Shown: positions 1 to 64,000 of the stretch, piece after piece
Layout: every line of letters begins with the position of its first letter
Position numbering within the stretch: position 1 is the first letter of the stretch
NCBI GenBank assembly: GCA_011523795.1
Contig: WTFY01000002.1
Span: 1-64,000 of the forward strand
Source of the DNA: Gammaproteobacteria bacterium
GTDB taxonomy: Bacteria; Pseudomonadota; Gammaproteobacteria; UBA4575
DNA length: 64,000 nucleotides
Reading direction: 5' to 3'
Program-made: the position numbers and the translations under genes
The notes under the pieces: model-generated
Told to the model about the DNA's origin: nothing
Databases searched by the model: none
What the model saw: only the letters and a program-made list of their open reading frames with translations

Positions 1-107
1 GCGGTTTTCTTTGCGACTTTTCGTTTAGCGGCTGCGGAGGTTTTGGGTTTGGCAGTTTTTCTCACTGCTTTACTCTTGGTGCTAGCTCTACGTTTGTTAA
101 TGGCCAT
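1..107 (-). CDS. Histone H1-like Lys/Ala-rich protein, N-terminal part
   Basis: The window edge cuts this gene; only about 35 residues are visible. They begin MAINKRRASTKSKAVRKTA and continue almost entirely as Lys, Arg, Ala, Ser, Thr and Pro. This composition is typical of bacterial histone H1-like or AlgP-like DNA-binding tails, which compact or bridge DNA. The ATG at 107 is preceded by a good ribosome site (GGGGAG, about 5 bases upstream). A -10-like TATACT lies roughly 60 bases further upstream on the minus strand. No folded domain is visible, so a Lys-rich tail of another protein cannot be excluded. Confidence 0.55.
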   Translation of the reverse strand, partial: MAINKRRASTKSKAVRKTAKPKTSAAAKRKVAKKT

Positions 108-210
108 CAATACTCCCCTCCCAAACTATAAGCGCTGAGTTAAACACGCATTAAAGTATATACGTTTGATACATAAATACTAGTGTTTTTTGTGACATTG
201 ATTTGCTCAA

Positions 211-235
211 ACACCGTCATGAAAAGATGCGGTGT
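211..235 (-). terminator. Inverted repeat, possible terminator after the EVE-domain gene
   Basis: ACACCG at 211-216 pairs with CGGTGT at 230-235, and CAT/ATG extends the stem inward with one bulged base. On the minus strand the stem is followed by a short TTT run only, so a Rho-independent terminator is possible but weak. It lies about 70 bases downstream of the EVE gene stop and upstream of the histone-like gene. Confidence 0.35.
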
Positions 236-304
236 ACTGTGAAAAATAATGAGCTTGATTTCAAGTAAGCATAGACGCATATAAGCAAGCTGGTCATGCA
301 GAAC

Positions 305-757
305 TCATTCCAATGACAAAATAAAGTCCCAGTGAAATTGGCTGACTGGCATTACCGACAGTCGGTTGCCACGTTTTAAAAGCTGTAATCCATCTAACTC
401 TTCGTGCTGTCGGAGTTCTGCAAGCGTTATCGTGCGTTTGAGTTTTCTTTTATAGCGTACATCTACCATGAACCAACGTGGATTATCAGGATCACTTTTA
501 GGGTCGTAGTGTTTGTCATGCTGATCAAATGCAGTGTGGTCAGGATAGCCTTCACGCACAATTTTCATGAGTCCTACTATCCCTATTACATCGCAATTTG
601 AGTGATACATGAAAGCAAGATCCCCTACTTTCATGTCATCACGCATCATGTTACGTGCTTGAAAATTTCGGACTCCATCCCAACACTCAACCTTGTCACG
701 TTTCAGGTCATCGATGCTGTACTCACCAGGCTCGCTCTTCATTAACCAATACTGCAT
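305..757 (-). CDS. EVE domain-containing protein
   Basis: A 150-residue protein consisting of a single EVE (PUA-like) domain. The opening MQYWLMKSEPGEYSIDDL and the following WDGVRNFQARN are the hallmark of this family, which includes human THYN1. EVE domains are structurally related to PUA and YTH folds and are thought to bind modified bases in DNA or RNA; the biological role in bacteria is not settled. The length matches the family, so the gene looks intact. It sits directly downstream of the 6S RNA gene on the same strand, the slot that in enteric bacteria is occupied by the 5-formyltetrahydrofolate cyclo-ligase gene. No clear Shine-Dalgarno is seen before the ATG, so it may be read from the ssrS transcript. 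Confidence 0.9.
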   Translation of the reverse strand: MQYWLMKSEPGEYSIDDLKRDKVECWDGVRNFQARNMMRDDMKVGDLAFMYHSNCDVIGIVGLMKIVREGYPDHTAFDQHDKHYDPKSDPDNPRWFMVDVRYKRKLKRTITLAELRQHEELDGLQLLKRGNRLSVMPVSQFHWDFILSLE

Positions 758-828
758 GCCAGATTACCGGTTCTAATTGGATCACATCCGGTTTATGTAG
801 GAACCAAAAAGTATAGTGTTAAATGATG

Positions 829-1016
829 CGGATACACTCCACGAGCACGGTTGCAACCGTTGACCTTGAACCAGGGGTCCAAGTGGGAGGACTGAAAATG
901 AATCAGGCTTTCCATGTCTGGACATGCACAACATCATTTTTACAGTATAGTCCCTGAGTATATTAATAGGCTCAAGGCATACACTCGGCTACTGGCCTGT
1001 ACCGCAGAGGTATCCG
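829..1016 (-). ncRNA. ssrS: 6S RNA
   Basis: The minus strand carries a roughly 188-nt stretch directly after zapA, the conserved position of ssrS. Its ends pair: CGGATA (1016-1011) with TATCCG (834-829). Both sides of the RNA carry recognisable 6S segments: a GGCCAGT and CTTGAGCC element on the 5' side, and GGTTCAAGG followed by a GTTGCAACC-type segment on the 3' side. These resemble the E. coli 6S arms around the central bubble. Length agrees with the 180-190 nt norm. 6S RNA mimics an open promoter and sequesters sigma70-RNA polymerase in stationary phase. The ends are estimated from the closing stem and may be off by several bases. Confidence 0.85.
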
Positions 1017-1041
1017 GTTTCACTTAAAGTCTAGCAGATTT

Positions 1042-1356
1042 TTAGAGTTCTAGCTGCTGGGTATGCTTCAAGGTGGAATCAATCCGTTCCTGAAGGCTGC
1101 GAATCCTGGCAGAGAAATTTTTGCTCGAATGATCCAGTCTACTTTCTTGCAAGAGCAGGTCATGAGCTAGGTTGAGTGCAGCCATAACTGCCATTCGATC
1201 AGGACCCATGACTTTGCCTCCGTCACGGATTTCCTGAATTCGCACATTCAGCAGATGCGCGGAAGCTTGTAGGGAATCCTCTTCGCCCTTCGGGCATGCA
1301 ATACGATATTCCTTGTCCAGAATATTAAGCACAACAGGGGACTTGACTGAGCTCAC
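1042..1356 (-). CDS. zapA: Cell division protein ZapA
   Basis: A 104-residue ZapA: an N-terminal globular part (VVLNILDKEYRIACPKGEE, then ASAHLLNVRIQEIRDGG) and a C-terminal coiled coil (about 70-104). ZapA binds and crosslinks FtsZ filaments at midcell. The segment MGPDRMAVMAALNLAHDLL matches the conserved family core. The start is a GTG that overlaps the upstream gene's TGA by four bases, indicating translational coupling. The 6S RNA gene follows immediately, as in many gammaproteobacteria. Confidence 0.93.
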   Translation of the reverse strand: MSSVKSPVVLNILDKEYRIACPKGEEDSLQASAHLLNVRIQEIRDGGKVMGPDRMAVMAALNLAHDLLLQESRLDHSSKNFSARIRSLQERIDSTLKHTQQLEL

Positions 1357-1586
1357 AGGCTGATTTCCATCGATTTGAGACGGGTAATCATGGCTTCTAC
1401 CCGTTTTCGGGCTTGATCATTTTTGTCAATGAGACTGGCCCGTTCAGCAGTATACATGTCACGTTGAGCCTTTAGCAGGCTGTTTTCTTTTTTAAGTGCT
1501 TCGCATGTTTGAATGAGTGTATTCACCCGAATTTCAAGTTGTTCTAACTCCTGCTCATTGAACAGGTCTGAATCAATTTTTACCAT
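1353..1586 (-). CDS. Small coiled-coil protein, TIGR02449/ZapB-like family
   Basis: A 77-residue protein that is almost entirely one predicted coiled coil, with heptad spacing through LEQLEIRVNTLIQTCEALK and beyond. It matches in size, composition and position the small family (TIGR02449) found immediately upstream of zapA in gammaproteobacteria and is probably related to ZapB. It is likely to act with ZapA at the division ring; that role is inferred from linkage. Its stop overlaps the zapA start by four bases. The ATG at 1586 has only a weak ribosome site. Confidence 0.8.
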   Translation of the reverse strand: MVKIDSDLFNEQELEQLEIRVNTLIQTCEALKKENSLLKAQRDMYTAERASLIDKNDQARKRVEAMITRLKSMEISL

Positions 1587-1740
1587 AGCAAAATGGTAGG
1601 ATGAAGAATGTTTACCGTCAACTTAATTTTGTCATGCATCTTCAGGCTTGTTGTAGCAGGTGATTTTATTTCTCTTGTAGAAAATCACTGGATAGAGGTA
1701 CGTGGAGGAAATGCTACAGGTATCAGTAAAAAGGATTTAT

Positions 1741-1769
1741 TTCGATGCTGCAGGATGTACTAATATAAT
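1741..1769 (+). promoter_or_regulatory. Candidate sigma70 promoter for pepP-ubiH-ubiI
   Basis: A perfect TATAAT (1764-1769) lies 17 bases after a poor -35, TTCGAT (1741-1746), about 55 bases ahead of the pepP ATG. Two inverted repeats flank it. GTGATTTT/AAAATCAC (about 1660-1690) lies upstream. CTAGTC-TAGA-GACTAG (about 1797-1812) lies between promoter and start codon and could fold in the leader RNA. Confidence 0.4.
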
Positions 1770-1824
1770 GCTATGTAACCTAGGGTACATTAATTTCTAG
1801 TCTAGAGACTAGGCTCATTTCAAA

Positions 1825-3135
1825 ATGAATAGTAAAGAACTGCTCAAAAGACGTAGGATGCTGATGCGGATGGTAGGCTCGAAAGGCGTTGCTGTCATTC
1901 CATCAGCAGAATTGGTGCCGAGAAGCCGGGATGTGGACTATAGTTTTAGGCAAGACAGTGACTTTCTGTATCTGACCGGGTTTGAAGAGCCTGATGCTTT
2001 GGCAGTCCTATTGCCGGATCAAGCAGGGGGGCAGTATATCCTGTTTTGTCGCGAGCGGGATGCAGAGAAGGAAATTTGGAATGGACGGCGTGCTGGACTT
2101 TCGGGTGCCAGGAAAGATTATTTTGCAGATAAGGCCTATGCCATACGCAAGCTTGATGAAATATTGCCAAAATTGCTTTCAGGCCGTGAGCGGATCTTTT
2201 ACCCAATGGGTCGCGATGCCAGTTTCGATCGCAAGATTATCAGGTGGGTCAATCAATCACGCGGCTCCTCTCGTACTACAAGCCATATTCAGCAAGAACT
2301 GCTTTCGCTGGATTACCTGCTGCATGACATGCGTCTGTACAAATCACGCAACGAAGTGAGCCTGATGAGACAGGCTGCAAAAGTTTCCATTGCAGCTCAC
2401 AAGCGTGCAATGCGGGCTTGTAAACCGGGAATGCATGAATATGAAGTTGAAGCCGAATTACTATACGAATTCAAAAAGGCAGGATGTGCTGCGGCTTATC
2501 CATGTATAGTCGGAGGGGGAAAAAATAGCTGTATCCTGCATTACACCGAAAACAAGCAGGTATTGGGTGATGGCGACATGTTACTGATTGATGCCGGTGC
2601 AGAATATCAAGGATATGCCAGCGACATTACACGAACCTTCCCAGTCAATGGCATTTTTTCAAAAGCCCAGCGCGAGGCCTACGAGTTAGTACTCGAAGCC
2701 CAGGCTGCTGCAATCAAGAAAGCCATCCCGGGCAATCACTGGAATGACCCACACAATGAAGCTGTAAAAGTACTTACCAAGGGCTTGGTTAGCCTTGGTC
2801 TATTACAAGGTAGGCCAGCAAAATTGATCAGAGAAGGAGAATATCGAAGGTTCTTCATGCACCGCACCGGTCATTGGTTAGGCTTGGATGTGCACGACGT
2901 GGGGGACTACCGAATAGGTGATGAATGGCGCCTGCTTGAGCCGGGTATGATGTTGACTGTAGAGCCTGGTTTGTATATTACCAAAGCGAAAGATGTGGCC
3001 AAGTGCTTCTGGGATACAGGAATTCGTATTGAGGACGACGTGCTTGTCACCAATGAAGGCAATAAGGTCCTCACTGATGCTTTGACTCGTGGTCCTGACG
3101 AGATTGAAGCCTTAATGGCATCGTCCGTGCATTAG
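1825..3135 (+). CDS. pepP: Xaa-Pro aminopeptidase II (AMP_N + M24)
   Basis: A 436-residue cytoplasmic metallopeptidase that removes an N-terminal residue preceding proline. The AMP_N domain occupies roughly 1-135 (with VDYSFRQDSDFLYLTGFEEPD) and the M24 creatinase fold roughly 170-430. The five metal ligands are visible in order: Asp in LLIDAGAEYQGY, Asp in ASDITRTF, His in HRTGHWLGLDVHD, Glu in TVEPGLYI and Glu in GIRIEDDV. Length equals that of E. coli PepP. It is the first gene of the pepP-ubiH-ubiI operon, with only seven bases to ubiH. The ATG at 1825 has a weak ribosome site but gives the family-standard N-terminus. Confidence 0.96.
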   Translation: MNSKELLKRRRMLMRMVGSKGVAVIPSAELVPRSRDVDYSFRQDSDFLYLTGFEEPDALAVLLPDQAGGQYILFCRERDAEKEIWNGRRAGLSGARKDYFADKAYAIRKLDEILPKLLSGRERIFYPMGRDASFDRKIIRWVNQSRGSSRTTSHIQQELLSLDYLLHDMRLYKSRNEVSLMRQAAKVSIAAHKRAMRACKPGMHEYEVEAELLYEFKKAGCAAAYPCIVGGGKNSCILHYTENKQVLGDGDMLLIDAGAEYQGYASDITRTFPVNGIFSKAQREAYELVLEAQAAAIKKAIPGNHWNDPHNEAVKVLTKGLVSLGLLQGRPAKLIREGEYRRFFMHRTGHWLGLDVHDVGDYRIGDEWRLLEPGMMLTVEPGLYITKAKDVAKCFWDTGIRIEDDVLVTNEGNKVLTDALTRGPDEIEALMASSVH

Positions 3136-3142
3136 TCTTGTC

Positions 3143-4357
3143 ATGCAACGCGATTATGATGTTGCCATTGTAGGAGGCGGTGTCATTGGTAGTACCCTGG
3201 CATGTGCCATAGCTGCCTCTTCACTACGTATTGCATTGCTTGAAAGTCAGCAGACCCCTGCGGGCATCTCTCACAGCAACCAGGATGGACGAAGCTTTGC
3301 TCTGGCAGTTTCTTCAAAAAATATGCTTGATGCGCTTGGTGTATGGGAGAAGCTCGGAAAGTTTTCGGTGGCCATTAAGAACATCCACATCTCTGAGAGA
3401 GGGAAATTTGGTGCCATGCGGGTGAATTGTCAAGAGCATGGTTCCGAGGGCCTCGGTTATCTTGTACCGGCTGAAAGGCTAGCTCTTGTCCTTCATGAGT
3501 ATATGAGCCAGCATCAAAACATCGACCGCATCCAGCCATATATGGTTTCGGGCATTCAAACTCATGCGGATAAAGTCATGTTGTATGGAGAAGGCGCAAC
3601 CATTGAAGCAAAACTCCTGATAGCCGCTGATGGCACACATTCGTTTATTCGAAAGGAACTTGGAATTCCTGTCGATGAAAAACCTTACGGACAGACGGCG
3701 GTTGTGGGCAATATTGGAGTAACTGATTATCAGCCGCATACTGCCTATGTGAGATTTACTGCACAGGGGCCATTGGTGTTGGTGCCACGTAGCGACAATT
3801 GTTACGGATTTATATGGACAAATCCGACCAAGGCTGCGCTGGAACATTTGGCGCTCTCGGAGAAGGAATTTTCAGCACGTCTGCAGCAGGCCTTTGGTTT
3901 CCGACTTGGGCACTTTTGCAGGCTTGGAAAGCGCTATTCCTACCCATTGTCATTAAAGGTGAGTCAGCGACTTGTAAGTCAGCGCACAGTACTGATAGGC
4001 AATGCGGCCCAGACGTTACATCCGGTGGCGGCCCAAGGGTTGAATCTAGCCTTTCGGGACATTGCTGAGCTTAGTGAACTCTTGCACGGGAACAAGCATG
4101 TGCTGGATGACATCAGCGAGGTGCTTCATTCATATGAGTCCAAACGCCAGTCAGATATCAAGCACACGGTTATGCTTACGAATCGTTTGAATTTCCTGTT
4201 TTCCACAGGTAATCCCGTATTGACACAAGTACGTGGAATTGGTCTTGCTCTACTAGGCGCAGTTCCAGTTTTGGAAAATCAGATCTTGCAGCATAGCTCG
4301 GGCACACTCAGTTCTTCAGTGAAAATTTTGCAGGGCAGGGCTTTACAGTACTCATGA
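3143..4357 (+). CDS. ubiH: 2-octaprenyl-6-methoxyphenol hydroxylase UbiH
   Basis: A 404-residue FAD monooxygenase of ubiquinone biosynthesis. The N-terminal Rossmann dinucleotide motif is DVAIVGGGVIGSTLACA. The middle substrate domain carries LIAADGTHSFIRKELGI (the DG motif). The C-terminal FAD motif is LIGNAAQTLHPVAAQGLNL, where the Asn replaces the Asp of the common GD motif, as is usual for UbiH. It hydroxylates the quinone ring in the aerobic pathway. The last four bases overlap the start of the next hydroxylase (ATGA), so the two are translationally coupled, as in the enteric ubiH-ubiI pair. Confidence 0.94.
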   Translation: MQRDYDVAIVGGGVIGSTLACAIAASSLRIALLESQQTPAGISHSNQDGRSFALAVSSKNMLDALGVWEKLGKFSVAIKNIHISERGKFGAMRVNCQEHGSEGLGYLVPAERLALVLHEYMSQHQNIDRIQPYMVSGIQTHADKVMLYGEGATIEAKLLIAADGTHSFIRKELGIPVDEKPYGQTAVVGNIGVTDYQPHTAYVRFTAQGPLVLVPRSDNCYGFIWTNPTKAALEHLALSEKEFSARLQQAFGFRLGHFCRLGKRYSYPLSLKVSQRLVSQRTVLIGNAAQTLHPVAAQGLNLAFRDIAELSELLHGNKHVLDDISEVLHSYESKRQSDIKHTVMLTNRLNFLFSTGNPVLTQVRGIGLALLGAVPVLENQILQHSSGTLSSSVKILQGRALQYS

Positions 4358-5565
4358 CAGCACAGGTGATTGATGTAATCATCGTTGGCGCAGGAATGTC
4401 TGGTCTTACGCTCGCAAATCTACTGGCAAGGCAGGGCAGGTCCCTTGCCATCGTTGATCGTTGTTTGCCTGCTGAATTCGATCCCTCGGGACCGAGTCAT
4501 GCGCGTGTAACGGCAGTCAGCCCGGGTTCTAAAACGATATTTGAATACACGGGAGTTTGGTCGGGTATAAAGGAAAAACGGGTCATGGAGTTTAAGAAGA
4601 TGGTTGTATGGGACGAGGCCAGCACAGCCAGCATTAAATTTTTTGCAGAAGACATGTCCCAGCCATGCTTGGGCTATATCGTTGAAAACAGCATTATCCA
4701 GTCCACCCTTTATGAGGCTCTGCAAAAGATTTCTGGTATTCAATGGTGTGTTCCAGGTAGTGTGGAGAACGTGTCCTGCCATGATCATGAAATTGAGGTG
4801 ACATTGACAGATAATCAAGTACTTAGAGCGAAATTGCTGGTGGGTGCTGATGGAAGTCGATCTGCCATCCGTCACCTTGCAGGAATCTCCTATACCGAAA
4901 CGCCCTATCATCAACTAGGCATCGTGGCAAAAGTTCATACTGAATTGCCTCATGAATGTACTGCATGGCAGCGTTTTCTCAAAACCGGGCCCTTGGCCCT
5001 GTTGCCTGCAGGCGGTGAAGGGGCACATCATGAGTGCTCAATTGTCTGGTCGGCAGATTCAGAGTATGCAAGCCAACTCATGCGCATGGATGACCGCAAT
5101 TTTGAGCAGGAAGTCACACGTGCCAGCGGACAGCAGTTGGGAAAAGTCACGTTGAAATCAAAACGTGCCAGTTTTTCACTCGCATCTGGTCAAGCGCAGG
5201 CCCTGGTAAAGCCACGCGTGGCATTGATAGGAGATGCTGCCCACACCATACACCCACTTGCTGGCCAGGGAGCGAATCTGGGTCTCACTGATGTTGCTGT
5301 GTTGGCAGATACACTCGCTGGATCAAAACGGGATTTAGGCAGTTACAGGCTGCTGCGTGTATATGAACGGGCAAGAAAGGGCGAGGTCCATGTCATGCAG
5401 CATGCTATGTCGGCATTCGCTGCTGTATTCAGTACAAGTTCCTTGCCTGCAATTGTTGCACGCAGTGCCGCATTGAGCCTTGCTGATCATAGCCTGCCTT
5501 TGAAGAGGTTTTTCATGAAGCAGGCAATGGGCCTGAGCAGTGATCGACCGGTATTTGCCCGTTGA
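4354..5565 (+). CDS. ubiI: Ubiquinone biosynthesis hydroxylase, UbiI/UbiF-type
   Basis: A 403-residue paralogue of the preceding gene. The FAD-binding motif DVIIVGAGMSGLTLANLLA is at the N-terminus, the mid-domain has LLVGADGSRSAIRHLAG, and the GD motif is ALIGDAAHTIHPLAGQGANLG. Its position after ubiH matches enteric visC/ubiI, the C5-hydroxylase. UbiF, UbiI and UbiL enzymes are hard to separate without a tree, so the exact ring position is uncertain. The presence of two O2-dependent hydroxylases supports an aerobic, ubiquinone-using organism. It converges with tupA, with 54 bases between the stop codons and no clear terminator. Confidence 0.9.
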   Translation: MTAQVIDVIIVGAGMSGLTLANLLARQGRSLAIVDRCLPAEFDPSGPSHARVTAVSPGSKTIFEYTGVWSGIKEKRVMEFKKMVVWDEASTASIKFFAEDMSQPCLGYIVENSIIQSTLYEALQKISGIQWCVPGSVENVSCHDHEIEVTLTDNQVLRAKLLVGADGSRSAIRHLAGISYTETPYHQLGIVAKVHTELPHECTAWQRFLKTGPLALLPAGGEGAHHECSIVWSADSEYASQLMRMDDRNFEQEVTRASGQQLGKVTLKSKRASFSLASGQAQALVKPRVALIGDAAHTIHPLAGQGANLGLTDVAVLADTLAGSKRDLGSYRLLRVYERARKGEVHVMQHAMSAFAAVFSTSSLPAIVARSAALSLADHSLPLKRFFMKQAMGLSSDRPVFAR

Positions 5566-5619
5566 ATCAATTCCTGTCCGGCAGTCCTGTCTTGGTGAGC
5601 CTGGTTTGAATTGCCATAA

Positions 5620-6444
5620 TCAACGGTGCTTGGATTGTGCATTTGGGAAAAACAATTGCTGTCCTGCGAATGTGAAGTCTGCAATAGCTTGCTGGCCTTG
5701 ATCGGATACGAGCCAGTTTGCAAACGATCTTGCTTCGTTAATTTTGATATGCGGATGGTGCTCTGGATTCACTAGGATTATGCTGTACTGGTTATGCAGC
5801 GGTGGGTCATCTTCAAAAAGCAAAACCAGCCTGTCACGATTTTTAAAAGAAAGCCAAGTACCCCTGTCAGAAAGTGTATAGGCGCCCATGGCATTTGCTA
5901 TGTTAAGTGTGGCGCCCATACCAGCTCCTGTTTCGTGATACCAGTTGCCGCTGTATTGCTGGGCATTGAGCCCGGCCATAGTCCATAATTCCAACTCTTT
6001 CTTGTGTGTACCACTATCATCACCACGTGACACAAACGGCATTTCGTGTTCATAAATTTGACTAAGGGCATCCAAGGTCCTGTTTTCATATCTAATATTT
6101 GCAGGATCCTCGGGTGGTCCGACAATTACAAAGTCGTTATACATTACTTCACTGCGTTCGATACCAAATCCTTTGGACACGAACTCCTCTTCAGATGCCC
6201 TGTGGTGCACCAGTATCATGTCAGCATCACCCATCTCGCCCAGTTTCATCGCACGACCAGTACCCACAGCTACAACCCGCACATTTATCTTGCTCTGTTC
6301 ACGGAACTTCGGAACGATGTTGTCTAACAGACCAGAGTTTTCTGTCGATGTAGTAGAAACCAAAGTAATGAAACTGTTTCCCATCGCTGGATTCAGGGTT
6401 AGGAAATACACTGCTGCGATGACCTTGAGCAGACGATATTTCAT
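5620..6444 (-). CDS. tupA: Tungstate ABC transporter substrate-binding protein
   Basis: A 274-residue periplasmic binding protein with a signal peptide (MKYRLLKVIAAVYFLTLNPAMG). The mature start LVSTTSTENSGLLDNIVPKF is the TupA oxyanion-binding TTSTENSG signature. Further family segments are DADMILVHHRASEEEFV, FVSRGDDSGTHKKE and TLSDRGTWLSF. The TTTS-type motif separates TupA from ModA (molybdate) and from WtpA. It is the third gene of tupB-tupC-tupA and starts ten bases after the tupC stop, with a good GAGGAAC ribosome site. Tungstate import usually serves W-pterin enzymes such as formate dehydrogenases, which would fit the C1 genes further along. Confidence 0.93.
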   Translation of the reverse strand: MKYRLLKVIAAVYFLTLNPAMGNSFITLVSTTSTENSGLLDNIVPKFREQSKINVRVVAVGTGRAMKLGEMGDADMILVHHRASEEEFVSKGFGIERSEVMYNDFVIVGPPEDPANIRYENRTLDALSQIYEHEMPFVSRGDDSGTHKKELELWTMAGLNAQQYSGNWYHETGAGMGATLNIANAMGAYTLSDRGTWLSFKNRDRLVLLFEDDPPLHNQYSIILVNPEHHPHIKINEARSFANWLVSDQGQQAIADFTFAGQQLFFPNAQSKHR

Positions 6445-6454
6445 GAGTTCCTCA

Positions 6455-7183
6455 TTAGTGATTGTTTAGTAGTTTCCCTGCAATAAAATCTTTAGCAAGG
6501 TCGGTCTCTGGCTGTGAAAAAAACAAATTCGCCGAGGTGTGTTCGATTAGTCTGCCTTGGTGCAGGAACAGGATGTCGCTTGCAAGTCTTTTTGCCTGGC
6601 CCAGGCTGTGAGTAGTCATGACAATTTTAGTGCACTGTTGGGCAATGGCCTTGATCAGCATCTCAATAGTCGCGACACCGGAAGGATCAAGTTCTGCAGT
6701 TGGCTCATCCAGTAGCATCACTTTGGGTTTCAGAATCCAAGCTCGAGCAATATTCAGACGTTGTTGTTCGCCACCTGACAAGGTGCGTGCGCTACGTGCC
6801 GCAAGCTCAGCCAGCCCTGTATGCTGCAAAGCTTCACGGATCAGCGAGTCACAATTGGTTTTGCCAATTTTGTTTAATTTGAGTACATATTCTAGGTTAG
6901 CGTATACGCTACGCTGTAAGAAAACAGGTTTTTGGAATACAAATGCGCGCCAAGGTTCCCCGGGTTGGGGAGTCTGCTGATTCCATTGTAATGATCCTTG
7001 GTCTGGAAGGTCGAGACCATGTGCGATGCGTAGCAGTAAACTTTTCCCTGCTCCATTAGGACCAAGTATGATCGTGGTTCCTGCTGATTCGACTGTGGTG
7101 TTCAGATTGTCCAGAAGCAGCTTGCCTTGTCTGGAAACCCCAAGGTTTTGGAAGACCAGCGGCAGGACAGATGCAAACTGCAT
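6455..7183 (-). CDS. tupC: Tungstate ABC transporter ATPase
   Basis: A 242-residue ABC ATPase. Walker A is LGPNGAGKSLLLRIA, the signature is LSGGEQQRLNIARAW, Walker B is VMLLDEPTAELDPSG, and the switch His is in MTTHSLGQAKRLA. I take the ATG at 7183, five bases after the tupB stop, rather than the in-frame TTG at 7231, because the latter lies inside tupB and adds 16 non-conserved residues. Energises TupB for tungstate import. Confidence 0.9.
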   Translation of the reverse strand: MQFASVLPLVFQNLGVSRQGKLLLDNLNTTVESAGTTIILGPNGAGKSLLLRIAHGLDLPDQGSLQWNQQTPQPGEPWRAFVFQKPVFLQRSVYANLEYVLKLNKIGKTNCDSLIREALQHTGLAELAARSARTLSGGEQQRLNIARAWILKPKVMLLDEPTAELDPSGVATIEMLIKAIAQQCTKIVMTTHSLGQAKRLASDILFLHQGRLIEHTSANLFFSQPETDLAKDFIAGKLLNNH

Positions 7184-7187
7184 GTTG

Positions 7188-7892
7188 CTAGTTATAGATC
7201 TTGTAGGCAGCATGACGAGCACCCATGACAACTGAGGTGACAGTTAACGAAAGCATGATGAGAATGATTCCTAAAGCCAGGGCTAGCTCGATATCTCCTC
7301 TGCTGGTTTCGAGGGCAATGGCGGTTGTCATTACGCGTGTACTGTGATTGATGTTACCACCTACAATCAATACTGCACCAACTTCTGCAATTGCCCTGCC
7401 AAATCCTGCAAACATATTAGTCACCAAACTGTATCGGGTTTCCCATAAGAGTGTGATCATCAAGCCCGACGGTTTAGCACCTAGTGCTTTTAACTGCTCA
7501 TGATATTCGTCATTTGCGTCCAGAATAGTTTGACGTGTGAGAGCGGCGACAATGGGAGCAATCAGACACACTTGTGCAATGATCATTGCAGTAGGTGTAA
7601 AGAGCAGACCCAGCATGCCGAGGGGTCCAGATCGAGACAGGATTAGGTAAACCACAAGGCCTACGACCACAGGAGGCAGGCCCATGAAAGTATTGAGCAT
7701 GGCAACTAGGAGACCTCGTCCAAAAAACCTGTACAGTGCAAGCGCTGCACCAAGTGGTAAACCTATCATGCTGGCAATGAGTACTGCGGTCAGGCTCACT
7801 TGCAGTGACAGAGTTACGATTTCTATCAGATCACCATCCAACTGTATGATCAGCCAGATCGCTTTTGAAAAGGCTTGTGAAAAATCGTTCAA
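7188..7892 (-). CDS. tupB: Tungstate ABC transporter permease
   Basis: A 234-residue inner-membrane permease with about five or six hydrophobic segments. The coupling-helix (EAA-type) region is DANDEYHEQLKALGAKPSG, preceded by the family segment GLPPVVVGLVVYLILSRSGPLG, and GRAIAEVGAVLIVGGNI lies near the C-terminus. These are typical of TupB. The start is a TTG at 7892 with no visible Shine-Dalgarno, so it is uncertain. First gene of the tup operon; about 130 bases separate it from the copper-chaperone gene upstream. Confidence 0.9.
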   Translation of the reverse strand: MNDFSQAFSKAIWLIIQLDGDLIEIVTLSLQVSLTAVLIASMIGLPLGAALALYRFFGRGLLVAMLNTFMGLPPVVVGLVVYLILSRSGPLGMLGLLFTPTAMIIAQVCLIAPIVAALTRQTILDANDEYHEQLKALGAKPSGLMITLLWETRYSLVTNMFAGFGRAIAEVGAVLIVGGNINHSTRVMTTAIALETSRGDIELALALGIILIMLSLTVTSVVMGARHAAYKIYN

Positions 7893-8022
7893 GTAGGATA
7901 CCGTACGACTTGCTGATGAAATATTTGTTTGAAATCAGTTGTTTATGCTTGATGCTGTGATCAGTTGGGCAAGCAAGTGACTTCTTTCAGGGGTGAACGT
8001 TTGGAATTCCAGTTTGTCAGAA

Positions 8023-8460
8023 TCAAGGTCTCTTGACAGTCATGACGATGTCATGTTCTTCCTGCTTGCCCTCATGCGTGATACAAAGCGTGATCATCAG
8101 TTCATCACCGGCATTTAACCCAATTCTAGGACCTATTAGCATAAAATGAAAATTACCGGGCTGAAGCGCTAAAGTACCTTTTGCAGGTATGGCAAGTGTC
8201 TCAAATTGATGCATGCTGGCTGTGCCATTCTTAATGACTGTGCGATGGAATTCAATGCTTCTAAAGTGCTTGGATTTTGCACAAGTAAGGGTATACGTTC
8301 GCGAAGAGTTATTGTGGAGGACTAAGTAACCAGCCATAGTCTTGGCATTTGCTGGAGCTTCACGAATCCATGCATCTTGTGCTGTGATGGGTCCTTGTTG
8401 TGCCTGCGCTAAGGCCGAAAATGTCAGGCAATACAAGACGATCAAGACTAATTTAGGCAT
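8023..8460 (-). CDS. PCu(A)C periplasmic copper chaperone
   Basis: A 145-residue exported protein with a signal peptide (MPKLVLIVLYCLTFSALAQAQ). The PCu(A)C fold is shown by DAWIREAPANAKTMAGYLVL and by the copper ligands: H in IEFHRTV, a following M in TASMHQFETL, then H and M in NFHFMLIGP. This is the H-Mx10-M-Hx M pattern of the family, which carries Cu(I) to the CuA or CuB sites of cytochrome oxidase. The family usually sits beside sco or cytochrome oxidase genes; here it stands alone ahead of tupBCA, so a shared role in metal supply is only an inference. Confidence 0.88.
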   Translation of the reverse strand: MPKLVLIVLYCLTFSALAQAQQGPITAQDAWIREAPANAKTMAGYLVLHNNSSRTYTLTCAKSKHFRSIEFHRTVIKNGTASMHQFETLAIPAKGTLALQPGNFHFMLIGPRIGLNAGDELMITLCITHEGKQEEHDIVMTVKRP

Positions 8461-8473
8461 CAGAGTAACTGCT

Positions 8474-8502
8474 TTGTTGAAAGGCGTGTCGTGATATAAA
8501 AT
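8474..8502 (+). promoter_or_regulatory. Candidate sigma70 promoter for gcvH
   Basis: TTGTTG (8474-8479), a 17-base spacer, and TAAAAT (8497-8502) match five of six -10 positions. The promoter lies 66 bases ahead of the gcvH ATG, in the divergent gap with the copper chaperone. Confidence 0.35.
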
Positions 8503-8568
8503 AAACTACTACAATGGCATGTCAGACAGCAACTGAAAACCAGCCTAACCGGATTTGAGATATCACCC

Positions 8569-8955
8569 ATGAGCTTGCCACCCGATGACCGTGTCTATTC
8601 GCAAGACCATCTCTGGTTACAGATACAGGATGATTCTGTTGCTACGATAGGGATTACTGAATTTGCGCAGTCGGAACTAGGGGATATCGTTTTTGTTGAA
8701 CAGCCTGTTTTGGGAAACGAATATCAAACTGGAGAAATTTGTGCCGTGATTGAGTCGGTCAAAACTGCAAGTGATGTCTACATGCCTGTGCATGCGAGGG
8801 TAGTAGATCTCAACCAGGATTTAGAAGATTCGCCGGAAATCATAAATGATTCGCCATATGAAAGAGGGTGGCTCTGCAAGGTAGAACTATTCGATAAAAC
8901 AGTAATTGACAGTCTACTGGATGCAAGCCAATATGAGGCAACTTTAAGCGGATAG
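8569..8955 (+). CDS. gcvH: Glycine cleavage system H protein
   Basis: A 128-residue lipoyl carrier protein. The lipoylated lysine lies in IESVKTASDVYMP. The family core is present: VATIGITEFAQSELGDIVFVE near the N-terminus, and ERGWLCKVEL with a C-terminal LLDASQYEA. GcvH shuttles the aminomethyl group between the P, T and L proteins of the glycine cleavage system and is also an acceptor for LipB-dependent octanoylation. The other gcv genes are not in the window, and the gene is followed by tpx. The motif set is closer to GcvH than to the LbpA carrier of sHdr sulfur oxidation. Confidence 0.93.
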   Translation: MSLPPDDRVYSQDHLWLQIQDDSVATIGITEFAQSELGDIVFVEQPVLGNEYQTGEICAVIESVKTASDVYMPVHARVVDLNQDLEDSPEIINDSPYERGWLCKVELFDKTVIDSLLDASQYEATLSG

Positions 8956-9070
8956 TCAGAAAAATTCGTTTGTTTTGCAGGCCTAGGGTTGCGCATTGAA
9001 TCTTAGTGACCATGTGGTGGTATTCGGGATTTTGCTGAAAATAAATTGTCCAATCACTGGAGAAATAGAA

Positions 9071-9571
9071 ATGGCAAAGATCACTCTACAGGGAAACGAG
9101 GTGGATACCAGCGGAAATCTGCCGGAGATCGGGTCAAATGCACCTGACTTTTTATTGGTCAACAAGGAACTAGAAAATGTGTCTCTTACCAACTTCCCAG
9201 GCAAGAAAAAAATTCTCTGTATTGTCCCCAGTCTTGATACACCAGTATGTGCGGTGTCGGCGAAGAAATTTAATGAGTACGCAAAAGAGTACGATGATTC
9301 TGTAGTCTTGGTAATTTCTTCTGACTTGCCATTTGCATCTTCAAGGTTTTGTTTGTCTGAAGAGCTTGAGCATGTCATACCGCTGTCTGTTATGCGTTCG
9401 CAAGACTTCTCCAGAGATTACGGTGTGCTGATAGAAAGCGGACCATTGTCGGGAATTACTGCACGAGCAATTATCGTGCTCGATCAGAACAATACGGTTG
9501 TACATGCTGAACTTGTCAGTGAAATTGCAAACGAGCCGGATTACAAAGCTGCCATTCAAGCTTTAAGCTGA
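9071..9571 (+). CDS. tpx: Thiol peroxidase
   Basis: A 166-residue atypical 2-Cys peroxiredoxin. It opens MAKITLQGNEVDTSGNLPE, a near-textbook Tpx start. The peroxidatic Cys is in PSLDTPVCAVSAKKF and the resolving Cys in ASSRFCLSEE. It reduces lipid and alkyl hydroperoxides with thioredoxin. I place the start at the ATG at 9071, preceded by GGAGAAAT, not at the upstream in-frame TTG, because 166 residues is the usual length. Its last nine bases overlap the end of plsC on the other strand. Confidence 0.95.
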   Translation: MAKITLQGNEVDTSGNLPEIGSNAPDFLLVNKELENVSLTNFPGKKKILCIVPSLDTPVCAVSAKKFNEYAKEYDDSVVLVISSDLPFASSRFCLSEELEHVIPLSVMRSQDFSRDYGVLIESGPLSGITARAIIVLDQNNTVVHAELVSEIANEPDYKAAIQALS

Positions 9572-10333
9572 TTGTTTCAGGTGACTATCTTCAAGCGCAT
9601 TAACAATCGCGTTTCTCGCGATTTGTGCAAGCTGTTTTCTCAACCTGCCATCAATGCATACCGGGTCACATAAGGTTATGACCACTTCCGTACGCTCTGC
9701 GGACATGATTCTAAATGCGTGTTTGACCAAATTGCTGTTTCTGACATAGGGTACTATCGAGTTGGAGCCATGTGTCTGTGGATAAAGAAGTGCAACAGGC
9801 TGGATTATGGAATCAGTATCAATTGCAGCGGCAAACAGGCGAGGGTGGAATGCCTGAACAGAAGTTCCATCAGTTGTTGTTCCCTCCGGGAAGGATGCAA
9901 CACTGTGCCCTGATTTGAGTCGTTCCCGCATCAGGTTGACAGCGTCAATTACTCCAAATTTTGATCCGCGCCGGATAAAAAGGGTACCTGCCCTACTGGC
10001 AAGGGTGCCAATCACAAACCATCTGCGAATTTCAGCCTTGGAAAGAAATGATACAGGTAACACCGAGGCGATGATTACTACATCCAGCCATGAGATATGG
10101 TTGGCTACAACGAATACTGGTGGAGGATGCGGTGTGCCATGTATCTTCAGGTCGACACCAACAATTTTTGTGACTTGGTACATCCAAGACTGGATTACCT
10201 TGCGCTGTTTTTCTGTCATGACATGGTTCTGGATTCCCCTGAGCACGGTGTAACACAAAATGATTCCTTTCAGGAGGTGGGCGAGCAGGTGCAGTAAACG
10301 AATTATGCCTCTGAAAATGCACTTTGCATCCAT
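9563..10333 (-). CDS. plsC: 1-acyl-sn-glycerol-3-phosphate acyltransferase
   Basis: A 256-residue membrane-associated acyltransferase that makes phosphatidic acid. Motif I (HX4D) is VANHISWLDVV, motif II FIRRGSK follows the GTL segment, and motif III is VASFPEGTTTDG. The N-terminus has one or two hydrophobic segments. The domain order and length are normal. It is tail-to-tail with tpx and follows the DUF255 gene by 16 bases on the same strand, so the two may be co-transcribed. Confidence 0.9.
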   Translation of the reverse strand: MDAKCIFRGIIRLLHLLAHLLKGIILCYTVLRGIQNHVMTEKQRKVIQSWMYQVTKIVGVDLKIHGTPHPPPVFVVANHISWLDVVIIASVLPVSFLSKAEIRRWFVIGTLASRAGTLFIRRGSKFGVIDAVNLMRERLKSGHSVASFPEGTTTDGTSVQAFHPRLFAAAIDTDSIIQPVALLYPQTHGSNSIVPYVRNSNLVKHAFRIMSAERTEVVITLCDPVCIDGRLRKQLAQIARNAIVNALEDSHLKQSA

Positions 10334-10349
10334 GTGATGTCATGTAGTC

Positions 10350-12440
10350 TTAGCACTGGGTGTCAGTATCTGATACGGCTTTTTGCAGTTCGTCCAGTTG
10401 CTGGATTGGTGCCTTGCACTGCATGCCTTCACACATATATGCAGTTACACCCTCAGGGCTTGAATCCCTGTGTGTTTTTTCACTCAACGCGTCCGGCAAA
10501 TTGCCTTCGTCTGCTTCTATAGCAAATACCAGTTGCCGTGGGGTAAAAGCTTTTGAAATTTGTTGCTTCCATGTATCAAGATCATTCTTTTGTCCACGCA
10601 AGATTATGATTTGAGGTGGACAAGCCTGTTCCTCAAATGCATTGATCAGGCTTGCATGTCCAGCAGGTGAATGGGAGACAGCTTGTGAAGCAAACTTCAA
10701 TACACGAACAGCCGCGTCGAGGTACCTGGTCTCGCCAAGCAAGTAGCCCAAGCGTGTCAAGGCCATTGCAGCTATCCCGTTTCCAGATGGCATGGCCTCA
10801 TCACTCATGGTCTTGGACCGCTGAATAAGTTGCTCGTGGTCTCTTGATGTGAAATAAAATCCTCCCGCGGTGCTATCTTCAAATTGCTCCAGCAGCACAT
10901 CAGCAAGTTCGCGTGCCCAGATTAAATTCAGTGTACTCCAGTGCGTTTGTAAACTTTCGATGATGGCATCCAGCAAAAAAGCATAATCATCCAGGTAGGC
11001 ATCCAGATGGGCTCTGCCATCCTTGTATGTCGCAATCAATCGTTGATTGGCCCACATCGTTTGTCGGAGGAAATCCAGAGCACGCAGTGCAGACCGGGTG
11101 TACTCGGGTTTTTCAAGTATTCTTCCTGTGATGACCATGCCACGTATCATCAGTGCATTCCAGCTGCACAGGATTTTTTCATCACACCCTGGGCGAACGC
11201 GTTCCTGACGTAATGAAAACAGCTTCTGTTTTGCTTGATGGAGCAGCATGTCAAATTCTTCGGAAGACACAGCAGCTTTTTGACAAATTTCAGCCTTGCT
11301 TGCAAAACTATGCAAGTGGTATCGGCCCTCAAAATTCGCTTGCCTGTCAAGTCCATAGAAAGGTGAGAAAACAGCGAATTCATCCGGATCAAGTGCTTTT
11401 TTAACTTGTTCGAAGTCCCAAACATAATACTTCCCTTCCTCGCCTTCGGAATCAGCGTCCAAGGAAGAGTAATAGCCCCCTTCAGAGGATTGCATTTCAC
11501 GTATTGCCCATTCAGCAGTGGCTTCACACACGTGCCTGAATTGCATGGATCCCGTCAATGCAAAACCATGGGCATATGACGCAAGGAGCAGACCATTGTC
11601 GTACAGCATCTTTTCGAAATGTGGAATCATCCAGCCTGCATCCACTGAGTAGCGGCAAAATCCTCCACCTAAGTGATCATAGATGCCACCTGCTGCCATT
11701 TTCTCCAAGGAATACAAGGCCATGTGTAAAGAACTGGTCTCCTTGTTTTCCACTGTTATTGCTGATTGCACGTGATAGCGCAATAGGCGGTCGATATAAG
11801 TCGAATGAGGAAATTTTGGAGCAGATCCGAAGCCTCCGTTCATTTCATCGAATGCCTGTTTTACCTGTTTGTCACAAATATCAAACAACTCGTGTGTCAG
11901 ATCATGTTCCTCGTATTGAGGTTCATGGATCTTTCGTAATGCGTTCAGAACTGACTGGTTTTGAGTCATGATTTGCGCGCGCTGGGTTCTGTAGACCTCT
12001 GAGATATGTTGCAACAGGTCCTTGAATGCTGGAAGTCCGTGACGCGTATCCTTGGGGAAATAGGTTCCCCCAAAAAACGGAATTTGATCATCGGGTGTCA
12101 GGAACATCGTCAGTGGCCAGCCACCGGTACGCTGTGTAATCAGATACTGGGCAGTCTGGTAGATCTTATCGATGTCCGGGCGTTCCTCACGATCGATTTT
12201 GATGTTGACGAAGAGCTTGTTCATCAATTCTGCTGTAGCATCATCTTCAAAAGATTCGTGTGCCATGACATGGCACCAATGGCAGGCTGAATATCCGATA
12301 GACAGCAGGATTGGCTTGTCCTCCTGCCTGGCACGCTTCAGGGCCTCTTCACACCACGGGTACCATTCTACTGGATTGTCCGCATGCTGAAGTAAGTAAG
12401 GACTCGTTTCATTAGCGAGATGGTTTTTGCCTTCTATCAT
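10350..12440 (-). CDS. Thioredoxin-domain protein, DUF255/YyaL (SSP411) family
   Basis: A 696-residue protein. Residues 1-165 form the DUF255 thioredoxin-like domain: it opens with [21 protein letters not shown] and has the active-site-like [16 protein letters not shown]. Residues about 190-560 form an (alpha/alpha)6-barrel, similar to glycosyl hydrolase or GlcNAc-epimerase folds, including [21 protein letters not shown]. Related proteins occur from bacteria to mammals (SPATA20), but the biochemical role is unknown. The protein is full length for the family and intact. The ATG at 12440 fits the conserved N-terminus. Confidence 0.92.
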
Positions 12441-12531
12441 GTTTATGATGTACTCATTTAGTGATCTTTAGTTCGTTGATCTCACGGATTTCATACTAGC
12501 ATGACGTGAATTCAAACAGGGAAGACATAGC

Positions 12532-13341
12532 ATGTTGAGTTTTCCGGAAATCGATCCCGTAGCTTTTTCTGTTGGTCCACTGAAACTGCACTGGTACGGG
12601 TTGATGTATGCCGTAGGATTTCTGGCATTCTGGTGGCTGGGCCGCATTCATGCAAGGCACAAACATATCCTAATACAACCAGCAGATGTAGGCGATATAT
12701 TTTTTTATGGCATGCTAGGGTTAGTCATCGGGGGTCGTTTGGGTTCAGTACTGTTCTACAATTTCTCTAATTTTTTGGAGAACCCGCTTTATGTATTCAG
12801 GATATGGGAAGGTGGCATGAGCTTTCATGGAGGGCTGATTGGAGTCATTCTGGTGTTATGGATGTGTCAACGCAACAAGCCATATGGGTTCTTGGACATT
12901 TGCGATTTTGCGGCACCTACAATTCCGGTGGGACTAGGTGCTGGCAGGATTGGAAATTTCATCAACGGTGAATTATGGGGTCGAGTGACCGATGTACCGT
13001 GGGCCATGGTATTTCCCAATGCAGGCAATCTGGCAAGGCACCCGTCGCAATTGTACCAAGCTTTCTTGGAAGGTTTGGTAATGTTTGTGGTGCTTTGGTT
13101 CTTTGCACAAAAGCCTCGTCCTGCCGGTTCCGTAGCAGCCATGTTTGTATTGCTGTACGGTGTATTCAGGTTTGCAGTGGAGTTTGTACGTGAGCCTGAT
13201 GCCAACATGGGCTTTATTGCCTACGATTGGCTTACTATGGGGCAATTGCTAACGATACCCATGATGCTGGTTGGTGTGGTATTAATGTTTCTTGCATATT
13301 GGAAACCCGGATCATTTGGTGCTATGAATAAAAGGCTCTGA
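12532..13341 (+). CDS. lgt: Prolipoprotein diacylglyceryl transferase
   Basis: A 269-residue inner-membrane enzyme with about seven transmembrane segments. It transfers diacylglyceryl from phosphatidylglycerol to the lipobox cysteine. Family signatures seen are [43 protein letters not shown] (with the conserved His) and [14 protein letters not shown]. First gene of lgt-thyA-folA, with two bases between lgt and thyA. Its product is required for lipoproteins such as the RlpA encoded further along. Confidence 0.97.
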
Positions 13342-13343
13342 CG

Positions 13344-14138
13344 ATGCGACAGTATCTTGAGTTGCTGGGACATGTGTTGTCACATGGGGTGGAAAAAGAA
13401 GACCGAACAGGCACGGGGACACTATCAGTATTCGGCTATCAAATGAGATTCGATTTGGCCGATGGGTTTCCTCTATTGACCACAAAAAGACTTCATCTCA
13501 AGTCAATCATTCATGAACTCTTATGGTTTTTGCGCGGCGAGACAAACATTTCCTATCTGCAAAAATACGGTGTGTCCATCTGGGATGAATGGGCAGATGA
13601 AAATGGAGATTTGGGTCCAGTGTATGGATCGCAATGGCGTAGTTGGCGTAGTGCAGATGGGAGTACGATTGATCAAATCAGCACCTTGATTGGGAGCCTG
13701 AAAACCAATCCGCAGTCAAGAAGGCATATAGTGAGTGCGTGGAATGTTGGTGAGCTCAATGCTATGGCACTTCCACCGTGTCATATGTTTTTCCAATTCT
13801 ATGTAGCTCAGAATCGTATCTCGTGTCAGCTGTATCAACGCAGTGCTGATATTTTTCTCGGTGTTCCGTTCAATATTGCCTCTTATGCATTGCTGTTGAA
13901 AATGGTTGCACAGGTCACCGGGTATCAGGCTGGTGAATTCATTCATACCTTGGGTGACGCACATCTCTATACCAACCATGTCAAGCAGGCGAGCCTGCAG
14001 CTGAAACGCACCCCGTTCGTTTTACCCGAGGTCTATGTCAACCCGGATGTGAAATCCATCTTCGAATTTGTGTACGAAGATTTCGAACTGCGAAATTACC
14101 AGGCCCATGAACATATTTCTGCTCCAGTTGCGGTTTAG
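13344..14138 (+). CDS. thyA: Thymidylate synthase
   Basis: A 264-residue ThyA, the same length as the E. coli enzyme. The catalytic Cys is in [13 protein letters not shown]; other conserved blocks are [43 protein letters not shown] and GDAHLYTNH. It uses methylene-H4F as C1 donor and reductant, making dihydrofolate. The downstream DHFR regenerates H4F. It thus draws on the same methylene-H4F pool as the serine cycle. Confidence 0.98.
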
Positions 14139-14144
14139 TTCAGT

Positions 14145-14645
14145 GTGGAACTGACCATCATCGTTGCCATGACTCGTAACAGGGTCATTGGGAAGGGAAA
14201 CAGGATACCCTGGCATCAGCCTGCTGATTTAATGCGTTTCAAAAAAATCACGATGGGCTGTCCCATTGTCATGGGGCGTAAGACTTTTGAGTCACTGCCT
14301 GGGCTACTGCCAGGCCGCCGGCATGTCGTGCTGACACGAAACAGGAATTATTTGGCACAAAACTGCGATGTTGTAACTGGTTGGAAAGAGATGGAAGTCC
14401 TGCTGGCAGATTCGAAGAAGGTATTCGTAATTGGTGGGGCTGACATCCATTTGTTGGCTTTACCACATGCCGAAAGGCTATACCTTACCCTTTTGCATGC
14501 AGAACTGGAAGGAGACACATTTTTCCCGAACTGGAATCAGAGCGAGTGGAGCGAAGAAGGTCGGGAGTTCCTCCCAAGAGACGAGAATAACAAATACGAT
14601 ATGGAGTTTATTCAGTACAGGCGAATTGCTACAGGAAATACGTGA
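14145..14645 (+). CDS. folA: Dihydrofolate reductase
   Basis: A 166-residue DHFR that starts at a GTG at 14145, six bases after thyA. Conserved blocks are IVAMTRNRVIGKGNRIPWH, MGRKTFESLPGLLPGRRHVV and VFVIGGADIHLLALPHAERLYLT. It regenerates tetrahydrofolate after thymidylate synthase, and thyA-folA pairing is common. It converges with apaH (66 bases between stops), the same neighbourhood as the folA-apaH region of enterics. Confidence 0.96.
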   Translation: MELTIIVAMTRNRVIGKGNRIPWHQPADLMRFKKITMGCPIVMGRKTFESLPGLLPGRRHVVLTRNRNYLAQNCDVVTGWKEMEVLLADSKKVFVIGGADIHLLALPHAERLYLTLLHAELEGDTFFPNWNQSEWSEEGREFLPRDENNKYDMEFIQYRRIATGNT

Positions 14646-14711
14646 CAGTCAGCCTCAATCTGTGACTTTGACAATGCCCTTGAAATAGGAGACTGCAGTA
14701 TGCCGAAATGG

Positions 14712-15578
14712 TTAATGTTTGTTTGCCAGGCCTTCGAAGGGTATGTCTGTGGGGATGGCCCGTTTGGCCTTGCATTTGACTTGGAATTTCCTGACTGGAG
14801 TTTCATCAATACTGACTGCAGTTAGTGAACCTCCCCAGAGGCACCCGGTGTCAGTAGCAATAACATTGTTTTTTTCCAGATAGCCTAATGCAGACCAGTG
14901 TCCGAATACAATTTTGGTGTTTTTGCTTTTTCTTGAGCTGATTTCATACCAGGGCAACATCCCCTGGTTTTGTGTGCCTATGGGGCCTTTATCCGCCAGG
15001 CTCATTACACCATACCGGTCACAGTAACGCAGCCTAGTGAACGAATTGGTGATCACGCGCAATCGGCCCCATCCGCTCAAGCTGTCATTCCAGCTATCAG
15101 GTGCATTGCCATACATGTTTTTCAGAAAATCTATGTAATTCTCAGAGCGCAGAATATCCTCCACCTCTTTCGCACAGGCTAATGCATTTTCTATGTTCCA
15201 CTGGGGGACGAGCCCCGCATGTATCATGGCGATTTTTATCTCGGCATCGTAATGTACAAGTGGGCGATATCTTAACCAGTCAAGGAGTTCATCTGCATCA
15301 CTGGCCCGAAGTACAGGTGCAAGACTGCTGGATTCAGAAACCGGTTTTACTTTTGCGTGTGCTGCCAAGAGATGAAGGTCGTGATTACCTAGTACGGTAG
15401 TTGCATGTTCGCCAAGCGACTTTACCCAGCGTAAGGTTTCAAGTGACTTGGGGCCCCTGTTCACCAAATCGCCTACAAACCATAGCTTGTCTGACTTGGG
15501 GTTAAATGAGATTTTTTCGACCAGGGCCATTAACTCATCAAAGCAGCCCTGTACATCGCCGATTGCGTAAATTGACAT
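14712..15578 (-). CDS. apaH: Symmetrical bis(5'-nucleosyl)-tetraphosphatase
   Basis: A 288-residue metallophosphoesterase that cleaves Ap4A to two ADP. The metal-binding motifs are AIGDVQGCFDELMALVEK, LWFVGDLVNRGPKSLE and VLGNHDLHLLAAHA; IHAGLVPQW and FGHWSALGYLE follow. All catalytic blocks are intact and the length is close to the 280-residue norm. It is the last gene of lptD-surA-pdxA-(unknown)-rsmA-apaG-apaH, though about 140 bases separate it from apaG. Confidence 0.97.
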   Translation of the reverse strand: MSIYAIGDVQGCFDELMALVEKISFNPKSDKLWFVGDLVNRGPKSLETLRWVKSLGEHATTVLGNHDLHLLAAHAKVKPVSESSSLAPVLRASDADELLDWLRYRPLVHYDAEIKIAMIHAGLVPQWNIENALACAKEVEDILRSENYIDFLKNMYGNAPDSWNDSLSGWGRLRVITNSFTRLRYCDRYGVMSLADKGPIGTQNQGMLPWYEISSRKSKNTKIVFGHWSALGYLEKNNVIATDTGCLWGGSLTAVSIDETPVRKFQVKCKAKRAIPTDIPFEGLANKH

Positions 15579-15720
15579 TCCCGTAACTTAGTTTTCCTAC
15601 ATCAAGGTATCGGACAGTTTGTCGACTAAACTGCTTGTGATAGCAAGAAAAGGCTCACTTTGTATTGTGCAGGTCAAGTACGATGTGTGAAATCACACTA
15701 AATCTGTAAAAATCATGAAC

Positions 15721-16098
15721 CTAATGCAAAACCCGGGGTGCTGCCAAGATAAAAGAGCTGATCGGAGCATCAAATTTCGTTCCGTCATCTGTAATCATTT
15801 GATAACTACCGTGCATGATACCAGCCGGTGTTTCAAGCATCGTTCCGCTGGTGTACTGAAATGACTCGCCAGGGCGCAAGTAGGGCTGCTCACCAACCAC
15901 TCCCTCACCTTTTACTTCCCGGGTCTTGCCATTAGAGTCCGTAATGATCCAGTGACGTGTCATCAGTCTGGCAGGTACCAGCCCGGCATTATGTATGGTT
16001 ACAGTGTATGAAAATATGAAGCGGTTTTGTCCTTCATCAGCTTCGACAAATGCGCTATCCACGCTTACATCGATGTTATGAACTTCTGATTTGCTCAC
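15721..16098 (-). CDS. apaG: ApaG domain protein (Co2+/Mg2+ efflux-associated)
   Basis: A single fibronectin-type III-like ApaG domain. The conserved core reads RFIFSYTVTIHNAG, then TREVKGEGVVGEQPYLRPGE, QYTSGTMLETPAGIMHGSY. I take the GTG at 16098, which gives 125 residues, exactly the family length; an in-frame TTG at 16155 would add 19 residues and overlap rsmA. The molecular role is unclear; apaG mutants show metal-efflux effects in Salmonella. Follows rsmA closely in the usual gammaproteobacterial order. Confidence 0.9.
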   Translation of the reverse strand: MSKSEVHNIDVSVDSAFVEADEGQNRFIFSYTVTIHNAGLVPARLMTRHWIITDSNGKTREVKGEGVVGEQPYLRPGESFQYTSGTMLETPAGIMHGSYQMITDDGTKFDAPISSFILAAPRVLH

Positions 16099-16132
16099 AC
16101 TACTGATACTGACTTCTGATGCAGAAAAAATA

Positions 16133-16912
16133 TCATTCAGAGAGTTGGTTGGCAAGATTTATGTATTGCTGTACAGAGATTTCTTGCGGACGTTGTTTCG
16201 GGTCTATGGCAGCTTGTCTGAGCTGAGAATCCGTGACCATGTTCACCAAGCTGTTCTTGATGGTTTTGCGCCGTTGCTGAAAGGCGGTCTCTACCAGTTT
16301 GCTGAATAATGCCTGGTTGTGAATTTGTTCGATGTAATCGGATCTTGGCTGCAGGCGCATGAAGCTTGAGTTTACCTTGGGAGCCGGCGAGAACATTTGG
16401 GGTGCAATGTCAAACAGGCTTTCCACTTTGTACAAGCTTTGTAAAGTAATACTGAGCCGGCTGTATGCGGAAGTTCTTGGCAAGGCAATGATGCGATCAA
16501 CCACTTCTTTCTGTAGCATGAAGTGCATGTCAGCAATGAGGCCGAAAAATCGCTGCAGATAGAACAACAGTGGTGTCGAGATATTGTAGGGTAAATTTCC
16601 TATCAGACGGACATTCCGGGTTGTATTGGCAACCCGATTAAAGTCGAAGTCCAAAACATCGCCCTGGTACAGGGTCAAAGTACCGGCTTGAATAGATTTC
16701 TTGAGCAGTTCTTCAGAAAGCCTTGTGTCAATTTCAATTGCATGCATAGTACCAGCTTTCCTTAATACAGGAAGTGTAAGCGCTCCAAGCCCGGGCCCGA
16801 TTTCAAATATGTTTTGTCCTGGTTCCGGGTCTATGGCTCGTACCATGTCACTAATTATATTTTCGTCTTTCAGGAAATGTTGTCCAAGATGTTTGCTGGG
16901 CTTGATGGTCAC
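16133..16912 (-). CDS. rsmA: 16S rRNA dimethyladenosine transferase
   Basis: A 259-residue SAM-dependent methyltransferase that dimethylates two adjacent adenines in 16S helix 45. It begins KPSKHLGQHFLKDENII. The SAM motif is IFEIGPGLGALTLPVLRK and the catalytic motif is LIGNLPYNIST. The C-terminal helical domain includes VNSSFMRLQPR. Sits in the conserved pdxA-rsmA-apaG block, but here one unknown gene separates it from pdxA. Confidence 0.97.
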   Translation of the reverse strand: MTIKPSKHLGQHFLKDENIISDMVRAIDPEPGQNIFEIGPGLGALTLPVLRKAGTMHAIEIDTRLSEELLKKSIQAGTLTLYQGDVLDFDFNRVANTTRNVRLIGNLPYNISTPLLFYLQRFFGLIADMHFMLQKEVVDRIIALPRTSAYSRLSITLQSLYKVESLFDIAPQMFSPAPKVNSSFMRLQPRSDYIEQIHNQALFSKLVETAFQQRRKTIKNSLVNMVTDSQLRQAAIDPKQRPQEISVQQYINLANQLSE

Positions 16913-17039
16913 TGCTGATTCTCGGTGGGTAGCAGTCTATGTCACGAAAATGCTGGCTAAAGAGTGCTCGATACTGCCAGCAGAATCATTGATTCGCACT
17001 TTTATCAAAATGCCTGACTTGATTTTATGCAGTCCAGCT

Positions 17040-17612
17040 TTAATTGAATTCATGCACGTCAGGCATGTTTGGAGCCCGAATATCTTCACTCGACAGGGTA
17101 GGCGCAGGTTTTAGACGATTATCGCTGTCTGGGTTCATGGCCTGTGATTTGCGGAGAGCGTATGTACAAACAAGCTCATAATGACCCTGTTCAACAGGAC
17201 TCAGAAGAGTAAGCGTGATAACAATATCTGGATGATAGAGCAGCAACTGCTGGCTTGCCTTGAGGGCTTCAGAGGTACTTGAATCTATAACTACTGCGAA
17301 CCTCAAGTCCAGGTTATTTCCTATCTGGTTTGCAATGGAACGTAATGCGGAGAGTGCAGTTGTGTTATTTCTGAGTTTCAGTTGACCGAGGTATGCTACT
17401 CCGAGTGACGATGCATTTCTTGTGGTCTCCATTGCGCCAGCATGTCCGGGCAGGGGCCTGAATTTGAAGGCAATACCATCATCGTGCAGCAATTCAAACT
17501 TCTCGTTGCCTGAAATTTTGATTGAGCGATTCATATCGACAGCGAGCACATTCGAACTGAAAAAGAATATTATCAGTGTGGTTGCCAGCAAATATTTCCT
17601 GTTCAAATTCAT
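17040..17612 (-). CDS. Exported protein of unknown function between pdxA and rsmA
   Basis: I do not recognise this gene. From the ATG at 17612 it encodes 190 residues with a clear signal peptide (LLATTLIIFFFSSNVLA, cleavage before VDMN). The mature part is acidic-neutral with no cysteine motif beyond a single Cys late in the chain. ALRSIANQIGNNLDLRFAVV and LLLYHPDIVITLTLLSPVEQ suggest a mixed alpha/beta periplasmic domain. An in-frame start 36 bases upstream (17648) is possible. It is inserted in the otherwise conserved lptD-surA-pdxA-rsmA order. Given its neighbours, an envelope role is plausible but unproven. Confidence 0.7.
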   Translation of the reverse strand: MNLNRKYLLATTLIIFFFSSNVLAVDMNRSIKISGNEKFELLHDDGIAFKFRPLPGHAGAMETTRNASSLGVAYLGQLKLRNNTTALSALRSIANQIGNNLDLRFAVVIDSSTSEALKASQQLLLYHPDIVITLTLLSPVEQGHYELVCTYALRKSQAMNPDSDNRLKPAPTLSSEDIRAPNMPDVHEFN

Positions 17613-17658
17613 TTTCTGTGTGAAGTCTGGAGCACTGTTGTCACGCACATTGAATCAT

Positions 17659-18732
17659 TCAATGCATCAACACGGCAGAATCTGCTTCCGAACCAGTTGG
17701 CTCTAATTGATTAGCTTTTCCCCAAGGCAGTTTGACTGCAAGTTTTTCTGCCAGGGATGCTGCATTGTGAAGACTGTGTACATTGGCTACACCTCGTCCT
17801 GAAATATCTAGGGCAGTACCATGGTCAACAGATGTACGTATGATGGGCAGGCCAAGCGTCAGATTCACGACACCGCCAAAATTGCTGAACTTGATCACGG
17901 GCAGACCTTGGTCGTGATACATTGCCAGTACGGCATCTGTACTGCGGAGGTTTTTCTGAACAAACGCTGTATCAGCTGGCAGTGGACCTTCCAGTTTCAT
18001 TCCCTGTTTACGCAGCCTTTCAAGGCATGGTGCAATTATCTCCTTTTCCTCTGACCCCAGGTACCCGTTTTCTCCAGCATGAGGATTCAGCCCACACACG
18101 CTTATGCGGGGGTCACGGATACCAAAGAGCCGATTCAAGTCCCCGTGTAAAACCTGCAATACATTTTCTATACGTTGAGCTGTAATCCAGGCAGGGATAT
18201 CTGTAACTGCAATGTGAGTGGTTACAAATGCAATGCGCAGTAATTGAGCCGGTTCAGTAAGACCTGCCTCGTTGCTCAGCATCATGACCGGGTTACCGCC
18301 AGTAATTTCAGCAATGAATTCTGTATGTCCAGTAAAAGAGATTCCTGCCTGATTGATGATACTTTTTTGAACGGGTCCTGTTGTCAGGGCTTGACATATT
18401 CCCCTTTGCACAAGATCGATGGCTGTTTTCAGAGTATCAATAACGTACCTCGAGTTTCTGTTGTCAGGCTCACCCAAGGTCACTGGATTGGGAACTGGGA
18501 TATCGACTACCCTGAGTTGTCCGGGTTTGTGAGATACATACTTGTCGTCTGGGCTAAAGAGGGTAATTGCAGTTTCGATGTTTAGTTGTCGTGCCAAACT
18601 GGTCAGCAATTGTCTATCGACTATTGCTACTGGCTCGAAAGAGAGGTTCTGCTGTGCAAGTTTGAGAACTAGCTCCGGGCCAATTCCGGCTGGTTCACCC
18701 GGTGTAATGGCGATTCGGATGGGCGGTTGCAT
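17659..18732 (-). CDS. pdxA: 4-hydroxythreonine-4-phosphate dehydrogenase
   Basis: A 357-residue PdxA of the DXP-dependent pyridoxal phosphate pathway. Conserved blocks are IAITPGEPAGIGPELVL, SFTGHTEFIAEITGG (substrate/metal His), GLNPHAGENGYLGSEE, YHDQGLPVIKFSNFGG and RTSVDHGTALDISGRG. The C-terminus runs about 25 residues past the usual end, with a low-complexity tail. Follows surA by 36 bases. Confidence 0.96.
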   Translation of the reverse strand: MQPPIRIAITPGEPAGIGPELVLKLAQQNLSFEPVAIVDRQLLTSLARQLNIETAITLFSPDDKYVSHKPGQLRVVDIPVPNPVTLGEPDNRNSRYVIDTLKTAIDLVQRGICQALTTGPVQKSIINQAGISFTGHTEFIAEITGGNPVMMLSNEAGLTEPAQLLRIAFVTTHIAVTDIPAWITAQRIENVLQVLHGDLNRLFGIRDPRISVCGLNPHAGENGYLGSEEKEIIAPCLERLRKQGMKLEGPLPADTAFVQKNLRSTDAVLAMYHDQGLPVIKFSNFGGVVNLTLGLPIIRTSVDHGTALDISGRGVANVHSLHNAASLAEKLAVKLPWGKANQLEPTGSEADSAVLMH

Positions 18733-18768
18733 GGTGCTAAAGGTAAATAATGAAATCTGGGGCTGGAC

Positions 18769-20052
18769 TCAGTAAGAAGAGTGCATGCGAATTTCTACGT
18801 AGCTTTCATCACGAAGCTGTCTTAGCCACAATTCGGTTTCTTCTTCTATTTTTCTTTGCCTGATTTGTTCACGGGCCTTGGCACGCATGGCCTCTTGGGT
18901 ATTATCATGTCTTCGCTTGCCTAAAAGTTGCACGATGTGCCAACCATACTGGGTGCGGAATGGCTCGCTAATCTGGTCTACCTCAAGGCTGTCCACAACT
19001 TCCTGAAACTTTGGCACGAAATTACCAGACACTGACCAATCTAGGTGACCATCGTTAATTGCACTGCCATGATCTTCGGAAAATTCTCTTGCAAGTTCAC
19101 CAAATTCTTCTCCGTTTTCGATTCTGGATTTGATGTCTTTCAGTTTTTTTTCCGCTGCCGCGTCAGAGAGCATTGCATTGGTTCGGATCAGGATATGACG
19201 TGACAGCACCTGATTGACGATAGTGTCTTGTATTTCACGTTTGTCGATGAGCTTGAATATGTGGAATCCTGCGGGACTCTGTGCAATTTTACTTATGTCT
19301 CCGGGCGACATCTGGTCTAATTGCTGCAAAAAGATCTGCGGCAATTGTGCTCTGTCACGCCATCCCAGGTTGCCACCTTGCAAGGCGTCTTGGGCATCTG
19401 ATGCCGCTATGGCGAGCTGTGTGAAATTACCCCCGGAGATTGCTCGTTCATATACGACAGCAGAACGATCTGCAGCGTTTTTGATTTCTTCAGGCTTCGG
19501 ACCCTCTGGCACGGCAATAAGTATGTGAGCGATATGATATTCATACTGTTTTTTTAGCAAGTCTTTGTTTGCCCGGGCTATCAGTTCATCAACTTCGCTG
19601 TCAGAGACCTGAATATTTTGATCAATGACACGTTGACGCAGCTGTTCCAGGATCATCTCGTCCCGCACTTGGTTTCTGAATGCCACATAGTCCAATCCCT
19701 GTTGCAGCAGTACATTACGAAACTGCTCTAGGCTCATGTTGTTACGCTTGGCTAAATTACGCATAGCCTGATCGAGACTCAGGACATCGATTCGAATTCC
19801 CCTGCGTTCGGCAAGCTGTAGTTGAAGGCGTTCTACGATCAAACGCTGCAGCACTTGCTCGATCAAGACATCATCAGGTGGCAAGGCTTCACGGTTTTGA
19901 TTGAATTGCTGCATCAATATCTGTATGCGCTGCGACAATTCACTTTCCATGATAATGTCATCCTCAACAACTGCCGCAATACGGTCCAACGCAATTGCAG
20001 CACTGCTGTTGAAAAGCAATATAACCCATAGTATGTACTGAAATTGTTTCAT
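18769..20052 (-). CDS. surA: Periplasmic chaperone/peptidyl-prolyl isomerase SurA
   Basis: A 427-residue periplasmic chaperone for outer-membrane proteins. Signal peptide MKQFQYILWVILLFNSSAAIA, then the SurA N-domain (LDRIAAVVEDDIIMESELSQR). Two parvulin domains follow: about 180-275 (HILIAVPEGPKPEEI ... GGNLGWRDRAQLP) and about 285-390 (SRHILIRTNAMLSD ... LDWSVSGNFVPKFQ, then PFRTQYGWHIVQLLG). I prefer the ATG at 20052 to the in-frame TTG at 20079 because it opens directly on the signal peptide. Directly follows lptD, one of its main clients. Confidence 0.96.
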   Translation of the reverse strand: MKQFQYILWVILLFNSSAAIALDRIAAVVEDDIIMESELSQRIQILMQQFNQNREALPPDDVLIEQVLQRLIVERLQLQLAERRGIRIDVLSLDQAMRNLAKRNNMSLEQFRNVLLQQGLDYVAFRNQVRDEMILEQLRQRVIDQNIQVSDSEVDELIARANKDLLKKQYEYHIAHILIAVPEGPKPEEIKNAADRSAVVYERAISGGNFTQLAIAASDAQDALQGGNLGWRDRAQLPQIFLQQLDQMSPGDISKIAQSPAGFHIFKLIDKREIQDTIVNQVLSRHILIRTNAMLSDAAAEKKLKDIKSRIENGEEFGELAREFSEDHGSAINDGHLDWSVSGNFVPKFQEVVDSLEVDQISEPFRTQYGWHIVQLLGKRRHDNTQEAMRAKAREQIRQRKIEEETELWLRQLRDESYVEIRMHSSY

Positions 20053-20088
20053 CCGGCGGTTACCGGTCACATGACGCAAGCAGGCTGG

Positions 20089-22383
20089 TCAGAAAAGGTA
20101 TTCACTGTCCTTGTCATCATATCCACGCACACCACGTTCAAGTAGCTCACCTAGAGGTGCGCCTATCTGTCCCAGGCCCTTAAGGACGAGTTGCATTTCT
20201 ATGCTGTTATTATAATCCTCATCTGTGTTCTGGCTGTAGCGCCGCCCAGCTAGGCGCAGCTTCCAACAGCAGGTTTCGTACTCAATTCCAGCGAGGAGTT
20301 CTAGGTTACGTTTCTCTTCCAGGTCATAGTTCCAGCGCATTGCGGTACGCCAGTTCTCATTTATAGGCAATATCATGGAGAAGTCAGATTGTTCAAGGCT
20401 TCTACGCCTGCCCGTTGCAAGCTCTACAGGCTCTAGATCCTTGTGCCGGTAGCGATAGGCCAGATTGAGTATCAACTTGTTGTCTCCTCGATACTGAAAG
20501 TGCAGCGAACTTTTTTCAGTATGATCATCGTGTGTATCCAGCAAGGTTGATGCAATCGCTTTCCAGCGATCGGTCACTCCTATCCTGAGTTCTGCAGCGA
20601 ACTCGGAAGATTGTTCGCGTTCAGGAAGCCTGCCCGGCAATCCTGATTTTCGGTCCCTGAAGTAAAAGATGCGGCCCAGGTTAGCCTGGATTTTTTCATT
20701 GCCACTTTTCAGGTCGATGATTCGCGAGGTTAGTCCAACGCTCAAGTGATCTGCCTCATCATAGCGGTCATGGCTACTGAAACGACTGTCACGGAAAAGC
20801 TGTTCGAATTCGAATTCGAATTCTGCCGTGTCAAAGACAGGTAAATCGGATTGATCGCGATAAGGAGTGTGCAGGTAATACAATCGAGGTTCGAGAGTCT
20901 GGATATTTCCAGACCGTTTGAGAACTCTTTCAAAAAGCAGTCCGGCATCCAGGTAGGCACTGGGCAAGCTTCGAGTGGGTTCGTCGTCAAGTCCGTCGTT
21001 TCGGTTCAAATCATACCGCGTATGAGTCAGGCGCATACCGGGGCGGACAAAATACGACTTGCTTTCAAAGGGGTGTTCGACTCGTATGCCCAGATGAAGC
21101 CGCTCTCCGTCAATCTTGTCATCATGCTGGAAGCGTACCCACTCCCCCTCAGAACTGATATGGAGTCCACCCAAGATGCTCGGATAGTTCCCGTCCAGTT
21201 TCAATTGCGGGAGGCGCTTGAAAGGTTTGTCGGTATTCGGCAGGCTTGGGTCTACTGACTGAAAACTCTGCAGGTGTCCAGAGAATATCCAATGAGGGGT
21301 GTGGTAGGTCAATCGCCCATATTGCTCTATAAAATGGGTGCTGCTGAGTCCCAAGGCCTTACCCAGGTCCTCAAAATAGCTTTCATCAGAAACCCTGTTG
21401 TACAGTATGTCGATTTCAGTCTCGGGTGTAAGAAAGCCCTGATGCTTCAGCAGGGTTAAATAGCGGTCATCATTGGACTCACTGTCGTCCAAGTACTCCA
21501 GACCTACTTCACTCAGTCCCTTGCGGCTCAAATTGCGAAATCTTGATTTCAACTGTATCCCACGGTCTGTCAGCAGGCGGGACCCCAGAACAGCATCCCG
21601 GTTCGGTGCCATGTTCCAATACCATGGCATATCCAATTCCAGGCCAGAGTCACTCGAGTTACTGAGTTTGGGGGGCAGAAAACCCGATTTACGATTGTCG
21701 TCAATCGGAAACCTTATCCACGGGGTATAGAAAACAGGGATGCCTTTAAACTTGACTAGGATATCTTTTCCTGTCCCGTCTCCCGAGCGGTTATCCAGTT
21801 CAAGTTTGCTAGCCGAAATCACCCATGAGTCGTTTCCCTTTTCACATGTGGTGTAGGTTGTATTTTTCATATTGACGAGATTGTCAGAAAGTCGCTCAAT
21901 GCTGTCAGCCCTGCCACGAGCATGCAAGGATTTCAACTGGTAGGTAGTTGAGTTTGACGTGAAATAGCCTGTATCAAGGTTAAGCTGGGCTTCCTGGCTC
22001 TCTAGAATCAATCGGTCATCCTCAATGCGCACATCCCCACTAGCATATAATTCTTTTCCGTTATCATTGTAATGCACAAGATTTGCATCTACAGATTGTC
22101 TCCCATGTGTCACTTTCACCGCCCCTTGCAGGGTGACAACTCCGTTTTCATCAAAGTCAGCGCGGTTCGCGCTTAACCTTGCAGGTCCGTCCTCTGGTTC
22201 AGGCTGTAAAGCCTCAGCAGGGTGATGATGCGGTGTTGGACAGGATTTGCGAGCAGATTCTTGGCTGTTCGCTGGGTTATTCAGGCTTTTGTTTTGAGTA
22301 TGTTCCAGTTCAGTTGCCGAAGCAGTAAGACATATGACCCCCAAGATTGAAATGTACAGCTTGCTGAGGAGTTGTTTTGGCAT
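20089..22383 (-). CDS. lptD: LPS-assembly protein LptD
   Basis: A 764-residue outer-membrane protein that inserts LPS in the outer leaflet with LptE. It has a signal peptide, an N-terminal OstA/jellyroll domain (about 75-180, ARLSANRADFDENGVVTLQGA) and a large beta-barrel ending near SEYLF. Disulfide cysteines are in the expected places: one near the N-terminus (ARKSCPTP), one in TTYTTCEKGND, and the adjacent pair in YETCCWKLRLAG near the C-terminus. A 3.5-copy TTCGAA repeat (20803-20823) encodes an alternating Glu-Phe strand. Followed by surA. Confidence 0.95.
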   Translation of the reverse strand: MPKQLLSKLYISILGVICLTASATELEHTQNKSLNNPANSQESARKSCPTPHHHPAEALQPEPEDGPARLSANRADFDENGVVTLQGAVKVTHGRQSVDANLVHYNDNGKELYASGDVRIEDDRLILESQEAQLNLDTGYFTSNSTTYQLKSLHARGRADSIERLSDNLVNMKNTTYTTCEKGNDSWVISASKLELDNRSGDGTGKDILVKFKGIPVFYTPWIRFPIDDNRKSGFLPPKLSNSSDSGLELDMPWYWNMAPNRDAVLGSRLLTDRGIQLKSRFRNLSRKGLSEVGLEYLDDSESNDDRYLTLLKHQGFLTPETEIDILYNRVSDESYFEDLGKALGLSSTHFIEQYGRLTYHTPHWIFSGHLQSFQSVDPSLPNTDKPFKRLPQLKLDGNYPSILGGLHISSEGEWVRFQHDDKIDGERLHLGIRVEHPFESKSYFVRPGMRLTHTRYDLNRNDGLDDEPTRSLPSAYLDAGLLFERVLKRSGNIQTLEPRLYYLHTPYRDQSDLPVFDTAEFEFEFEQLFRDSRFSSHDRYDEADHLSVGLTSRIIDLKSGNEKIQANLGRIFYFRDRKSGLPGRLPEREQSSEFAAELRIGVTDRWKAIASTLLDTHDDHTEKSSLHFQYRGDNKLILNLAYRYRHKDLEPVELATGRRRSLEQSDFSMILPINENWRTAMRWNYDLEEKRNLELLAGIEYETCCWKLRLAGRRYSQNTDEDYNNSIEMQLVLKGLGQIGAPLGELLERGVRGYDDKDSEYLF
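20803..20823 (-). repeat. Short 6-bp tandem repeat inside lptD
   Basis: Three and a half copies of TTCGAA, in frame within lptD. The repeat encodes alternating Glu and Phe in a predicted barrel strand or loop. A change by whole units would keep the frame. Confidence 0.85.
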
Positions 22384-22486
22384 GAGTGATTACGAATTCG
22401 ATCAGGCACAGATGATAGCATGGGTGTGTTTTTCAGGGCTGCACATCACATATGCTGGCCGCATAACGATTGTTTCCCATTGACTT

Positions 22487-24490
22487 TTACAGCAGTGGTG
22501 CGATGACTAGGCTCACGATTGCCATGACGTTGATAAGGATATTCATGGATGGTCCCGAGGTATCCTTGAGGGGGTCGCCAACTGTGTCACCAACTACAAC
22601 AGCCTTGTGAACATCTGAGCCCTTGCCGCCAAGATTTCCTCTCTCGATATATTTTTTTGCATTATCCCAAGCGCCTCCTGCAGTCGTCATCGTCAAAGCG
22701 AGCAGGACGCAACCCAGTAGCGCACCCCCAAGCATTCCTCCCAGTGTTTCAGCGCCAAACCCAAAACCGACAACAACCGGGGCGATTACCGCCAGCAAGC
22801 CCGGTGCAACCATGCGCTTTAGAGCTGCAGTGGTCGCTATATCCACGCAGCGAACTGTATCTGGCTTGGCATTGCCTTCCAGCAGGCCAGGTATCTCGCT
22901 AAACTGTCTGCGTATTTCCTTGATCATGTCAAATGCAGCATCGCCGACAGCAGTGATGGTTAAGGATGCCACAATGAAAGGAAATACCCCTCCAATAAAC
23001 AGTCCGATGAGAACCATTGGGTCACTCAGATCGAGGCTGATGGGTTCTTTACCATGACTGACTTCGGCAAGAAATGCAGTGATTATTGCAAGTGCTGCCA
23101 AGGTTGCCGCACCGATTGCAAACCCTTTGCCAATTGCCGCAGTAGTATTGCCTACTTCATCCAACTCGTCTGTAATTTGGCGCACGCCATCTCCGAGTTC
23201 GGCCATCTCGGCTATACCACCTGCATTATCAGCTACCGGTCCATAGGCGTCGATCGCCATTGTAATGCCGACTGTAGCCAGCATGCCTACTGCTGCGATG
23301 CCCACTCCGTACAAATTGGCAAAGTGGTTAGCAAAGAAGATGATTGCAGCCAAGCTCAAGATGGGTATCACGACAGACTGAGTGCCCACAGCCAAGCCTG
23401 CAATGATGACGGTTGCTGGACCTGTTTCCCCATCTTTGGCGATTTTTCTTACAGGTTTGCCTCCCGTGTAGTACTCGGTAACCAGGCCTATGATAATGCC
23501 ACCGATCGCACCGGCAAGTACCGAAGCCCACACGCCAGTATTGATTTCTAACAGGTGAATCACCAGATAGGCTACGGCAATAAACAGGACTGCTGCCGAG
23601 AATGTTCCGATTCGCAAGGCTGTGGCAGGTGATTTTCGTGACGCAGTTTTAACGAGAAGTATTCCAAGGATGGAACAGACAATTCCGACTGAAGCAAGGC
23701 CCAGGGGTAAAAACATCAGGTTCTGTCTTTCACCCAGTTCCTTGATTATGGCCGGCCCCAAAGTGGAAGATATTGCAATAGTGGCTATGATCGAACCACA
23801 GTAGGATTCAAAGATATCCGATCCCATGCCGGCCACGTCCCCAACATTGTCGCCGACATTGTCAGCTATGACGCCCGGGTTGCGTGGATCATCTTCTGGG
23901 ATACCAGCTTCAATTTTGCCCACCAAGTCAGCACCCACGTCTGCACTTTTGGTATAGATTCCTCCTCCTACCCTCGAAAAGAGTGCAACACAAGATGCGC
24001 CCATGCCAAAACCGTGAATGACATTGGCAGTTTCAGGATTACGCCCGAAGGCAAGGTATAGGGCACCAAGTCCCAGCAGGCCCATGGCTGCAATGGTGAG
24101 CCCCATAATGGAACCCCCCATAAAGGCAACATTGAGTGCCACATCCCTGCCTCTTTCATGTGCTGCCACAGTAGTTCTGACATTGGCACGGGTGGCAGTG
24201 TACATCCCGATATAGCCGGCTGCGGAAGAACACAATGCCCCTACAATAAATGCGATAGCCGTGTTCTGTCCCAAATCTGAAATCCAGATTGCAATGGTTA
24301 CCAGTGCTGCAAATACAAACAGTATGGAATATTCACGCCGCATGAAGGTCATGGCGCCTGCATGGATTGCATCTGATATTTCGACGACCTTACTGCTTCC
24401 CTGGGGGTAGCGCAGGATCATCTGGTAAATCAAAAACGCAATGATTAGGCCTAAAACACCCAGGGTAACCGGCAGATGATGAATGGTCAT
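22487..24490 (-). CDS. hppA: Membrane-bound pyrophosphatase, K+-dependent type
   Basis: A 667-residue, roughly 16-helix ion pump driven by PPi hydrolysis. The catalytic core is seen in [55 protein letters not shown] and [20 protein letters not shown]. The K+-dependence determinant region reads [16 protein letters not shown]: Ala and Gly where K+-independent enzymes carry Lys and Thr. This points to the K+-dependent class, which includes H+, Na+ and dual pumps; the ion cannot be settled here. The ATG at 24490 has a strong GGGAGAAAG ribosome site. It is monocistronic and divergent from mrdA. Such pumps recover energy from biosynthetic PPi. Confidence 0.96.
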
Positions 24491-24720
24491 GAATCTTTCT
24501 CCCTGCTAGAGATAGAAATAGTGGCTCTTAACAAAAAATTTGATCGCATCCTGCAACAAGGGTACTGACCTGTACGGGCCAGCATGAGGGTATTGTACTG
24601 AAATACAGACTCCCGTTAACAAGGCACGCAGTCCCGTGCAATGCGTATGCTATATCACGATGGGTTCTAATGAAACATGTATGCACAGTGTTCTTTCCAC
24701 TCTGTGCGAAAGATACACCC

Positions 24721-26649
24721 ATGCATCAGCCAGAGGGTATATTTGTTATCATTTCTGACAATGTACTGGATGAAATAGTCAAATTGACCACCCGCGATTT
24801 TCTAAAGGACCTTAAGCAGGAAACACGCTATTTCAAGGCACGTCTGTTCATTGCAGCATTAGTGGTGTTCTTGAGCCTGCTTGCACTTGGTTGGCGGCTC
24901 TATTCCCTTCAAGTCCAGAGTCATGACTACTACAGAACCCTGTCTCAGGAAAACCGGATCAAAATTGTACCTGTACCTCCAGCCAGAGGGTTAGTCTATG
25001 ATCGACACCTCAACCTGTTGGCTGTGAATAAGCCTAGCTACCAGATCAGGATCACGCCTGTTCTGACAGATGATCTTGAACAGGTCGTTTCTGAGCTGGG
25101 GCAGCTAGTAGAGCTAGAGGAGCAACATCTTCAGAGATTTTTTGCAGATGTAGAACGGAAGCAGTCATTCGAATCTATCCTCTTGAAAATGCACTTAAGT
25201 GAGGATGAGGTGGCACGTTTTTCAGTAAATCGCCACCGTTTTCCCGGTGTAGAGGTCACTGCACATACGAACCGTCACTACCCGATGGGCAATGTGAATG
25301 TCCATGCCTTGGGCTATGTGGGGCGCATCGACTCGGAAGAAATGCTGAAACTTGACAGGCAGAATTACCGTGGAACCAACTACATCGGAAAATTGGGTGT
25401 CGAGAAATATTACGAGAATTTACTCCACGGCAAAACTGGTTATCAGCACGTAGAGATTAATGCCCAGGGACGCAAGCTTCGAATCTTGAAACGCATTCCC
25501 CCTGTTCCGGGTGCCGATCTCGTACTGACTCTGGATGCAGAGCTGCAGAAAGTGGCATTGCAAGCCCTGGGCGAACACCGGGGGTCCGTAGTAGCCATGG
25601 AACCAGAAACTGGAGAAATCCTGGCATTTGTAAGTGCGCCAACATACAACCCTAACTTGTTCGTGAATGGTATCAACAGCAAGCAGTACTTGAAGCTTCG
25701 CGATGACCCGAATCAGCCATTGTTCAATCGCGCCTTGTCAGGCCAATATCCGCCAGGCTCAACGATAAAACCAATGGTGGCCCTGGCAGGGCTGCATCAT
25801 GGTGTAATCAGGCTGGAAGACTTGATATGGACAGGACCTTATTTCCAACTGCCCGGGAGTCGTCGAAAATATCATGACTGGAAAAAAGAAGGGCACGGAT
25901 GGGTTGACATGCCCAAGGCCATTATCCAGTCGAGCGACGTTTATTTTTACTCGTTAGCCAACAACTTGGGAATAGACCGGATGTCTGCTTTTCTAGGACA
26001 GTTTAATTTTGGCAACAAGACTGGGCTGGATGCGTTGGGAGAGGCGAAGGGCATCCTGCCCACACAGGAATGGAAACACGAGACATTTGGACTGCCTTGG
26101 TACCCTGGAGAAACCATCATTACCGGAATCGGCCAGGGCTACATGACTGCGACTCCGCTACAACTTGCTTTGGCAACAAGTGTTTTGGCCACGCGAGGCC
26201 AGCGTGTTCAACCGAAGATTTTGCGTACGCTGCGCACTTCAGGTAGCGGAGAGAAAATGGTCAATGAGTCTGTTTTGCATTCTCTTGAAATAAGCAACCG
26301 AAATTACTGGGAGCAGATTGTTAAGGCGATGGAAGATGTGATGCACAAGCCCAATGGGACGGCTTATCGCGTAGGGATAGATGCCAGCTATCGAATTGCA
26401 GGGAAGACAGGGACTGCACAGGTATTTAGTCTGTCCCAAGATGAAGAGCATAGAAAGACTCAGAAGGAAAATATTTCTGGATGGCTTCAGGATCATGCCC
26501 TGTTCATCGCGTTCGCTCCCGTAAATAACCCTAAAATAGCTATCTCGGTAGTTGTGGAAAATGGAGGCAGTGGCAGTACAGCTGCAGCGCCTGTTGCAAA
26601 AGCCGTAATGGATCATTACCTGTTGAGAGACAATGAAGATTCATCCTGA
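24721..26649 (+). CDS. mrdA: Penicillin-binding protein 2, peptidoglycan transpeptidase
   Basis: About 642 residues. One N-terminal transmembrane helix (LFIAALVVFLSLLALGWRL), a PBP dimerisation domain (ENRIKIVPVPPARGLVYDR onward), and a transpeptidase domain with the three penicillin-binding motifs: active Ser in PPGSTIKPM (SxxK), SSD in IQSSDVYFYSLA, and KTGT in IAGKTGTAQV. It crosslinks side-wall peptidoglycan in the elongasome with RodA. The start is uncertain: ATG 24670, ATG 24721 and TTG 24784 are in frame; 24721 and 24784 bracket the usual length. First gene of the cell-wall operon. Confidence 0.95.
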   Translation: MHQPEGIFVIISDNVLDEIVKLTTRDFLKDLKQETRYFKARLFIAALVVFLSLLALGWRLYSLQVQSHDYYRTLSQENRIKIVPVPPARGLVYDRHLNLLAVNKPSYQIRITPVLTDDLEQVVSELGQLVELEEQHLQRFFADVERKQSFESILLKMHLSEDEVARFSVNRHRFPGVEVTAHTNRHYPMGNVNVHALGYVGRIDSEEMLKLDRQNYRGTNYIGKLGVEKYYENLLHGKTGYQHVEINAQGRKLRILKRIPPVPGADLVLTLDAELQKVALQALGEHRGSVVAMEPETGEILAFVSAPTYNPNLFVNGINSKQYLKLRDDPNQPLFNRALSGQYPPGSTIKPMVALAGLHHGVIRLEDLIWTGPYFQLPGSRRKYHDWKKEGHGWVDMPKAIIQSSDVYFYSLANNLGIDRMSAFLGQFNFGNKTGLDALGEAKGILPTQEWKHETFGLPWYPGETIITGIGQGYMTATPLQLALATSVLATRGQRVQPKILRTLRTSGSGEKMVNESVLHSLEISNRNYWEQIVKAMEDVMHKPNGTAYRVGIDASYRIAGKTGTAQVFSLSQDEEHRKTQKENISGWLQDHALFIAFAPVNNPKIAISVVVENGGSGSTAAAPVAKAVMDHYLLRDNEDSS

Positions 26650-26677
26650 CTAGGAAATACCTTTTCAGAGTATCTGT

Positions 26678-27781
26678 ATGCTTAGCAAGTCCACCAGAAC
26701 ACAGCAGAGGCATCTCTTTAACCTTGACCCTGTCCTGATGAGTGCACTGTTTGTATTGTGCGCGATGGGCCTGTCAGTGTTGTACAGTGCTGCTAGCCAT
26801 GAGATGAACATTGTCTTACGCCAGGCAGTTCATATAGCAGTCGGCTTTGTTATCCTGATATTCCTAGCACAAATTTCAAGTGAACAGCTATTCAGGTGGT
26901 CTCCTTGGCTGTACTTGGCAGGTTTGGCTTTACTGGTTGCTGTACTCACCCTGGGTTATACGGGTAAAGGTGCACAACGTTGGCTGGACTTAGGGATATT
27001 GCGATTCCAGCCTTCAGAAGTCATGAAAATAATCCTTCCAATGGCAGTGGCCTGGTATCTCAGTAACAAGCCAGCACCTATTTCCATAAGTCAAGTGGTT
27101 GTGGCTGTGCTGATGATCGCCTTTCCAACATGGTTGATTTCCATACAGCCGGATCTTGGCACAGCCTTGCTGGTATCGAGTATTGGGTTTTTTGCAATTT
27201 TTCTTGCCGGCATTACCTGGCGATTTCTGATACTGCTGGGGGGAATAATACTGGCAGGCTTGCCTATGGTCTGGTTCTACTTGCATGATTATCAGCAGCA
27301 ACGGATATTAACTTTGCTCGATCCTGAACGAGACCCGCTTGGAACCGGTTACCATATTATCCAGTCCAAGATAGCAATTGGTTCAGGGGGAGTGTTCGGG
27401 AAGGGATGGTTGAATGGAACCCAGTCCCAGTTAGATTTCATACCTGAACGGACCACTGACTTTATCTTTGCTGTATTAGGCGAAGAGTTTGGTTTTTTTG
27501 GCGTTGTGTTACTGCTTTTGATCTATGGGTTTATCGTGATGCGCGGGTTGAGTATTGCTTCAGGTGCTGGGGATACTTATTCTCGGGTTTTGGCCGGTAG
27601 CCTCAGCCTGTCATTTTTTGTGTATTTCGTGGTAAATATCGGTATGGTGAGCGGTCTGTTACCAGTCGTAGGCGTGCCATTACCATTGATCAGTTACGGA
27701 GGGACATCGGCTGTGACTATTCTGGCGGCATTTGGGATACTGATGTCGATTCAATCCCGAAGAAAGCTGTTTACATCTTGA
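26678..27781 (+). CDS. rodA: Peptidoglycan glycosyltransferase RodA (SEDS)
   Basis: A 367-residue SEDS-family integral membrane protein with about ten transmembrane segments. It polymerises glycan strands from lipid II in partnership with PBP2. Typical segments are GAQRWLDLGILRFQPSEVMK, ISIQPDLGTALLV (with the conserved Asp region), PERTTDFIFAVLGEEFGFFG and GLLPVVGVPLPLISYGGTS. Follows mrdA by 28 bases and precedes mltB by three. Confidence 0.97.
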   Translation: MLSKSTRTQQRHLFNLDPVLMSALFVLCAMGLSVLYSAASHEMNIVLRQAVHIAVGFVILIFLAQISSEQLFRWSPWLYLAGLALLVAVLTLGYTGKGAQRWLDLGILRFQPSEVMKIILPMAVAWYLSNKPAPISISQVVVAVLMIAFPTWLISIQPDLGTALLVSSIGFFAIFLAGITWRFLILLGGIILAGLPMVWFYLHDYQQQRILTLLDPERDPLGTGYHIIQSKIAIGSGGVFGKGWLNGTQSQLDFIPERTTDFIFAVLGEEFGFFGVVLLLLIYGFIVMRGLSIASGAGDTYSRVLAGSLSLSFFVYFVVNIGMVSGLLPVVGVPLPLISYGGTSAVTILAAFGILMSIQSRRKLFTS

Positions 27782-27784
27782 ACT

Positions 27785-28789
27785 ATGAGACAACTACGGT
27801 TCTTTTTTCTTTTCTTTAGCGTTGTAATCACACAGGGGTTTGCTGCTGATCCAAGCTATTTGGACAATGCAGAGGTAAGTCAATTCATTGATGACTTTTC
27901 GCAACGTCATCAATATTCCAAGTCTTCTTTGACTGCACTCATTGGGGAGGTGCGAAAACAGAATGAAGTGTTGGATGCCATACAGCGCCCTGCAGAGAAG
28001 AAAAAGAACTGGCAGGAGTACAGGAAGATATTTATCACTTCACGCCGAGTCAGTGAAGGTTTGCGGTTCTGGGCTGAAAACGAAGAGATTTTGCAGCTTG
28101 CCGGGCAACAGTACGGTATTCCTCCCGAGATCATAGTTGCCATCATCGGGGTCGAATCGTTCTATGGGAAATATGAAGGCAGGTTTCTGGTGCTGGATTC
28201 GCTTGTAACTCTGGGATTTGAATATGAGCCACGGGAAAAGTTTTTTCGTGGTGAACTGGAACATTTTCTCCTGCTGGCTAGAGAGGAAAAGCTCGATCCT
28301 CGTTCAGTTAAAGGTTCTTATGCTGGTGCAATGGGCAAAAGCCAGTTTATTTCGAGCAGTTACAGAAGATATGCAGTGGATTTTGATAGAGACGGCAAAC
28401 GTGATTTATGGAATAGCAGTGCTGACGTCATTGGCAGTATCGCCAACTATTTCAAGGAGCATGGCTGGAAGCCCAATCTTGCTGTTGCCTTTCCTGTAAC
28501 GGTAATAGGGGAGCGCCATAAGTTGCTTTTGACAAAGGGAATGAAGCCTACCGCCTCAATTTCCGAACTGCCCCAGTACGATGTACTGCTACCGGGGGGG
28601 CTACTTGCCGATAGGGATGAGGTTGCCCTGCTTGAGCTAAGAAAGGATGACTCATCGGAATACTGGGTCGGATCGAACAATTTTTACGTCATCACGCGTT
28701 ATAATCACAGTCATATGTACGCAATGGCGGTGTATCAGCTCAGCCAGCTTATCAAACAGGAATTTAAGGACTACGTTGTACAAAACTGA
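27785..28789 (+). CDS. mltB: Lytic murein transglycosylase B
   Basis: A 334-residue SLT family 3 enzyme. The catalytic Glu is in IIGVESFYGKYEGRF; other family segments are LDSLVTLGFEYEPREKFF, SYAGAMGKSQFISSSYRRY and DVIGSIANYFKEHGWKP. The N-terminus has a signal peptide (LRFFFLFFSVVITQGFAA) without a convincing lipobox, so the protein is likely soluble in the periplasm rather than lipidated. It cleaves glycan strands with 1,6-anhydroMurNAc formation, feeding the recycling genes at 33-35 kb. Confidence 0.95.
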   Translation: MRQLRFFFLFFSVVITQGFAADPSYLDNAEVSQFIDDFSQRHQYSKSSLTALIGEVRKQNEVLDAIQRPAEKKKNWQEYRKIFITSRRVSEGLRFWAENEEILQLAGQQYGIPPEIIVAIIGVESFYGKYEGRFLVLDSLVTLGFEYEPREKFFRGELEHFLLLAREEKLDPRSVKGSYAGAMGKSQFISSSYRRYAVDFDRDGKRDLWNSSADVIGSIANYFKEHGWKPNLAVAFPVTVIGERHKLLLTKGMKPTASISELPQYDVLLPGGLLADRDEVALLELRKDDSSEYWVGSNNFYVITRYNHSHMYAMAVYQLSQLIKQEFKDYVVQN

Positions 28790-29666
28790 AGCCCACAGGG
28801 CTGCAATCTGTTTTACCAATGTTTGTGTGTTTTCCCTGCTTGTAGCCGTACAGGTTGGCTGTGCCGCAAAAAAACACGTCAGGATAACTCCGCCTGTACC
28901 GTCGGCTGCAAAAATACCCCAGCGAGAACTGCCACCTGACCCGGTTCCAAGAACTGAACCACGCAGCCGCTATGGCAATCCTGTGTCGTATACCGTCTTT
29001 GGCAAACGCTACTACACACTTTCCAGCAGCCGAGGGTTTAAAGAAAGGGGAATCGCTTCTTGGTATGGCTGGAAATTCCATGGCCAGCGAACCTCAAGTG
29101 GTGAAGTTTATGACATGTTTGCCATGACGGCTGCTCATACCCGGCTGCCGCTTCCTACCTATGTCCAGGTAAAAAACCTCGAAAATGGCAAACAGATCGT
29201 TGTACGTATCAATGACCGTGGGCCTTTTAGTAAAAACAGGGTTATAGACTTATCGTATTCGGCAGCAAGAAAATTAGGAATCGTCGAGAAAGGCACCGGC
29301 CTGGTGGAAATTAATGCCATTGATCCATTACACTACCGGCTTTCTGAAGAGTCCGGAAACAAACTTACTCAAGGCATGGATGCAGGCAATCCCAGTGATA
29401 CAACTGTTGGACCCAATCTGGAGTCCGGCAGACCCAGGATATTTGTACAGGTGGGTGCGTTCAGTTTACGTGCTGGTGCTGACCAACTGGTTAATCAGCT
29501 TCGCGAACTGGATTTAGGTACTGTGTCAATATCCTCGGTCACGAAAGATATGGAGGAGTTGCATAGAGTGAGGATAGGTCCCTTGCCTACAGTTCAGGCT
29601 GCTGATGACACTTTCGCAAGGCTTAGTGACTTGGGTATGAGAGAGCACAGGATAGTGATTGAGTAA
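28776..29666 (+). CDS. rlpA: Septal ring lytic transglycosylase/SPOR lipoprotein RlpA
   Basis: A lipoprotein of 296 residues. The lipobox is VAVQVGC after a hydrophobic stretch. The double-psi beta-barrel domain holds GIASWYGWKFHGQRTSSGE, MTAAHTRLPLPTYVQV and VRINDRGPF (catalytic Asp region). A C-terminal SPOR domain (about 220-296, PRIFVQVGAFSLRAGADQL) binds denuded glycans at the septum. I choose the TTG at 28776, with AAGGA five bases ahead, overlapping the mltB end by 14 bases. The longer in-frame ORF from 28647 lies inside mltB and would put the signal peptide far from the N-terminus. Confidence 0.92.
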   Translation: MYKTEAHRAAICFTNVCVFSLLVAVQVGCAAKKHVRITPPVPSAAKIPQRELPPDPVPRTEPRSRYGNPVSYTVFGKRYYTLSSSRGFKERGIASWYGWKFHGQRTSSGEVYDMFAMTAAHTRLPLPTYVQVKNLENGKQIVVRINDRGPFSKNRVIDLSYSAARKLGIVEKGTGLVEINAIDPLHYRLSEESGNKLTQGMDAGNPSDTTVGPNLESGRPRIFVQVGAFSLRAGADQLVNQLRELDLGTVSISSVTKDMEELHRVRIGPLPTVQAADDTFARLSDLGMREHRIVIE

Positions 29667-29701
29667 TCAGTTTTGGGAGAATGCCCGTTAACCAAAGTTG
29701 T

Positions 29702-30838
29702 ATGAAATATAAGGTTGTTCTTTTGGCGCTGGTGCTTGCAGGCATTGGATCATTCTCGCAAGCAGAACCCATTCCCATTCCGGCTGCGCCTGAATTTGAA
29801 GCTTCAAGTTATGTGCTGATGGACCATGCTAGTGGTTCTGTGCTTGCACAACACAATCCAAGAAAACATGTAGAGCCGGCAAGCCTTACAAAGATCATGA
29901 CTGCGTACCTCGTGTACAAAGCTTTGGCACAAGGTGATGTACACCTGGATGATGCAGTGTCTATCAGTGAGAAGGCTTGGCGCAGCGTGGGCTCCAGAAT
30001 GTTCGTCGAAGTAGGGGACAAGGTTCCCCTTGTAGATTTACTTCGGGGAATGGTCATACAGTCAGGCAATGATGCCAGTATCGCACTAGCTGAACATCTC
30101 GCCGGCACAGAAGAAAGTTTTGCGGAAATGATGAACGCACAGGCCAAGCAATTGGCACTTGAGGACAGTAGATTTATAAATTCAACGGGATTGCCAGCAG
30201 AGGATCATTATACGACAGCCTATGATGTGGCTTTACTCTCTCGTGCGATGATCCATGAGTTCCCCGAAGAATACCGGCGCTATGCGCAAAAAGAGTTTAC
30301 TTTCAACAACATTCGACAGCACAATCGTAACCGACTGCTATGGAAGGACGAAACGGTAGACGGTATTAAAACCGGGTACACAACAACAGCCCGGTACTGC
30401 CTGGCAGCCTCTGCAGAACGTAAAGGTATGCGTTTGATTTCGGTAGTAATGGGTGCAGCCAGCCCGCGTTCTCGCATGATTAACAGCCAGGCATTGCTCA
30501 GCTACGGTTTCAGGTACTATGAGTTGCATAAGTTGTATCATGCACATGAAGCATTGATCGAAAGACGCATTTGGCACGGAGAATCAAAGTTCTTGCAACT
30601 GGGACTTGATCATGATCTTTTTGTTACCATCCCACGTGGCCGGTCACACAGTCTTAAGGCAGTTGTGCATGTAGAGCCTGATATCATGGCACCTGTTTCA
30701 GAGGGTGACGAGCTTGGCACCATCAAGATTACTTTGGGGGATGAGGAAGTTGCTGAAGAACCGCTGGTAGCCCTGAAGTCGAATCCCAAGGGTGGCTTGT
30801 GGAGACGCCTTTTCGATTTTTTCATACGACTTTACTAG
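29702..30838 (+). CDS. dacA: D-alanyl-D-alanine carboxypeptidase (PBP5/6 type)
   Basis: About 378 residues with a signal peptide (VVLLALVLAGIGSFSQA). The S11 peptidase motifs are intact: SLTK in PASLTKIMTAYLVY, SGN in IQSGNDASIALAE, KTG in DGIKTGYTTTARYC. A C-terminal PBP5 domain ends in an amphipathic helix (GLWRRLFDFFIRLY) that anchors the protein to the outer face of the inner membrane. It trims pentapeptides. An ATG at 29681 is also in frame but sits almost on its ribosome site. The stop is one base from the next start. Confidence 0.95.
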   Translation: MKYKVVLLALVLAGIGSFSQAEPIPIPAAPEFEASSYVLMDHASGSVLAQHNPRKHVEPASLTKIMTAYLVYKALAQGDVHLDDAVSISEKAWRSVGSRMFVEVGDKVPLVDLLRGMVIQSGNDASIALAEHLAGTEESFAEMMNAQAKQLALEDSRFINSTGLPAEDHYTTAYDVALLSRAMIHEFPEEYRRYAQKEFTFNNIRQHNRNRLLWKDETVDGIKTGYTTTARYCLAASAERKGMRLISVVMGAASPRSRMINSQALLSYGFRYYELHKLYHAHEALIERRIWHGESKFLQLGLDHDLFVTIPRGRSHSLKAVVHVEPDIMAPVSEGDELGTIKITLGDEEVAEEPLVALKSNPKGGLWRRLFDFFIRLY

Positions 30839-30839
30839 A

Positions 30840-31703
30840 TTGAGTACGCTGATTGTGGCAGAAATTCCAGCCTTCCTTAATGATGAGTACATGCCGCTGG
30901 AGGCATGCCAAATTTCGCCTTTGGATCGTGGTTTTATTTTTGGTGACGGTGTGTACGAACTGATTCCCGTCTATGATCGAAAGGCATTTTGTTTACAACC
31001 GCACTTGGTCAGGCTTGCGCGCAGCTTGGAACAGGTTCACATTCAAAATCCGTATACCCATAAACAGTGGGAAGGAATAGTTGAGAACCTGATCAGGCAG
31101 TCAAATTGTATTGACCTTGCTGTTTACATACAGGTGACCAGGGGTATTGCGCCACGTGATCATGGGTTTCCTGAAAACACGAGTCCAACCGTGTTTGCTA
31201 TGGCGAACCTGTTAGCAGATATAGCGGATGAGCAGCTTCAGAAAGGGGTTGCACTGAATATTGTGAAAGATACTCGTTGGCAACGTTGTGACATCAAAGT
31301 CATTGACCTGTTGCCGAATGTTCTGGCAAAGCAATCTGCCTTGCAGGCTGGCGCAGCGGAGGCCATCATGGTTCGTGACGGATTTGCTCTTGAGGGATCT
31401 TCCAGCAACCTGTTTGTAGTCCGTGATGGGGAAGTTTTCACGCATCCAAAAGACAGCCTAATTCTGCCCGGTATAACGCGGGACGTGATTTTGGAATTGC
31501 TGGGGGTACTGGGTCAGAAGTGCCACGAGCAAGCAATACCTGAAAACTGGCTCTATGAGGCTGATGAGTTGTGGATTACAAGCTCTGCCAAGGGGATACT
31601 AGCGGCTACAACAGTTAACCAGTGTCCTGTAGGAAATGGGGCACCAGGCAAGCTTTGGAAGGATGTCTATGACTTGTACCAGCAAAGGAAGTTTCTCGGC
31701 TAG
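30840..31703 (+). CDS. dat: D-amino acid aminotransferase (fold-type IV)
   Basis: A roughly 287-residue PLP aminotransferase of the D-Ala transaminase/BCAT fold. Family blocks are SPLDRGFIFGDGVYELIPVY and the PLP lysine region RCDIKVIDLLPNVLAKQ, then GAAEAIMVRDGFALEGSSSNLF. The CDIK context and short N-terminus favour D-amino acid transaminase over ilvE; pabC is less likely. The start is either the TTG at 30840, one base after the dacA stop, or the GTG at 30855. Position after a D,D-carboxypeptidase suggests use or supply of D-alanine and D-glutamate. Confidence 0.87.
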   Translation: MSTLIVAEIPAFLNDEYMPLEACQISPLDRGFIFGDGVYELIPVYDRKAFCLQPHLVRLARSLEQVHIQNPYTHKQWEGIVENLIRQSNCIDLAVYIQVTRGIAPRDHGFPENTSPTVFAMANLLADIADEQLQKGVALNIVKDTRWQRCDIKVIDLLPNVLAKQSALQAGAAEAIMVRDGFALEGSSSNLFVVRDGEVFTHPKDSLILPGITRDVILELLGVLGQKCHEQAIPENWLYEADELWITSSAKGILAATTVNQCPVGNGAPGKLWKDVYDLYQQRKFLG

Positions 31704-31806
31704 TCACGCTAACAGTCAAACTGGCTCTACTGACAGGGTTGGATTTTGCAGGTCCGCTTGAATTGACTCCTTCTCTTATGATCACGGGATTGCGCGGCAG
31801 TCATAA

Positions 31807-32448
31807 ATGCGAAAGCTGAAGATACGCTATTTGGGTCAGCAGGAATATGTACCGACATTTACAAAAATGCGCGAGTTCACCACTGGACGAAATATTCGAA
31901 CTGCAGATGAATTCTGGTGTCTGCAACACTCTCCTGTTGTAACGCTGGGAGCTCATGCCAATGTCAAGCATATCCAGCCAGGACTCGAGGTTCCGGTTGT
32001 TCAAACGGACCGTGGAGGTCAGGTAACTTATCATGCTCCTGGACAGGCAATTATCTACCTGTTGATCGATCTGCGACGAAAATCATTGGGAATCAGGAAG
32101 TTGGTTGCCCACATGGAACAGGCAGTGGTCGACCTTCTGGACAGTTACCGGATTAGTGCTCAGGCACGTGATGAAGCTCACGGGGTGTATATCGAAAATG
32201 CAAAAGTCGCTTCACTCGGTTTGAGGGTAAGGAGTGGATGTTGTTACCATGGTGTGGCATTAAACGTAGACATGGACTTGACTCCTTTTTCACAGATGGA
32301 CCCATGTGGATTCCCCGGGCTTTCCGTTACGCAGTTGAGGGACCATGGAGTCATATCTGATTGCCAGCAAGTCCATGAGGAACTAGCAATGCAGTTATGT
32401 AATCAACTGAACTACAAAGCTGAGGATATAGAAGTCATTGGTAAGTAA
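31807..32448 (+). CDS. lipB: Octanoyl-[ACP]:protein octanoyltransferase
   Basis: A 213-residue LipB that moves octanoate from ACP to lipoyl domains such as GcvH and the E2 proteins. The signature is [13 protein letters not shown], the catalytic Lys is in [19 protein letters not shown], and the catalytic Cys is in [15 protein letters not shown]. Preceded by a 103-base gap in which the ybeD gene is often found in other gammaproteobacteria; none is present. The end overlaps the lipA start by 11 bases. Confidence 0.96.
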
Positions 32449-33385
32449 ATCTCATCTTGCAAAGCTTGGTGTGAAGCAGCGAGGCAAGGAAAAAATGTTA
32501 CGTATCCCTGTAAGCCACGCAGATGATGCACCGCGTAAACCAAAACCGGCATGGATTCGTGCGCAAGCTCCTACTCCAAAGGTTCAGGCATTGAAGAATC
32601 TGTTGAGAGAACAGAAGCTGCACACCGTATGCGAGGAGGCCGCTTGTCCAAACCTGAGCGAGTGTTTCGGACAAGGTACGGCTACATTCATGATCATGGG
32701 CGACGTGTGTACTCGCCGCTGTTCTTTTTGTGATGTGGCTCATGGCCGGCCGTTTCCGCTGGATGAACAGGAGCCAGCACGCCTGGCAGAGGCGGTTGAC
32801 ACCATGGGACTGCGTTATGTAGTTATCACTTCCGTAGACCGTGATGATTTGCATGATGGGGGAGCGGGCCATTTCGTCAAGTGCATACGCAAAATACGAG
32901 AAAGCTGTACAGATGTAACAATTGAAATTCTTGTTCCCGATTTTAGAGGCCGTCTGGTTCAGGCATTGAAGAATCTGTTTCTCCAGCCTTCGGATGTGTT
33001 TAACCATAATCTGGAAACTGTCCCTCGCTTGTATCCACATGTTCGCCCTGGTGCTGACTACCAGCACTCCCTGGACCTGCTGTATCGGCACAAACAAATG
33101 CTTGGAAGTGTCCCCACGAAATCGGGGCTGATGTTGGGTCTAGGAGAACGCATCAATGAGGTCATCCAGGTGATGAAAGATTTGAGGGCGCATGATGTGG
33201 ACAGGCTTACATTGGGTCAGTATCTTCAGCCCAGTCGTTATCACCTGTCAGTGCAACGCTACTTGGACCCAGCGGAATTTGACAGCTTGCGCGATGTAGC
33301 GCAGGACCTGGGTTTCAAGCACGTTGCGAGCGGGCCCATGGTGCGCTCTTCTTACCACGCAGATATCGATGCATACGGGCACTGA
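32438..33385 (+). CDS. lipA: Lipoyl synthase
   Basis: A 315-residue radical-SAM enzyme that inserts two sulfurs into octanoyl chains. The auxiliary cluster is [12 protein letters not shown], the SAM cluster CTRRCSFC, and the C-terminal conserved Ser is in RSSYHAD. The start at a TTG (32438) overlaps lipB and gives the usual length for the family, though no clear ribosome site is seen. Together with lipB and gcvH this covers de novo lipoylation. Confidence 0.97.
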
Positions 33386-33467
33386 ATTGCGTTGTTCTTC
33401 GGAGGCATGAATCTTGCGGGCTGGCATTTCAGAGCAGCTTGTCAGTATTCTTGTCCTGCTTTATCTG

Positions 33468-34136
33468 TCATTTGATCTTTGAAATGTGGTCTTCGGCCTG
33501 CATCAGCCGTTCGGCAGTACCGATGTCAAACCAGTTGCCGGCATAGTATTCGGCACTCACACGTCCCTGATCAATGGCAGTGCGCAGGACAGAAGCCAAA
33601 TCAAGTTTTGTAGCGGTCAGAGACTGAAACAATTTCGGCACATAGATACCTATGCCACTAAAAGTCAGGCGCTTTTCACCTGAATTGCAGGCCCTCCCAG
33701 ATTCATATTCAAAGTCGCCTTCGGGGTTGTGGGCCGGATTATCTACAAGCACCACGTGCGCCAAGTCGTGTGTAAGGGCAGGAAAAGATAAGTGGTGATC
33801 ACACCATATATCGCTGTTAACTACCACAAAGGGCCCGTTACCCAGTAATGGCAGCGCATGAACGATTCCTCCAGCTGTGCCTAATGGCCGCTCCCCTTCG
33901 AATGAATATTCGATGTGGACCCCGTAGTCATGACCGTCCTTGAGTGTTTGCTTGATCATCTCCCCCAAGTAGGAAAGGTTGATAACGATATCTTCATAAC
34001 CTGCCGCAGCTAATCTTTCCAAGTGGTGCACTATGAGAGGCTTGCCTGCAAGTGTGACCAGGGGTTTTGGAACCTGAAAGGTGAGAGGCCTTAATCGGTT
34101 ACCCAATCCTGCAGACAGCAACATGCACTTCATCAT
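33468..34136 (-). CDS. murU: N-acetylmuramate alpha-1-phosphate uridylyltransferase
   Basis: A 222-residue nucleotidyltransferase of the MurU type. The nucleotide-binding motif is LLSAGLGNRLRPLTFQVPKP, and the metal Asp lies in VVNSDIWCDHHL. It converts MurNAc-1-P and UTP to UDP-MurNAc in the recycling route that bypasses de novo MurA (and so fosfomycin). Assignment over a general sugar-1-P transferase rests on the four-base ATGA overlap with amgK upstream, the diagnostic pairing in pseudomonads. Confidence 0.9.
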   Translation of the reverse strand: MMKCMLLSAGLGNRLRPLTFQVPKPLVTLAGKPLIVHHLERLAAAGYEDIVINLSYLGEMIKQTLKDGHDYGVHIEYSFEGERPLGTAGGIVHALPLLGNGPFVVVNSDIWCDHHLSFPALTHDLAHVVLVDNPAHNPEGDFEYESGRACNSGEKRLTFSGIGIYVPKLFQSLTATKLDLASVLRTAIDQGRVSAEYYAGNWFDIGTAERLMQAEDHISKIK

Positions 34137-35116
34137 GGTTTGAATGAAACCATTTCACGAATAAACCTGGCAAGCTCAGATGTTTCAGGATATCTGGACC
34201 CAACAGCCGTGACGTAATCCAGGGTACGTGGAATATCTTGTAGATATGAAGATTTCCCGTCTCGCAGTTTAAGTCGAGAAAATATACCGATCGCCTTCAG
34301 ATGTCGCTGGATTCCCATCAGGTCGAACCACTTAAGGAAAATTTCGTTTTTGACGTCATCGATAATATTTTTTTTCACCAGCTGGTTCTTGTAGCTGAGT
34401 GCCCAAGCTTCTGTCTGGTCCAGTGGCCATTGAATATAGCAGTCACGGAGCAAGGAGACTGCATCATAGGTAAGAGGACCACGCACGGCATCCTGATAAT
34501 CTATAATCCCGGGCCAATCCGTATCAATTTGCATCAAGTTTCGAGAATGATAATCTCGGTGTACAAACACCTGTGGTTGAGTGAGAGCGTTATGGACCAG
34601 ATTGGTGAATGCCTTTTTCAGCACTTGCAAGCTAGAAGATGATAACTGAACTGAAAGTAGCCGGACTAAAAACCAGTTCTGGAACAGTTCCATTTCCTGC
34701 TGCAAGAGAGGCTTGTCGTAATCGGGTAGGCTGTCAGCAGGAATTTGCTGGATTACTGTAAGTGCTTCCAGTGCATTAGCGTAAAGTGCATCTGCATTTT
34801 CAGCGTTCAGTGTATCCAGCAGGAGTACATCTCCGAAATCATCCAGAATAAAATAACCAAATTCCAGCAGGCTGTAGTGAATATGCGGTACAGGCAGACC
34901 CGCAGTTTCCAACAGGTGAGTGATTTGAATGAATGACTCGTTTGCTTCCTTTTCTGGAGGGGAATCGACGGCTATGAATTGAGCGTTTTCTAACTGGAAG
35001 CGAAAGTAACGTCTGAAGCTTGCGTCACCGGAAACTGGCTCAAGAGTGCAGGAAACATTTCCGGTAACTTCTTTTATCCACTCATGTAGCTGGTGAAGAC
35101 GTGGGTCTGGATTCAT
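34133..35116 (-). CDS. amgK: MurNAc/GlcNAc anomeric kinase
   Basis: A 327-residue aminoglycoside-phosphotransferase-fold kinase. The catalytic loop is VFVHRDYHSRNLMQI and the metal-binding segment is GIIDYQDAVRGPLTYDAVSL. AmgK phosphorylates the anomeric hydroxyl of MurNAc or GlcNAc released from cell-wall turnover and hands MurNAc-1-P to MurU. Overlaps murU by four bases. The adjacent mltB and rlpA products generate its upstream substrates. Confidence 0.9.
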   Translation of the reverse strand: MNPDPRLHQLHEWIKEVTGNVSCTLEPVSGDASFRRYFRFQLENAQFIAVDSPPEKEANESFIQITHLLETAGLPVPHIHYSLLEFGYFILDDFGDVLLLDTLNAENADALYANALEALTVIQQIPADSLPDYDKPLLQQEMELFQNWFLVRLLSVQLSSSSLQVLKKAFTNLVHNALTQPQVFVHRDYHSRNLMQIDTDWPGIIDYQDAVRGPLTYDAVSLLRDCYIQWPLDQTEAWALSYKNQLVKKNIIDDVKNEIFLKWFDLMGIQRHLKAIGIFSRLKLRDGKSSYLQDIPRTLDYVTAVGSRYPETSELARFIREMVSFKP

Positions 35117-35262
35117 ATCCCATGGGAAACGGATTAGTTTAGATAATCTCTAGAACTGTCTGATGCAGGTGTCAAAAACTTACTGTTGGCGCAGGAGTCT
35201 GACAGTCACAAGATTTCTGTCTGGGCGTGGGCTGAAGAAAATTTTCCTGTTCAGAAGTTTTT

Positions 35263-35661
35263 CTAAAGCAGACTTACGTTTTCAGCTTGGGGCCCCTTAT
35301 CGCTTTGGACAATATCCATGGAGACTTTTTGGCCTTCACGCAAGGGCTTTTTCTTGCCATTAATGATGGAATTGTGATGTACGAAAACATCTACGCCGTT
35401 TTCCTGCTCAATAAACCCGAAACCTTTTTTGTAATTGAACCATTTCACGGTTCCTTCAGCGTGTGTGCGGGTAGTCGAATTTCCTGGTTTTTTGGAAACA
35501 AGGCTGCGACTCAGCTTTATCAAAATGGGTGGAGTGGTTAAGAATAAAATTATCAGGCCTGTTGTAATCAACAACAAAAAAGTGTTGTTGCCGATAAGCT
35601 TGGCAAGTGAGATGCCAACCACAATACCTAGACTTATCAATAAGGCGGGATTGGTTTTCAT
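35263..35661 (-). CDS. Membrane-anchored cold-shock domain protein
   Basis: A 132-residue protein. Residues about 5-55 hold two hydrophobic segments (LLISLGIVVGISLAKLIG and LLLITTGLIILFLTTPPIL). Residues about 68-132 form a complete cold-shock domain: EGTVKWFNYKKGFGFIEQE carries RNP1, and DVFVHHNSI carries RNP2. The linker is Ser/Thr/Lys-rich. The CSD part binds single-stranded nucleic acid in relatives; the anchor would hold it at the inner membrane facing the cytoplasm. The gene lies alone between amgK and argA. Confidence 0.9.
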   Translation of the reverse strand: MKTNPALLISLGIVVGISLAKLIGNNTFLLLITTGLIILFLTTPPILIKLSRSLVSKKPGNSTTRTHAEGTVKWFNYKKGFGFIEQENGVDVFVHHNSIINGKKKPLREGQKVSMDIVQSDKGPQAENVSLL

Positions 35662-35753
35662 TGTTTTCGGATCTCTCGTGTGTCAGGGTTCAGAATGAAT
35701 GTCTAGTATACTGGTTCAAAGATTTTCAATAAAACATCCCATTGGGGTCTAGA

Positions 35754-37070
35754 TTATCGAATCGTTTTGAAGTACACCTTGGAATTGCGCAGGGGATCGT
35801 AGAGTGAGCGTTTCTTGACCGGCAGTTCTTCGAAATCTGCCGGTATGAAACCTTGCTCTAGGAACCAGTTTTCAGTTTGTGTTGTGAGTACAAAAAGCTT
35901 GCTGAAACCAGCCTTGCAGGCTTTGTCTTGTAGGTGCCTCAACATTTTGCTGCCACGTCCTATGGATTGATACTCTGGATGTACCGCAAGACAACCCACC
36001 TCGGCGGCATTTTCTTCCGGAAATGTGTATAACGTACCGCAAGTCAGCAGCACACCATCACGCTCGATCACGTCAAAAAGGCTGACTTCGGATTCAAGCT
36101 GTCTGCGAGAACGCGGTACTAGTGCTCCCGTTTCAATGAATGGCTGTATGAGCTTCATTATACCGTCTATGTCATGGCAGCTTGCCGGCCGGATCTCATC
36201 GTATTCTTGCGCGGTGACCAGTGTGGCTGCACCGTCTAAACTGTACAGTTCCTGCAGTAACATGCCAGGTTTTCCAGCATCGACCAAATGGACTCGTTTG
36301 ACATTTTCCTTGCAAGCCTGAATCGCAATGTTCAGGCAGCGCTTTGCATGCAGTTCTGATCCTGGTAATTCGTCTGCAAGTCTTCTTGCCTGATGAATGT
36401 CATAATGATCCTCTCCTTGTGATGTACTGCCCTCCAGCCTGAAGTCTTTCAGCATCAAAATGAGCTTGCTACTCTCCAGCACACTTGCAGTATGCATTGC
36501 TACTTGCACCCCTTCCAGCAAATACCTCTGTTGTGTTGAAGAGGAAACAAGCGGCACAATAACGATAATATCGTTCTGAACAAGTTGCCTTTGTATGAGT
36601 GTTTTAGCGATGCTGTATTTCACACGGTGTGAGGCATATTTCTTTTTCCGGAAATCTGGGGGTTCTATATGTATGAAATCGTCGAATGCAATTTTCGGCT
36701 TGATTGTGGACAAAGGAGTATTGACCAGACTCGCATCGAAGAGTGCTACCAGGTTATTTAGCATTTCATCAGCAGCGTTGTGGGCCTGTCTGATACTGCC
36801 AGGGTGTGTCAGAAGTCTGTTGTCATGCGAGAGACTGCTGTCTCGCTCCTTTGCATCTTGTTGGATTAATGTGTTTAGGTCCAATACCAGCACAAGCTTG
36901 ACTCCAAGTGTGTGAATCAGCGCCAAGTCCTGGATGAGTGCTGTCAAAGTGATATTTTCAGACAGGACATTACCACTTAAATAAACAACAAATGTTTTGC
37001 CGTGATGAGTATGGATATAGTGGGCAACTTCCCGGAACCTTTCTGGCAGAAACAGGGAATTGCTGCTCAT
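35754..37070 (-). CDS. argA: Amino-acid N-acetyltransferase (N-acetylglutamate synthase)
   Basis: A 438-residue two-domain ArgA: an amino-acid-kinase-like N-terminal domain (about 1-285; HHGKTFVVYLSGNVLSENIT, regulatory in relatives) and a GNAT domain (about 290-438). GCLAVHPEYQSIGRGSKML is the acetyl-CoA loop. First step of arginine synthesis. Classic enzymes are feedback-inhibited by arginine. The gene is divergent from a pair of unknown genes, and argE lies about 2 kb away on the same strand. Confidence 0.95.
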   Translation of the reverse strand: MSSNSLFLPERFREVAHYIHTHHGKTFVVYLSGNVLSENITLTALIQDLALIHTLGVKLVLVLDLNTLIQQDAKERDSSLSHDNRLLTHPGSIRQAHNAADEMLNNLVALFDASLVNTPLSTIKPKIAFDDFIHIEPPDFRKKKYASHRVKYSIAKTLIQRQLVQNDIIVIVPLVSSSTQQRYLLEGVQVAMHTASVLESSKLILMLKDFRLEGSTSQGEDHYDIHQARRLADELPGSELHAKRCLNIAIQACKENVKRVHLVDAGKPGMLLQELYSLDGAATLVTAQEYDEIRPASCHDIDGIMKLIQPFIETGALVPRSRRQLESEVSLFDVIERDGVLLTCGTLYTFPEENAAEVGCLAVHPEYQSIGRGSKMLRHLQDKACKAGFSKLFVLTTQTENWFLEQGFIPADFEELPVKKRSLYDPLRNSKVYFKTIR

Positions 37071-37269
37071 AGTTGATTCTGCAACGGTACGTGTGTGATG
37101 TTTGAAGAAGTCTGTCAGGGGTGAGCTTATAAACTATGCAGGCAAGGTTCCTTGGCAGGCTTATAGTCCTATCCCAGGCATCACCTCAGTCCTACAATAG
37201 ACAAGCCAAGACTTGTCGAAGATAGTACTATTGAGTCTGCGACTGTATTTTATACATAAGGAATAGAGA

Positions 37270-37965
37270 ATGCTAAGCGTTTCACCATGTATAAGAGGCC
37301 TGGTTTTCTTGCAGCTTGCTGTGGCCAGTATTCTGGGCTTTGCTGGGGGCGAAACAGTCAAATCTCCAATTCTTGATCGAATAGAGATGATCTATTCAGC
37401 CCCGGGTGATCTCGGGCAAATGAGCTTGAAGCAGCTGGAAGCCGAGAAGGCTGCACGCATACAGGACCTAGCCGTCATCCAACGTATGAGTGGCACCCCC
37501 GATATTGCCAGACAAAAATTTCTTGAAATTATTTTTGAGCATGATGACAAGCGCCTGCGTATTGTAGAAGTAATACCTGGCTTGATTGAAAAATACCAGA
37601 TAACGGGAGAGTTTCGAACTGCTTTACTCGGTTACAGGGATACATTCGACAGGGTAATTAGGGATGCCCGAAATCATGTGCACGACTTGGAAGACTATAA
37701 ATCGTATGACTTTCGGTTTTCGGCTGTCTATATGTCTATGATGTTTAAATTCAGTGAAAATCCTGAAATCCAAAAGCGGATAATTGCCGACATGAAAAAT
37801 CCTGATACACTGATAGGCAGGTATCAAAAGGAAATGGCAGATTCCTATTCCAAGGTTGAGGATAACAGATACCTCGTACAAGATAGTTACTCGATTGAAG
37901 AGCTTGAACGTGCAATTGCAGTCATAGAGGATGAAATTACAAGGCGCAGTCATGAAGAGTTGTAG
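37270..37965 (+). CDS. Helix-rich exported protein of unknown function
   Basis: Unrecognised. It encodes 231 residues with a hydrophobic N-terminus (GLVFLQLAVASILGFAGG) that looks like a signal peptide. The mature chain is charged and mostly helical by residue pattern, with long Glu/Lys/Arg/Ile stretches and no Cys in the mature part. The C-terminal SIEELERAIAVIEDEITRR resembles a short coiled coil. The start has a good ribosome site (AAGGA, seven bases ahead) and a TATACA -10-like hexamer just upstream. The next gene starts 19 bases after the stop, so the two form a pair. Confidence 0.75.
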   Translation: MLSVSPCIRGLVFLQLAVASILGFAGGETVKSPILDRIEMIYSAPGDLGQMSLKQLEAEKAARIQDLAVIQRMSGTPDIARQKFLEIIFEHDDKRLRIVEVIPGLIEKYQITGEFRTALLGYRDTFDRVIRDARNHVHDLEDYKSYDFRFSAVYMSMMFKFSENPEIQKRIIADMKNPDTLIGRYQKEMADSYSKVEDNRYLVQDSYSIEELERAIAVIEDEITRRSHEEL

Positions 37966-37984
37966 GTGTCAAGGAGGGGTGATT

Positions 37985-38371
37985 ATGATCAGGTTAGCCC
38001 TTGTATTTCTGTTGGCCATGCTCTGGACTGCAGCCTTGACTGCTGATGAACCTAAAGATATCAGCCAGCCCCCGGAAATAGTTCTGGATGCACCGCCAGC
38101 CCAAAAGGAAGACCCATCGATGCAGGCTGCAGAAGTTAAAGCTGTCACTGTATTTGAGTCGAAATTTTTCCCAGGCTTTCGTCCATGCACTTCTCAGGAC
38201 TACCACAACCATGATTTCAGTCCAGTAGCCTGTCAGGACAACGATACTGCACGTGTCTTGTCGACTCGCGAAGATGAGGAATCGGCAAGTCTGGTGGAAA
38301 GTGAAGTAATCTCGCAGGGGAACATATATAAATTGCGATTCGAACGATTTTTCAAAAGCAAAAACCGCTGA
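37985..38371 (+). CDS. Small exported protein of unknown function
   Basis: Unrecognised. The ATG at 37985 is preceded by a very strong AAGGAGG at ideal spacing; an upstream in-frame start at 37931 lacks one. The 128 residues open with a signal peptide (MIRLALVFLLAMLWTAALT). A Pro/Glu-rich segment follows, then a compact C-terminal region with two cysteines (FRPCTSQDYHN and SPVACQDND) that could form a disulfide in the periplasm. Probably co-transcribed with the preceding exported protein gene. Confidence 0.75.
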   Translation: MIRLALVFLLAMLWTAALTADEPKDISQPPEIVLDAPPAQKEDPSMQAAEVKAVTVFESKFFPGFRPCTSQDYHNHDFSPVACQDNDTARVLSTREDEESASLVESEVISQGNIYKLRFERFFKSKNR

Positions 38372-38627
38372 GTTCTGATTGCAGACCAGCAATATAGTTC
38401 ATAACTGCGATAAAGCCAGAACGGCTATGAGTCAGCAACATCTGGGCAAGTTGGCCAGCAGAACAGGAATCCATGACTGATTCTGGCTTGACACTCGAAT
38501 CTATTTATCGATTCCGCTGCAGCAGTTTGGGGTTGGTCAGACAGTCCTGACTTATACTGTGTGCAGACACTAACTTATTAACTGGGGATTAGTAATTTGG
38601 CACTGCCACCTGAAAAGCCTGTTTGCC

Positions 38628-39146
38628 ATGAGCTTGAAAGATTCTCCTGAATTATATCGGGCATACCTTGTCAAGGTCGACATGCGCCTCTTTTCGCATT
38701 TTGCAGATTTCATTCTGGAAAATGGTATTGAGGCATATGCGGAACTGAGCCTGACAATCAAGCTGGCGTTAAAAATTGCACTTGTTATGTGTTATTCACG
38801 CCCTTTTACAAGTCATGAGGAAGATTACGGAGTTGACCGGGAAGGCTTCGAAGCCACGCTCACACAACGCTTTCTGAATGAAGAGAGAGTGATACACAAG
38901 AACATTTTGGAAATCCATGACCGTGACGTAGGTCGCTATAGTCCGTCAATCCGTGATGTAGACCGGATTGAATCCAAAATTGTGCATATTGCGATGTCAA
39001 GAAATGTCGGTATACCTTTGGAATACTCGATAGTGGAATGCATGAAAAAGATGTCTGACAAGATCAGTGCCGAAGCAGACAGGCTGGCAGATTACCTTCT
39101 GGAAAATGATGTGTATGTCAAGAAGCAGCCTGCCAACGAAATTTAA
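38628..39146 (+). CDS. Cytoplasmic helical protein of unknown function
   Basis: Unrecognised. A 172-residue protein with no signal peptide. The N-terminal half has a moderately hydrophobic segment (LSLTIKLALKIALVMCYSRPF). The stretch EERVIHKNILEIHDRDVGRYS recalls the HxxLLxLRDxxxAHSD pattern of HEPN-like helical proteins, but the key His/Ser pair at the end is not clearly conserved, so I make no functional call. The gap ahead (38372-38627) holds a TATACT element about 70 bases upstream that could be its -10. It is not in an obvious operon and converges with argE. Confidence 0.65.
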   Translation: MSLKDSPELYRAYLVKVDMRLFSHFADFILENGIEAYAELSLTIKLALKIALVMCYSRPFTSHEEDYGVDREGFEATLTQRFLNEERVIHKNILEIHDRDVGRYSPSIRDVDRIESKIVHIAMSRNVGIPLEYSIVECMKKMSDKISAEADRLADYLLENDVYVKKQPANEI

Positions 39147-39215
39147 CTAGGAGACAAGGAAGAATTTATCAGTATCAAAAAGTTTTTCAGGGACCAGTGG
39201 AAAAACTGTACCTGG

Positions 39216-40367
39216 TTATGGTTGTACGCAGATCGTGTGGATCATGTTTTTCAAGATTTCAGTTGCAGGGTCAAGTGAGGGGAGTGAGATATACTCGTTC
39301 GCCTGATGTGCTTGATTAATTGAACCTGGGCCCAGCACTACCGTCTCCATTCCCATTGAATTGAAAAACGGGGCCTCTGTTGAGAAAGTTACTGATACCG
39401 GGTTTTTGCGAGTTTGCTCGCTTGCCAATAGAACGATCTTTGAGTCATGAGGTGTTTCAAAAGGTGGGACTCCTTCAAACAGCGATTCGAATTTACAGGT
39501 AATCCCGAGTCTTTCTATTGTCTTGTTGATACGCTCGTGCAATTCATTACGCAGTGTGCTGATTTGCATACCCGGTAGCAGGCGTAAATCGATATGCAGT
39601 TCACATTCTGCACAGATCCGATTCGGATTGTCTCCGCCATGAATGTGACCAAGGTTCAGCGTAGGAATGGGCACAATGAAATCATGGTTGGCATATTTTT
39701 CAGCAAGTTCCTTTCTAAATCGGTCCAGCTCATTTAACACGGCCCGCATGCCGTCCAATGCATTCTTCCCAAGACCAGGATTACTAGAATGACCAGCCTT
39801 TCCGTAAAGGGCAATCGCTTCCATGAACACACCTTTGTGTTGACGGACAGGTGTCAGGTCTGTTGGTTCGCCAATGATGCAGTAGCGGCCAAGTTTCCTG
39901 TTTTGTTCAACCAGGGTACGAACGCCTTGCATAGTACTTTCTTCATCAGCTGTGGCGATTATCGTCAGACGCTGCTTCAGATTTTTCCCTACGAAATCTT
40001 TTGCTGCCTCAATTGCGATCGCTAGAAACGATTTCATATCGCAAGTACCCAGTCCATACAGACGGTTGTCAATCTGCTGCACGCGGAATGGATCGGTTTT
40101 CCATCCGTTTTGGTCATAATTTACAGTGTCAGTATGTCCAGACAATGCCAGCCCATCCTCACCTTCTCCTATCCATGCAATCAGGTTAGCCTTACTCTCC
40201 GATGAGGGAATTATCTCTATTTGAAATCCAAGGTCGTCAAGCCAGTTTGCCAGGCAATCTATGACGGGTCTATTACTCGTGTCTAAATGTGGCTGGATGC
40301 TGCTGACAGAGGGGATGGCAACCAGTTGCCCTATCATTTCAAGCAGCTTGGGAGGTAAGGCTTTCAT
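39216..40367 (-). CDS. argE: Acetylornithine deacetylase
   Basis: A 383-residue M20 metallohydrolase of arginine synthesis. Zinc-site motifs are LSGHTDTV, YGLGTCDMKSFLAIAIEA and TADEESTMQGV, then CIIGEPTDL. The dimerisation lid domain (about 180-290) follows a KGVFMEAIALYGKAGHSSNPG segment. I take the ATG at 40367, one base after the mtdA stop, rather than an in-frame start at 40397 inside mtdA. The one-base gap makes it translationally coupled to the C1 operon, which is unusual for argE. Other M20 deacylases are possible, but argA nearby supports ArgE. Confidence 0.9.
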   Translation of the reverse strand: MKALPPKLLEMIGQLVAIPSVSSIQPHLDTSNRPVIDCLANWLDDLGFQIEIIPSSESKANLIAWIGEGEDGLALSGHTDTVNYDQNGWKTDPFRVQQIDNRLYGLGTCDMKSFLAIAIEAAKDFVGKNLKQRLTIIATADEESTMQGVRTLVEQNRKLGRYCIIGEPTDLTPVRQHKGVFMEAIALYGKAGHSSNPGLGKNALDGMRAVLNELDRFRKELAEKYANHDFIVPIPTLNLGHIHGGDNPNRICAECELHIDLRLLPGMQISTLRNELHERINKTIERLGITCKFESLFEGVPPFETPHDSKIVLLASEQTRKNPVSVTFSTEAPFFNSMGMETVVLGPGSINQAHQANEYISLPSLDPATEILKNMIHTICVQP

Positions 40368-40368
40368 G

Positions 40369-41235
40369 TCATTCGGAATGTGCCATATCCAAGGCAATTT
40401 CGTAAATCATGTCAGCGTCCAAAACATGATCATTGGAAGCAAACAGCTTTTCAACGCAAGCACGATGAAGCTTGAGCTTTAAGGCCCCAATTCCTAGTCC
40501 TCCAAATATTCTCTTGCCAAATCTTTCCATGTCGTGGTCAGTCATTAGGATGCCTTCAAAACCGGGTGAACCATATGTATTGACGTCTGCCAGAACTTCT
40601 ATCGTAGCATGTTGCTGCCAATGGCTTGCCTCGAGCAGCTGGATTCCTGCCTTGCCAGCACCAAATACTACCTGGGCACCTTCCAGAGCTGTCGTAATGG
40701 AATTGGTATCGCTGGCTTCTATCGGTTCGAGGGAGACCCCGAATCTTTTGGCCATCTCGCTGCAGGCTGCTATCGAGCGTTCTTGCTTACGTGAAGTCAG
40801 TCGAACCTTTGCACCGCCTTGCGCCAGAAGCATTGCTACACGTTGGCCTACCGGTCCTGTACCAGCCAGGACTACCGCGATTTTGTCTTGCAGAGATGTG
40901 GTTCGACTGATCAACGCCACGCTAGCCGCTGCAGTGGTATTACATCCACTGCTGTCTAGCATTACGGACACTCGAAAATTCTGAAAGAAATTACGTTGTA
41001 CAGCTTCGAGCAACGACTGACCAGCAGCCAAGTCACTTCCTCCTATGAATATTGCTGTATTTTTTTTATGTTTAGGCGCCCTCGTGTATATGGCACCTTC
41101 GACCAGCTTTGAACAGTTATCTTCATGAATCCCTGCATATTGTGTTACGTGGTCAGCACCTCCATCATATGCGACCACTGAATCAAATACACTTGGAACA
41201 AGATCAGTATCAAAGTGATATAAAAGCTTTTTCAT
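40369..41235 (-). CDS. mtdA: Methylene-H4F/H4MPT dehydrogenase MtdA
   Basis: A 288-residue NAD(P)-dependent dehydrogenase. It opens MKKLLYHFDTDLVPSVFDSV, then AYDGGADHVTQYAGI, features of MtdA rather than MtdB. The nucleotide loop is VLAGTGPVGQRVAMLLAQGG. The C-terminus FGGLGIGALKLKLHRACVEK is MtdA-like. It interconverts methylene- and methenyl-H4F (and H4MPT) in serine-cycle methylotrophs. It ends the C1 operon just before argE, while its usual partner fch is not seen beside it. A weak ribosome site precedes the ATG at 41235. Confidence 0.95.
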   Translation of the reverse strand: MKKLLYHFDTDLVPSVFDSVVAYDGGADHVTQYAGIHEDNCSKLVEGAIYTRAPKHKKNTAIFIGGSDLAAGQSLLEAVQRNFFQNFRVSVMLDSSGCNTTAAASVALISRTTSLQDKIAVVLAGTGPVGQRVAMLLAQGGAKVRLTSRKQERSIAACSEMAKRFGVSLEPIEASDTNSITTALEGAQVVFGAGKAGIQLLEASHWQQHATIEVLADVNTYGSPGFEGILMTDHDMERFGKRIFGGLGIGALKLKLHRACVEKLFASNDHVLDADMIYEIALDMAHSE

Positions 41236-41270
41236 GGGTACTTGCTGGAAGTTGCTGCTGAGTGACAGGG

Positions 41271-44096
41271 CTAGCCGGTACTGCCAATGCCAGCTGCAAC
41301 ACAGTTGATTGACAGCAGCAGAGAGACCAGCACATTCTGCCTGTCTTGGGCGCTGGACTCAACGGCACGGAATTTCCTGATTAGCTCGGCTTGTTCGATA
41401 CCAACCTGATTCAAGAACTTTAGACGCCGGCCAAAATGCCGCTTGAAATTTGGAAAGCGGTCGCAAAGTTCATCTTCTCCCGTAATCTGTAAAACAAATT
41501 TCTTGGTCCGAGAATACTCGGACTGGATGTCCGACAAGATTGTTCTGCAGAAATGAACATTTGTCACGAGTTCTGCATATTTTTCTGCTACTTCCAGGTC
41601 GACTAGCAATAATGTTTTTTCAACGCTGTCCAGTATCAGCCTGAATAATAAATGCCGATTGTACAATTCCTGCAGGAGTTCTTTCCCGAGCTCTCCCCGG
41701 ATGGCAATCAGTTGTTCAAAGCTGCTTCCAGCTCCATACCAGCCCGGCACCAAAAGGCGGTTCTGTGTCCAGGCAAATACCCAAGGAATTGCACGCAGGT
41801 CTGCCAGGGTTGAAGCGCCGAATCTACGAGGGGGCCTTGATCCGATTTTCATGAGCGACAACTCCTCTACCGGACTAGCCTGTTGATAAAACTCTATCAG
41901 ACCAGGTGTTTCTATGAATCTGCGGTACGTAACGTATGCGGTTCCAGAAAGTGCTTCCATGGCTTCATCCAGTTCAGGGCTGGTCTGGTAGGCAGGGTCT
42001 TTACCGGACATGAGGGTATGTGTGAGCGCACTTGAGGCTAGAATCTCCATTTGTTCTTCTGCAAATCCGCGGTTTGCATACTTGTATGACACGACCTCAC
42101 CTTGTTCAGTGACTCGCATACGGCCGTCAATTGTGCCTGCAGGCTGTGCTGCGATAGCCCGCCCACTTGGGGCACCACCACGGCTGACAGAGCCACCGCG
42201 ACCGTGGAAAAATGAAATAGGTACCTTATGCTTGCTGCCTGCTTCCCTGATGAGGATTTGTGCCTTGCTGATCATCCAGTTAGAAGTGAGGAATCCGCCG
42301 TCCTTGTTCGAATCGGAATAGCCGACCATGACTTCCTGTGCACCTCCGTGTTTCCTTATCGTGCGTTTCACGAAGCCGGATTCCAGTAATTCATTGAGAA
42401 TGGCTGGTCCATTTTTGAGGTCTTCGAAGGACTCCAGCAAAGGGACTATGAGAATCCTGCAAGCTTCCAGGCCAGCAGTGTCTGTGAACAAGCCCGCATA
42501 CTTCGCCAAGAGATAAGCGCCCAACACATCAACGGAGGTATGGGTAGTGCTCAGTACAAAGGTGCCAAAGGACTTGGAGTCTAGCTTACTTCTATAGTGC
42601 TTGACTTGCTCAAGCATGGCGAGTGTGTTGCGTGCCTGATCGGATAGTGCATTGATGTTCGGAATCACCCGCAAGGGCTGCAGCAGTTCACTCTTAATCC
42701 ATTCCTTCCATTCATCAGACTTGAAATCCGGAACGTCGATATGTGTTTTTTGATGCAAGGTGCGCCAGATTTCGGAAAGTACGCTGTTGGTAACGGTTGT
42801 GTTTTCACGCAGGTCAAGGCTGGCTGCACGGAATCCGAAAGTGTCAACCATGTGACGCAGGGGTGATACGTCCGAGGTGCTCAGGTGTTCACATCGGGAT
42901 TCATTCAAGCCCTGTTCCAGCTTTAGGAGATCATCCGCAAGATCGGCTGCACTTTGGTAGGCAACTTTTGATTTGTCAGGTTTGTAAATGTTTTCCAGTG
43001 TTGCATCAATGCGGCGCAATATACAACTTAGGTATTGCCTGAAGATTTCACCTGGATTTCTCTTTGAAAGTTGCTGGGTTTCTCCAACAAGCTGCTGTTT
43101 TTCTTCCAGTACATCGAGAAAACTTTGCGTGATAGTGACAGAATGACTGGCTATACTGAGTTTTGCACGAAGTTTTTGTATGTCCTGGCGGTAGCGCACC
43201 AGACAGGTTTTGGCACCCTCATGGATGGCGTATGCAGTGACCTCATTATTCACGTTGGGATTGCCATCCCGGTCCCCCCCTATCCAGGAGCCAAAGCGGA
43301 ACAGTGACGGCACATCAAACTCAAAATGCGGATATGTTTCCCTTAGCGCATGATTGAACTCAGCATAGAGTTTTGATGTTCCATCAAACAGCGATTCAGT
43401 AAAAAAATGCAGGCCCCAAGTAACTTCCTGTTCAACAGTGGGTTTTTCAAGACGAATTTCACCAGTTAACCATAACAGATCAATTTCGTTGCGAAGTTCT
43501 AGAGTTAGCTCATCACGCTCCCGCTGGGTCCAACGTGTCAGTTCTAGTTTTTTCAGCAGAATATAAATTCGTCTGTGGATTTCCAGCACTGTAACGCGCT
43601 TGGCTTCTGTAGGATGAGCTGTAATAACCGGACAAATCGTGCTGTTATCGAGAACTTTCTGGAGTTCCTCAGCAGGAATATTGTGCTTGGCTGCAGTGGA
43701 GAACGTATAAGCAAAAGTCCCTGGCACACGGGCACGGCCATATTCTTTTTCAATCTTCCTTCGCTGCAGCACTGTCGTATTTTGCTCAGCGATACTGAGT
43801 AATTGAAACCAGATGCCATAGGCCTCGAGGACATATAGAACTTGAGAGTCTGTACCGTCACGAATGTCCTTCTGGCCTTCAAAAAAAGCCTCAATATCTG
43901 GTTGGCGAATTCGCAGTACACTGATCAGCTGCCTGTACAGCTCGGATACCAGCTTGTCCTCATAGCTTGCAGCCGTATCTATAATCGTGCGACCAGAAGC
44001 TACACGTGTCAGTTGAATCCAGGAAAGATGTGGAGCATCAGTCATGATGCAGGAGGGCTTTCGAGCAGAGCGTGACTGTCGTAAGCCGATGACCAT
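41271..44096 (-). CDS. ppc: Phosphoenolpyruvate carboxylase
   Basis: A PEP carboxylase of 941 residues (924 if it starts at the ATG at 44045). Catalytic blocks are PVITAHPTEAKRVTVLEIHRR (His), the GYSDSNKDGGFLTSNW block, and FHGRGGSVSRGGAPSGRA followed by VTEQGEVVSYKYAN. In the serine cycle it carboxylates glycolytic PEP to oxaloacetate. The 44096 start has GGAGG only three bases ahead, closer than usual, so either start is possible. It lies between hprA and mtdA in the same strand run; serine-cycle Ppc enzymes are often insensitive to acetyl-CoA, which cannot be read here. Confidence 0.96.
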   Translation of the reverse strand: MVIGLRQSRSARKPSCIMTDAPHLSWIQLTRVASGRTIIDTAASYEDKLVSELYRQLISVLRIRQPDIEAFFEGQKDIRDGTDSQVLYVLEAYGIWFQLLSIAEQNTTVLQRRKIEKEYGRARVPGTFAYTFSTAAKHNIPAEELQKVLDNSTICPVITAHPTEAKRVTVLEIHRRIYILLKKLELTRWTQRERDELTLELRNEIDLLWLTGEIRLEKPTVEQEVTWGLHFFTESLFDGTSKLYAEFNHALRETYPHFEFDVPSLFRFGSWIGGDRDGNPNVNNEVTAYAIHEGAKTCLVRYRQDIQKLRAKLSIASHSVTITQSFLDVLEEKQQLVGETQQLSKRNPGEIFRQYLSCILRRIDATLENIYKPDKSKVAYQSAADLADDLLKLEQGLNESRCEHLSTSDVSPLRHMVDTFGFRAASLDLRENTTVTNSVLSEIWRTLHQKTHIDVPDFKSDEWKEWIKSELLQPLRVIPNINALSDQARNTLAMLEQVKHYRSKLDSKSFGTFVLSTTHTSVDVLGAYLLAKYAGLFTDTAGLEACRILIVPLLESFEDLKNGPAILNELLESGFVKRTIRKHGGAQEVMVGYSDSNKDGGFLTSNWMISKAQILIREAGSKHKVPISFFHGRGGSVSRGGAPSGRAIAAQPAGTIDGRMRVTEQGEVVSYKYANRGFAEEQMEILASSALTHTLMSGKDPAYQTSPELDEAMEALSGTAYVTYRRFIETPGLIEFYQQASPVEELSLMKIGSRPPRRFGASTLADLRAIPWVFAWTQNRLLVPGWYGAGSSFEQLIAIRGELGKELLQELYNRHLLFRLILDSVEKTLLLVDLEVAEKYAELVTNVHFCRTILSDIQSEYSRTKKFVLQITGEDELCDRFPNFKRHFGRRLKFLNQVGIEQAELIRKFRAVESSAQDRQNVLVSLLLSINCVAAGIGSTG

Positions 44097-44161
44097 GAAC
44101 CTCCACCATCGAACGAGGTAGGGGCTCTTTTTGTAATGAAGGTAATACTGCGAATATGGAT

Positions 44162-45133
44162 CTAGACCAGTTTGTCTTTCGGTATCTGGCCAGCTTCAAA
44201 TGCTGTCAGGTTATCCAGCACACGATTACCCATCGCAATGCGGGTTTCAGTAGAGGCACTTCCAAGGTGGGGCAACAACACGGCATTTTCCAGTTCAAGA
44301 AAACGGCTGTTCAGATTGGGTTCGCCTTCAAATACATCAAGACCTGCTCCTGCAATTGTGCCATTCTTCAGTGCTTCAATCAGAGCGTCGTTATCCACTA
44401 CATCACCCCGTGCCGTATTGATCAAAAATGCGCCAGGCTTCATTTTGGCAAGATTATCCCTATTCAGTAAATGGTACGTTTCCTTGCCTCCAGGGCAGTG
44501 GATGGAAACAAAATCAGAGGATTCGAGTACCTTGTCTATCGATTCATACTGTGTAGCCTCAAATTCACTGATTACCTCATCAGAAGGGGGATAAGGGTCA
44601 ACGAAGGCAATCTTCATGCCGAAGCCATGATGTGCCCGCCTGGCCATCGCTTGTGCGATTCGTCCCATTCCAATCATGCCCAGTGTCTTGCCCGTGACTT
44701 TGGTCCCAAGCATATGAGTGGGCCTCCAGCCTGTCCAGGATTTGGCTCTTAAGTGACGTTCTCCCTCGCCTGTACGTCGTGCAACCGTCAGGAGCAGGGT
44801 CATGGCGATATCTGCAGTGCAGTCGGTCAAAACTTCTGGTGTATTGGTGACGGTGAGTCCACGTGCTTTGGCCGCATCAAGATCGATATGGTTGAATCCG
44901 ACACCAAAATTCCCGATAAACTTGGTTCGCATTGGTTCAGTGCTTAACACTTCAGCATCGACAGGATCTGTAACCGTGGGCAGGAATGCATCACAAGCAC
45001 CCAGCGCGTGTTTCATTTCTTCTTTGGTCATGGCAACATCAGTTTCGTTCAGTTGCACGTCATATTTTTCCTTTAACGTTGCTTCTACGGCTTCAGGCCA
45101 AGCACGAGAAACAATGACTTTCAGTTTGCTCAT
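44162..45133 (-). CDS. Hydroxypyruvate/glyoxylate reductase, GyaR type
   Basis: A 323-residue D-2-hydroxyacid dehydrogenase. NAD(P) motif LGMIGMGRIAQAMARRAH; catalytic Arg in NTARGDVVDND, Glu in DVFEGEPNLN and His in VLLPHLGSAS. The context in the serine cycle makes hydroxypyruvate to glycerate the likely step. The sequence is of the glyoxylate reductase (GyaR) branch and differs visibly from what I know of Methylobacterium HprA, so this looks like non-orthologous use of the same step. Starts after mtkB with a GGAGTAAAC site 12 bases later. Confidence 0.88.
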   Translation of the reverse strand: MSKLKVIVSRAWPEAVEATLKEKYDVQLNETDVAMTKEEMKHALGACDAFLPTVTDPVDAEVLSTEPMRTKFIGNFGVGFNHIDLDAAKARGLTVTNTPEVLTDCTADIAMTLLLTVARRTGEGERHLRAKSWTGWRPTHMLGTKVTGKTLGMIGMGRIAQAMARRAHHGFGMKIAFVDPYPPSDEVISEFEATQYESIDKVLESSDFVSIHCPGGKETYHLLNRDNLAKMKPGAFLINTARGDVVDNDALIEALKNGTIAGAGLDVFEGEPNLNSRFLELENAVLLPHLGSASTETRIAMGNRVLDNLTAFEAGQIPKDKLV

Positions 45134-45145
45134 TGTAGTTTACTC

Positions 45146-46036
45146 CTAGTCAACCTCTTTCATGACTTGCTCCATGGTCGAGCCCAGCTCAGATGGATCG
45201 GGTGCGACTGTAACACCGGCCTCCTGCAACAATTCCACTTTTTCTGCAGCACTTTCACCTTTACCTGAAACGATCGCACCGGCATGGCCCATCCGGCGCC
45301 CTTTGGGCGCAGTGAGGCCAGCAATGTAGGCTACCACGGGTTTACTCATGTGACTCTTGAAATATTCGGCAGCTTCAGCTTCTTGAGGCCCGCCAATTTC
45401 ACCGATGAGCATGACTGCCTTGGTTTCGGGGTCAGCTTCAAAAAGCTCTAGAATGTCACGGTGTGAACATCCGTTGATGGGGTCGCCGCCAATTCCTACA
45501 CTGGTGGAAACACCTATCCCACATGCTTTCATCTGGGATGCCGCTTCATAGCCCAGTGTACCAGAACGGGCCACAATGCCCACATTACCAGGCACATAGA
45601 TGTGTCCGGGCATGATCCCAAGCAGGCATTTTCCTGGGCTGATGGTACCAGCACAGTTTGGGCCAGTGAGGCGCATCCGGTCTTCTTTCTTGTAGCGGAA
45701 CATGTAGCGTTTGACAAGCATCATGTCCTGGGCAGGAATGCCATCTGTGATCGCCACACAAATTTTGATTCCGGCATCAGCTGCCTCCATGATTGAGTCA
45801 GCGGCAAACGAAGCGGGAACAAATACGATGCTGGCATCAGCACCCGTTTCCTTCACAGCATCCTTCATGGTGTTGAACACTGGCAGGCCAAGATGGGTCT
45901 GTCCCCCTTTTCCAGGGGTTACGCCACCGACTACTTGGGTACCGTATTCAAGCATTTCCTTCGCATGAAAGGTACCAATCTTACCGGTGAACCCTTGCAC
46001 CAGCACTTTGGTTTTGTTGTCGATCATTATGCTCAT
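45146..46036 (-). CDS. mtkB: Malate-CoA ligase (malate thiokinase) alpha subunit
   Basis: A 296-residue SucD-like subunit. CoA-binding N-domain: IDNKTKVLVQGFTGKIGTFHA. The phospho-histidine is in RRMGHAGAIVSGKGESA. GIGVSTSVGIGGDPINGCSHRDIL is a typical SCS-family segment. Taken alone it could be succinyl-CoA synthetase; the immediate mcl, ppc and sga neighbours make malate thiokinase the better call. It activates malate to malyl-CoA with ATP. Confidence 0.9.
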   Translation of the reverse strand: MSIMIDNKTKVLVQGFTGKIGTFHAKEMLEYGTQVVGGVTPGKGGQTHLGLPVFNTMKDAVKETGADASIVFVPASFAADSIMEAADAGIKICVAITDGIPAQDMMLVKRYMFRYKKEDRMRLTGPNCAGTISPGKCLLGIMPGHIYVPGNVGIVARSGTLGYEAASQMKACGIGVSTSVGIGGDPINGCSHRDILELFEADPETKAVMLIGEIGGPQEAEAAEYFKSHMSKPVVAYIAGLTAPKGRRMGHAGAIVSGKGESAAEKVELLQEAGVTVAPDPSELGSTMEQVMKEVD

Positions 46037-46054
46037 GAGCTTGACTCCTAAATC

Positions 46055-47233
46055 CTATCCAGCATTGATAACGCGATTACGCTCAGCCACCACTTTTTCT
46101 GCAGCTTCAGATAATGTGGCTGCAGTGATAACAGGGTGGCCACTGTCTTTGAGCATTTGCATGCCTTTTTCCACATTGGTTCCAGAGAGGCGAACTACAA
46201 CAGGTATTTTGACGTTAAGGTTTCCAAATGCCTGGATAACACCTTCGGCAATCCAGTCACAACGGTTAATGCCCGCAAAAATATTGACCAGCATTGCCTT
46301 GACGTTTTCGTCGTCTAGTACAAGCTTGAATGCCTTAGTTACCCGGTCGGGTGAGGCTCCACCTCCAATATCCAGAAAGTTGGCGGGTTCACCGTTCTTG
46401 TGTTTGATCATGTCCATCGTGGCCATGGCGAGTCCTGCGCCGTTAATCATGCAGCCTATATCTCCGTCCAGGCCCACATAGCTCAACCCCCTGTCAGATG
46501 CAGCAGTCTCACGCACATCTTCCTGGGACTTGTCACGCAACTCGGAAATTCTGGGCCGCCTGAACATGGCATTGTCATCAAAGCTCATTTTGGCATCCAG
46601 TGCCAGGATGTGATGGTCCTTGGTTATGACAAGTGGGTTGATTTCGACAAGTGTGGCATCCAGTTCGCGGAAAGCACGATAAGCGCCTTCGAAACAATGA
46701 ACAGCCTGGCTAATCTGTTCGGGATGGATATCGAGAGCAAAAGCAAGTTCCCGTGCTTGGAAATCCTGCAAGCCGACTGCCGGGTCAACTTCAATTCTGA
46801 TAATGGACTCCGGTTTCGTGGCGGATACCTCTTCTATATCCATGCCTCCTTCTGATGAGGTTACGATGACTACCCGCTGCTTATTTCTGTCCAGCACCAG
46901 TGCAAGATAAATTTCTCTGTCAATATCTGAAACCTCTTCGACATAAAGACGGTACACAACCTTGCCATTCGGTCCTGTCTGGTGTGTCACCAAGCGTTTG
47001 CCAAGCAATTCTTCTGCAGCATTCCAAATCTCTTCATCATTTGAACAGACCTTGATTCCACCCGCCTTGCCTCGTGCACCAGAATGGATCTGTGCCTTGA
47101 CGACCCACTGGTGTCCACCAATTTCCTTCGCTCGATAGACAGCCTGTTCAGGACTGTATGCGAGTCCGCCAGGTGCAATGGCTACACCAAATTCAGATAG
47201 TAGTTCTTTGGCCTGGTATTCATGAATATTCAC
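46055..47233 (-). CDS. mtkA: Malate-CoA ligase (malate thiokinase) beta subunit
   Basis: A 392-residue ATP-grasp SucC-like subunit: [20 protein letters not shown] at the start, then [55 protein letters not shown] and [17 protein letters not shown]. Starts at GTG 47233 with a strong GGGAGGGA site. It pairs with mtkB 19 bases downstream. As for mtkB, the choice over succinyl-CoA ligase rests on linkage to mcl. Confidence 0.9.
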
Positions 47234-47272
47234 TTGTATTCCCTCCCGAGAATTTTTTTTCGTTCCCCTGTC

Positions 47273-47302
47273 TGGCCAGTTGGACGTGGCAATGACTGGC
47301 CA
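47273..47302. promoter_or_regulatory. Perfect inverted repeat upstream of mtkA
   Basis: TGGCCAGT (47273-47280) and ACTGGCCA (47295-47302) form a perfect 8-base inverted repeat with a 14-base centre. It lies in the 183-base gap between mcl and mtkA, the widest gap but one inside the C1 operon. It could be an operator for a LysR-type regulator (QscR-like) or an mRNA hairpin that protects the downstream message. Which of these it is cannot be told from sequence. Confidence 0.45.
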
Positions 47303-47416
47303 AGGATTGTTTATAGCCCATCCTGTAGTTGCTAAACAAACTCTCTTGTTGGATAGTTTCCTGAATCTGTAGCCATACGGCGTGGAACCTGGTTTGCCAC
47401 TCAGGTTTGTAGGGTG

Positions 47417-48358
47417 CTAGGATTTTGCTGCAATGGCTTCAGCAGCACGTACGATGTTTTCCGCCATGCGTGCCGAGGCAGCATCTATCATTTTTCCGTC
47501 CAGTGATGCAGCTCCCTTGCCTTCCTTGGCAGCCTTGTCCAGTTCTTCAAGAATTCTTTTTGCCTTGTTTACTTCAGCATCAGGAGGCGTGAACACCTCG
47601 TTTGCCAGGTCAATCTGCTTGGGATGGATGGCCCATTTGCCTTCACATCCCAATGCTGCGGCGCGTCTTGCTGCCAGAAGATAGCCCTCAGGATCATCGA
47701 AATCACCGAATGGACCATCTATTGGACGCAATCCATAGGCTCGACATGCAACGGTCATTCTTGAAATTGCTGCATGCCACTGATCGCCAGGATAATCAGG
47801 ATTCAGGCCACCAATGTTGACAGTGCGGGCACGATTGCTTGCTGCGTAATCGGCTACTCCAAAATGCATGGCCTCTAATCGGGAGCTTGAGGTTGCTATA
47901 GCTTCCACGTTTGCCATGCCCAGGGCCGTCTCAATGAGAGCTTCAAGGCCAATTCTGTTTTCAAATCCCTTTGATTCTTCAATCTGGGTCACCATGGCAT
48001 CCACCATGTATACATCAGACGGTGTGCCTACTTTTGGAATGAGTATGGTATCGAGTGTACTTCCTGCCTGTTCAACTACATCCACCACGTCGCGGTACAT
48101 GTAATGTGTGTCCAATCCGTTGATGCGAACAGAAACGGTTTTACTGTGACTTTTCCAGTCGTGTTCATTCAGTGCTGCAATGATATTCTTGCGTGCCTGT
48201 ACCTTGTCATCCGGTGCTACGGCATCCTCCAGATCGAGAAACACATAGTCTGCTGAACAGGTAAGTGCTTTCTCTATCATCCTTGGATTAGACCCCGGTA
48301 CGGCCAGCTCGCAGCGCTGCAATCGTTGCTGGGCAGGTTTGAATTGGGTAAAACTCAT
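47417..48358 (-). CDS. mcl: L-malyl-CoA lyase
   Basis: A 313-residue CitE-superfamily TIM-barrel lyase. Blocks are CELAVPGSNPRMIEKAL, YVFLDLEDAVAPDDKVQARKN, VRINGLDTHYMYRDVVDVVE, LIETALGMANVEAIA and GLRPIDGPFGDFDDPEGY. These match serine-cycle Mcl closely. It splits malyl-CoA into acetyl-CoA and glyoxylate. The loop after NIGGLNPDY is shorter than I recall in Methylobacterium Mcl. ATG 48358 has GAGGAATT and lies 14 bases after the sga stop. Confidence 0.95.
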   Translation of the reverse strand: MSFTQFKPAQQRLQRCELAVPGSNPRMIEKALTCSADYVFLDLEDAVAPDDKVQARKNIIAALNEHDWKSHSKTVSVRINGLDTHYMYRDVVDVVEQAGSTLDTILIPKVGTPSDVYMVDAMVTQIEESKGFENRIGLEALIETALGMANVEAIATSSSRLEAMHFGVADYAASNRARTVNIGGLNPDYPGDQWHAAISRMTVACRAYGLRPIDGPFGDFDDPEGYLLAARRAAALGCEGKWAIHPKQIDLANEVFTPPDAEVNKAKRILEELDKAAKEGKGAASLDGKMIDAASARMAENIVRAAEAIAAKS

Positions 48359-48372
48359 CTTTTAATTCCTCA

Positions 48373-49629
48373 CTACTTGTTCTTGTTGACTGTGGTTCTG
48401 GCTTCGCGGGGAGCTTTCGTTGAACCAAACTTTTTGATCTTTTTGGCAGTTTTGCGATAGTACTCTCCTGCTGCGGCAACACCGCTACCAGGTTTCACAT
48501 TCATGCCCGCATCCCGCATTGCCATTTCCACTACACCCAGCACAGCCATCATTCTCGCTTCATTGTTGTCGCCAAGATGTCCGATCCTGAACACCTTGCC
48601 TGCAACTTTGGAGAGTCCTGCGCCCAGAGACACATTGTAACGGTGATAGGCAATGTGAATCACTTCAGCAGCATTGACGCTTGGCGGCACTTCAATTGCA
48701 GTTACCGTATCGGAATACCATTTGGGTGATTTAGCACAGGGCTTCAATCCCCAGGCTTTGATTGCTCTGCGCACGCCTTCTGCTAGTCGGTGGTGACGCT
48801 TGAACACATTTTCCAAGCCTTCTTCCAAGAGCAGGTCAATTGCAGCACGCAGCCCTCGCAGCATGGGAACTGAAGGGGTATAGGGGAAATAGCCATCTTT
48901 GTTGGCATTGATGTGATCTTGGATATCCAGGAAACATCGTGCACACTGCGCAGTCTTACGAGCCCTCAGTGCCCTTGGACTGAAGGCAACGATAGCCATG
49001 CCTGCTGGGAGCATGAATCCTTTTTGTGATCCACTTACAGCGACATCAACACCCCATTCATCCATACGGAAATCAATGCTGGCAATCGAGCTGACTCCAT
49101 CCACCATCAGCATGGCAGGATGTTTCACAGCATCCATGGCCCGCCTCAGCCCGGCTATATCGCTGGCTACACCGGTTGCAGTTTCATTGTGACATACTAC
49201 AACTGCCTTGATCTGATGCTCCTTGTCTTTGGCGAGGATACGCTTGAACTTGGCAATAGGGACACCTTCGCCCCAGGGTGTCTCTATCAGGTCGACGTTC
49301 AGGCCAATCCTGCATGCAAGGTCATACCAAAGGTGACTGAACTGTCCAAAGCGAGTAGTAAGAATCTTGTCTCCAGGAGAGAGAGTATTAGCCAATGCAA
49401 CTTCCCAGCCAGCTGTGCCGGTAGCAGGGAACAGAAAACATGTGCCCTTGGTGGTCTTGAAGATTTTTTTACAATCACGCAACAGGGGTTTGACAAGTTC
49501 TGGAAAGTCAGGTGCACGATGATCCTCCTGTGGAACGATCATGGCATTCTGTACCGCCTGGGGTATATGCGTCGGTCCTGGAGCAAACAGGTAGTTTCTT
49601 CCAGGAAAAGCTAATTTTTCGCTAGGCAT
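48373..49629 (-). CDS. sgaA: Serine-glyoxylate aminotransferase
   Basis: A 418-residue class V PLP aminotransferase. It opens GRNYLFAPGPTHIPQAVQNA. Core blocks are FLFPATGTAGWEVALAN, VVVCHNETATGVASD, MLMVDGVSSIASIDFRM and the PLP lysine in VSGSQKGFMLPAG. It turns serine and glyoxylate into hydroxypyruvate and glycine. A lysine-rich tail (about 395-418) extends past the fold. ATG 49629 has AAGGAATT ahead. The 241-base gap upstream (49630-49870) holds no gene I believe in. Confidence 0.95.
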   Translation of the reverse strand: MPSEKLAFPGRNYLFAPGPTHIPQAVQNAMIVPQEDHRAPDFPELVKPLLRDCKKIFKTTKGTCFLFPATGTAGWEVALANTLSPGDKILTTRFGQFSHLWYDLACRIGLNVDLIETPWGEGVPIAKFKRILAKDKEHQIKAVVVCHNETATGVASDIAGLRRAMDAVKHPAMLMVDGVSSIASIDFRMDEWGVDVAVSGSQKGFMLPAGMAIVAFSPRALRARKTAQCARCFLDIQDHINANKDGYFPYTPSVPMLRGLRAAIDLLLEEGLENVFKRHHRLAEGVRRAIKAWGLKPCAKSPKWYSDTVTAIEVPPSVNAAEVIHIAYHRYNVSLGAGLSKVAGKVFRIGHLGDNNEARMMAVLGVVEMAMRDAGMNVKPGSGVAAAGEYYRKTAKKIKKFGSTKAPREARTTVNKNK

Positions 49630-49870
49630 AGTAAAATTCCTTGTTCAGATCAGAAGAAAAGCAAATGTGCCTCGAATTTGGTCCCGCGACTGGCGTAGTC
49701 ACTCCCACTGAAACATTCTTTGTCTCAAAAGCCCCGCATCTTGCCACAAGCACTGTGCCTGACTCAAGCAATTTGGCGACGGGTAGCAGGCTAGGGTGTG
49801 GAAGGGCAACGTAAGCCAGGAATACCCGGAGGCTGTACCGCAGTTTCACATGCCAGCTCGGGCAGGCCGG

Positions 49871-50788
49871 TCAAGGCTGCTTTCCTGGGTCGAGGTAAAT
49901 CAGGCTCTTACCCAGACGTCCCCCATAGTTGCCTGCAGAGATCATGACCAGACCAGGGGTATCCACAGACGCCTTGATCGCAGCCTGCGTGGCATCGACT
50001 ATCGGTTGCATGCCCTGACCATTCATGATGATTTCCATGACAGAATGAACACCTTGCGGCAGGCCTGTTTCCACGTCCGGATTATCCTGTAAGAGCGGGC
50101 AAAATTTTTCGTATGTACTTGCGATGGTAAAATCATAATTGCTTCCTGCCTTGGAACCGCTGCCTGCAATTCCGCCAGGAAATGTGGTGATCACACCCGG
50201 TATGGGACGTATGGCTTCCACACCATTTTCTGCCGCCTCAAGCGCGGAATCCACACTGTCTCCGAAGTACCATAGATTGCCTCCCATGAGGCCATCGGTA
50301 TAGCCTAGTCTCCTGTCGAGAATGAATTCACCACCAAGTATCGGGATCCACCACATCTTGCGTCCAAAGCGTTCGATACGCTTCTGGTAGCCATTACCAA
50401 AGTAGGCCACTTTACGACCCATGTGATAATAATCTTCCGAGTCGACCAGATTAAAGCATGAAGCCGTTGGACAGGTGAGCACATTCTGGCTGATTCGTAC
50501 CAGTGCGGCACGTTCCAAGGCCTTCACGCGATCTTTGCGAAAACGCGGTATATGCAGTTGAACTATGGCCCCTGGTCTGCCATCAGGTGTGGCGAAGTCC
50601 TCATCTCCTCCCGGGCCTACATAGCGGTCCATGCCTGCTTCACAGTCACACAGTATGGAGCTTGAAGCGTTACCGGTCGCTGCCTGAACCGCGTGATCCA
50701 GCCATTTCTGGTCGCGTGCGGTAATCAGGAATTCTGTGTATAAGCTTCTGAACGCTTCTGCGTAGGTATCATCGATTTTCGCAGTCAT
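49871..50788 (-). CDS. fhcD: Formylmethanofuran:H4MPT formyltransferase
   Basis: A 305-residue Ftr/FhcD. The opening IDDTYAEAFRSLYTEFLITA, the GMDRYVGPGGDEDFATPDGRPG segment split here around positions 50-70, NVLTCPTASCFN, and the middle blocks FGRKMWWIPILGGEFILD and IPGVITTFPGGIAGSGSKAG are characteristic of the family. It passes the formyl group between H4MPT and the methanofuran-like carrier in methylotrophic formaldehyde oxidation, in complex with FhcABC. Starts two bases after the cyclo-ligase stop. The fhcA, fhcB and fhcC genes are not in the window. Confidence 0.95.
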   Translation of the reverse strand: MTAKIDDTYAEAFRSLYTEFLITARDQKWLDHAVQAATGNASSSILCDCEAGMDRYVGPGGDEDFATPDGRPGAIVQLHIPRFRKDRVKALERAALVRISQNVLTCPTASCFNLVDSEDYYHMGRKVAYFGNGYQKRIERFGRKMWWIPILGGEFILDRRLGYTDGLMGGNLWYFGDSVDSALEAAENGVEAIRPIPGVITTFPGGIAGSGSKAGSNYDFTIASTYEKFCPLLQDNPDVETGLPQGVHSVMEIIMNGQGMQPIVDATQAAIKASVDTPGLVMISAGNYGGRLGKSLIYLDPGKQP

Positions 50789-50790
50789 AC

Positions 50791-51429
50791 CTAGTTCCGC
50801 CCAATACCTTCGTAGACGGCATCTTCAGTGATGACCTTGTCCATATAGACATCATGTGGAGCTACCAGAACTTCATCGAAAAGCTGCGATTCGTAGCACA
50901 GTGCAACGAGTGGGCAGTCAGGGCGGGCTTTTTCAAGCAGGCGGTCATAGTATCCCTGCCCATTTCCCATGCGTCCTCCTTTACGGTCAAAACCCACGCC
51001 CGGCACCATGATGATGTCTAGGTCTTCAGGTTCCACTTCTTTTTCAGGATTTCCCCACAGCTCCCTGGGTGGTTCAAGAATGTTCCACTTGCCCACGACC
51101 ATTTCCTCTAGGCTTTCCATCCACCACAACCCCAGCTTGTTCTCACCATTTTCGTCTTCGGTACAATAGGGGACGATGATTTTTTTTTCACTTTCGGCCA
51201 CTTCTTCGAGCAGTTGTGGCTTGGTTCGGGTTTCTGACCGGCAGTCAATGTACCACATTGCGGTGTTTGCACGCTGATACTCTGGCAAGGCCATAAATCT
51301 CTGGCAAGCCTGTACGCTGAGTTCATCTTTGTTTTCCTGGGCATTACGGCGGTCATAGGCTTCGCGCCGCATCTTGTTTTTGCGTTCCATTACCGCTTTA
51401 AGTTCTTCGGGAGATAGTAGTGTGGCCAT
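50791..51429 (-). CDS. 5-formyltetrahydrofolate cyclo-ligase homologue
   Basis: A 212-residue 5-FCL/MTHFS family protein. The C-terminal signature VPGVGFDRKGGRMGNGQGYY followed by DRLL is canonical, and the N-terminal KNKMRREAYDRRNAQEN carries the expected basic motif. Family members convert 5-formyl-H4F to 5,10-methenyl-H4F with ATP. Start at ATG 51429 (AGGA ahead), not the in-frame codon at 51465. It is the first gene after the operon promoter, and its stop is two bases from fhcD, indicating coupling. An acidic insert (about 95-135) makes it somewhat longer than the usual 180-200 residues. Confidence 0.88.
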   Translation of the reverse strand: MATLLSPEELKAVMERKNKMRREAYDRRNAQENKDELSVQACQRFMALPEYQRANTAMWYIDCRSETRTKPQLLEEVAESEKKIIVPYCTEDENGENKLGLWWMESLEEMVVGKWNILEPPRELWGNPEKEVEPEDLDIIMVPGVGFDRKGGRMGNGQGYYDRLLEKARPDCPLVALCYESQLFDEVLVAPHDVYMDKVITEDAVYEGIGRN

Positions 51430-51487
51430 TGCGATTCCTGAAAATATTTTTGTTATGCCGGGCACGTGGTTTTAAATGAGAGGTGTA

Positions 51488-51517
51488 ATCCTAATGGATT
51501 TGCACCATGCTTGACAA
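51488..51517 (-). promoter_or_regulatory. Candidate sigma70 promoter of the C1 operon
   Basis: On the minus strand TTGTCA (51517-51512) is followed after 18 bases by TAGGAT (51493-51488), about 60 bases ahead of the cyclo-ligase ATG. It lies in the gap between the ilvD stop and the operon. The -10 is imperfect. Confidence 0.4.
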
Positions 51518-51528
51518 TTTCAGAATTT

Positions 51529-53211
51529 TCAGCCGGTGGTGGCTCCGTGTGATGCCGAGCGCACCTGTTGTGCATATTTGGCTAAAACACCCTTGGAATA
51601 CCGGGGCCTTGGAGGGCGCCAGCTTTTTCTTCTCAGTCCCAGTTCCTTTGCTGAAAGCATGACATTGATTTCGCGCTTTTGGGCATCGATTGTGATCCGA
51701 TCACCATTTTTCAGCAGTGCCAGCGGGCCACCTACAGCCGCCTCCGGGGTAATATGGCCCACCACAAAACCATGGCTGCCCCCAGAGAAGCGGCCATCTG
51801 TGATCAGGGCAACATCCTTTCCCAGCCCTTTCCCCATGATGGCAGATGTCGGAGACAACATTTCACGCATGCCTGGTCCACCCTTGGGCCCTTCGTAACG
51901 TATGACCACGACATCCCCTTTCCTGACACGGTCGCTGAGGATGCTGGACAAGGCCTTTTCTTCCGAGGGGAAAATCCGCGCTTTGCCGGTAAAGCTCAAA
52001 CCTTCTTTTCCGGAAATTTTTGCCACCGCACCCTCCGGTGCCAGGTTCCCATACAGGATGACCAAGTGCCCGTCTTCCTTGATCGGGTTGGCGAAATCAC
52101 GCACGATGTCCTGGGTCTTCGGATAAGGCTTAACACCTTGCAGGTTTTGCCTGAGGGTTTTGCCGGTTACTGTCATGCAGTCTCCCTGCAGCAAGCCCTT
52201 GTCTAGCAGCATGCGCATCAGAGGTTGTACCCCACCTATCTCGATCAGTTCAGACATCATGTACTGCCCACTGGGGCGAAGATCTGCAAGTACCGGCACT
52301 TTTTGGCCGATACTTGTAAAGTCATCCAGCTTCAGTTTTACCCCGATCGCATGTGCCATGGCCAGCAGGTGCAGCACTGCATTGGTAGAACCGCCTAGTG
52401 CGGTCACGACTGCAATCGCATTGAAAAAGGCCTTCCTCGTCATGATGTCTTTTGGACGGATATCTTTTTGCACCAGGTTCAGCGCAACCCTGCCAGCATC
52501 AAGGCAGTCTTGCCGTTTTTCCTTGGAGACCGCACTTTGCGCAGAACTGTCTGGCAGGCTCATGCCCAGTGCCTCGATGGCACAGGCCATCGTGTTAGCG
52601 GTGTACATGCCGCCGCAGGACCCTGGGCCGGGTATGGCAGATCGTTCCACCAGCCTGAGTTCTCGGTCCGATATTTGATTTCTGGCATGTTGTCCTACTG
52701 CCTCAAACACGGAAACTACATCCACATTGGAGTTCCTGTATCTGCCTGGCAGAATGGTTCCTCCATAGACAAATACCGAAGGGCGGTTGAGGCGTGCCAA
52801 GGCAATCAGGCAGCCAGGCATGTTCTTGTCACAGCCTCCGATTGCGACCACACCATCAAACCCCTCGCAGCCCACTACGGTTTCCAAGGAGTCGGCGATG
52901 ACTTCGCGGGACACCAGGGAATATTTCATGCCTTCAGTGCCCATGGAGATGCCGTCAGAAACTGTTATGGTGTTGAATATGACGGCTTTGCCCCCGGCAA
53001 GGTCGGCACCTTTGGCGGCTTGTCTCGCGAGTACATCGATATGCATGTTGCATGGGGTTACCATGCTCCAGGTCGATGCAATACCTATCTGGGGCTTGGC
53101 AAAGTCTTGATCCCTGAAGCCCACCGCCCTGAGCATGGCACGACTTGGAGCCCGCTCAACCCCGTCAACGACGGAAGAGGAATAGGGCCGGGTTGTTTTG
53201 CTGCTGGCCAA
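51529..53211 (-). CDS. ilvD: Dihydroxy-acid dehydratase
   Basis: A 560-residue IlvD/Edd family enzyme of valine and isoleucine synthesis. Fe-S ligand regions are [13 protein letters not shown] and [17 protein letters not shown]; also [12 protein letters not shown] and [17 protein letters not shown]. The 560-residue form is the [2Fe-2S]-type length common outside enterics. Starts at TTG 53211, with a perfect GGAGGT site seven bases ahead. About 100 bases precede the cyclo-ligase gene, so it may be an independent unit. Confidence 0.95.
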
Positions 53212-53314
53212 TTTGCTTACCTCCGGTATTCAGTTATCAGGCTGCAGGGATGAAAGTGGATAAGTCCATGTGCGGTTATCCTGCCATGCCCCGACCAATA
53301 TACATCGCCGTTGA

Positions 53315-53343
53315 GTTATATCCATTATGAACCTCGATTGCAA
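53315..53343 (-). promoter_or_regulatory. Candidate sigma70 promoter of ilvD
   Basis: Minus-strand TTGCAA (53343-53338), a 17-base spacer and TATAAC (53320-53315) give good -35 and -10 matches. The leader to the ilvD TTG would be about 95 bases. The 237-base gap between ilvD and fbpC holds nothing else I can support. Confidence 0.5.
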
Positions 53344-53448
53344 AGTTTAGTGAACTGGTAGTTAGAATGCAGGCAGGAGACGGGGAAGTATCCGGCTGTT
53401 CGTGGCGACGTGTGCAGGAACCGGGTTTGATTCATTGCAGGCTTTCGG

Positions 53449-54504
53449 CTAGTCCGGATGTTTACGCTCAAACACTACGAGGTGTTCCAAGTCGAGTTTG
53501 ATGCCGATGGGTTCTCCGATTTGGTGATCGTGATGGCTGGGGGCATAACAGAGTACGAAATTCCCGCTTATCAGGCGGAGCTTGTAGAGAAATTCTGAAC
53601 CCCGGAACCGTTTTTCTTCCACCAGAGCGGTAATCGGGCTGCTGTCATCGTGAGGAATGTCATCCGGCCGTACCAGCAGATCAACTTCCTGGCCTGATGT
53701 AAATTCCGGGTCAAATTCCCCCTTGACATGACCAAATTCGGTTTCGAGCGTGCAAGCATCGAGCACTTTGGCGGGTACCATGCTGCCCAGGCCGATGAAA
53801 TCTGCAACGAAACGCGTTTTGGGCCTGTGATAGATGTTATAGGCAGTGTCCCATTGTTCCACGCTGCCATCCAGTATGACACCTATTTCGTCAGCCATGG
53901 CAAAGGCTTCGTGCTGGTCATGGGTGACCAGAATTGCTGTGACATCCTCATGCTTGAGAATCTTGCGGACACCCGTTGCAACCTGCTCGCGCAGATCGGG
54001 ATCAAGGTTTGAAAATGGTTCATCCAGCAAAAGAATTTCGGGCTTTGGTGCCAAGGCTCGTGCCAATGCGACACGCTGCTGTTGTCCAAATGATAACTGG
54101 TGCGGGTATTTTTCACCCTGGCAGTCTAGATCTGTCAACTCGAGAACCTGTCGAGTACGGACCTGCCTGTCATTTCGGTTCAGCGACTTAAGTCCGAAGC
54201 CTATGTTCTGGCTGACTGTGAGGTGGGGAAACAGGGCAAGGTCCTGGAACATCATGCCGATGTGTCGATTCTCGGGCGGAAGCGTGTAGTGCGTCTTGCT
54301 TAGCAGCCTGTCGTGAACATGAATCTTACCTGCCGAGACAGGCAGGAACCCCGCTATGGCTCGCAAGAGCGAAGTTTTACCGCATCCACTGGGACCCAGT
54401 AGCGATGCAATTCGGCCTGGTTCAAGCGTGAAGGAAACATTTCGGAGAATGCTGTCATCCTGCATGTTCACGCTAAGATTGCGTACTTCAAGCTTGGCTG
54501 CCAT
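53449..54504 (-). CDS. fbpC: Fe3+ ABC transporter ATPase
   Basis: About 351 residues. Walker A LLGPSGCGKTSLLRAIAGF, signature LSFGQQQRVALARAL (Phe in place of the usual Gly), Walker B ILLLDEPFSNLDPDLRE, switch His in LVTHDQHEAFAMA. A TOBE-like C-terminal domain (about 240-350) follows. Last gene of fbpABC; its start overlaps the permease end by 17 bases with ATG 54504, though 54519 and 54525 are in frame too. Confidence 0.93.
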   Translation of the reverse strand: MAAKLEVRNLSVNMQDDSILRNVSFTLEPGRIASLLGPSGCGKTSLLRAIAGFLPVSAGKIHVHDRLLSKTHYTLPPENRHIGMMFQDLALFPHLTVSQNIGFGLKSLNRNDRQVRTRQVLELTDLDCQGEKYPHQLSFGQQQRVALARALAPKPEILLLDEPFSNLDPDLREQVATGVRKILKHEDVTAILVTHDQHEAFAMADEIGVILDGSVEQWDTAYNIYHRPKTRFVADFIGLGSMVPAKVLDACTLETEFGHVKGEFDPEFTSGQEVDLLVRPDDIPHDDSSPITALVEEKRFRGSEFLYKLRLISGNFVLCYAPSHHDHQIGEPIGIKLDLEHLVVFERKHPD

Positions 54505-56185
54505 GAATGACTCCGCCATGTGCAATGGATCGATTCAGTATCAGAATAGGCAAGATGCTGATCACTACTATCAGCAATGCACTGCATGCAGCATCAGCCA
54601 GACGCTCATCGGATGCCAGTTCGTAGGTGCGCACCGCCAGCGTGTTGAAGTCAAAAGGGCGCAATACCAGTGTAGCAGGAAGCTCCTTGATCACTTCGAC
54701 AAATACAAGTAGCGCGGCAGCGAAAATTCCACTTCGTATGAGGGGAAGGTGGATCTTGGCAAAGCGATCAAACGTCTTGTTTCCCAGCAATTGAGCTGCA
54801 TCATCGATACTGCGGTGAATCTTTGTCAGGCTGGAATCAACAGAATTGAGTCCAATCGCCATGAACCGTACAACATGGGCAAATACTAATGACGCCAAGG
54901 TGCCAGTGAGGATCAAGCCGGATGAAATCCCGAATTTCTGCTGCAGCCAGGCATCCAGGGTATTGTCCAGCCAGGCAAAAGGGAGCAGTACACCCACAGC
55001 AATGATAATTCCTGGTACGGCATAGCCCGTCGCACTGAAATTGACAGCGTGTGATATGAAAGGATGCGTGCCAACACGTTTACCGTAGGCCAGCAGGGTG
55101 CCCAAAACGATCACGGCCACGGTCACCATGGCAGCAAGCAGTACGGTGTTGGTAAACAGCACGAGAAAGGACATGTCGATTATTTCTGGCGCAGTTTGTA
55201 ATGTCCAAATGCCCAATTGGTATGAGGGGATTATGAATCCTAGAAGGATCGGGGCGCCACATGCGAATACTGCAAGAACGGCCTTGGGACCCGATAGCTG
55301 GTAGTACCGGTTTTTTCGAGGTTTCACGGGGTACTGGTAACGCACAGCTTTCCGTGAATAGCGTTCGGCGAGAATGACTGCAAATATGCAAAGCAGGAGG
55401 ATACTTGCTAACTGGGTTGCGGCGATGCGATCACCCAGTCCGAACCACGTACGGAAAATTCCTGTTGTGAACGTGGTGACTCCGAAGTAGTGGACAGTTC
55501 CGTAGTCGGCCAGTGTTTCCATGATGACCAGTGTCAGTCCAGCTGCGATGGCGGGCCTTGCCAAGGGCAGGATAACCGTAAAGAAGGTCCTGTAAGCACT
55601 TGCACCGAACGTGTGGCACGCTTCACGCAAACTGGCGGATTGTTCGGAAAATGCGGTTCTCGCGAGTAGATACACATAGGGATAGAGTACCAGCGAGATC
55701 ATGGTGATCGCTCCACCAATTGAGCGGATTTGCGGAAACCAGTAATCGCCGTACTGCCAGCTGAAGACACTCCGCAAGAGTGTTTGCACAGGACCAGCAA
55801 AGTCCAGTATACCCGTGTAAGTGTAGGCAATGATGTACGGCGGGAACGCAAGGGGCAAAAGCAGTGCCCAGCTGAAAAATCTGCGTCCGGGGAAATTGCA
55901 GGCACTGCACAGCCAGGCAGTAGTGACCCCAAGCAGGGATGTGCCAAGGCAAACACCCGCAGCCAGAACAAGAGAATTTAAGATGTAACCTGGCAGGACG
56001 GTGGAGCGAAGATGCAGCCAGACCTCGCTTCTGGGCAGCAGCACTGAATACAGTACGGTGATGATGGGGATGCTTAGCAGTAGTGCTGTACATGCTGTAC
56101 AAGCCAGCCATCCTAAATTGCTTCTTTGCTGCCAGGATTTCCTGATGATGCCGGGCAGGGCAAGTGTCTCATTCCTGATGCCCAT
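54488..56185 (-). CDS. fbpB: Fe3+ ABC transporter permease (fused two-domain)
   Basis: A 565-residue permease with about twelve transmembrane helices in two BPD-transport domains. Each half has its coupling segment: EACHTFGASAYRTFFTVILP with LARPAIAAG around 200-230, and DDAAQLLGNKTFDRFAKIHL around 475-495. This duplicated architecture is the norm for FbpB/SfuB. It moves ferric iron across the inner membrane with FbpA and FbpC. Confidence 0.94.
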   Translation of the reverse strand: MGIRNETLALPGIIRKSWQQRSNLGWLACTACTALLLSIPIITVLYSVLLPRSEVWLHLRSTVLPGYILNSLVLAAGVCLGTSLLGVTTAWLCSACNFPGRRFFSWALLLPLAFPPYIIAYTYTGILDFAGPVQTLLRSVFSWQYGDYWFPQIRSIGGAITMISLVLYPYVYLLARTAFSEQSASLREACHTFGASAYRTFFTVILPLARPAIAAGLTLVIMETLADYGTVHYFGVTTFTTGIFRTWFGLGDRIAATQLASILLLCIFAVILAERYSRKAVRYQYPVKPRKNRYYQLSGPKAVLAVFACGAPILLGFIIPSYQLGIWTLQTAPEIIDMSFLVLFTNTVLLAAMVTVAVIVLGTLLAYGKRVGTHPFISHAVNFSATGYAVPGIIIAVGVLLPFAWLDNTLDAWLQQKFGISSGLILTGTLASLVFAHVVRFMAIGLNSVDSSLTKIHRSIDDAAQLLGNKTFDRFAKIHLPLIRSGIFAAALLVFVEVIKELPATLVLRPFDFNTLAVRTYELASDERLADAACSALLIVVISILPILILNRSIAHGGVIHGSQA

Positions 56186-56203
56186 GGCGGTCTGTATCTG
56201 TGA

Positions 56204-57232
56204 TCATTTCCATCTGGCATGATCCATTACCATTACTGCATCGGAATTGAGTTCACCTAGCAGATACAGATTCAGGGAATCAGCCTTGAATTGGCCCCAG
56301 CGGGTCAGCATCTCGCTTGATCGTACTCCGGGCTTCACTGGGTACTCGAAATTGGTTTCTGCATACCACTGTTGAGCAGCATCACTCACCAGGAATTCGA
56401 GCAGCGCGACTGCGGCTGCCCTGTTTTTTGAAGTGCGAATGACTGCGCCGCCGCTGATGTTCACATGCACTCCACGATCATCCTGGTTGGGCCAGAATAT
56501 TCCCACTTTTTGGGCCGCTTCTCGTTGTGCGGAATCTTTCGAGGCAAGCATTTTCCCCAGGTAGTAGCTGTTTGCGATCGCCACATCACATTGGCCTGCC
56601 GCTACGGCCCGGATCTGATCCCGGTCCCCTCCTTGCGGTGGGCGCGCAAAGTTGCTGACCAGACCTCGGGTCCAGGCGAGTGTGTATTCTTTGCCATGAT
56701 GTGCAAGCATTGATGCAACCATAGACTGGTTATAGATGTTGTCCGAGGATCGTGTACATATTTTCCCTTGCCAACCGGGCAGGCTCAGGTTTTCGTAGGT
56801 GGATAGGTCTGCCGGGTTCACACGGTCCGACGCATACATGATCGGGCGCGCCCTTAGCGAGAGACCGAACCAGTTCCCGTCAGGATCCCTGTACTGCTGT
56901 GGCACGGAATTTCTGAGGGCAGGAGTATCTACGGGCAACAGGATGTTTGCTTGCAGTGCACGGTGCAAGCGTCCAGCATCGATCGTTATCAGTATGTCAG
57001 CGGGACTGTGCTGGCCTTCACTGATGATGCGCTGCAGCAGGGTGTCCGCTTTTCCGGTGATCAGGTTGACGCTTGTGCCGGTTAGCTCTTGGAACTGAAG
57101 CAGCAGCGGCTTGATGAGATTCTCCTTTCTGGCAGAGTAGACATTGACTTCTGCTGCACACAGCACGGAAGCAGACAAGCAGAAATACAGTGCGAGCAAG
57201 AATCTAGCGATATTCGGGAAACGGACATCCAT
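56204..57232 (-). CDS. fbpA: Fe3+ ABC transporter substrate-binding protein
   Basis: A 342-residue periplasmic iron-binding protein with signal peptide FLLALYFCLSASVLCAAEV. It begins VNVYSARKENLIKPLLLQFQ, typical of FbpA/FutA. The tandem tyrosines of the Fe site are seen in VAIANSYYLGKML; LVSNFARPPQGGDRDQI and GVHVNISGGAVIRTSKN are also family blocks. Preceded by Fur-like sites, consistent with iron-repressed expression. Confidence 0.94.
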   Translation of the reverse strand: MDVRFPNIARFLLALYFCLSASVLCAAEVNVYSARKENLIKPLLLQFQELTGTSVNLITGKADTLLQRIISEGQHSPADILITIDAGRLHRALQANILLPVDTPALRNSVPQQYRDPDGNWFGLSLRARPIMYASDRVNPADLSTYENLSLPGWQGKICTRSSDNIYNQSMVASMLAHHGKEYTLAWTRGLVSNFARPPQGGDRDQIRAVAAGQCDVAIANSYYLGKMLASKDSAQREAAQKVGIFWPNQDDRGVHVNISGGAVIRTSKNRAAAVALLEFLVSDAAQQWYAETNFEYPVKPGVRSSEMLTRWGQFKADSLNLYLLGELNSDAVMVMDHARWK

Positions 57233-57261
57233 CGTGAAACCTTTTACCTGATCGTTGAAGC

Positions 57262-57307
57262 ATTATGATAATGAAATAATAATAATAGCAATTCTTATTT
57301 GCATTAA
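57262..57307. promoter_or_regulatory. Fur-like operators upstream of fbpA
   Basis: An AT-rich stretch holds two overlapping matches to the Fur 7-1-7 box. TGATAAT at 57266-57272 is an exact left half-site. On the minus strand AATAAGAATTGCTATT (about 57302-57287) aligns to AATGATAATNATTATT at most positions. It lies 30-75 bases ahead of the fbpA ATG, where a repressor would block transcription. It could also act on glnE on the other side. Confidence 0.6.
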
Positions 57308-57380
57308 TAATATCTCGATCGTACAGGCAGTTAAAATTCTGACTGACCTGCCTTGCATTTTTTGATGTAATTTACTCGCT

Positions 57381-60245
57381 ATGCTTGCTCCTCCTCCCAC
57401 TCAGTACGAATCTAGACTGGATCAGGATTTTCAGGTTCTGCTTGAGCGCACAGGGGATTGTACTGTCGCCCAGCATCGAGACGAAATCTTGGCCGTATGG
57501 TATGCGAGCCCTTTCATAAGGCGTGTCTGCCTGTCGCAGCCTCAGTGGGTGCAAGAGATTCTTGCTCAGGGAAAGCTGCATATTGACCTGAATGCCGAAG
57601 ACTATGCAGGGCTTCTGAGATCATCCATTACCGGCGCTTCGAACGTTGAAGCGCTGCAACAGTCTTTGCGAAGGCTGAGATACTCATCCTATGCACGTAT
57701 TGCGTGGCGTGACCTTCAGCAGTATGCGGATGTTCAGCAAACGTTGATCGAGTTGAGCACTTATGCACAGACCTGTATCGATCTGGCGCTTTCCTGGTGT
57801 TTTGAGTGGCTCAGGTCTCGGTCCCATACGGGCCAGTTCGAGCAGTCATTACAGAACGATGTCCTGGTTTTTGCATTGGGCAAGCTTGGTGGCTTTGAGT
57901 TGAATTTTTCGTCAGATGTGGATCTCGTGTTTGCCTATTCGGACAATGCGGCTCATACCCAGGATCAGCAGGCCAAGGCCGGCAGCTTTTACCTGAAGCT
58001 TGTTCAGTTGTTGATCAAGGTTCTTGCAGAACAGACACAGGATGGATTCGTGTTCCGGGTTGATACGAGGTTGAGGCCCTTTGGCAATTCCGGTTCCCTG
58101 GCACCCAGTCTCACGGCAATCGACCAGTATTTCCAGACTACCGGGCGTGAATGGGAACGCTATGCCTGGATCAGGGCCCGCACCGTGGCGGGCAACCTCG
58201 GGGCGGGCGAACGGTTTCTCAAGGATGTCAGTCCGTTCGTATACCGTCGTTACCATGATTACGGTGTAATGCAGTCATTGCGTGAAATGAAAATCATGGT
58301 GGACAAGAAGGCATCTCAGGCGGCAAATCTGGACAATCTCAAGATCGGGAGCGGAGGCATTCGCGAGATTGAGTTCATCGCACAGATGTTCCAGCTGATC
58401 TACGGCGGGAGGGATCCTGATTTGCGCATTCGTTCAACGCTTGGAGCACTGGCGTACCTGGGTGGTTCCGGAAGACTGTCTGCAGACGGCACCGCGATCC
58501 TGCAGCAGGCCTATTTGTTTTTGAGAAAAGCGGAAAACGTCCTGCAGATGCGCGAAGACCTGCAGGTTTACAGTCTGCCAGTCAGGGAACCGGACCGTTC
58601 AGAGTATGCTCATGCCATGGGAGCGGAGTCCTGGGACGTACTGTATGCTGAGTACCAGTCCCATACTTCGGAGGTAAGCGAAATTTTCCAGAAGTTGCTG
58701 CAAACTGATCAGGAAGGAATCAGTTTGCCCTCAGGGGACCAAGACGACTTCGCTTTCGTATGGCAACAGATTCAGGACAAGCCATCATGTACGGATATCC
58801 TTACGAGGTATTTTGGGGAAGAGGCTGAGCACGTCTATTCGCGACTGCGGGGATTTGAGGCCGTGGTACACCAGGCCGAGCCGGTGGCGAAACAAAGGCT
58901 CGAAAGGTTTGTTCCAGTCCTTTTGCAGAACCTTTCGCACAGTTCTCGACCAATATTGGTGCTGACCCGCTTCCTGAGAGTTCTAGAAAAAATTGTACAG
59001 CGTTCAACATATATTTCACTCCTGACAGAGAACCGGAATAAGCTTGCTGAATTGCTCAAGCTTATCGAGGCCAGTCAATGGGTCGCCCAGTACATCTCCG
59101 CGCATCCTCTTTTGCTGGATGAACTGCTGCATGCGGATAACTACGATCCGCCAGACTTGGAGGAAATGCAATATCAGCTACAGGTTCTTGAACAGCTTCA
59201 GATGCTTGTTGATGCATCAGGAGACGACCTTGAGGTATACATGGAGCGTCTGCGTGAATTCAAGCATGCGCAGGTATTGAGGATCGCCGCGGCGGATATC
59301 GTTTCAGATTACCCGATCATGCGTGTCAGTGACCACCTGTCCTGGTTGGCAGAGACCTGTATCAAGAGTGCCGTACGCAAGGCTTACGGTGATTTGGCGG
59401 ACAAGTATGGTGAACCGGCATGCAAAGTAGACGGGAACATGTTCACCCCTGAGTTGCTGATCGTTGAATACGGGAAACTGGGTGGGTTGGAACTTGGATA
59501 CGGGTCTGACCTGGACATTGTGTTTGTATGCACCAGTCCTGATGCATCAGGAGAGACGAGCGGTGAAAATAAAATTCAAAATACCGTTTTCTTTACCCGG
59601 GTTGTACAGCGTGCGATTCACCTGCTCACGACCGTTACTGCATCGGGAAAGGTTTTTGACATAGATACGAGGCTAAGGCCTTACGGTGAGTCGGGACCTG
59701 TAGTCTGCACCTTGGCAGCCTATGAGGATTATTTGCGCAACAAGGCTTGGCTGTGGGAACACCAGGCCCTGATTCGTGCACGGCCCGTCACTGCAAGCAG
59801 AAGTCTTGCAGATACCTTCATGAGGTTGAGGCAGGAGGTGCTTTGCCAGGTCCGTGACAAGGAAGAAGTCCGAAAAGCCGTGACGGAAATGCGGGAAAAA
59901 ATAGTTTCTGCGAAAAAAACAAAGGAAGCGGCAGGTTTCAGGCTCAAGAAAGACAGGGGTGGAATTGTTGATATAGAGTTCATTGCCCAGTATTTAGTAC
60001 TCAGTCATGCACACAAGCATCGGGAAATCTGTGTGCATACTGATCATGTCCGAATCCTGGACGCCTGTGCGCAAGTGGGGCTGATCAAGTCCGAATCTGC
60101 CGAAGAGCTCAAGGCGATCTACATTTCGTACCGCAAGTTTCTACATCAGCTAAGCCTGCAGCTGCTGCCGGAAACTGCGGCAGTAGACAAGTTTGCCAGG
60201 GAGCGGTCTGTCGTACGAAATTACTGGGCAAGTCTGCTAAACTAA
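57381..60245 (+). CDS. glnE: Bifunctional glutamine synthetase adenylyltransferase/deadenylase
   Basis: A 954-residue protein with two nucleotidyltransferase domains. The N-terminal (deadenylylase) motif is FALGKLGGFELNFSSDVDLV and the C-terminal (adenylylase) motif is EYGKLGGLELGYGSDLDIVF. Helical domains between and after carry GGIREIEFIAQMFQL and GGIVDIEFIAQYLVL. It adjusts glutamine synthetase activity in response to PII and glutamine. The length is close to the E. coli protein. No convincing Shine-Dalgarno precedes ATG 57381. Confidence 0.97.
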   Translation: MLAPPPTQYESRLDQDFQVLLERTGDCTVAQHRDEILAVWYASPFIRRVCLSQPQWVQEILAQGKLHIDLNAEDYAGLLRSSITGASNVEALQQSLRRLRYSSYARIAWRDLQQYADVQQTLIELSTYAQTCIDLALSWCFEWLRSRSHTGQFEQSLQNDVLVFALGKLGGFELNFSSDVDLVFAYSDNAAHTQDQQAKAGSFYLKLVQLLIKVLAEQTQDGFVFRVDTRLRPFGNSGSLAPSLTAIDQYFQTTGREWERYAWIRARTVAGNLGAGERFLKDVSPFVYRRYHDYGVMQSLREMKIMVDKKASQAANLDNLKIGSGGIREIEFIAQMFQLIYGGRDPDLRIRSTLGALAYLGGSGRLSADGTAILQQAYLFLRKAENVLQMREDLQVYSLPVREPDRSEYAHAMGAESWDVLYAEYQSHTSEVSEIFQKLLQTDQEGISLPSGDQDDFAFVWQQIQDKPSCTDILTRYFGEEAEHVYSRLRGFEAVVHQAEPVAKQRLERFVPVLLQNLSHSSRPILVLTRFLRVLEKIVQRSTYISLLTENRNKLAELLKLIEASQWVAQYISAHPLLLDELLHADNYDPPDLEEMQYQLQVLEQLQMLVDASGDDLEVYMERLREFKHAQVLRIAAADIVSDYPIMRVSDHLSWLAETCIKSAVRKAYGDLADKYGEPACKVDGNMFTPELLIVEYGKLGGLELGYGSDLDIVFVCTSPDASGETSGENKIQNTVFFTRVVQRAIHLLTTVTASGKVFDIDTRLRPYGESGPVVCTLAAYEDYLRNKAWLWEHQALIRARPVTASRSLADTFMRLRQEVLCQVRDKEEVRKAVTEMREKIVSAKKTKEAAGFRLKKDRGGIVDIEFIAQYLVLSHAHKHREICVHTDHVRILDACAQVGLIKSESAEELKAIYISYRKFLHQLSLQLLPETAAVDKFARERSVVRNYWASLLN

Positions 60246-60309
60246 TCGGCCAAGCACCGCCGCAAGAACCCTGTTCGGTGTGCTTTATTTCTGAAGGAGT
60301 CCAGTACGA

Positions 60310-61233
60310 ATGTCGATGTACGATAGGGATGGTTTCATCTGGTATGACAATGAATTTGTACCATGGCGTGAGGCCAGCACACATGTACTCACCCATACAC
60401 TGCATTACGGGGCCGGCGTATTCGAAGGGGTGCGCGCATATGAAACGGACCAGGGAACTGCGATCTTCCGTCTTGAGGACCACACCAACAGACTGTTCAA
60501 CTCTGCAAAAATCATAGGTATGCCAATCCCTTTCAGTCCACAACAAATTAACCAGGCGCAGCTTGATACAGTCAGCAAAAACAGTGTGCAGTCCGGCTAT
60601 ATACGGCCGATGTGTTTCTATGGTGCAGAAGGAATGGGGCTTCGGGCAGATAACCTGGAAGTGCATTGCATTGTAGCAGCATGGGGCTGGGGGTCTTATT
60701 TTGGTCAAGAAAAAATGAAAAACGGGATCAGGGTCAAGACCTCGTCCTATTCACGCCATCATGTGAACATTGCCATGTGCAAGGCAAAGCTGAACGGAAA
60801 TTACGTGAATTCGATGATGGCATTGAACGAAGCCCTGACCGATGGCTATGACGAGGCCTTGCTGCTGGATGTGGATGGGTTCGTTGCGGAAGGAAGCGGT
60901 GAGAACATCTTTATCGTCAAAGAGGGCAAGCTCTACAGTCCGGAGCTGACTTCCGTGCTAGATGGAATCACGCGCAAGACCGTGATCGAACTTGCGAAAT
61001 CCGTCGATGTCCCTCTGATCGAAAAGCGTATCACGCGTGATGAGGTATACACAGCAGACGAGGCCTTTTTCACAGGCACCGCAGCGGAAATCACTCCCAT
61101 CCGTGAACTCGATAACCGGGTAATAGGGGAAGAAGGCATGCCGGGACCGGTTACCAAGACGCTGCAAACAATGTATTTCGAACTGGTGCATGGAAAAAAT
61201 GACCGGTACGGCTCCTGGCTCTCTTATGTGTAG
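60310..61233 (+). CDS. ilvE: Branched-chain amino acid aminotransferase
   Basis: A 307-residue fold-type IV PLP enzyme. Segments are THVLTHTLHYGAGVFEGVRA, the PLP lysine in CKAKLNGNYVNSMMALNEA, EGSGENIFIVKEGKLY, and DEAFFTGTAAEITPIRELDN. It makes valine, leucine and isoleucine from their 2-oxo acids. The glnE-ilvE order is common in gammaproteobacteria; 64 bases lie between them. A GGAG site sits about ten bases ahead of the ATG. Together with ilvD nearby it serves branched-chain synthesis. Confidence 0.96.
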   Translation: MSMYDRDGFIWYDNEFVPWREASTHVLTHTLHYGAGVFEGVRAYETDQGTAIFRLEDHTNRLFNSAKIIGMPIPFSPQQINQAQLDTVSKNSVQSGYIRPMCFYGAEGMGLRADNLEVHCIVAAWGWGSYFGQEKMKNGIRVKTSSYSRHHVNIAMCKAKLNGNYVNSMMALNEALTDGYDEALLLDVDGFVAEGSGENIFIVKEGKLYSPELTSVLDGITRKTVIELAKSVDVPLIEKRITRDEVYTADEAFFTGTAAEITPIRELDNRVIGEEGMPGPVTKTLQTMYFELVHGKNDRYGSWLSYV

Positions 61234-61339
61234 TGTACGGATCTGAGTGGTCTGGCAGTAATTTGTCCACAGGTTCTCTGATTACGGATGACACCTGGCT
61301 GCATGCAGTCGGGTGCGCCTTGCCTATGGAATTCTCCTG

Positions 61340-62758
61340 ATGAATCTGAACCACCTCAGGAATGCCCGGGTTCTCGTTGTGGGTGATGTCATACTGGACC
61401 AGTACTGGTTCGGTGAAGCGACCCGGATATCCCCAGAGGCTCCTGCACCGATCGTTCACGTTGAGAACATGGAGAACAGGCTGGGGGGAGCTGCAAACGT
61501 GGCCATGAATGTTTGCAGTCTTGGTGCAAAAGCTTATTTGATCGGAATGGTAGGAAGTGACGAGAATGCAGGCAGGCTGACGGACCTGCTCGATGCTGCT
61601 GCCATCGAAACGAGTATGGCCTGTAAGCAGGGTTTCAAGACGCCCACCAAATTGCGTGTAATCAGCCGAAACCAGCAGCTGCTCAGGCTCGACCATGAAA
61701 ATGATCAAAGCAAGCCTGACAACACGGAAGTCATCGAACTATGCAAGAAACACATGCCTGACTATGAAACCCTGGTGATATCAGATTATGACAAAGGTGC
61801 CGTAACGCAGGTTCAGGAAATAATCAGCACAGCTCGTGAAGAAAACAAGAAGGTCATTGTGGATCCAAAGGGAACCAGTTTTGACAAGTACAGGAACGCT
61901 AACATCATCACACCCAATTTTCAGGAATTCAGTCTTGTGGCAGGACCATGTGAGGAAGAGACTGAGCTTGAAGACAAGGCAAACAGGATGTGCCAGAAGT
62001 TGAATCTTGATGCGTTGCTGGTTACTCGAAGTGAGCGCGGAATGTCTTTGTATGTTCAGGGACAGCAGGCAAGGCATTTTCCTACCCGGGCCAAGGAAGT
62101 TTATGATGTTACAGGTGCCGGGGATACGGTTGTCGGTCTGTTTGCATCTGCGATCTCTGCGAATTTTTCGCTACCGGACTCGGTAAAAATTGCCAATCTG
62201 GGTGCGGGCATTGCGGTCAGCAGGCTTGGTACGGTTTCCGTGACACTCGAAGAGCTGAACCTAAGCCTGAACGAGCCCCTTGCCAAAGGAAAAAGAGTGA
62301 CAGACCTCGATGAGCTGAGGCAGTCCCTGTCTGCTTTGAGGAAGAGCGGTGAAAAGATCGTTTTCACCAACGGGTGTTTTGACCTGATACATCAAGGCCA
62401 CATTGCGTGCCTGCGTGATGCAAAATCCAGAGGCGACTGCCTGATCGTAGCCATCAACGATGATGCATCGGTCAGAAACCTGAAGGGAGAAGGCCGTCCT
62501 GTCTGCAGTCTGAAGAATCGTATGGCCGTGCTGGAGGAACTCAGCTGCATTGACTGGATCATACCCTTCTCTGAAGAGACTCCGCTTGCATTGATCCAAG
62601 AGCTGAAGCCCGATGTCTATATCAAGGGCGGGGATTACGAGAAGGAAAAACTTGTGGAGGCCGGCCTTGTCAGAAGCTATGGGGGTGAGGTCGTGTTGTC
62701 ACCTTATGTAGAAGGCTGTTCGACGACAGGGATCATTGATTCCATACTGAAATCTTGA
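61340..62758 (+). CDS. hldE: Bifunctional heptose-7-P kinase/heptose-1-P adenylyltransferase
   Basis: About 472 residues. The PfkB-type kinase domain (about 1-315) has NRLGGAANVAMNVCSLGAKA and DVTGAGDTVVGLFASAI. The cytidylyltransferase-like domain (about 340-472) has FTNGCFDLIHQGHIACLRDA with the HxGH motif. It makes ADP-heptose precursor for the LPS inner core, so the organism has a heptose-containing LPS. The ATG at 61340 is preferred to an upstream in-frame start at 61313. A kinase-adenylyltransferase fusion is the norm for the family. Confidence 0.96.
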   Translation: MNLNHLRNARVLVVGDVILDQYWFGEATRISPEAPAPIVHVENMENRLGGAANVAMNVCSLGAKAYLIGMVGSDENAGRLTDLLDAAAIETSMACKQGFKTPTKLRVISRNQQLLRLDHENDQSKPDNTEVIELCKKHMPDYETLVISDYDKGAVTQVQEIISTAREENKKVIVDPKGTSFDKYRNANIITPNFQEFSLVAGPCEEETELEDKANRMCQKLNLDALLVTRSERGMSLYVQGQQARHFPTRAKEVYDVTGAGDTVVGLFASAISANFSLPDSVKIANLGAGIAVSRLGTVSVTLEELNLSLNEPLAKGKRVTDLDELRQSLSALRKSGEKIVFTNGCFDLIHQGHIACLRDAKSRGDCLIVAINDDASVRNLKGEGRPVCSLKNRMAVLEELSCIDWIIPFSEETPLALIQELKPDVYIKGGDYEKEKLVEAGLVRSYGGEVVLSPYVEGCSTTGIIDSILKS

Positions 62759-62835
62759 CTCAGGGTGTCAAGCCGATACCAGCTCCATGCCCCGCAAATC
62801 TCTTGGCATGAACTCGACTGCATGAATAGGCAAAT

Positions 62836-63528
62836 ATGAAAAGAGACCTCCACTGGCTGTTCTGGCTTATGTTGCCACTGGCCGTGTTTATCCTGCCCTA
62901 TCTGTCCCGCCTGGGTGCACCAGGTTCAGATGCGTACCTGTATGGAGAAAATGGCTGGATAGAAGTATCGACTGCAGTCTACCTGCTGGTAGCAATTCTA
63001 TTTGGCATGAATATTTTGGCATCGGCAAGGAGTGATGGTCATGGCTGGATACGAGGATGGATGATCGTTATCGTGCTGGGCAGCTTGTATTTTGCCGGCG
63101 AGGAGATCAGCTGGGGACAGCATATATTTGGCTGGGAGACGCCAGAGCGGTGGATGGGACTCAATGACCAGGGTGAAACGAATTTCCATAACACCAGTGC
63201 ACTGCTGGACCAGCTTCCAAGAACATTGCTTTCATTTGCCGCACTGGTAGGGGGGATCATGGTACCCCTGTTGCGTATCATCAGGGGCAGATACCCAGGC
63301 AGGAGTTCTCCAAGTTACTGGCTTTGGCCTACCTTTGTCTGTATGCCCGCCGCCCTGTTTTCATTGCTTGTCAGCTGGCATGAGAAACTGTATCGGGTGC
63401 TGGGTGTTGAGATTCCACCCGTGCTGGACGTTCGGGCAGGTGAGGTCAAGGAGAGCCTGCTAGCACTGTTCATCATGTTTTATGTGATATCCATCTGGTA
63501 CAGAAAACGAATCTCAGTCCACGGGTGA
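62836..63528 (+). CDS. Integral membrane protein of unknown function with EEISWGQ motif
   Basis: A 230-residue membrane protein with about five hydrophobic segments (for example LFWLMLPLAVFILPYLS, VSTAVYLLVAILFGMNIL and LLALFIMFYVISIWY). A striking cytoplasmic or periplasmic loop reads GEEISWGQHIFGWETPERW, then GETNFHN. I recall this Glu-Glu/Trp-Gly-Gln, Glu-Thr-Pro and Asn-His-Asn pattern from uncharacterised membrane proteins near LPS or glycosyltransferase genes. The acidic, His and Asn residues could form an active site. Lies between hldE and the DUF6165 gene. I assign no function. Confidence 0.75.
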   Translation: MKRDLHWLFWLMLPLAVFILPYLSRLGAPGSDAYLYGENGWIEVSTAVYLLVAILFGMNILASARSDGHGWIRGWMIVIVLGSLYFAGEEISWGQHIFGWETPERWMGLNDQGETNFHNTSALLDQLPRTLLSFAALVGGIMVPLLRIIRGRYPGRSSPSYWLWPTFVCMPAALFSLLVSWHEKLYRVLGVEIPPVLDVRAGEVKESLLALFIMFYVISIWYRKRISVHG

Positions 63529-63918
63529 CTGATAACTGGCATATGATTTCTCTTCGACAATCACGGAGCCCAGCAGTGTATTGATCTCTTTCTTGATTGC
63601 CGCGCGCCTGTCGTTGCGCAGGTAAACAGAACGTGCAAGCTCTATGAATCCTTCATCAAAGTTCTTCTGTGACTCCTTGATACGTATCCTGTCTTCGATT
63701 GACCAGAGGTCCTGGTTGACTGCCCTGAGCGATTGTTTGAGCAGTTTGATGCTGCTGTCGTCAACATGGGTCTTTTCCCATGCCTGATTCAATAATTCCA
63801 GTTCGGTCTTTACGTTTTGCAGTTTCTCGGTGTCAGCGATCTGTTGCACCTTGATTTCTAGAATGGTGATTTTATCCAGCAGTTCGCCAGGTGACACGGG
63901 CACGCAGATTTTTTCCAT
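63514..63918 (-). CDS. DUF6165 family protein
   Basis: A 134-residue soluble helical protein. The opening ICVPVSPGELLDKITILEIK followed by DTEKLQNVKTELELL is characteristic of DUF6165, a small family found near LPS core or heptosyltransferase genes; no activity is known to me. Its 3' end overlaps the end of the EEISWGQ membrane protein gene on the other strand by 15 bases. It may be co-transcribed with the partial gene upstream. Confidence 0.8.
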   Translation of the reverse strand: MEKICVPVSPGELLDKITILEIKVQQIADTEKLQNVKTELELLNQAWEKTHVDDSSIKLLKQSLRAVNQDLWSIEDRIRIKESQKNFDEGFIELARSVYLRNDRRAAIKKEINTLLGSVIVEEKSYASYQSPVD

Positions 63919-63942
63919 TGCAAGATTTCACATCCGGGTAAG

Positions 63943-64000
63943 TTATTGATGGTTGACCAGGGTTTGCAGTTTGGAGGTCACATCCTCTACTGCAATCAGG
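63943..64000 (-). CDS. C-terminal tail of an unidentified protein, cut by window edge
   Basis: The last 18 codons of a minus-strand frame are visible, ending VEDVTSKLQTLVNHQ and a TAA at 63943-63945. The tail is helical. Its position just upstream of the DUF6165 gene would suit a glycosyltransferase or heptosyltransferase C-terminus, but too little is seen to say. The reading frame is open to the window end. Confidence 0.4.
   Translation of the reverse strand, partial: LIAVEDVTSKLQTLVNHQ

Follow-up and report, generated by a model that had tools for sequence, protein, structure and literature searches.

The window analysed in this work, a stretch of 64,000 nucleotides from the genome (G000) of a marine gammaproteobacterial methylotroph, carries a gene for a 5-formyltetrahydrofolate cyclo-ligase (5-FCL) immediately upstream of a gene of the Ftr/FhcD family, and both genes precede a set of serine-cycle genes. 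What could a cyclo-ligase acting on a folate and a formyltransferase of this family do together?

A cyclo-ligase gene is paired with an Ftr-family gene in a serine-cycle cluster

The genes of interest were assigned as follows; FhcD2 is the label given here to the Ftr-family copy of the window.

50791..51429, minus strand: 5-formyltetrahydrofolate cyclo-ligase, FhcD2-associated subtype, 212 amino acids (profile matches)
49871..50788, minus strand: FhcD2, divergent paralogue of formylmethanofuran:H4MPT formyltransferase, 305 amino acids (profiles, tree, fold)
48373..49629, minus strand: class V aminotransferase, proposed serine-glyoxylate aminotransferase, sga (profile searches, position)
47417..48358, minus strand: CitE/malyl-CoA lyase family protein, proposed mcl (profile search, position)
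46055..47233, minus strand: malate thiokinase large subunit, mtkA (reading of the translation)
45146..46036, minus strand: malate thiokinase small subunit, mtkB (reading of the translation)
44162..45133, minus strand: hydroxypyruvate reductase, hprA (reading of the translation)
41271..44096, minus strand: phosphoenolpyruvate carboxylase, ppc (reading of the translation)

The cyclo-ligase matched Pfam profile PF01812 with 133.5 bits (cut-off 27; E value 1.1e-38) and NCBIfam profile TIGR02727 with 131 bits (cut-off 84.9), which bears out its preliminary description as a cyclo-ligase homologue. It is the only PF01812 protein encoded in the genome of the window. FhcD2 matched both lobes of its family over their full length (PF01913 FTR, 143.8 bits; PF02741 FTR_C, 160.4 bits). 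The junction of the two genes reads TAG-GT-ATG, so that stop and start are indeed two bases apart, as had been described. In a promoter scan the signal was at chance level, and in a terminator scan it was below chance.

In the order UBA4575, to which the genome belongs, the pair is located within sga-mcl-mtkA-mtkB-hprA-ppc on all contigs of sufficient length. Orthologues of mtkA are 57-75% identical, and the SucC-like gene of the window's genome is distinct at 45%. Each genome gave a single full-strength match for folD. In all the remaining genera of the order this gene separates fhcD2 from sga, and at most of the other gammaproteobacterial loci it follows fhcD2 immediately. In the window's genus folD is found outside the serine-cycle cluster (G000:C22:34862-35353 in the window's genome); in the four genomes in which it shares a contig with the canonical fhcD, some 11 kb separate the two genes.

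FhcD2 is distinct from the FhcD subunit of the Fhc complex

The Ftr-family gene of the window had initially been taken for the canonical, H4MPT-linked fhcD. This identification was not upheld. The genome (2.07 Mb, 97% complete) contains two Ftr-family genes, and the canonical FhcD is encoded on another contig inside fhcBADC (G000:C22:45880), with a score of 420 bits against TIGR03119 as compared to 299 bits for FhcD2. In a tree of 113 sequences including three archaeal Ftr, which was built by a quick method and for which the program warned of long branches, the FhcD2 type formed one clade of 49 sequences (SH-aLRT 100, stem of 2.0 changes per site) outside the bacterial FhcD and also outside these archaeal Ftr. 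Neither fhcA, fhcB nor fhcC lies alongside fhcD2. A function of the window copy as subunit of the Fhc complex was rejected because it falls outside the bacterial FhcD clade and because the second gene fills this role. Both proteins of the pair thus belong to known families, but membership of FhcD2 among the canonical FhcD subunits fails.

FhcD2 orthologues from Gammaproteobacteria and Planctomycetes show 63-91% identity to the FhcD2 of the window, as compared to about 38% between the latter and the canonical FhcD of its own genome. In the class sample FhcD2 proteins scored 523-690 bits and the remaining ones at most 221 bits, and all 11 FhcD2-positive genomes of this sample also had another Ftr-family match, with a score in the canonical range.

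Compared with canonical FhcD (6s6y) and archaeal Ftr (1ftr), FhcD2 has the same fold (Foldseek TM score about 0.78, 36-42% identity; the model, with a pLDDT of 80.5 and three loops below 50, matched 1ftr and 6s6y_D). It also keeps 58 family-wide residues, including E252, the equivalent of E245 of Methanopyrus kandleri Ftr, which we take to be catalytic. FhcD2 differs from these proteins by its separate clade, by two extra loops (approximately residues 60-65 and 80-84) and by invariant changes in conserved motifs: position 226 is Y or F in 49/49 FhcD2 proteins as opposed to N in 64/64 others, and at position 40 the F of an otherwise conserved motif is replaced by N or H. Moreover, unlike canonical fhcD, fhcD2 is located outside the fhc operon and is partnered by a 5-FCL gene.

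Six genomes of the order, G001-G006, contain three Ftr-family genes each, namely fhcD2 and two canonical fhcD genes of different clades (second canonical loci, L023-L028); of these two canonical types, the window's genome keeps only one.

The cyclo-ligase is a full-length family member of its own subtype

An acidic insert of about 40 residues, previously ascribed to the cyclo-ligase, was rejected on the basis of profile mapping and alignment. Residues 17-202 cover 186 positions of PF01812 with 186 residues, and alignment with canonical gammaproteobacterial cyclo-ligases revealed insertions of only about 4 and about 7 residues in addition to short terminal extensions. The structural model (pLDDT 86.5) gave the best matches to 2jcb, 1ydm, 1sou and 3hy3-6, with TM scores of 0.80/0.87 against 2jcb. 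Like the known 5-FCL/MTHFS proteins (2jcb, 1ydm, 3hy3), the cyclo-ligase of the pair is a full-length member of the family in which the GxGxGYYD motif is kept; unlike these, it represents a subtype with two short insertions, and its gene is co-inherited with fhcD2 instead of being a lone housekeeping gene.

FhcD2-type cyclo-ligases formed one clade (SH-aLRT 99) that takes in four unlinked ones of FhcD2-positive Planctomycetes. In 17 of the 18 FhcD2-positive genomes of the order, the cyclo-ligase of the pair is the sole 5-FCL and must therefore also fulfil any housekeeping function. The preliminary description had regarded the absence of a second 5-FCL, together with full complementation of fau mutants, as favouring a plain housekeeping role. 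That absence was found in these 17 genomes, but for the reason given it reads ambiguously. In FhcD1-only genomes the 5-FCL is of a different type and encoded at another place, or there is none.

Genome G265 has an FhcD2-type cyclo-ligase and lacks FhcD2. Its cyclo-ligase gene (L204, 8605-9204) is divergent from two adjacent genes (9653-11482) that read like mtdA/mtdB and presumably code for methylene-H4MPT/H4F dehydrogenases.

Linkage and co-inheritance of the two genes

The occurrence of the same pair in relatives, suggested earlier as a check, was clearly established: the cyclo-ligase gene is located directly upstream of fhcD2 in all 18 FhcD2-positive genomes of the order (in G006 it is cut by the contig edge), which is far beyond chance. 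The coupling to an Ftr-family gene noted at the outset thus recurs in relatives and is functionally meaningful. Outside the order, the two genes are neighbours at each gammaproteobacterial locus whose upstream sequence extends far enough. Further gammaproteobacterial families, Candidatus Porisulfidus among them, also have the pair. In Planctomycetes they are adjacent in four loci and divergently oriented in a fifth; four planctomycete genomes encode FhcD2 without an adjacent cyclo-ligase, and their sole cyclo-ligase is still of the same subtype. No further FhcD2 was found in the phylum sample. Sponges are a reported habitat of bacteria assigned to an order and family called UBA4575 (PMC8941161).

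Two planctomycete records, L123 and L111 (the unlinked cyclo-ligase of the latter being L179), grouped among gammaproteobacterial sequences in the FhcD2 tree as well as in the cyclo-ligase tree, a pattern suggestive of joint transfer of the two genes. Distances between FhcD2 proteins and between the corresponding cyclo-ligases were correlated (Mantel r of 0.88, n = 40 pairs), a value to which shared ancestry contributes and which it inflates. A housekeeping 5-FCL gene placed next to fhcD2 by chance was rejected as an explanation, given that the linkage is conserved in the order and beyond and that the two genes are co-inherited even where they are unlinked.

FhcD2 tends to occur in genomes that lack ftfL

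FtfL is the usual C1-folate maker in serine-cycle methylotrophs. A search for ftfL with the PF01268 profile gave no match in the genome of the window, whose serine cycle thus did not appear as one fed by FtfL. Full-length ftfL was found in only one of the 19 genomes of the order, and it was absent from 17 of the 18 that are FhcD2-positive. In the class sample, ftfL was absent from 9/11 FhcD2-positive genomes and present in 31/39 genomes with canonical FhcD only (Fisher p = 4e-4), and among MtkA-positive genomes, i.e. those whose malate thiokinase orthologue, taken as serine-cycle marker, shares at least 57% identity with MtkA of the window, it was absent from 6/8 with FhcD2 and present in 24/26 without (p = 5e-4); these genome-level p values are inflated by relatedness, and the contrast collapsed to families gave p = 0.06. 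Among named FhcD2-positive genomes, a set that partly overlaps the class sample, 22/24 were devoid of ftfL. FhcD2 and ftfL occur together in five genomes (G002, G225, G102, G398 and G403). Methylene-H4F could also be supplied by the spontaneous reaction of formaldehyde with H4F.

Two ftfL frames of one genus without FhcD2 (G101:C1:83704-85341 and G224:C95:3446-5086) contain one internal TGA each, possibly a recoded codon.

Proposed pathway

Enzymes of the Ftr/FhcD type carry formyl groups from a furan carrier to the N5 position of a pterin and back. With H4F as the pterin, this would give 5-formyl-H4F, the substrate of the cyclo-ligase, whose product methenyl-H4F is in turn the substrate of FolD. 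FhcD2 is proposed to be a formyl-methylofuran:H4F N5-formyltransferase. Judged from the sequences, it is reasonably probable that the pair constitutes the entry step of an FtfL-free C1 assimilation leading from formyl-methylofuran via H4F to the serine cycle, and formyl transfer to folate by FhcD2 and the cyclo-ligase probably replaces the usual formate-using enzyme. The pathway would comprise the following steps: (i) canonical FhcD of the Fhc complex would transfer the formyl group of formyl-H4MPT to yield formyl-methylofuran; (ii) FhcD2 would pass it on to N5 of H4F, giving 5-formyl-H4F; (iii) the cyclo-ligase would convert 5-formyl-H4F to 5,10-methenyl-H4F with consumption of ATP; (iv) FolD would form methylene-H4F; (v) serine hydroxymethyltransferase (SHMT) would introduce the latter into the serine cycle, the genes of which lie immediately downstream. 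We lean slightly towards the broader view that the serine cycle is fed here by a second, previously unrecognised route, in which an Ftr paralogue would pass the formyl group of formyl-methylofuran directly to H4F, 5-formyl-H4F would be a true intermediate, and assimilation would separate from dissimilation ahead of formate.

Like the FtfL-Fch-MtdA branch of Methylorubrum extorquens, an established H4F-linked assimilation pathway (PMC2680597, PMC8879981), the proposed branch would provide methylene-H4F for serine at the expense of one ATP per C1 unit; it differs in that it would start at formyl-methylofuran instead of formate, proceed via 5-formyl-H4F and not 10-formyl-H4F, and make use of FolD. 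Since methylofuran is bound tightly to Fhc in M. extorquens (PMC8141765), FhcD2 may need docking on FhcABC. We infer H4F as formyl acceptor, the direction of the reaction and the contact with the Fhc complex.

The two roles envisaged in the preliminary description, clearing of 5-formyl-pterins or activity on a formyl-H4MPT species, leave the missing ftfL, folD in the operon and the existence of an FhcD2 subfamily unexplained. For these three reasons, a productive 5-formyl-H4F intermediate fits better.

In the open-access literature we found no prior report of this gene combination or of the proposed reaction, no link between 5-FCL and methylofuran, and no serine-cycle organism lacking ftfL. 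The best-studied methylotroph with a serine cycle divides its C1 units between burning and assimilation at the level of formate, and these units reach folate through FtfL. If the proposed pathway is true, marine and sponge-associated Gammaproteobacteria and some Planctomycetes have another C1 branch point, and 5-formyl-H4F is a productive metabolite, not merely a damaged cofactor. Annotations that call methylotrophy incomplete for want of ftfL would require revision, and synthetic methylotrophy would gain from the pair a C1-folate module that is independent of formate.

Alternative explanations

A different function, which we regard as unlikely, is that the cyclo-ligase recycles 5-formyl-H4F, an inhibitor of folate enzymes made by SHMT at high serine-cycle flux, with FhcD2 as helper or unrelated passenger. 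Such recycling is the function that textbooks assign to 5-FCL (PMC1971073), and it would suit the only 5-FCL of 17 of the 18 FhcD2-positive order genomes, encoded as it is in the serine-cycle cluster. However, it accounts neither for FhcD2, which has been inherited together with the cyclo-ligase subtype in more than one phylum, nor for the absent ftfL. Genomes with FhcD1 only either encode a different type of 5-FCL at another place or lack one.

It is less likely still that both enzymes act on H4MPT. FhcD2 would then be another formyl-methylofuran:H4MPT formyltransferase, and 5-formyl-H4MPT would be closed to methenyl-H4MPT by the cyclo-ligase. FhcD2 is an Ftr-family protein with a score just above the cut-off of TIGR03119, and the Methanothermobacter homologue of 5-FCL has been suggested to act on 5-formyl-H4MPT (PMC3087415). 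The homologues of Methanothermobacter and Methanopyrus likewise occur in organisms with Ftr/H4MPT chemistry; they differ from the present case in that H4F was not found there and that linkage to an Ftr paralogue is not described in the passage concerned. On the other hand, such a pair would duplicate canonical FhcD of the same genomes and, presumably, Mch, and the known-pathway step requires no ATP. Furthermore, folD and the serine-cycle surroundings indicate folate, and the ftfL pattern would be unexplained.

Transfer of formyl groups from 5-formyl-H4F to methylofuran, by which surplus C1-folate would be converted to formate via Fhc, is very improbable: Ftr reactions are reversible and FhcD2 retains the family-wide conserved residues, but the adjacent ATP-using cyclo-ligase would compete for 5-formyl-H4F, and cells without ftfL require a supply of C1-folate rather than a drain.

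Two further genes of the genome were recorded. Positions 22487-24490 of the window encode a sodium-translocating membrane pyrophosphatase (NCBIfam profile, 1075 bits; cut-off 926). A gene for the methanethiol oxidase MtoX (L051:885-2258 on G000:C22; 764.8 bits, cut-off 650) is separated from fhcBADC by about 5 kb, which suggests methanethiol or DMS as source of the formaldehyde oxidised by the organism.
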